Positions 1-22,769 of a DNA stretch of 22,769 bases are shown here, in pieces. Each line of letters opens with the position of its first letter. The first letter of the stretch is position 1. Source of the DNA: a virus; the IMG/VR virus record IMGVR_UViG_3300045260_000028, positions 1 to 22,769 of that record; one strand, written 5' to 3'. Under the pieces are notes generated by a model. That model worked only from the letters and a program-made list of their open reading frames with translations. It was not told the origin of the DNA and searched no databases. The position numbers were made by a program, and so were the translations under genes.

Positions 1-1836
1 CGGCTTTCGCCGGAATCGAGCGCCGAGCCAGGGCGGTGGAAAACCTCAAAAGCTGAATATCAGCGCGGCATCATGGATTCGATCTCCGATCGGCGAATCC
101 ACACCGTGGTGGTCAAATCATCGGCACAGATCGGAAAAACCGAAATCCTGCTCAATATCGCCGGCTACTATATCGACCAAGACCCGGCGCCTATGCTTTT
201 CCTGCAACCCACCCAGTCCATGGCCCTGGCCTTTTCAAAAGACCGCCTGACCCCTGCCTGCCGCGACAGCCCTCGCCTTGCCGGCAAGCTGGCCGATGTG
301 AGAGAGGAGACGGGCGCCAGCAAGGCGACCAAGAAGGGCTCCACCCTGCTGCAGAAAGTCTACCCGGGCGGCCATATCAGCCTCGCCGGCATGAACTCGG
401 CCTCGGAGCTGGCCTCCAGGCCCGTGCGGGTGGTGCTGATCGATGAAGTCGACCGCGCGCCGGCCAACGTCGGCGGCCAGGAAGCCGGCGAAGGAGACCC
501 CGTTAGTTTGGCTAGAAAACGCTCTCAAACCTTCTGGAACCGGAAAACAATCCTGGTGAGCACGCCCACGATCGAGGGGATGTCACGTATCGATGATGAG
601 TGGCAGGAATCCGATCAGCGCAAATTCTATGTGCCTTGCCCGCACTGCGGCGAGCCCCAGGTGCTCGAGTGGAAGCATGTGAAATGGCCTCCAGACGAGC
701 CCCAAAAAGCCCAGTACTGCTGCCAGACCTGTGGAGCATTGTGGTCCGACACACAGCGCTGGAAAGCGGTCGGGCAGGGTGAATGGCGAATAACCCGGCC
801 CGAAGTTCTGTCAATCGCAGGGTTCCACATCAACGAACTCTATTCACCTTGGTCCAAGTTGGGCGATATGGCCACCGCTTTTGTCATCGCCAAAAGGGGT
901 GGCCCTGAACAGCTGAAGACTTGGGTCAATACTTCCCTGGGCGAGTGCTGGATCGATGAAGAGGGCGAGACGGTCAGCTGGGAGATGCTCCACGCGCGGC
1001 GCGAGGACTACCCTCACAGGGATAAGGTCCCTGACGGGGTCACCGTGCTGGTGGCTGGCGCCGATGTCCAGGATAACCGGATTGAGTATGAGATCGTCGG
1101 TTACGGCGCCGGCGAGACTTCATGGGGGATCAAGTATGGCGTCCTGGTCGGCGATCCCGGACAGCCGCAATTCTGGGGTGCCTTCAAGGCCGCGATGACT
1201 GAGGAGTTCACGCATCCAAGCGGGCAGGAACTCAAAATTTCCATGGTCTGCATCGATTCGGGTCACTTCACTGACCAAGTCTACGCTTTCTGCCGTGACG
1301 CGGGTATTCATTGGGCTATTCCTGTGAAAGGGTCATCTGAGTACGCCCGTCCGATCGCGAAATTTCCACGCAAGCAAGGCAAGGATACCCGAGTCTATCT
1401 GACGATTGTCGGCACCGACACCGCCAAGGAATTGATCTACTCACGCTATAAGATACGTGACCCTGACGTGGAGGGGTACTGCCATTACCCGATCTCCGAG
1501 GATTATAACGAGACCTATTTCCAGCAGGCTACGGCGGAAAGGCGGATCCGAAAATATCGCAAGGGGACCGCTTTTTTCGAGTGGGATGCTGGCTACAGAA
1601 GGAACGAAGCGTTAGATTGTCGGGTATACGCGCTCGCTGCGCTTAAAATATTGAGGCAGAATTTTGGGTTGAAGGTCGGGAAACTGAAGCCGCGCAAGGA
1701 TAGGATTGAAGACCGTGATGTCATCAACGACGCAGACCCGAAGCGTTCGTACCGTAACCGGCCGATCGAACAGCCGAGATCACAGAAAGCGCGCCGCAAG
1801 CCCTCCGGGTGGTCCGGCGTGCGAGGGAAATGGTGA
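1..1836 (+). CDS. Terminase large subunit, lambda gpA-like (5' partial)
   Basis: ATPase and nuclease of the DNA packaging motor, which cuts concatemeric DNA and pumps it through the portal. The frame is open to base 1, and the residues before the ATG at 73 (LSPESSAEPGRW...YQRGIMDSISD) are typical of the GpA family, so the true start lies outside the window. At least 611 residues are visible; lambda gpA has 641. A Walker A motif (SSAQIGKTE, near 118-144) and a Walker B motif (VLIDEVD, near 436) mark the ATPase. Two CxxC pairs (CPHC and CQTC, near 640-735) suggest a zinc site. The C-terminal half has acidic residues expected of the nuclease (GADVQDN near 1060, CIDSGH near 1250). The stop overlaps the next start (TGATG). 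The small subunit is presumably upstream. Confidence 0.95.
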   Translation, partial: RLSPESSAEPGRWKTSKAEYQRGIMDSISDRRIHTVVVKSSAQIGKTEILLNIAGYYIDQDPAPMLFLQPTQSMALAFSKDRLTPACRDSPRLAGKLADVREETGASKATKKGSTLLQKVYPGGHISLAGMNSASELASRPVRVVLIDEVDRAPANVGGQEAGEGDPVSLARKRSQTFWNRKTILVSTPTIEGMSRIDDEWQESDQRKFYVPCPHCGEPQVLEWKHVKWPPDEPQKAQYCCQTCGALWSDTQRWKAVGQGEWRITRPEVLSIAGFHINELYSPWSKLGDMATAFVIAKRGGPEQLKTWVNTSLGECWIDEEGETVSWEMLHARREDYPHRDKVPDGVTVLVAGADVQDNRIEYEIVGYGAGETSWGIKYGVLVGDPGQPQFWGAFKAAMTEEFTHPSGQELKISMVCIDSGHFTDQVYAFCRDAGIHWAIPVKGSSEYARPIAKFPRKQGKDTRVYLTIVGTDTAKELIYSRYKIRDPDVEGYCHYPISEDYNETYFQQATAERRIRKYRKGTAFFEWDAGYRRNEALDCRVYALAALKILRQNFGLKVGKLKPRKDRIEDRDVINDADPKRSYRNRPIEQPRSQKARRKPSGWSGVRGKW

Positions 1837-2033
1837 TGGCCTGGACAAAAGAAGATCTTGACGCCCTGGAGGCTGCGATCAAAAGCGGTGTGCAGGAAGT
1901 GGATTACCCAGGCGGGCAGCGGATCAAGTACCACACGCTGAACGACATGCTCAAACTGCGTCGGGCAATCATTCTGGAAATCAATTCCACGGCAGGCGGC
2001 AAAGCCTATGCCCTGGTGGACTTCCGACGATGA
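1836..2033 (+). CDS. Head-tail joining protein, gpW-like
   Basis: Small protein of 65 residues, close to lambda gpW (68), at the gpW position between terminase and portal. In lambda, gpW plugs the portal after packaging and stabilises the filled head. Visible features fit: helical N-terminus (WTKEDLDALEAAIKSG), a hairpin-like VDYPGGQRIKYHTLNDM and a basic helix LKLRRAI. I chose the ATG at 1836 because GAGGG at 1823-1827 is eight bases upstream; the in-frame ATG at 1830 is too close to it and the start at 1809 has no site. It overlaps the terminase stop by one base and the portal start by four, so translation is probably coupled. Confidence 0.85.
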   Translation: MAWTKEDLDALEAAIKSGVQEVDYPGGQRIKYHTLNDMLKLRRAIILEINSTAGGKAYALVDFRR

Positions 2034-3547
2034 AATGGATGCAGAAAATCTGGAATCGTTACGAGACGACGACTCCATCAAGAACGCATGACATCGGCCG
2101 GTCTACCGGCGATGGCGACCGTCCCATCGGCATGGCCGGCAAGACATTGCGCGAACAGGCGCGATTTCTCGAAGAGAATCATGATCTGGTCAACGGCATT
2201 CTGACCGTACTGGTCAATAACACGGTGGGGCCAGAAGGCATCACGGTGGAGCCACTGCCGCGCAACGCTGACGGGTCCGTCAATCGCGATCTGGCCGATG
2301 AATTGTCCCTACTCTATGACGACTGGTCGAGGCATCCAGAGGTCACAGGGGAGTACACCCGCCCGGCCATGGAGCGACTGCTCGCGCGCTCTTTGTACCG
2401 AGACGGAGAGGTGTTTGTCCAACACCTCTCCGGGCGGGTGCCATTCTTGCAGCACCGCACGCAGGTGCCCTATAGCGTGGAGATGCTCGAGGCGGACATG
2501 GTCCCAATGGACCACCCGGACAACGTCCAACACAATAATTTTCAGGGCGTGATCAAGAACAATTGGGGTCAGCCGATAGCCTATCAGGTCTATATGCGTC
2601 ATCCCGGCTCGATCAAGGCGTGGGATACCCAGCTCAAGGAAGTAAAAGCCGATAGCATGCTCCACGCCAAGCTGGTCTCACGAGTCGGGCAGACGCGCGG
2701 CGTGTCACTTTTCGCCTCGGTGCTCAAGCGGCTCAACGATCTGAGAATGTACGAGGAATCCGAGCAGGTAGCGGCGCGCATGGCGGCGTGCCTGGGGCTT
2801 TATATCAAGAGGGGCAACCCTGACCTGTATGTGCCGGGCAATGAGGAGGAAGGCGACGATCGACTGTTCGAGATGGCGCCGGGCATTATTTATGACAATC
2901 TACTGCCTGGGGAAGAGATCGGCGATATCAGCCCGAACCGGCCGAGCCAGCTTCTGCAGCCGTTCCGCGACAGTATGCTCAAGGCGGTCAGTGCCGGCGT
3001 GAAGGCCAACTATTCCACGGTCTCCAAAGACTACTCCGGGACGTATTCCTCGCAGCGCCAGGAACTCTCCGACTCGTATGTGAACTACGGCACGCTGCAG
3101 GCTGACTTTGTGAACCAGATTTGCAGGCCTATGTGGGAGCAGTTTCTCGCCTCGGCATTGATGGCCAAATTGATCCGCGTTCCGGACAGCCTGGACGAGC
3201 GCACGCTATACGATGCTACATTCCGCGGCCCTGTTCAGCCGTGGATCGACCCGGCCAAAGAGGCGTCCGCCAACCTGATCCAGGTGCGTGCCGGCTTTAA
3301 ATCCTTGTCCCAGGTGATCCGGGAGCGTGGGGAGAATCCACGCAGAGTACTCGCTGAGATTCAGCGAGAGCGCGAGGAGGCTGAGGAGATGGGCATTGAA
3401 TTGTCCAGTTTTGCGTCTACTGACGATACCAACATGGGAGGCACAGGTGATGATTCTGGCCAAAGCCAAGGGCTTAGAACTCAAGGTAACAAAGACGACG
3501 ATTCAGGGTCAGGCAGTGCCTCGGGGAGAGCTGTACGTCTACGGTGA
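2030..3547 (+). CDS. Portal protein, lambda gpB family
   Basis: Dodecameric portal at the capsid vertex through which DNA enters and to which the connector attaches. The 505 residues compare with 533 in lambda gpB. Family-like stretches include the N-terminal REQARFLEENHDLVNGILTV with VNNTVGPEGI, the central LYRDGEVFVQHL, and the later region with LLPGEEIGDISPNRPS and YSTVSKDYSGTYSSQRQ. The C-terminal tail is low-complexity (Gly/Ser/Asp-rich from about residue 470), as in relatives. The start overlaps the preceding stop (ATGA). The last 98 bases overlap the protease-capsid gene in another frame, a compact layout like that of lambda B and C. Confidence 0.95.
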   Translation: MKWMQKIWNRYETTTPSRTHDIGRSTGDGDRPIGMAGKTLREQARFLEENHDLVNGILTVLVNNTVGPEGITVEPLPRNADGSVNRDLADELSLLYDDWSRHPEVTGEYTRPAMERLLARSLYRDGEVFVQHLSGRVPFLQHRTQVPYSVEMLEADMVPMDHPDNVQHNNFQGVIKNNWGQPIAYQVYMRHPGSIKAWDTQLKEVKADSMLHAKLVSRVGQTRGVSLFASVLKRLNDLRMYEESEQVAARMAACLGLYIKRGNPDLYVPGNEEEGDDRLFEMAPGIIYDNLLPGEEIGDISPNRPSQLLQPFRDSMLKAVSAGVKANYSTVSKDYSGTYSSQRQELSDSYVNYGTLQADFVNQICRPMWEQFLASALMAKLIRVPDSLDERTLYDATFRGPVQPWIDPAKEASANLIQVRAGFKSLSQVIRERGENPRRVLAEIQREREEAEEMGIELSSFASTDDTNMGGTGDDSGQSQGLRTQGNKDDDSGSGSASGRAVRLR

Positions 3548-5567
3548 CATTGTCAGCGAAAAATGGTTCGAGGGTGACGTAGCGCCTGCGGATGTCGTTA
3601 ATCTGCTCAACGAGATGGCGTCCCTGCAGGTCTCCGACATCGATGTCTATGTCAACTCGATGGGTGGTTCCGTATTCGCAGGCACTGCGATCTATTCCGC
3701 GCTCAAGCGCCACCCGGCTGCAATCAATGTGCAGGTCGACGGCATCGCTGCTTCGATCGCGTCGGTGATCGCGATGGCAGGCGACCTTATCAGCATTGCC
3801 GACGCCGGCATGATCATGGTGCATTCGCCCTGGTCTGTCGCGATGGGCAATGCCGCTGAACTGCGCAAGCAGGCTGACGTGCTGGATCAGGTGGAGGTCT
3901 CGATGAGAGAGGCCTATATCAACCGAACCGGCATCGATGAGAAACAATTGGCCCAAATGTTGGCTGATGAGACCTGGATGACGGCAAAAGAGGCCGTAGA
4001 GCTTGGTTTTGCCGATGAAATCGTGCAAGTTACAGACGTAGCGGCGCAGTACGTGCCGGAAGACCGGTTTCGGAATACGCCAGAATGGTTGAAGTCCGGG
4101 AGCGATTTTAAAATTCCTTGTGAAACCACTGCATGCCGCCTGCAAGGCGCATCAGCGGACACATCAACTGGTACCGCGGAGGACGCAGCAATGCCCGATC
4201 CTATCGACATCGACACTCAGCTGAAGGCGGCGCGCGAAACCGCTGCCGAAGAGGCAAAAGCAGCCGCGATTGCGGAAGAGAAAGCCCGGAAAAAGCATAT
4301 CAATGCCCTTTTTCTGCGCTTTCCCCAGCATGCGGACTTGCGCCAGGAATGCATGGATGACATGGACTGCACTATCGAGGCAGCGAACACTAAATTGCTG
4401 GATAAGCTGGCTGAAGGTGCGGGCCCATTGGGTGGTGCTTCTCGCATCGAGGATCTCGGCAGCGAGCACGAGAAATTCAAGGCAGGCATCGTTGATGGCA
4501 TTTTGCAGAAAGCGCAGGCCAAGCCCATCGATGAGAGTAATCCCTATCGTGGCTTTTCGATGCGCGATGTGGCGCGCGTTTGTGCGGCCAAGCTGGGGCA
4601 TCCGGTCGACCGGATGGGGACAGAGCAGATCATTCGCGCGGCCCTGACCTCGGAGTCGGATTTCCCGACCCTGTACGAGAACGCCATGCACAAGGTGCTG
4701 CTGAACGCCTATCGCGTCCAGCCGGACACGTGGTCCGAATTTATGGGCACCACCACCCTGGCGGACTTCCGGCCGCATAACCGCTATCGGATGGGAACCT
4801 TCGGCAACCTGCCGACGCTGACCGAGAATGGCGAGATTCCGCGCACCAATCTGCAGGATGCCGAGAAAGAGCAGATTAGCGCGGTTGAGCGCGGCATGAT
4901 TTTCGATCTGAGCTTCAAGGCTATCGTGGATGACGACCTGGGCGGGTTGACTCGAGTCGCCACCCAGATGGGCCGGGCAGCGCGCCGGACGGTGGAGTCT
5001 TCCGCCTACGACCTGCTGATCTCCAACCCGACGATGGGCGACGGGGTCGCATTGTTCGATGCGGCGCACAACAACATGGCCGCGACAGGTTCCGAGATCA
5101 GCGTTGAGTCCCTCGGCGAAGCGCGGGCGGCCATGCGCCGCCAGATGGACCCGTCGAGCAATGAGTACATCGATCTGCTGCCGGCCGTGCTGCTCTGCCC
5201 AGTGGAAATTGGCGATCTGGCCCGCCAAGTCGTGGCGTCCGAGACTGATCCCAGTCAGACCAACAGTCGGGTACCCAATCCGATCCGCAACATGGTTCGC
5301 GTGATCGACACGCCCCGCCTGTCCGGTACCGGGTGGTACTTGTTCGCCTCGCCCATGGACACCGCTGTTGGCGAGGTCGGTTTCCTGAACGGCATGTCCG
5401 AGCCGGAAATGATGATGGAGGAACTGTTCGAGAGCCGCGGCGTGCAGTGGCGCGTCACTCTCGACTTCGGCGTCGCGATGCTCGAGTGGCGTGCAGGCTA
5501 CTACAATGAAGGCGCCGCACCGGCCGCTCTGGGTGTTCAAGCGAAGCGGACCAACGGCAAGAAGTGA
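3450..5567 (+). CDS. ClpP-like prohead protease / scaffold / major capsid fusion
   Basis: One 705-residue reading frame with three functions. Residues 1-200 are a ClpP-type (S14) serine protease: NSMGGSVFAG (69-78), Ser102 in GIAAS, His125 in MVHSPW, and an acidic residue at 173/174 before WMTAKEAVELGFADE. Residues 248-340 are charged and Ala/Glu/Lys-rich, as expected of a scaffold (delta) region. From about 350 to the end is a Mu gpT-like major capsid protein (DFRPHNRYRMG, TENGEI, KAIVDDDLGG, AARRTVESSAYDLL). I chose ATG 3450 because GGGAGG (3436-3441) is eight bases upstream; the frame is open back to 3327 but that part shadows the portal gene. Such fusions are known in phages. The protease would process the scaffold inside the prohead. 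Confidence 0.93.
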   Translation: MILAKAKGLELKVTKTTIQGQAVPRGELYVYGDIVSEKWFEGDVAPADVVNLLNEMASLQVSDIDVYVNSMGGSVFAGTAIYSALKRHPAAINVQVDGIAASIASVIAMAGDLISIADAGMIMVHSPWSVAMGNAAELRKQADVLDQVEVSMREAYINRTGIDEKQLAQMLADETWMTAKEAVELGFADEIVQVTDVAAQYVPEDRFRNTPEWLKSGSDFKIPCETTACRLQGASADTSTGTAEDAAMPDPIDIDTQLKAARETAAEEAKAAAIAEEKARKKHINALFLRFPQHADLRQECMDDMDCTIEAANTKLLDKLAEGAGPLGGASRIEDLGSEHEKFKAGIVDGILQKAQAKPIDESNPYRGFSMRDVARVCAAKLGHPVDRMGTEQIIRAALTSESDFPTLYENAMHKVLLNAYRVQPDTWSEFMGTTTLADFRPHNRYRMGTFGNLPTLTENGEIPRTNLQDAEKEQISAVERGMIFDLSFKAIVDDDLGGLTRVATQMGRAARRTVESSAYDLLISNPTMGDGVALFDAAHNNMAATGSEISVESLGEARAAMRRQMDPSSNEYIDLLPAVLLCPVEIGDLARQVVASETDPSQTNSRVPNPIRNMVRVIDTPRLSGTGWYLFASPMDTAVGEVGFLNGMSEPEMMMEELFESRGVQWRVTLDFGVAMLEWRAGYYNEGAAPAALGVQAKRTNGKK
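4191..5567 (+). CDS. Probable nested scaffold-capsid product (internal in-frame start)
   Basis: Within the protease-capsid frame, GGAGGA at 4178-4183 lies seven bases before an in-frame ATG at 4191 (residue 248, MPDPIDID). This is exactly where the protease domain and its linker end and the charged scaffold segment begins. A start here would give a 458-residue scaffold-capsid protein without protease. Lambda does the equivalent with Nu3, which starts inside gene C in the same frame. The sequence shows the site; its use is inference. It would supply many capsid subunits per protease copy, as assembly needs. Confidence 0.6.
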   Translation: MPDPIDIDTQLKAARETAAEEAKAAAIAEEKARKKHINALFLRFPQHADLRQECMDDMDCTIEAANTKLLDKLAEGAGPLGGASRIEDLGSEHEKFKAGIVDGILQKAQAKPIDESNPYRGFSMRDVARVCAAKLGHPVDRMGTEQIIRAALTSESDFPTLYENAMHKVLLNAYRVQPDTWSEFMGTTTLADFRPHNRYRMGTFGNLPTLTENGEIPRTNLQDAEKEQISAVERGMIFDLSFKAIVDDDLGGLTRVATQMGRAARRTVESSAYDLLISNPTMGDGVALFDAAHNNMAATGSEISVESLGEARAAMRRQMDPSSNEYIDLLPAVLLCPVEIGDLARQVVASETDPSQTNSRVPNPIRNMVRVIDTPRLSGTGWYLFASPMDTAVGEVGFLNGMSEPEMMMEELFESRGVQWRVTLDFGVAMLEWRAGYYNEGAAPAALGVQAKRTNGKK

Positions 5568-5572
5568 TCCGA

Positions 5573-5597
5573 GCGGGGTGAAAATTTTTCGCCCCGC
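5573..5597 (+). other. Inverted repeat between capsid and decoration genes
   Basis: GCGGGG (5573-5578) pairs with CCCCGC (5592-5597), and the stem can extend inward through TGAAAA/TTTTCG. It sits in the only sizeable gap (53 bases) of the head genes. No T-tract follows, so it is a poor intrinsic terminator. It may protect or process the mRNA 3' of the capsid gene, or partly attenuate transcription. Confidence 0.45.
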
Positions 5598-5620
5598 CGC
5601 CCAATATGAGGAATTAGAAA

Positions 5621-5947
5621 ATGGCTACAATTTTTCACCAGAACGCGGGCGACGTTATTGATTGGGTCGCTGCTGCTGATGTGCTGGCAGACGATTTCAT
5701 CGATGTCGGCGGAAAGTTGGGGATTGCGTTGAATTCCGGCGCCACCGGCGAGACGATCAGCGTCAAACTGACTGGCGTGATCAAAGCGGCTAAAGCCGCC
5801 GAGGCCCAGAATGCGGGGCAGGTCGTTACGGCCAACACGACGACCAATACGGTCGCCATTGCCGGTGGTGATATCGCTGCAGCCGGGGTGGTGATCCAGG
5901 ATGCGGCTTCCGGGGACGCGACAGCCCTTGTCCGCCTCAACGCCTAA
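5621..5947 (+). CDS. Capsid decoration protein, DUF2190-like
   Basis: 108 residues directly after the capsid gene, the position of lambda D, a protein that cements the expanded head from outside. The N-terminus matches the DUF2190 pattern: MATIFHQNAGD, a hydrophobic strand, then DDFIDVGGKLGIAL with GETISVKLTGVI. It ends with the family-typical DAASGDATALVRLN. The middle is Ala/Thr/Val-rich. A GAGGA ribosome site (5608-5612) precedes the start. High expression is expected from its position and its strong start signal. Family assignment is from recognised pattern only; the decoration role is known for some relatives. Confidence 0.82.
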   Translation: MATIFHQNAGDVIDWVAAADVLADDFIDVGGKLGIALNSGATGETISVKLTGVIKAAKAAEAQNAGQVVTANTTTNTVAIAGGDIAAAGVVIQDAASGDATALVRLNA

Positions 5948-6248
5948 GTTACCTGGGCTGGTACAGGGCGCGATAGACTGGCTGACTCACACGGGTGAGG
6001 ATGTTGTCTATCGGTCGGCGTTGTCCGGGCAGTCATCGACTGTCCGGGCGACGATCGAGCAGGATGTCACACTGCTCGATGACCAAGGCATGGCCACACG
6101 CGGGCTGGTTATCAACCTGAGCCCGCAGCAGGTACCTGTAATGAAACACCAGGATGTCGTCATCACTGCGTCTGGCACTCGCTATCAGATCGATGAGATT
6201 ATCGACAGTCCCGGCTATTTGATGCGCGCCTTTATATCCCCGGAATGA
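5901..6248 (+). CDS. Head-tail joining protein, gpFII-like
   Basis: 115 residues (lambda gpFII has 117), in the FII position between decoration and tail genes. gpFII forms the end of the head connector to which the finished tail binds. The visible pattern agrees: short N-terminal helix (LVQGAIDWL), variable loop, a strand run (STVRATIEQDV), then QVPVMKHQDVVITASGTRYQIDEII, which parallels gpFII's RQLRRGDTLTIGEENFWVDRV. The start is uncertain. The ATG at 5901 overlaps the preceding gene by 47 bases and has a weak ribosome site; an in-frame TTG at 5928 is an alternative. Coupled translation from the preceding gene is likely. Confidence 0.7.
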   Translation: MRLPGTRQPLSASTPKLPGLVQGAIDWLTHTGEDVVYRSALSGQSSTVRATIEQDVTLLDDQGMATRGLVINLSPQQVPVMKHQDVVITASGTRYQIDEIIDSPGYLMRAFISPE

Positions 6249-6249
6249 T

Positions 6250-6639
6250 ATGCCGACCCGATCAGAAATCAGACAGCTATTCGCTGCTGCGATCAAGGAT
6301 TCCCTGCCGCAGCTGCACGTCTTTGCCGGGCGCCATATCGATTATCTGCATGACGTACTGCCGGCAACCATCGTGTCGTTTGACTCTGTCGCGGTGGAGC
6401 AGGATATGGCGGATCAGTATCGCTATTCCGGCACTATCACGGCGATCGTGGTCTCGGCCACGCCGGACGATGATGACCTGGACGGCCTGATCGACGCCAT
6501 CATTCCTGCCGTGCAGGACCGTATCCGCACGATGGTGCCCGGAATGGGCTGTCAGCTGATTGAGATTGCCTATAACCGGGAGTTCGATCCCGGAGTCGCC
6601 GCCGGGGTGGTGACGTGGCAGGTAGATTACGGTGACTAA
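6250..6639 (+). CDS. Tail terminator protein, gpU-like
   Basis: 129 residues, against 131 in lambda gpU, which forms the hexameric ring that stops tail-tube growth and joins the tail to the head. The N-terminus (PTRSEIRQLFAAAIKDSL) is a helix as in gpU. The core SGTITAIVVSATPDDDDLDGLIDAI matches gpU's AELHIEVFLPAQVPDSELDAWME in spacing and character. The C-terminus VTWQVDYGD parallels LTYVITYEM. It starts one base after the preceding stop and overlaps the next gene by eight bases. Confidence 0.78.
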   Translation: MPTRSEIRQLFAAAIKDSLPQLHVFAGRHIDYLHDVLPATIVSFDSVAVEQDMADQYRYSGTITAIVVSATPDDDDLDGLIDAIIPAVQDRIRTMVPGMGCQLIEIAYNREFDPGVAAGVVTWQVDYGD

Positions 6640-7381
6640 CTACTATGATTCCATGCGCCCCGGGATCCGGGCGCTGCTGCGGTTAGAATCCGACCTCGAA
6701 TATTTTGAGCGGGTGGCCGGGCCCAAAGCCCGCGTACGCGCGCTCAACAGGCTGCGCGTCACGATGAAGGCGCGCGTGGCGCGGGAACTCTGGCAGAATC
6801 TGCGCTATCTGCCGCTGGTGGACAGCAAAGGCCGGAAAATCAGAGAGAAGAACATCCGCACGGGCGTGAAGCTGAAGCACATCCGCGACAGGATATTCAC
6901 CAGCCAGGCCAACAAGCGGCGCCCGTTCACGCGACTCATTGTTTACACCACGCCCATTCCTGCGATCCGCCTCACCAGCTCATCTAAGGGCGGCACCACC
7001 ACGACCAAAGGGCAGTTCATGAAACGCAAGGGTGGGAGACGTGCGGCTGGGCGCAGCAGCAAGCTGGGCGGGCTGAGTATTGGCGGCGTGATCATGCCGA
7101 ACGCCTTCATTCAATTTTCGAAAAGAAACCAGACGTTTCACGTTTTTCGCCGGAATCAGCGCGCTACATGGTTGCCCGGCAAGAGCGGGTGGGACGTAAA
7201 ACCCGGAAGCAATCAATTCGGCTTGCGGCATTCTTATGACACCGTTAAATTTGATATTCATGAAGCTGCAAACAAGCACACAGCAGCGGCGGTCGAGAAG
7301 GTGGTCCAGGAGCGCGCTGCGTTGGAATACAACCGAGCGCTTGAGCAGGTCGGTGCACAGCTCTTAAAATACGGGAGGTAA
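6632..7381 (+). CDS. Minor tail protein, gpZ-like
   Basis: 249 residues, longer than lambda gpZ (192). It is strongly basic, with an N-terminal helix resembling gpZ (KARVRALNRLRVTMKARVARELW), a Lys/Arg-rich middle (KRKGGRRAAGRSS) and the gpZ-like segment GGVIMPNAFIQFSKRNQTFHVFRR. gpZ is needed for a functional head-proximal end of the tail. The start is a GTG inside the end of the gpU-like gene. Lambda has Z before U; here the order is U then Z, just before the tube gene. Confidence 0.72.
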   Translation: MTNYYDSMRPGIRALLRLESDLEYFERVAGPKARVRALNRLRVTMKARVARELWQNLRYLPLVDSKGRKIREKNIRTGVKLKHIRDRIFTSQANKRRPFTRLIVYTTPIPAIRLTSSSKGGTTTTKGQFMKRKGGRRAAGRSSKLGGLSIGGVIMPNAFIQFSKRNQTFHVFRRNQRATWLPGKSGWDVKPGSNQFGLRHSYDTVKFDIHEAANKHTAAAVEKVVQERAALEYNRALEQVGAQLLKYGR

Positions 7382-7386
7382 CATCC

Positions 7387-7803
7387 ATGACATCTACAGC
7401 AATTTCCGCGCAGGGGTCGACCCTGAGCATTGGCGCCACGCCGACGGCGATCGAGAACATGATTTCGTTCTCCGGGTTCGACGGGCAGGCCGCCGAGATC
7501 GATGTGACCAATCTAAGTTCCACGTCAAAAGAATACCTTGCCGGATTAACCGACCCGGGGTCATTCTCGTTCGAGTTCCACGCCAATTTCCTGACAGCGA
7601 CAGCGGGGCAGGAATTGCTGCGCGCGGCCGCGTTGTCAGGAGCGGTCACTGATTTTACGCTGGACCTGCCAGACGGCACGTCATTGGATTTCCAGGCAGT
7701 GGTCCAGAATGCGTTGTCCACGTCGGGCGGTGTGGACGCGGCATTGAATGGATCAGCCAGCCTGCGAATCTCAGGTCCGATCACAATCAACCAACCCGTC
7801 TAA
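7387..7803 (+). CDS. Major tail tube protein, gpV-like
   Basis: 138 residues; hexamers of this protein stack to form the tail tube. The pattern is typical of siphovirus tube proteins: short N-terminal arm with a strand (GSTLSIGA), a loop (ISFSGFDGQAAEIDVTNLSSTSKEYLAGLTDPGSFSFE with the characteristic D-x-T-x-L-S-S-T-x-K-E), then alternating strands. It lacks the C-terminal Ig-like domain of lambda gpV (246 residues). A strong GGGAGG site (7373-7378) precedes the ATG. It stands immediately before the chaperone pair, as expected. Confidence 0.88.
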   Translation: MTSTAISAQGSTLSIGATPTAIENMISFSGFDGQAAEIDVTNLSSTSKEYLAGLTDPGSFSFEFHANFLTATAGQELLRAAALSGAVTDFTLDLPDGTSLDFQAVVQNALSTSGGVDAALNGSASLRISGPITINQPV

Positions 7804-7812
7804 GGACACCCT

Positions 7813-8166
7813 ATGCCTCTATTGACCCGGGAAGCCATCCTGGAAGCGGATGATCGACAATTCAGAGATGTGGAGGTGCCCGAATGGGGCGGCACCGTCC
7901 GAGTCGCTACCATGACAGGGCGAGCGCGCGATCGGTATGAAGCCGGTCTATACCAGGACCAGGGAAAGGAGACTACGTATGACAACCTGCGAGCGCGGTT
8001 TTTGAGTCATTGCGTGGTCAACGAAGCCGGCGACCTGATCTTTTCGGTAGGTGATCTGGAGGCGCTGGGGCAGAAGTCCTCTGCGGCACTGGATCGCGTG
8101 TTCAAAGTCGCGTCCGACCTCAATGGTACCTCTGCTGACGGCGTTGAGGACATCGCAAAAAACTGA
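7813..8166 (+). CDS. Tail assembly chaperone, gpG-like (zero-frame product)
   Basis: 117 residues, in the lambda G position between tube and tape measure. gpG coats the tape measure during tail assembly and is absent from the virion. The protein is acidic and mostly helical after an N-terminal strand segment (FRDVEVPEWGGTVRVATMTG). AAGGA lies six bases before the ATG. The last sense codons, GCA AAA AAC then TGA, contain a -1 slippery heptamer, so part of the ribosomes should continue into the next frame. This short form would be the abundant product. Confidence 0.85.
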   Translation: MPLLTREAILEADDRQFRDVEVPEWGGTVRVATMTGRARDRYEAGLYQDQGKETTYDNLRARFLSHCVVNEAGDLIFSVGDLEALGQKSSAALDRVFKVASDLNGTSADGVEDIAKN

Positions 8167-8405
8167 TCACCCAGCCCCACCGACAGAACTATTTCGCTCT
8201 GGCGGAGAGGCTGGGAATGACCGTACAGGAATTGCTGGTCAGGATGAGCAGCAGGGAAATTACCGAATGGATTGTCTATTTCAATCTGGACAAGTGGAAG
8301 GAGCATTTCGCTAAAAAGGCGAGAGAATCACAAACGCCAGACTCGGCGGTGGTGATGCAGACACTGTTCGGCGGCCGGAGGATCACTGATGGCAAACAGC
8401 AATAA
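7813..8405 (+). CDS. Tail assembly chaperone gpGT-like (-1 frameshift product)
   Basis: Reading zero frame to 8163, slipping back one base on A AAA AAC (8157-8163) and resuming at 8163 gives about 197 residues (117 plus 80). The extension begins LITQPHRQNYFALAERLGM and contains VQELLVRMSSREITEWIVYF, typical of the T part of GT chaperones, which contacts the tube protein while G holds the tape measure. The 8163-8405 frame has no good start of its own; the ATG at 8217 falls inside the conserved part. The end overlaps the tape measure start by 17 bases. Confidence 0.85.
8157..8215 (+). promoter_or_regulatory. Programmed -1 ribosomal frameshift signal
   Basis: The slippery heptamer A AAA AAC is in the correct phase at 8157-8163. 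Six bases later CCCAGCC (8170-8176) is perfectly complementary to GGCTGGG (8209-8215). A short CAGA/TCTG pairing is possible in the loop. Heptamer, spacer and stem are the standard parts of a -1 signal, and both protein parts fit the expected families. Confidence 0.87.
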
Positions 8406-10497
8406 AAAAGTCACTGTCAACGTCGCCGCCGATACCAAGCATTTTCGCGTTGAGATCAACAACGCGACCAAATCACTTGAGCGCTTCCGCCGGCAGACCG
8501 AGCAGGCCCACGGCTCGGGGCGTGTTATCTCGAATGCATTCCGCGGCATGGCTCGAGGCGCCGCAGCGCTCCATGGGCCGCTGGCGGGCATATCAGGTCG
8601 ACTGTCTGCCATGGCTACGCTGCTGTCGAGCACAAGCGCTGCGTGGATTTCGTTTGGCACGGTTGTGTCGGCCGCAGCAGCTTCGGTCATCGATGGCCAG
8701 CGCAATCTCATGAAGCTGGAGCATCAGCTGGCGCGGATGGAAGGCGTGCTGACGGCTACAGGGCATGCCGCTGGGTTTACTGCCGAGCAGATTCACGATT
8801 TCGCGCGCAATCTGGCGCTCGATACGTTAACTGACACAAACTCTGTGTTGGATGCCGCCGCCGCACTCGGCACGTTCTCCACCATCACCGGGGACACGTT
8901 CAAAACCACCCTGAAGTTGGGCCAGGACATGGCCGAGGTGATGGGGACATCACTGCCGTCAGCCTCGATGCAGCTCGCCAAAGCCCTGGACAATCCAGTG
9001 CTCGGGCTTAACAGCCTGCGCCGGGCCGGTGTGTCGTTCAGTGAGCAGCAGAAGGAGATGATCAAAGACCTGGCTGAAACCGGCAGGCTCTTTGAAGCGC
9101 AGGATATGATCCTTGCCGCAGTAGCGGCTCAGCTCGAGGGCGTGGCCGAAGCGGTGGCAGCGAACACATCAGTGGGCGCATGGGATACGTTCACCCAGCG
9201 GGTGGGCGAGTTCAACATGGCTGTGGCCAAGCTGGTCAAGAGCAATGAAATATTCAAAGGCTTTTTCGATACCGTCAATGAAGGGCTGAGGCAGTCGGCG
9301 GAGTTCCTGGACCCGTCGCTAATGGTCGATGAAGACCTTAAAAAGGCGTGGGAAGAAGCCGGCAAAGATCTCCGAAACGCTTTTGCCATCAAAGAGCGGG
9401 ACCAGGACAAATTATTGGCCGGATTCTCGGCGAATAAAAACTATGAAGCCGCTGTACTGCGCTTTGAGCAGTTGACCAAGGAAATCAACGCGCGGCGGAA
9501 AGCCGCTGCCGATGAAGCCGAGGCTGCTCGAAAAGGCGAGCAGATCAAAGAGGAGACTGCCGGCGAGCTTCGGCGCGCCTATCTCGAGAAGCAGGCCCGG
9601 GAAGTTGAAGCGGTGCTGATTAAGCACCAGCAAAAGTTGGCCTCCATCCGGTCTGGCACAGCAGGCTTGCAGGGTGATGAGTCCACCCAGAACGACCTCG
9701 AGCGTGACCGCGGGCTGGCGGCCATCGAGGCGGAACGGGCCCGGCTGGAAGAAAAGCGCTTGCTGGTGGAATCCACCGAGGAGTCACTCGGTGAGATGCG
9801 CACAGCGATCCTGGAGAAGCACACCGCGCGCTATAACGAAATCATCGCCGAGCGTAACCGCGAGGCGGCCGAGGAGATGATGTCGAATTATCAGGCGTTG
9901 CAGCAATGGGAAGACGCATACAACGAGGCGCGAGTCGAGGGTTATACTAACGCAGCCACTGCGATCGGGGATACGTTCAGCAGCCTGGGATCAATCGCCG
10001 AACGCGGCTCGCGCGCAGCGATGACATTCGCCGTGCTGGAAAAAGCCGCGGCTTCAGTACGGATCGGCGCCAATCTGGCAGTAGCGCTGTCAGAGGCGCT
10101 CAAGACGACGTACCCGGCCAGCATCGCCGCCTATGCCCAGGTAGCCGCACTCGGTGCTAGCATATTGGCGCAGTTCGCCAGCATGACCAAGGTCGGCAAG
10201 CGGGCTGCGGGTGGTCCGGTGCTTCCCGGAAATGAATATCTTGTGGGCGAACATGGCCCGGAACTGCTGCGCATGGGCACGCAGTCCGGGACCGTCGTGC
10301 CTAAAGGCGCCACCAACACGTCGCCCAACGTCAACGTGAATATCATCGAAGATGCGTCGCGGGGTGGGCAGGTGGAACAGAACGGCGATAATATCCAGGT
10401 GTTCGTTGCGGCCGCCATGTCGCACCTGAGCGACGAATTCGCTTCAGGGCGCGGGCTGTTTGCTGCGATGGAAAATAAATACGGATTGGCGCGATAA
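8389..10497 (+). CDS. Tail length tape measure protein
   Basis: 702 residues; it spans the tail lumen during assembly and sets tail length. Hydrophobic stretches occur at about 73-100 (LSAMATLLSS...VVSAAAAS) and 550-600 (VRIGANLAVALSEAL...GASILAQFASM). Between them are long helical, charged regions likely to form coiled coils (380-500). The C-terminus shows the usual GGPVLPGNEYLVGEHGPELL at about 607. At 1.5 angstrom per residue, a common rule, the tail would be about 100 nm. CGGAGG eight bases upstream of the ATG supports the start. The stop overlaps the next ATG (TAATG). Confidence 0.92.
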   Translation: MANSNKKVTVNVAADTKHFRVEINNATKSLERFRRQTEQAHGSGRVISNAFRGMARGAAALHGPLAGISGRLSAMATLLSSTSAAWISFGTVVSAAAASVIDGQRNLMKLEHQLARMEGVLTATGHAAGFTAEQIHDFARNLALDTLTDTNSVLDAAAALGTFSTITGDTFKTTLKLGQDMAEVMGTSLPSASMQLAKALDNPVLGLNSLRRAGVSFSEQQKEMIKDLAETGRLFEAQDMILAAVAAQLEGVAEAVAANTSVGAWDTFTQRVGEFNMAVAKLVKSNEIFKGFFDTVNEGLRQSAEFLDPSLMVDEDLKKAWEEAGKDLRNAFAIKERDQDKLLAGFSANKNYEAAVLRFEQLTKEINARRKAAADEAEAARKGEQIKEETAGELRRAYLEKQAREVEAVLIKHQQKLASIRSGTAGLQGDESTQNDLERDRGLAAIEAERARLEEKRLLVESTEESLGEMRTAILEKHTARYNEIIAERNREAAEEMMSNYQALQQWEDAYNEARVEGYTNAATAIGDTFSSLGSIAERGSRAAMTFAVLEKAAASVRIGANLAVALSEALKTTYPASIAAYAQVAALGASILAQFASMTKVGKRAAGGPVLPGNEYLVGEHGPELLRMGTQSGTVVPKGATNTSPNVNVNIIEDASRGGQVEQNGDNIQVFVAAAMSHLSDEFASGRGLFAAMENKYGLAR

Positions 10498-10844
10498 TGG
10501 CGTTAGCAAACCCTACTCAGGACAGCATTGGCCAGCGATGCGTGGTGATGAAACTCGACGGGGACCACACCGCGAGCGATGTCTATTTTGCCATTCGCAC
10601 TACAGGCCCGTATGCCGTCACCGATGGCGACATTATCCGGTCGGGCGCCGGCGCGGTAGCCACCGATTCACAGCCCAACATCAGCCGGGTTTACTCGCTG
10701 GCGGTGGGTCTCGACGCCGATACCACGCATTACTGGGGCGCCGTGAAAGATACGGGGAATGCGGTATTAGGGCAATTCGATACCAAAATAGCGCCGGAAC
10801 CTGAGACGGGCGGCACAATACCCGGTGCGAGGATATTAGCATGA
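10497..10844 (+). CDS. Unknown tail protein with fibronectin-III-like pattern
   Basis: 115 residues, not assigned to a lambda tail gene. The pattern VYFAIRTTGPYAVTDGDIIRSG...SLAVGLDADTTHYWGAVKDTGNAVLGQF resembles bacterial fibronectin-III-like repeats (the usual form being 'gL.a.T.Y.....v.d..GN.s'). That suggests a beta-sandwich at the tail tip or on the tube surface. It lies between the tape measure and a tail-tip gene and overlaps both (TAATG before, ATGA after), so a structural tail role is probable. No catalytic motif or membrane segment is visible. Confidence 0.6.
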   Translation: MALANPTQDSIGQRCVVMKLDGDHTASDVYFAIRTTGPYAVTDGDIIRSGAGAVATDSQPNISRVYSLAVGLDADTTHYWGAVKDTGNAVLGQFDTKIAPEPETGGTIPGARILA

Positions 10845-11203
10845 GTGTCTGGCCTGGAACTCTGCCTCCCCCGCTGCTCAGCAGTTATCACAACAACGAT
10901 CAATTGCCGACGATCCGGACGGATATGGAGTCCGGCCCGCCGCGCAAAGCGCGTTCCACCCGCCACTTCATGACGCGGGGTCAGCTGTCCATGGTGCTAG
11001 ACGCCAGCCAGATGGCCGCGTTCCAGCAAATGATTGTAGACAGCAATTACACTGCAGACTGGATCACAGACTGCCCAATCGATACCGGCGGCGGTTTAAC
11101 GAACCACCGGATTAGAATATCATCCGTACAGCGTAAGGTGTCTGCGCCGCCCGATCGGCTGTGGACGGTTACTGTGTCTTTTGAAACGGATGAACATTTA
11201 TGA
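10841..11203 (+). CDS. Putative minor tail protein (gpM position)
   Basis: 120 residues, beginning VWPGTLPPPLLSSYHNNDQ followed by TIRTDMESGPPRKARSTRHF, a start I associate with small tail-tip proteins of transposable and lambda-like phages. The rest alternates strands (LWTVTVSFETDEHL at the end), consistent with a beta-barrel tail-tip component. By position it matches lambda M, between tape measure and gpL-like. Overlaps of four bases with both neighbours suggest coupled translation. The assignment rests on position and general pattern. Confidence 0.6.
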   Translation: MSVWPGTLPPPLLSSYHNNDQLPTIRTDMESGPPRKARSTRHFMTRGQLSMVLDASQMAAFQQMIVDSNYTADWITDCPIDTGGGLTNHRIRISSVQRKVSAPPDRLWTVTVSFETDEHL

Positions 11204-11451
11204 TGAATGACCCTGAGGTGCCTTTGAGCCCTGAGATTGTGTTGGCGCGGCAATTGTTGAAATCGTTCGGCTTGTCTGGCCGCGCCGTTCGCGAGCTTAC
11301 GTTGGAATTGCGGGTAGGCTGCCTGCCGCGACTGACGATTGTTGAGGCTGTCACACCCGACACATTTAACGGCAGCGAGGCGGAGACCTTCGCGACGACG
11401 TTCAACCTCACAGAAGTGAACAGTGATGAGCAACCTACCTCAAGCGCTTAA
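11200..11451 (+). CDS. Small hypothetical tail-module protein
   Basis: 83 residues, not recognised. It begins with tandem ATG codons (ATGATGAAT) that overlap the previous stop. The first half is helical and rich in Leu/Glu/Arg (LSPEIVLARQLLKSFGLSG), the second more strand-like (ELTLELRVGCLPRLTIVEAV) with an acidic, Ser/Thr-rich end. Its last 26 bases overlap the DUF1833-like gene. Its place among tail-tip genes and the overlapping starts argue that it is real. Confidence 0.6.
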   Translation: MMNDPEVPLSPEIVLARQLLKSFGLSGRAVRELTLELRVGCLPRLTIVEAVTPDTFNGSEAETFATTFNLTEVNSDEQPTSSA

Positions 11452-11920
11452 AGAGGCCTACGCCCGCTCGAAATCATCGACACGGCATTTGCTGGCTATC
11501 GAACTGCAGCACAGCACATTTCCAAGCGGCGTATTACGGTGGGTCAACTACGATACGGATTTGACGGTGGACGGCGATATTTATGTCGGGCACGCTATTG
11601 AAATGCGCGAGCCGGCGGTTGGCGCAGAACCGGATGAAAAAATGAAAGTCGTTATCGACGGCGTCCCCGGGTCAGTGCAATTCTGGATCAACAACGCAAT
11701 CCAGTCATCGACCAATATCTACGCGGACGTTCGACCATTCGCGTTCAACATGGACACAGAGTCAGTCATCGACATTGTTGGCGTCTATTCGTTCGTAGTC
11801 TCAAAAGTCAGTTACGACATGACCCAGGTCCAGCTGACGATGGGCCATTTATCGCCCACCAATATGGCGTTCCCGAACCGAAAATACGACCCGCTCACCT
11901 ATCCGGCGCTATTCCGATGA
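11426..11920 (+). CDS. Minor tail protein, DUF1833-like (gpL position)
   Basis: 164 residues from ATG 11426; a GTG three bases upstream is an alternative. The sequence shows the DUF1833-like run HLLAIELQHSTFPSGVLRWVNYD, then a mid-domain (YVGHAIEMREPAVGAEPDEKMKVVIDG) and an ending of LSPTNMAFPNRKYDPLTYPALF. In lambda-like phages a protein here (gpL) joins the tape measure tip to the hub and gpK follows it; the next gene here is indeed an NlpC/P60-like one. It overlaps the preceding gene by 26 bases and the next by four. Confidence 0.72.
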   Translation: MSNLPQALKEAYARSKSSTRHLLAIELQHSTFPSGVLRWVNYDTDLTVDGDIYVGHAIEMREPAVGAEPDEKMKVVIDGVPGSVQFWINNAIQSSTNIYADVRPFAFNMDTESVIDIVGVYSFVVSKVSYDMTQVQLTMGHLSPTNMAFPNRKYDPLTYPALFR

Positions 11921-12207
11921 CACCTCCGTTTTTAGGGGAGCAATTCGACTCGTGCTGGGATTTCGTTGCCGCGTATCTGCCCGGCGTCGATCCATTGGCC
12001 TATCTGTGTCCAGACAAATTTGTGCAGGTGCGCAGGCCTCGGGACGGCGATTTGGTGATGACTCGACACAGCAATCATTGCGGCATTTACTGGCAGGGCG
12101 GCTTGCTGCATCAACCGGCGCGGGTACACGGGGTGGTCTATGAACCAGGCATTGGCGAAAACAAAAATTTTACCTACTACCGCTCAACCCTGCATTGTTC
12201 AAATTAG
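11917..12207 (+). CDS. Minimal NlpC/P60-like tail peptidase (gpK position)
   Basis: 96 residues. A Cys13 helix (FDSCWDFVAAYLPG), GDLVMTRHSNHCGIYW with His54, and LLHQP with His65 reproduce the Cys-His-His order of NlpC/P60 cysteine peptidases, in which 'HVGIY' carries the first His. Such proteins sit at the tail tip and may cut peptidoglycan cross-links during entry. It is much shorter than lambda gpK (199), lacks the JAB/Mov34-like domain and has only 41 residues between Cys and His, so activity is uncertain. The last 68 bases overlap the tail-tip gene in another frame. Confidence 0.65.
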   Translation: MTPPFLGEQFDSCWDFVAAYLPGVDPLAYLCPDKFVQVRRPRDGDLVMTRHSNHCGIYWQGGLLHQPARVHGVVYEPGIGENKNFTYYRSTLHCSN

Positions 12208-15200
12208 AGACCCGTTCAAGCCGGAAGAACTCGACTATGAATTCGTAGGCCCGGGTACCACCGTAGCCGATCATCTGCAAAACTATGATCTGGTAACCGC
12301 GCCCACACTGGTACTCTACAACCAACAGCCGCTCCTGGAGGCTGACTGGGAGCAGACCACCCTGGACGAGGGTGACGTGCTGATGCTGGTGGTGCAGCCC
12401 GGCGAGCTGTTCACCATCATATTTTTTGTCACTCTGGCTATTACGGCTGTTCTCGCCGCATACAGCCTGTATACCATCCTGACGCTGGATGAACCGGACC
12501 CAGGCTCTAAAAACGATTCGCCGACCTACACGATCAGCTATCGTGGGAACCAGCGCCGGCCGGGGCAGCCGATCCCGGTAGTTTATGGCGAGATGCGCAC
12601 CTACCCTGACGTGACCGGCACGCACACGCGCTACGCGGGCCGCAACGACCAATGGATGTGGCAGATATTCGATCTCACCCTCGGCGAATGCGAAACCATC
12701 ACCGCTGACGACATCCAATATGAAGACACGCCGCTCACCAATTTTGATGAATACGAAATAGAGCACGTACCACCCGGTGGAACTTCCGAGCTATACCCCA
12801 GGAACTACTTCGACTCGAGTGAAGTGTCGAACATCGAGCTGGTTAGCCTGGATCAGCGGACGCTCACGTATGCCGCCAATCCGGTCGGCACTGAAGTCCA
12901 TCAGCTGATTTTCTATATCACGGCACCGAGCGGCATGTACTGGATTCATGATCGCAACGGTGAACACCGGTGGAAAGCGGCTGGCGTGCGGCTGGAGTGG
13001 CGTCTGTTCGGGTCGGCAGACCCGTGGCAGGAGGAGATATTCCAGATACCGTTTTCCGTTGCGCCGCGCAAGTACTCGAAATTTATTCGGGTGGCCCCTG
13101 GGCGTTACGAGGTCCGATGCTCACGCACAAAAACAAAAGGCGACCCGGACGGTTATAAAAACACGTCGACCAATGCGGTCGATGACGTGTTTTGGGAGGC
13201 GTTCAGTGCGGGAGAGGTCGGCAAGGAGCGCACCGAGACCACCCGGTTGGCGATCCGCATCCGCGCCTCGGAGGCTATCGGCAACGGCGCGCTCAGCCGC
13301 ATGAACGTGCGCGTCCGGCGAAAAATATCGATCTGGGACAGCACCAACGGGTGGGGCACGCCAGTACACACCAAATTGGCCGCCTATGCATTCATGGACG
13401 CCTGCAAGAATTTCTATGGCGGCGCTCTGGATGACAAGTATATCGACCTTGCGCACCTGGAATCCCTGACGGGCTATGGCGTGGAATTCAATGGCGTGTT
13501 CGACGGCAAATTGACGCTGTGGAATGCGCTGAACGAAATTGCGCGCCCGATGAATGGCCGCGCCGTCCAGAAAGCCGGCGGAGTTTACTCGATTGCGCTG
13601 GACTTGCCCGACCAACCGCCGGTTGCCATGTTCACCATGCGCAACATCGTGCGAGGCAGTTTCAGCATAGAACATAATCTCCCGGTCGATGACAAAACCA
13701 ATTTCGTTCGCGCCACGTTCAAAAATCGGGAGGAAGGCTACCGGGAGACTATTGTCGATTGTGTGCCTAACGGGATCACGCCAGATAAACCGTATGAGAT
13801 CCGATTGCGCGGCGTAACTGACGGGGATGCAGCCTACGCCATCGGCATTCGGATGGCTAATGAAAGCCGGTGGCGTAAAAAGCAGATCACGTTCGAGACG
13901 GCGCTCGAGGGGTTCATCCCCAATTTTATGCAAACCATCCGGGTCGGGCATTACATGCTCGGCCTCGAGCAGACCGTCGATGCGGTATCGGGTGGCGTCA
14001 AAAGCCATACCGGCAATGTGCTGACGGTCGTAGAAGACCTGTCTCACCTGATCAGCGAAACCGATATTCGTTGTTTCCTGATGGATACGGATGGCTCTCC
14101 ATGGGGTCCGGTATCGTGTACGGTACCCAATGAGAGCACCATAGACCTGGGGGCCAATACGCCGCCCGCCGGCATTTTGGTTTACGGCGACGATCATGAC
14201 GAGCCCAAATATTGCGTGGGGCTTGGCGACGATTTCATGATGACCGCCAAGGTGCTGAGCGTACAGCATTCCGGCGAACATCGCGTCCGCATCACCGCGG
14301 TGGAAGACAACCCGAACGTCTACATCGAGGACGCGCCGCCGACATACAGCCCGATCGATCCACCCGTCGACCTGACGCCCCGGGTGGAGGAGTTGAAGGC
14401 CTCGCTGTATGGCCGCGGTGATAACCTCTACGCGCGGCTGTCATGGATAGGGCATAACTCGGATTACTATCTGGTAGAGATGTCCCTGGACGCGCAGGTG
14501 ACCTGGGAGGAGATCGACCGACCCACCGACTCCGAACTCTCTGTCGCGATCCCGCTGCAGGACGGTATCGTTTTCCGGGTCAGAGGATTCAGCGTATTTC
14601 CAGGACCACCGGCGTTTGTCACCGTAGACGCGATCAATCGCCCGGTCGCCTACCCCATCATCTATGACCTGCGCCCCATGTACCCGTTCAACGGGCGCCG
14701 GATCGGTGTGGCGTGGCAGCAGTTGCAGGAAGGCAAGAATGCCTTCCTGAAATTCATATTCAATGGCGTTGAAGTGGTCAACACGCTGGTCGATCACACG
14801 GTCAGCTTCTTTGAGATTGACCACGATGTCGTGATGCAGGCGCAGAGTCGGGTGGTCCATGGCCAGCAGTTCCCGGCCGCCGGCTGCCGCACCGTCACTG
14901 TCCGGCTCCACGGTGCGCAGGAGGTTGACGGCGTCTGGCTGGAAGATACCAGCTATGAAGAGCTGGTCATGACCAATGACCCAATGGGGCGCATCCTGAA
15001 TCTGGTAGCGACCATAGAAGGGGAGGTATTGAATGTTAAATTCGACTGGCCGGAAAACGACCCGGGCGCGGTCTTTGTATACGCTAGTCCCACGGCTGGC
15101 TTTACTCCAAGTGATGATAACCTTGTTCATCATGGCGACAGCAATTCCTTTGCTATCGTCGGTCAATTCCTACATCCGAGCACTCAGTACGTTCTGATCG

Positions 15201-17236
15201 GCGCGTGCGACCGCTGGGGGCCAGACAACATCGATTACTGGCCTGAGTTCCAGGTACAGTCAGAGGACCCTAGCCCGCTCGAGGACTATTTTGTCGATGG
15301 AGTACTCCAGATACCTCACGGTGGTACTGCATCAACGACAGCTACTGGCTCAGGCGAGACGGTCCTGGCTACCTCGCCTGCGCTGGCCGGTAACCCGACG
15401 GCGCCGACACAAGGCACCGGCGACAATTCCACCCGCATCGCCACCACGGCTTTTGTAAAAAGCCTGAACTATGCCACCGATGTGGACCTGACCGCGTTGG
15501 AAAATCGCATCGCAACGCTGGAAGGGCATTTCGTTGCCGGCGTGCTCGAGGTCGTGCATGGTGGCACAGGTACAACGACCAGCACGGGCACTGGCAGCGT
15601 GGTGCTTAGCAGCGGCGCGGTGGTATCGCTAGGGTCGGGGTCGACGGCAACGCATCCGCCCGCCGCGGACAGTACAGCGAAAATCGCGACCACGCAGTGG
15701 TGCTATGACCAGGGCTTTGGCGGAGACCCGCCCGACCTGAGCGGTTACGCGCCGCTCGACAGCCCGGCCTTCATCGGTACGCCTACAGCGCCCACGCCTT
15801 CCACAGGCAACGACTCAACCCAGCTGGCCACGACTGCGTTCGTTAAAAACCAGAACTACCTGGTAGCCGCCGACCTGAGCGGTTACGCGCCGCTGGCCAG
15901 CCCGGTTTTTACCGGGGACCCCCGCGCCCCAACACCGTTAACGTCCGACAACGACACGAGCATCGCCACGACAGCGTTCGTTAAAGCCCAGAACTATTTG
16001 GTCGACGCTGATCTGAATGACCTGGAAGGCCGGGTGGCGACGCTGGAGGGCTACTTTACGACAGGGGTACTCGATATTGTCCATGGCGGTACCGGCTCAA
16101 CGACGGCGACGGGCACCGGGTCGGTGGTGCTGGCAAGCTCTCCGACCCTGACGGGTAATCCAAAAGCGCCGACGCCGTTAACGTCCGACAACGACACGAG
16201 CATCGCCACGACAGCGTTCGTTAAAGCCCAGAACTATCTGGATCAGGCAGACTATACCGATCTCGACGGCCGCATCACGACCAACTATAACGATGTCACG
16301 ACGATAGCGGATTGGTTCGGCGGCCGTCCCGGGCCGCACGTACTGCAGGTCATTTACGGTGGCACCGGGGTCACGACCAGCACGGGCACCGGCAGCGTGG
16401 TGCTGAATACTGACCCTGCCCTTGCCGGCAATCCAACTGCGCCAACACAGTCCAGCGGCAACAGCAGTACCCGGATCGCCACGACAGCGTTCGTTAAAAA
16501 CCAGAACTACCTGACCAGCGCCGACCTGAGCGGCTATGCGCCGATCAACAGCCCGCTGTTCACCGGCGATCCCCGGGCGCCCACGCCGCTGACCAGCGAC
16601 AACGACACATCGATCGCCACGACGGCATTCGTTAAAGCCCAGAACTATCTGGATCAGGCCGATTTCGATAATCTGCAAGCGCAGATCACCAGCAACGACA
16701 ATGACCTGGACGTGGTCGGTGGGTGGTTCCAGAACGGCAACCCGGGCTGGATACTGAAAACTGTCAACGGTGGGACTGAGACCGATACCGCTACCGGGTC
16801 CGGCTCGAATGTCCTCGCCACCAGCCCGGCACTCGCCGGCAGCCCCACCGCAACAACCGCGTCGACCAGCAGCAACAGTTCACGCATTGCCACAACAGCG
16901 TTTGTCCATGCACTGGTCAACGAGAGCGGCAACACGACATGGGATAAAGGGTCGAATTCAAACGGTGACTGGATTCGAAACAACACCACGGGGCTAATCA
17001 TGCAGTGGGGCTATTTTGACGAGGACACATTAAACAACGGCACTGCTGTGATCACGTACCCTATCGCGTTCACATCGACCAACCACGCGATAATACCTAC
17101 TGTACACGATTCATCCTCGGGCTCGAATGGCCTTGATTTTTGTTCGGCCTATCGTGCTACGTCCAAAACGACAACAGGCTGTTCTATCTCCGTACCGACT
17201 AATGCCGGCGGCACATTCCTGGTTATAGGCTATTGA
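12140..17236 (+). CDS. Fused gpI-like / gpJ-like tail-tip hub / tail fibre protein
   Basis: 1698 residues; lambda gpJ has 1132. Residues 17-88 look like a ubiquitin-like beta-grasp domain (CIVQIRDPF...DEGDVLMLVVQPGE), followed by a hydrophobic segment at 90-116, as in gpI. From 128 the hub begins with the J-like SYRGNQRRPGQPIPVVYGEM; the hub core runs to about 740 and strand-rich, probably fibronectin-like regions to about 1050. Residues 1055-1595 carry repeats with GGT heads and IATTAFV cores, alternating with short heptad segments (LENRIATLE, LEGRVATLE) that probably form a trimeric fibre. About 1600-1698 resembles phage fibre C-termini of gp53 type (LIMQWGY...FLVIGY). It should recognise the host at the tail tip. 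Confidence 0.88.
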   Translation: MNQALAKTKILPTTAQPCIVQIRDPFKPEELDYEFVGPGTTVADHLQNYDLVTAPTLVLYNQQPLLEADWEQTTLDEGDVLMLVVQPGELFTIIFFVTLAITAVLAAYSLYTILTLDEPDPGSKNDSPTYTISYRGNQRRPGQPIPVVYGEMRTYPDVTGTHTRYAGRNDQWMWQIFDLTLGECETITADDIQYEDTPLTNFDEYEIEHVPPGGTSELYPRNYFDSSEVSNIELVSLDQRTLTYAANPVGTEVHQLIFYITAPSGMYWIHDRNGEHRWKAAGVRLEWRLFGSADPWQEEIFQIPFSVAPRKYSKFIRVAPGRYEVRCSRTKTKGDPDGYKNTSTNAVDDVFWEAFSAGEVGKERTETTRLAIRIRASEAIGNGALSRMNVRVRRKISIWDSTNGWGTPVHTKLAAYAFMDACKNFYGGALDDKYIDLAHLESLTGYGVEFNGVFDGKLTLWNALNEIARPMNGRAVQKAGGVYSIALDLPDQPPVAMFTMRNIVRGSFSIEHNLPVDDKTNFVRATFKNREEGYRETIVDCVPNGITPDKPYEIRLRGVTDGDAAYAIGIRMANESRWRKKQITFETALEGFIPNFMQTIRVGHYMLGLEQTVDAVSGGVKSHTGNVLTVVEDLSHLISETDIRCFLMDTDGSPWGPVSCTVPNESTIDLGANTPPAGILVYGDDHDEPKYCVGLGDDFMMTAKVLSVQHSGEHRVRITAVEDNPNVYIEDAPPTYSPIDPPVDLTPRVEELKASLYGRGDNLYARLSWIGHNSDYYLVEMSLDAQVTWEEIDRPTDSELSVAIPLQDGIVFRVRGFSVFPGPPAFVTVDAINRPVAYPIIYDLRPMYPFNGRRIGVAWQQLQEGKNAFLKFIFNGVEVVNTLVDHTVSFFEIDHDVVMQAQSRVVHGQQFPAAGCRTVTVRLHGAQEVDGVWLEDTSYEELVMTNDPMGRILNLVATIEGEVLNVKFDWPENDPGAVFVYASPTAGFTPSDDNLVHHGDSNSFAIVGQFLHPSTQYVLIGACDRWGPDNIDYWPEFQVQSEDPSPLEDYFVDGVLQIPHGGTASTTATGSGETVLATSPALAGNPTAPTQGTGDNSTRIATTAFVKSLNYATDVDLTALENRIATLEGHFVAGVLEVVHGGTGTTTSTGTGSVVLSSGAVVSLGSGSTATHPPAADSTAKIATTQWCYDQGFGGDPPDLSGYAPLDSPAFIGTPTAPTPSTGNDSTQLATTAFVKNQNYLVAADLSGYAPLASPVFTGDPRAPTPLTSDNDTSIATTAFVKAQNYLVDADLNDLEGRVATLEGYFTTGVLDIVHGGTGSTTATGTGSVVLASSPTLTGNPKAPTPLTSDNDTSIATTAFVKAQNYLDQADYTDLDGRITTNYNDVTTIADWFGGRPGPHVLQVIYGGTGVTTSTGTGSVVLNTDPALAGNPTAPTQSSGNSSTRIATTAFVKNQNYLTSADLSGYAPINSPLFTGDPRAPTPLTSDNDTSIATTAFVKAQNYLDQADFDNLQAQITSNDNDLDVVGGWFQNGNPGWILKTVNGGTETDTATGSGSNVLATSPALAGSPTATTASTSSNSSRIATTAFVHALVNESGNTTWDKGSNSNGDWIRNNTTGLIMQWGYFDEDTLNNGTAVITYPIAFTSTNHAIIPTVHDSSSGSNGLDFCSAYRATSKTTTGCSISVPTNAGGTFLVIGY
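15935..15997 (+). repeat. 63-bp exact direct repeat, copy 1
   Basis: Identical to 16175-16237, 240 bases downstream, and in the same frame. Encodes the segment from PLTSDNDTS to VKAQNY. Confidence 0.95.
16175..16237 (+). repeat. 63-bp exact direct repeat, copy 2
   Basis: Identical to 15935-15997. A third protein copy near 16580-16650 has the same residues but several synonymous differences, so this pair is the youngest or has been homogenised. Confidence 0.95.
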
Positions 17237-17240
17237 TCTC

Positions 17241-17606
17241 ATGCCACGCTATTACAACAAAGTCACTCGCACAGAATCACTGGACCCGGCCGCTCCGGAT
17301 GTCGTCGAACTGCCCGACGATAACGTATTCTGGACACCACGCCCGGCAGGCCATCGGCTTGTCTATGATGTCGACGATCTGCCGCTGGCGTATGAAGCTG
17401 TCCCCGATCCGGCTATCGGCACTGATGCGGCGATACGAAAAGACCTGGGCCAAGCCGATCTAACCACGCGCCGGCTACTCATGGGGCTCATTCGCGCGGA
17501 TCGAGGTGACCGGGATGCTATTGAGTCTATTTATACGACGCTCGGCAATATCGCGTCCAAACACAGTGTCACGGTCGATTATGTGATTAATCTGATGGAC
17601 ATCTAA
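17241..17606 (+). CDS. Hypothetical protein after the tail fibre
   Basis: 121 residues, not recognised. The N-terminal half is rich in Pro and Asp (DPAAPDVVELPDDNVFW, VYDVDDLPLAYEAVPDPAIG); the C-terminal half is helical and amphipathic (LTTRRLLMGLIRADRGDRDAIESIYTTLG). It starts four bases after the fibre stop. Genes here often encode fibre chaperones or virion-attached proteins, but no such family is visible. It is the last gene of the rightward block; its stop is two bases from the stop of a gene on the other strand. Confidence 0.65.
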   Translation: MPRYYNKVTRTESLDPAAPDVVELPDDNVFWTPRPAGHRLVYDVDDLPLAYEAVPDPAIGTDAAIRKDLGQADLTTRRLLMGLIRADRGDRDAIESIYTTLGNIASKHSVTVDYVINLMDI

Positions 17607-17608
17607 TC

Positions 17609-17854
17609 TCAGTGCCAGCGTTTGCCGGTTATCGGCCGGCGCAGCCATTCGGCGGAATTCCCGAACGGCACGTCCAGGTCCTGCCTGGGCCGATTTTGGT
17701 GTTTATGTTTGTTTCTTTGCCAGCTTTCGCGTTTTGCGGTGTTGTAGCATTTACGGCACCGTGCGTTGACCTCTCTGGGCCTACGTCCACAGACTCGGCA
17801 TAAGATCTGATCCTCGATTGATTCGGGCAGTAATTTCGGCCTTGAAGTTTTCAT
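17609..17854 (-). CDS. Small CxxC/CxxC zinc-binding protein
   Basis: 81 residues. Cys19, Cys22, Cys33 and Cys36 (CRVCGRRP...CRKCY) form a compact zinc-ribbon-like site, followed by a very basic stretch (KRESWQRNKHKHQNRP). It probably binds nucleic acid; the HNH residues of an endonuclease are not evident. It overlaps the 3' end of the VRR-NUC gene by 74 bases in another frame, with only a weak ribosome site, so the start is uncertain. It is the last gene of the leftward block. Confidence 0.6.
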   Translation of the reverse strand: MKTSRPKLLPESIEDQILCRVCGRRPREVNARCRKCYNTAKRESWQRNKHKHQNRPRQDLDVPFGNSAEWLRRPITGKRWH

Positions 17855-18095
17855 AATCAGCCGTCCAGAATGCGTGAAATCCTTTTTTCTGTAGTGTAGC
17901 CAATCGTTTATATTGAATCTCTGTCGGCACTCTTCCCGGCTTTTTCAGCTCAACGAATGCTACAAAGCCCCGTGGCACCAATACCACCCGATCCGGCCAG
18001 CCGAGCGAACCGATACCCTGCAGTTTGATCATATGCCCGTCAAGGTCATTCTCGATATAGGCTTTGCATTTAGATTCTATTTTCGACTCGCGCAT
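17781..18095 (-). CDS. VRR-NUC domain nuclease
   Basis: 104 residues, almost entirely one VRR-NUC domain (PD-(D/E)XK-like fold). The visible pattern is an N-terminal Glu in SKIESKCKAYIE, Asp35 in GWPD, the E-x-K pair at 49 and 51 (FVELKKPG), and Gln61 (EIQYKRLATLQKKG). These match the metal-binding and active residues of the family, whose stand-alone phage members cut DNA structures. CAGGGA seven bases upstream supports ATG 18095. Neighbours are an SNF2 helicase and a methyltransferase remnant, a combination seen in phage replication or recombination modules. Confidence 0.85.
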   Translation of the reverse strand: MRESKIESKCKAYIENDLDGHMIKLQGIGSLGWPDRVVLVPRGFVAFVELKKPGRVPTEIQYKRLATLQKKGFHAFWTADYENFKAEITARINRGSDLMPSLWT

Positions 18096-18097
18096 AT

Positions 18098-18103
18098 TAT
18101 AAT
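18098..18103 (+). promoter_or_regulatory. Candidate -10 element for the RHH gene
   Basis: A perfect TATAAT lies in the divergent gap between the VRR-NUC and RHH starts. The hexamer at the right -35 distance (TTCTAT, 18075-18080) is poor, so an activator would be needed or the match is chance in an AT-rich spot. Confidence 0.3.
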
Positions 18104-18133
18104 CCCTGCCTTTTTTAAACTGGAGCGACTATT

Positions 18134-18502
18134 GTGAAAGCAAATACTGTCGACAGCAAGTCGGTGACGCTGTACCTGACCAAAGAGACCGTGGAAAAGA
18201 TTGCGGATTTCGCTGAAGCCACCCACCGCACTAAAAGCCTGGCCGCGGAGATATTGATCCTGCACGGGATCGCGAACTACGACATTAAAGCTGCAGCGCC
18301 AAAACGGGTGGCTAAACCGAAAAAAGCCACTGCGGCGAACACCCGGGTAAAGAAGCCTGCTGCGAAAACCTCAGGGAGGAAACCGGCGGCAAAAACGCCG
18401 ACAAAAGCCAATGGAACTACCCAGCCGAACGCAACGCCGCCTAGGAAGCGGCGCCGCTCCCCTGCTGCATCCTCTGCTGCTGCAGAGACGCAAGCCGCTT
18501 GA
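18134..18502 (+). CDS. Ribbon-helix-helix protein with histone-H1-like tail
   Basis: 122 residues from a GTG start with TGGAG eight bases upstream. Residues 9-46 look like a ribbon-helix-helix DNA-binding domain: a strand (KSVTLYLTK), helix ETVEKIADFAEATHR and helix SLAAEILILHGIANYD. The rest is a Lys/Ala/Pro/Thr-rich tail (KRVAKPKKAT, KKPAAKTSGRKPAAKTPTK, RKRRRSP) like bacterial histone-H1-type proteins. It probably binds DNA both specifically and broadly, as a repressor or nucleoid-type protein. It is the only rightward gene in this region and ends 62 bases inside the antisense of the helicase gene. If it were not real, 18096-18440 would be empty. Confidence 0.68.
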   Translation: MKANTVDSKSVTLYLTKETVEKIADFAEATHRTKSLAAEILILHGIANYDIKAAAPKRVAKPKKATAANTRVKKPAAKTSGRKPAAKTPTKANGTTQPNATPPRKRRRSPAASSAAAETQAA

Positions 18503-19841
18503 CCACGGCTTCTTGCACGGTCATGCGATTTTCGAGCATTGCGATAATATCGTCATCGACCGTGCGGCCGTCCGGGTGGGTCATGTTGAGGTGATGGATT
18601 ATTACCGTCCGATTTTTCTGCCCCTGGCGGTAGAGGCGCCCGTTCGCCTGGGCGTAAATCTCGGGCGAACTCTCCTGGCAGTACCAGACAATAATGTGCG
18701 CGCCGCCAAGCTGCAGGTTCAGGCCATGGCCTGCAGTTAACGGGTTGGTAATCAATACCGGAATCCTATTGGCGTTGAAGGCATCGACACAGGCCGTGGT
18801 GTTGTGCCGGGTCATCAATGTCGATTCGGGGAAGCGAGCCTGCAAGGCAATACCCTCTACGATGTATTTACAGAACACCAGCACCGGGTTACCATTCGCG
18901 CCCTCGATGATAGTCTCCAGGTGATCCATCTTGTCCTGATTGTGCCAGATCGTTTCCTTGCAGTCGGTATAGGAAAACCCCTGGATTACCTGTAGCAGCT
19001 TGTTCCATAGCACCCCCGCGGACGCCACGGTCACATCCTTTCCCTGCCACTCCACCGCCATCTGGCGCTCGAGATCGTTGTACAGTGACCAGTGCTCGTC
19101 ACTCATGCGGATGTCGTGGTGGGTGGTGATGCGCTCTGGCATGTCCAGATGATCCTCGGCCTTCAACTGGTACACGATCGGTGAGATGCGCTCAGTGATG
19201 ACTTCCGCGGCTCCGGGCTTGATCGTGTATTCCCGGTCGAAGGGCGACTGCAGATAAAAGAACAGATTGATGTATTGATCCTTGGTCGTGCCAAGCGCTT
19301 TGCCGCCGTCGATCGTGCGCAGCTGACCGAACAGGTCGATGAAGCCTTGCGTGCTCATCGGCGTGCCGGTCAGACCCCAGTGCCGATCGAACCGGTGATA
19401 GTTCCGAAGGATCCACCGAGCACGCACCGTGCCGACGTTCTTGCACTTGGTCAGCTCGTCCCAGACCACGATGTCCCAGGGCCATTCCCTGCCGGTGCGC
19501 TTCAGTTCCTTCTCGAGCCACGCCAAGCCTTCGTAATTGATCAGGTGGATGTCCACTTTCTGTCGCAGCCGCTGGGCCTTGTTCGGGCCGTGCAGCAATT
19601 GCATGGACAGGTGCTGGGTCTCGGCCCACTTGGCGCCTTCGGCCTGCCAGACCGCCTGGACCACCGACAGCGGCCCGACGATCAGCATCTTCTCGGCAGC
19701 GTCCGCGCGGCGCAGCAGGATGAAGGCCAGCAGGGTCTGGATGGTCTTGCCCAGCCCCGGGTCTTCGAACAGGCAGGCATTGGGGTGGTTGACTAAATGC
19801 AGGATCCCTTTTCGCTGATAGTCTCTTAGTTTAATCTTCAT
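18441..19841 (-). CDS. SNF2-type DEAD-like helicase
   Basis: 466 residues with both RecA-like domains. The Q-motif-like LRDYQRKGI starts at 5; Walker A is DPGLGKTIQ (27-35); motif II is VVWDELT (125-131), with Leu-Thr in place of the usual Ala/Val-His; motif III is LTGTPM (157-162). In the C-terminal half are VLVFCKYI, TAGHGLNLQ and YAQANGRLYRQGQ (motifs V and VI). SNF2-like phage proteins translocate on double-stranded DNA and act in replication, recombination or repair. The start ATGAAG at 19841 overlaps the end of the methyltransferase remnant by 11 bases, showing the original gene coupling. Confidence 0.92.
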   Translation of the reverse strand: MKIKLRDYQRKGILHLVNHPNACLFEDPGLGKTIQTLLAFILLRRADAAEKMLIVGPLSVVQAVWQAEGAKWAETQHLSMQLLHGPNKAQRLRQKVDIHLINYEGLAWLEKELKRTGREWPWDIVVWDELTKCKNVGTVRARWILRNYHRFDRHWGLTGTPMSTQGFIDLFGQLRTIDGGKALGTTKDQYINLFFYLQSPFDREYTIKPGAAEVITERISPIVYQLKAEDHLDMPERITTHHDIRMSDEHWSLYNDLERQMAVEWQGKDVTVASAGVLWNKLLQVIQGFSYTDCKETIWHNQDKMDHLETIIEGANGNPVLVFCKYIVEGIALQARFPESTLMTRHNTTACVDAFNANRIPVLITNPLTAGHGLNLQLGGAHIIVWYCQESSPEIYAQANGRLYRQGQKNRTVIIHHLNMTHPDGRTVDDDIIAMLENRMTVQEAVVKRLASLQQQRMQQGSGAAS

Positions 19842-20569
19842 GCATGACCTCGAAGCAGGTTTCGATGAACAGAGCTGCCTGTTGCGGTACTATCGCGTTT
19901 CCGTATCCACGTAAACATCGTGCTCTGCCGGATACCCCATTAACCAGCGGCTCAAGGCCGGGTTTAACCGGCCTGAACTTGTTGTCCCGGCAGTAGATCC
20001 AGTCGGCGCCTGCCCAGTGTCCGTTAGTCGGGCCTGCAGGTTCAGACTGGTTAACATCGCCCCCTGGCATAAGTCCTGCGGGCCGCCCTTGCGTGCTATC
20101 TCCGAGGCCGCTCCCGCCGCCGTGCGAACGTTCTTGCCGCCGTCCGCTGCCCTCGGGCTGGGCCAGCTGGTCAACTGTGCCGTCACGTCTAGCGTGTCGG
20201 TCGATGTCTTCCCGTTGCGTATCCTGCCGCCCACGTAGCCGCCCTTGTGGTCCCTGTTGCTCGGCGTTGGCCAGGCTGCCAGTTGTGCCACCACTGCTAT
20301 GTCGGACAGCGCCACTCCCATCGAACTGCCATTCGCCACTGCCTTCCGCTTGCGCGCCAGAAACTGCTCCGGTGTACCGCCAGCTGCAGTGCGTAGGGCC
20401 ACCCACCGATGCCGGCGAAGAAATGGCACTGGACATAGCCCTCGAGATCCTCCGGTTGTACCTCAGCGATGCTGCGCCTGTCTATAATGCCTGCAGGAAT
20501 AAACCGGCGTTCAATCAAGGCCTCTAGCCAGTCAGCAGCGTGAGGGTCGATCTCATTGTAATAATTCAC
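19831..20569 (-). pseudogene. Broken DNA (cytosine-5) methyltransferase
   Basis: Three frames carry parts of one phage-type methyltransferase. From a GTG at 20569 the N-terminus (NYYNEIDPHAADWLEALIE, VQPEDLEGYVQCHFF) reaches motif I, AGIGGWPYALQLA. Directly after it the DNA continues in another frame as GGTPEQFLARKRKAVANG, which in relatives lies far downstream. The segment with the catalytic PC motif, ENV and QxRxR is absent, so a deletion of several hundred bases is likely. The end appears in two frames: RLNPALSRWLMGYP (stop at 19890) and ADWIYCRDNKFRPVKPG...LRGYGNAIVPQ (stop at 19831). No C5 methylation is possible without the missing motifs. It may be expressed as a short peptide (ends 20297). 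Confidence 0.82.
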
Positions 20570-20751
20570 GGCTGCATTTCCTGCATTTTCGCATTGTACA
20601 GTCTCACCGACTCGTTGATGATGGCTTGCCGGTCATCCCGGTGGACCCACACCTCTACACGCACAAAGCCTTGCTTCTTCCTCCACTCGCGCAATCCCTC
20701 AGTATGTTTGCGCTGAGTCTCGCGCTTCTTTGTAATATCATTTGCTGACAT
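20566..20751 (-). CDS. Small basic protein, RHH-like
   Basis: 61 residues from ATG 20751, which has GAGG seven bases upstream; a longer frame to 20784 is unlikely. The N-terminus is highly charged (KKRETQRKHTEGLREWRKKQ). It is followed by a strand and helix, FVRVEVWVHRDDRQAIINESVRLYNAK, which resembles a ribbon-helix-helix half domain. It might be a DNA-binding regulator. The start overlaps the preceding stop and its own stop overlaps the methyltransferase GTG (GTGA). Confidence 0.62.
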   Translation of the reverse strand: MSANDITKKRETQRKHTEGLREWRKKQGFVRVEVWVHRDDRQAIINESVRLYNAKMQEMQP

Positions 20752-20968
20752 AAACCACCTCGTCTCGCCATGCAGCCTCTGCAACCTGCAGGCTGCGCGT
20801 TAATGTTTCATCGGGCATCCGATAGACCAGGACCCTACCTTTACCCATCCCGGGCCACCGGCACGATCGCCGGATCTCGTTATAGAACTCGGCCTGCGCC
20901 ACTACTCGCGACGTAGAGCGGGCGTTGAAATAGCGCAGTGCTTTCTGCCGGGTCAGCACGTCTTTCAC
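20738..20968 (-). CDS. Hypothetical early protein
   Basis: 76 residues, basic, not recognised. The N-terminus is helical (KDVLTRQKALRYFNARSTSRVVAQAEFYNEIRRSCR), followed by GKGRVLVYRMPDETL and an acidic/aromatic end (AEAAWRDEVVYVSK). A GTG start overlaps the preceding stop by four bases (GTGA). Tight spacing in the operon supports it being translated. Confidence 0.6.
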   Translation of the reverse strand: MKDVLTRQKALRYFNARSTSRVVAQAEFYNEIRRSCRWPGMGKGRVLVYRMPDETLTRSLQVAEAAWRDEVVYVSK

Positions 20969-21201
20969 AAAAACACTCCCAGGATAAAGCCCGCCAGCAG
21001 CGCCATAACAAACCCGCCCGCGGCCTGCTTGCGCGGCTTGTCACACCCACCATGGTGAACCGTCAAATGCCTGTCCAGGTCAAACTGGTAGAAGGTCACG
21101 CCTTCCATCGGCCGGATATTCTCCCGGCAAGCCACGCACCAGGAAGGTTGACCGTTAAACCCCATTACCTTCTGCACTTCATCATTTGCCGCGTTCAGCA
21201 T
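20965..21201 (-). CDS. CxxC/HxxC zinc-finger protein with C-terminal membrane anchor
   Basis: 78 residues from ATG 21201, preceded by AGGAGG seven bases away; the frame extends to 21309 but without such a site. Cys22-x2-Cys25 and His50-x2-Cys53 (WCVACREN...HHGGCD) form a likely zinc site. The end, GGFVMALLAGFILGVFL (62-78), is a single membrane helix preceded by basic KPRKQ, so the finger should face the cytoplasm from the inner membrane. Function unknown; a role at the membrane, such as altering the host envelope or excluding other phages, is only a guess. Confidence 0.7.
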   Translation of the reverse strand: MLNAANDEVQKVMGFNGQPSWCVACRENIRPMEGVTFYQFDLDRHLTVHHGGCDKPRKQAAGGFVMALLAGFILGVFL

Positions 21202-21452
21202 CGGTGATCCTCCTGAAATAGCGCTATCGCCGCAGCAAGCCGCGCACCTTCCTTCTTTTTCGCGTACTGCATCGGTCGTTTCACGCGTCGGTGCAACCGC
21301 TCGAGGCACTGGAACGAGGTATCCACCGTCAGCACCGTCTGCTCGTATCGGAAGGTATGTTTCGGCCCACCGGGGACATACATTATCCGCTCATTGGTGA
21401 GAGCCTCAGCCATAAGGCTCTCGATGTGGGCCAGGGTCTCGCGCTTGTTCAT
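21195..21452 (-). CDS. Hypothetical early protein
   Basis: 85 residues from ATG 21452 (ATGA overlap with the preceding stop); an extension to 21467 is possible but less likely. It has a helical N-terminus (NKRETLAHIESLMAEALTNER), a strand-rich centre (IMYVPGGPKHTFRYEQTVLTVDTSF) and a basic helical end (RLHRRVKRPMQYAKKKEGARLAAAIALF). No family recognised. It overlaps the zinc-finger gene by seven bases. Confidence 0.63.
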   Translation of the reverse strand: MNKRETLAHIESLMAEALTNERIMYVPGGPKHTFRYEQTVLTVDTSFQCLERLHRRVKRPMQYAKKKEGARLAAAIALFQEDHRC

Positions 21453-21649
21453 GCGTAATTGTTCCACTCGATGCTGTTCTCGATCTCGGTCAGTTCCTCG
21501 ACCGTCGTAGCCTTGGTTAGCTGGATACGCGCGTCGGCCAATTTGAGCGCGTGGGCATGCATAGCTTTTGCCGCGTCCATTGTTTCCCTTACCTCTCTGG
21601 CCACATCGTCGATAAGCAGGGCTTGCAATTCTTTGAAATTGATTTCCAT
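21449..21649 (-). CDS. Small helical early protein
   Basis: 66 residues. ATG 21649 is chosen over 21655 because the AAGGAG site ends seven bases upstream of it. The protein is almost wholly helical (FKELQALLIDDVAREVRETMDAA). It ends TTVEELTEIENSIEWNNYA, similar to the end of the product at 21899-22150 (ETSEQLIGIINNVDWGAF). Function unknown; the two may be diverged paralogues. Confidence 0.65.
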   Translation of the reverse strand: MEINFKELQALLIDDVAREVRETMDAAKAMHAHALKLADARIQLTKATTVEELTEIENSIEWNNYA

Positions 21650-21662
21650 GACCATTCTCCTT

Positions 21663-21896
21663 TTACATCGTACAGCAGCCGCAGCACGGCGCATCTTCGC
21701 AGAGGCCGCGCCGGTTGCGCGTGCCCATGAATCCCGTCACCAGGGAGTAATAGGTGATCACTTCACCTTGGCCGGCCTCATCGCAGGCGAGGTGCCGGAC
21801 CACCCAGGAGCCGTTCTCCCGGCTTAGCGAGCCGGCGTTGGCCGGCACAGGGCCGCGGCACTCGGCGCACGTCCCGCGATATCGATTCACTGCCAT
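21663..21896 (-). CDS. Small zinc-finger protein, CxxC/HxxC
   Basis: 77 residues with GAGGG nine bases before the ATG. Cys10-x2-Cys13 and His35-x2-Cys38 (GTCAECRGPVP...RHLACDE) form a zinc site of the same order as in the membrane-anchored product at 20965-21201. SRENGSWVVRHLAC is typical of small PARP-like or FCS-like fingers. The C-terminus has a cysteine cluster (Cys66, 71, 72, 74, 75), which could bind a second metal. Possibly nucleic acid binding; function unknown. Confidence 0.68.
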   Translation of the reverse strand: MAVNRYRGTCAECRGPVPANAGSLSRENGSWVVRHLACDEAGQGEVITYYSLVTGFMGTRNRRGLCEDAPCCGCCTM

Positions 21897-21898
21897 AA

Positions 21899-22150
21899 TT
21901 AATTACCCTCCGCACAGCATGGGGAAAACGCACCCCAATCGACATTATTGATAATCCCTATCAATTGCTCGGAGGTCTCTGCCTCCTCAGCATCCTGCAG
22001 TGCCTCGTGCAGAGGCCTCGCCGAGACCGAGTCCAGCCGGCCAGCAGCGCCAAACAGGTGCGGGTGAGTCTCCCGCGTGATTGCCTCATACTCTGCAATC
22101 TCCCGCTTCAGACCACTAATGATATCGATCTTCAGTTCCTGGAATCCCAT
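21899..22150 (-). CDS. Small early protein, possible paralogue of the 21449-21649 product
   Basis: 83 residues from ATG 22150, preceded by AAAGGAG; the open frame to 22342 overlaps two other genes and is not used. N-terminal helix FQELKIDIISGLKREIAEYEAI, then a loop (HPHLFGAAGRLDSVSARP) and an acidic helix AEEAETSEQLIGIINNVDW. The tail contains a Cys pair (PCCAEGN). Not recognised. Confidence 0.65.
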   Translation of the reverse strand: MGFQELKIDIISGLKREIAEYEAITRETHPHLFGAAGRLDSVSARPLHEALQDAEEAETSEQLIGIINNVDWGAFSPCCAEGN

Positions 22151-22164
22151 AATCCCTACTCCTT

Positions 22165-22254
22165 TCAGATAACGTTGACGGCGAGTATCGCCATGCCGGT
22201 AACTGACCCGGCCAGCACTATGCCGATCCCGGCCAAAATAAAAACTTCTCTCAT
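22165..22254 (-). CDS. 29-residue single-span membrane peptide
   Basis: A very short gene with sequence MREVFILAGIGIVLAGSVTG continuing MAILAVNVI. After a charged three-residue start it is one hydrophobic helix of about 24 residues with small-residue (GxxxG/A-like) spacing, so it should insert in the inner membrane. Its ATG overlaps the preceding stop by four bases (ATGA), a strong sign of coupled translation, and the next gene starts 14 bases later. Function unknown; small phage membrane peptides often modify the envelope or inhibit host or rival-phage proteins. Confidence 0.62.
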   Translation of the reverse strand: MREVFILAGIGIVLAGSVTGMAILAVNVI

Positions 22255-22478
22255 GAAGGCATCCTTTCAATTTTGTATTCGATGAGGATTTTGTTTTCCT
22301 CATCCAGGGTGGAGAAATTCTCGCAGTAGATGCGAGAGCCATATTTCAGGTCTCGAGCGATCCGATCTGCCCGAAACTTCCGGGCCTCTTCATCCGTTTT
22401 GAAGTTCTGTCGCAGCTGGGTGGTGCTCAGTCGCGGTCTGGCCTCTACATCGGTCAAGGTGATTCGGACTTGGTACAT
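22251..22478 (-). CDS. Hypothetical early protein
   Basis: 75 residues; AGAGGGG lies upstream of the ATG. An N-terminal strand (YQVRITLTDVEARPRL) is followed by a basic helix (TDEEARKFRADRIARDLKYG) and strand IYCENFSTLDEENKILIEYKIERM, an alpha/beta arrangement of a small single-domain protein. Family not recognised. Its stop overlaps the start of the membrane-peptide gene. Confidence 0.68.
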   Translation of the reverse strand: MYQVRITLTDVEARPRLSTTQLRQNFKTDEEARKFRADRIARDLKYGSRIYCENFSTLDEENKILIEYKIERMPS

Positions 22479-22503
22479 TTAATTCCCCTCTTCTGCTGTG
22501 ACG

Positions 22504-22520
22504 GGCGCCTTATCGGCGCC
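22504..22520 (-). other. GC-rich hairpin at the end of the first early gene
   Basis: GGCGCC, loop of five bases, GGCGCC: a perfect six-bp stem with the gene's TAA stop codon in its loop. There is no T-tract, so it is not a classical terminator; it could slow RNA decay or cause partial attenuation after the first gene. Confidence 0.45.
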
Positions 22521-22704
22521 GGGCATCCTGAATATGCTTGATATCCTTGATCTTTTTTGCCGTGTTGCGGGCGATTTGCAGGTAATCCGCATCGCCGAAG
22601 GTGTTGTATTCGTTAAGCGCGCTTTCCTTTGCGGCGTTCAGATACTCGAGTTCCTCCGCCAGCTCCAGGTCGGTCATATTCAGCAGTCGAGTCGCGTAGT
22701 TCAT
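22510..22704 (-). CDS. Small early protein, first gene of the leftward operon
   Basis: 64 residues, wholly helical and charged (LLNMTDLELAEELEYLNAAKESALNEYN, then IARNTAKKIKDIKHIQDARRR). The open frame extends to 22740, but that ATG lies inside the promoter -10 element, so it cannot be transcribed from it. ATG 22704 has AAGGA six bases upstream and lies about 28 bases after the expected transcript start. Function unknown; being first in the operon it is probably strongly expressed. Confidence 0.7.
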   Translation of the reverse strand: MNYATRLLNMTDLELAEELEYLNAAKESALNEYNTFGDADYLQIARNTAKKIKDIKHIQDARRR

Positions 22705-22738
22705 GATATTTCCTTCGTTTCGTTCAGTTGTTGGGGGC

Positions 22739-22766
22739 ATTATACACTATTACCGGTAACTGTCAA
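22739..22766 (-). promoter_or_regulatory. Sigma70 promoter of the leftward operon
   Basis: On the - strand, TTGACA (22766-22761), a 16-bp spacer and TATAAT (22744-22739): both hexamers are perfect consensus. The expected transcript start is near 22732, just before the first gene. This should be a strong promoter read by the unmodified host RNA polymerase, suited to early genes. Confidence 0.85.
22750..22759. promoter_or_regulatory. Palindromic candidate operator TTACCGGTAA
   Basis: A perfect 10-bp palindrome between the -35 and -10 hexamers. A protein bound here would block RNA polymerase. A second half-similar sequence, CCGGTAACTG, occurs near 22196-22205. No repressor gene is in the window unless the RHH protein fills that role. 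Confidence 0.45.
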
Positions 22767-22769
22767 CAC

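Follow-up and report, generated by a model that had tools for sequence, protein, structure and literature searches.

A putative internal start in phage protease–capsid fusion genes predicts capsid subunits without protease

Within a viral protease–capsid fusion gene, a strong Shine-Dalgarno (SD) sequence precedes an in-frame ATG at the junction between the protease and scaffold domains, and an equivalent arrangement is found in most of the related fusions. The window analysed here comprises 22,769 nucleotides (positions 1 to 22,769 of IMG/VR record IMGVR_UViG_3300045260_000028). Taken at the level of sequence, the recurrence of the junction site in relatives is far beyond chance. We consider it highly likely that translation of the fusion gene begins at two starts, with protease-free subunits co-assembling with a protease-bearing minority.

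The full-length fusion gene (positions 3450 to 5567, plus strand; ATG at 3450, stop codon at 5565–5567) has the domain order ClpP-type protease, putative scaffold and HK97-fold major capsid protein. Pfam places an N-terminal CLP_protease domain at residues 57–193 and, in the same open reading frame (ORF), a C-terminal Phage_capsid_4 domain at residues 398–685, while a match to PHROG 133 spans residues 18–688, nearly the whole length. The 705-residue fusion of protease and capsid protein described in an earlier note is thus borne out by the translation and both sets of profiles. An AlphaFold model, for which the window protein and 22 relatives served as input, is well ordered from approximately residue 22 to 217, and together with the Pfam match this defines a protease domain of approximately residues 1–217 (3450 to 4100, plus strand). 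It is followed by a linker predicted to be disordered (residues 218–252; 4101 to 4205, plus strand; pLDDT below 50) and by a scaffold-like region (4209 to 4511, plus strand), which in the structure model consists of predicted helices across residues 254–354 (254–289, 292–303, 309–323 and 339–354). The gene upstream encodes a lambda-type portal protein and the gene downstream a head decoration (cement) protein, which is the usual head-gene order. The start of the fusion overlaps the 3′ end of the portal gene by 98 bases (3450–3547), and its ribosome-binding site, GGAGG plus spacer (3438 to 3449, plus strand), lies within the portal coding sequence. Beyond the tail genes, the window also carries an SNF2-type helicase gene on the minus strand (18444–19841).

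Positions 4178–4193 read GGAGGA, CGCAGCA and ATG. The putative internal SD (4178 to 4183, plus strand) is thus separated by a seven-base spacer from an ATG (4191 to 4193, plus strand) that shares the reading frame of the fusion and encodes Met248, exactly as the earlier note had claimed. The note's placing of the site at the boundary between protease and scaffold agrees with the AlphaFold model, where Met248 falls within the disordered linker, just before the first long scaffold helix, which begins at residue 254. The proposed nested product, a protease-free scaffold–capsid protein of 458 amino acids (4191 to 5567, plus strand), is still matched by Phage_capsid_4.

SD pairing energies were calculated against the canonical anti-SD sequence. 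The energy at 4191 is −9.5 kcal/mol. The start of the full-length fusion reaches −10.2 kcal/mol, and the 17 predicted gene starts of the window have a median of −5.7 kcal/mol. Among 121 internal in-frame ATGs in the window's genes, three reach −9 or better: 4191, 3903 (protease domain) and 3389 (close to where the portal gene ends). Judged from the window alone, the site at 4191 is unusual, and it constitutes weak evidence that is not decisive, because an equally strong site exists at 3903 within the protease domain. There, at 3885–3905, a strong SD (GGTGGAGG) stands ahead of the in-frame ATG inside the ClpP domain. We set 3903 aside as a second start, and it is probably a chance occurrence, since only 2.6% of protease-domain ATGs in the family have a strong SD.

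Homologous fusions are present in Gifsy-2, Fels-1, mEp460, F10, MD8, Providencia and Pasteurella phages and in prophages of Sphingomonas and Sphingobium; among the loci collected, 118 have ClpP and capsid protein in one ORF. In a second class, an unrelated protease, Peptidase_S78 (HK97-type), is joined to the same capsid family (L116, L123, L125, L126, L128 and L130), so that at least two protease families occur in protease–capsid fusions. In five enterobacterial prophage copies (L055, L057, L058, L059 and L061) a frame change in the scaffold part or close to it disrupts the fusion, and four of them share apparently the same break. No relative of the window protein closer than approximately 40% identity was found apart from one 100% identical contig, which was also the only near relative retrieved when viral and genome collections were searched with the scaffold–capsid part. 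Because there is no close relative besides this contig, the window's own site can be tested by position only.

The earlier note had proposed aligning ClpP–capsid fusions to see whether a strong site and a methionine are conserved at the junction, and had named the lack of such conservation as grounds for rejection. The comparison instead showed conservation, with a strong SD and a methionine recurring at the junction in most ClpP–capsid fusions, and also in S78–capsid fusions. With the junction taken as 95 to 190 codons ahead of the capsid-domain match, a definition made after first inspection, an in-frame ATG with an SD of −6 or better is present at the junction in 78% of 45 dereplicated fusions, whereas equal-sized windows of the capsid domain reach this value in 5% (P about 4e-18). 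Calculated per ATG, a strong SD is present at 38.8% of junction ATGs compared with 2.6% in the protease and 3.7% in the capsid domain, and the values for out-of-frame ATGs in the same linkers are 1% and 8%. The mean best SD energy at the junction is −6.94, about 11 standard deviations from the −3.07 ± 0.34 obtained for positions drawn at random in these linkers, and the mean energy profile upstream of in-frame junction ATGs has a peak at initiation spacing only. Because the junction had been defined after first inspection, the definition was applied unchanged to nine isolate fusions retrieved later, and all nine have a site of −5.5 or better (P about 2e-4). Under very strict dereplication, 72% of the 25 highly divergent representatives that remain have a site at −6 and 88% at −5. 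A few fusions, such as L116 and L159, do not have a good junction site; that of L165 lies outside the defined region.

The peptide encoded around the junction start differs between groups. The junction ATG aligns across 27 of the 28 sphingomonad representatives, the other (L105) having a site of its own, and CAGGAG or AAGGA is found upstream in nearly all. This ATG is kept even where the downstream scaffold N-terminus is unrelated; in L172, L098, L111, L094, L102 and L120 unrelated sequence follows right after the conserved ATG, as if scaffold N-termini had been swapped there. In the enterobacterial, Pseudomonas and Pasteurella group a different ATG is found elsewhere in the linker, in the context E-F-x-x-M, with GAGGAA, GAGGAG, CAGGAG or AAGGAG as SD. 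The window protein does not have this methionine, and its site is located approximately 38 residues further along the linker. In the S78 fusions the peptides are different again, with strong sites of up to −12.0. A strong SD-like sequence before the protease motif ETWM in F10 and Gifsy-2 was rejected as a candidate, being explained by the conserved protein motif.

Two further measures, in which the related sequences are not fully independent, point to the same place. Codon conservation beyond that of the amino acids puts the region just after the ATG among the top 5 of 650 windows in one group, and in a second, separate group the SD is the top window of 609. The mRNA is also predicted to be less structured around junction ATGs, with an unpaired fraction of 0.55 compared with 0.39 around other internal ATGs.

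In some relatives the protease and the scaffold–capsid protein are encoded by separate genes (Dulem virus 34, Faecalibacterium phage FP_Epona and contigs L146 and L149). Their scaffold–capsid gene, of which the proposed nested product would be the counterpart, has a strong SD (about −11) ahead of its start, which occupies the equivalent position: 161 to 187 codons separate it from the capsid match, compared with 99 to 185 codons for the junction ATGs. The main rival explanation builds on this arrangement: the site would be a relic of a stop codon lost between the two genes, persisting unused, and all capsid subunits would arise by proteolysis of the full-length product. The split relatives have exactly the gene order and the strong SD that make such a descent of the site plausible, and a processed 1:1 fusion could still build a capsid. 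An unused relic should decay, however, and the conservation of the signal therefore counts against it: 25 very divergent representatives still show the signal amid differing peptides, the arrangement is maintained even as the position of the ATG varies from group to group, and codon choice is most conserved beside the site. We regard the relic as improbable.

Still less likely is an origin in chance or composition, whereby linkers rich in Glu, Lys and Gln would produce SD-like sequences, some of them accidentally ahead of methionines. Synonymous shuffling does reproduce most of the SD strength for a given peptide, and the observed sites did not exceed this synonymous-codon null (Fisher P 0.78 and 0.42). 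The null is uninformative here because the SD is written mainly by Lys, Gln and Glu-Glu residues, for whose presence a peptide-level reason is possible. The second strong internal site of the window, at 3903, is also in keeping with a chance origin. Against it stand the lack of signal at random positions and at out-of-frame ATGs of the same linkers, the sharp peak at SD spacing and the nine out of nine in the held-out isolate set, which together make this explanation very improbable. Least probable of all is translational pausing, in which the SD-like sequence would slow ribosomes so that the protease folds before the scaffold–capsid part is made, the methionine being incidental; a site exactly at the domain boundary, in a linker disordered in the model, would suit this role, but pausing would work in any frame and without an ATG at initiation spacing, SD strength peaks only at that spacing from in-frame ATGs, and the ATG is a conserved residue of an otherwise variable linker.

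Initiation at nested starts is already known for protease and scaffold in lambda and Mu, and the analogy to lambda C/Nu3 drawn in the earlier note is upheld by the same scan and can be widened to gene Z of Mu. In lambda C, the sole strong internal in-frame ATG is codon 309 (SD −9.7), giving a product of 131 residues, in agreement with the length of Nu3. The Nu3 start annotated in the lambda record has no SD, and this annotation looks outdated; the annotated start and codon 309 of C lie at positions 2333 and 2543 of locus L191, corresponding to 5132 and 5342 of the lambda record. As in the fusion, the in-frame start in lambda lies within the protease gene at the boundary between protease and scaffold, and the C-terminus is common to both products. 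In Mu, where the record annotates an internal start for the scaffold Z within the protease gene I, the annotated Z start is the strongest in-frame ATG (CAGGAGAACAAACCC ATG, −7.4) and closely resembles the CAGGAGAACACC ATG of the sphingomonad fusions.

The systems differ in the content of the nested product. In lambda this product contains scaffold alone, and a separate gene encodes the capsid protein gpE, whereas in the fusion the capsid protein would be part of both products. Likewise, the capsid protein T of Mu is separate, while the fusion, whose capsid domain in the window has a weak match to Mu gpT, combines Z-like and T-like parts in one protein. The fusion ORF runs in frame through the capsid domain, and by its sequence the fusion is best described as a variant of the lambda C/Nu3 and Mu I/Z nesting, not as a strict member.

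Gifsy-2 and MD8/F10 have, like the window, a single ORF for a ClpP-like protease and the capsid protein, with a middle region that is scaffold-like and in the window protein predicted to be helical, and their proteins are homologous to that of the window. In excerpts of the MD8 paper, a single gene encodes the three parts and an internal start is not mentioned (PMC8508860). According to the same excerpts, HK97 gp5 with its delta (scaffold) domain has scaffold followed by capsid, which is also the plan of the proposed nested product (PMC8508860). In HK97, unlike in the fusion, protease and capsid precursor come from separate genes. Virion proteomics of phage B8b covered 42.7% of its 685-amino-acid fusion (PMC4294664). 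This coverage fits a capsid-only mature form, from which initiation and cleavage are indistinguishable.

The recurrence of the site, its SD spacing and frame, its presence with two proteases, the split-gene counterpart and the known nested starts all argue for the nested start that the earlier note had proposed as a solution to the stoichiometry of the fusion, in the form of a lambda- and Mu-type nesting extended to the capsid protein. In the mechanism that we envisage, one mRNA would carry two starts. The start at 3450 would produce the 705-residue protease–scaffold–capsid protein, and that at 4191 the 458-residue scaffold–capsid protein, equivalent to an HK97 gp5-like precursor. Both forms would co-assemble through their common scaffold and capsid domains, each procapsid thus incorporating a minority of protease-bearing subunits, and the protease would afterwards remove the scaffold and itself. 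The ratio of protease to capsid protein would in this way be kept below 1:1 despite the gene fusion, as Nu3 within lambda C and Z within Mu I do for scaffold alone. From the evidence above we infer initiation at 4191, co-assembly, the ratio of the products and which of them is more abundant; fusion phages probably use one gene to produce capsid subunits that mostly lack the protease, together with a smaller number that bear it.

To the extent that this could be checked, what is new is the inclusion of the capsid protein in a nested product and the recurrence of this arrangement in fusions with two unrelated proteases. A literature search found no paper on an internal start in such fusions; the Gifsy-2 paper (Effantin et al. 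2010, Virology), which was outside its scope, might mention one. It is likely that protease–capsid fusion genes of tailed phages generally consist of two translation units with a common 3′ end, that ClpP and S78 fusions alike have kept or regained an internal start, and that the protease reaches procapsids as an N-terminal extension carried by a minority of the capsid subunits. The full-length product alone would mean that one protease is brought by every capsid subunit, a puzzle that a conserved nested start would resolve with one nucleotide-level feature. Such a start ties the fusions to the arrangements of lambda and Mu, would explain the tolerance of fusions with unrelated proteases, and implies a second product absent from the current annotations of many phages.
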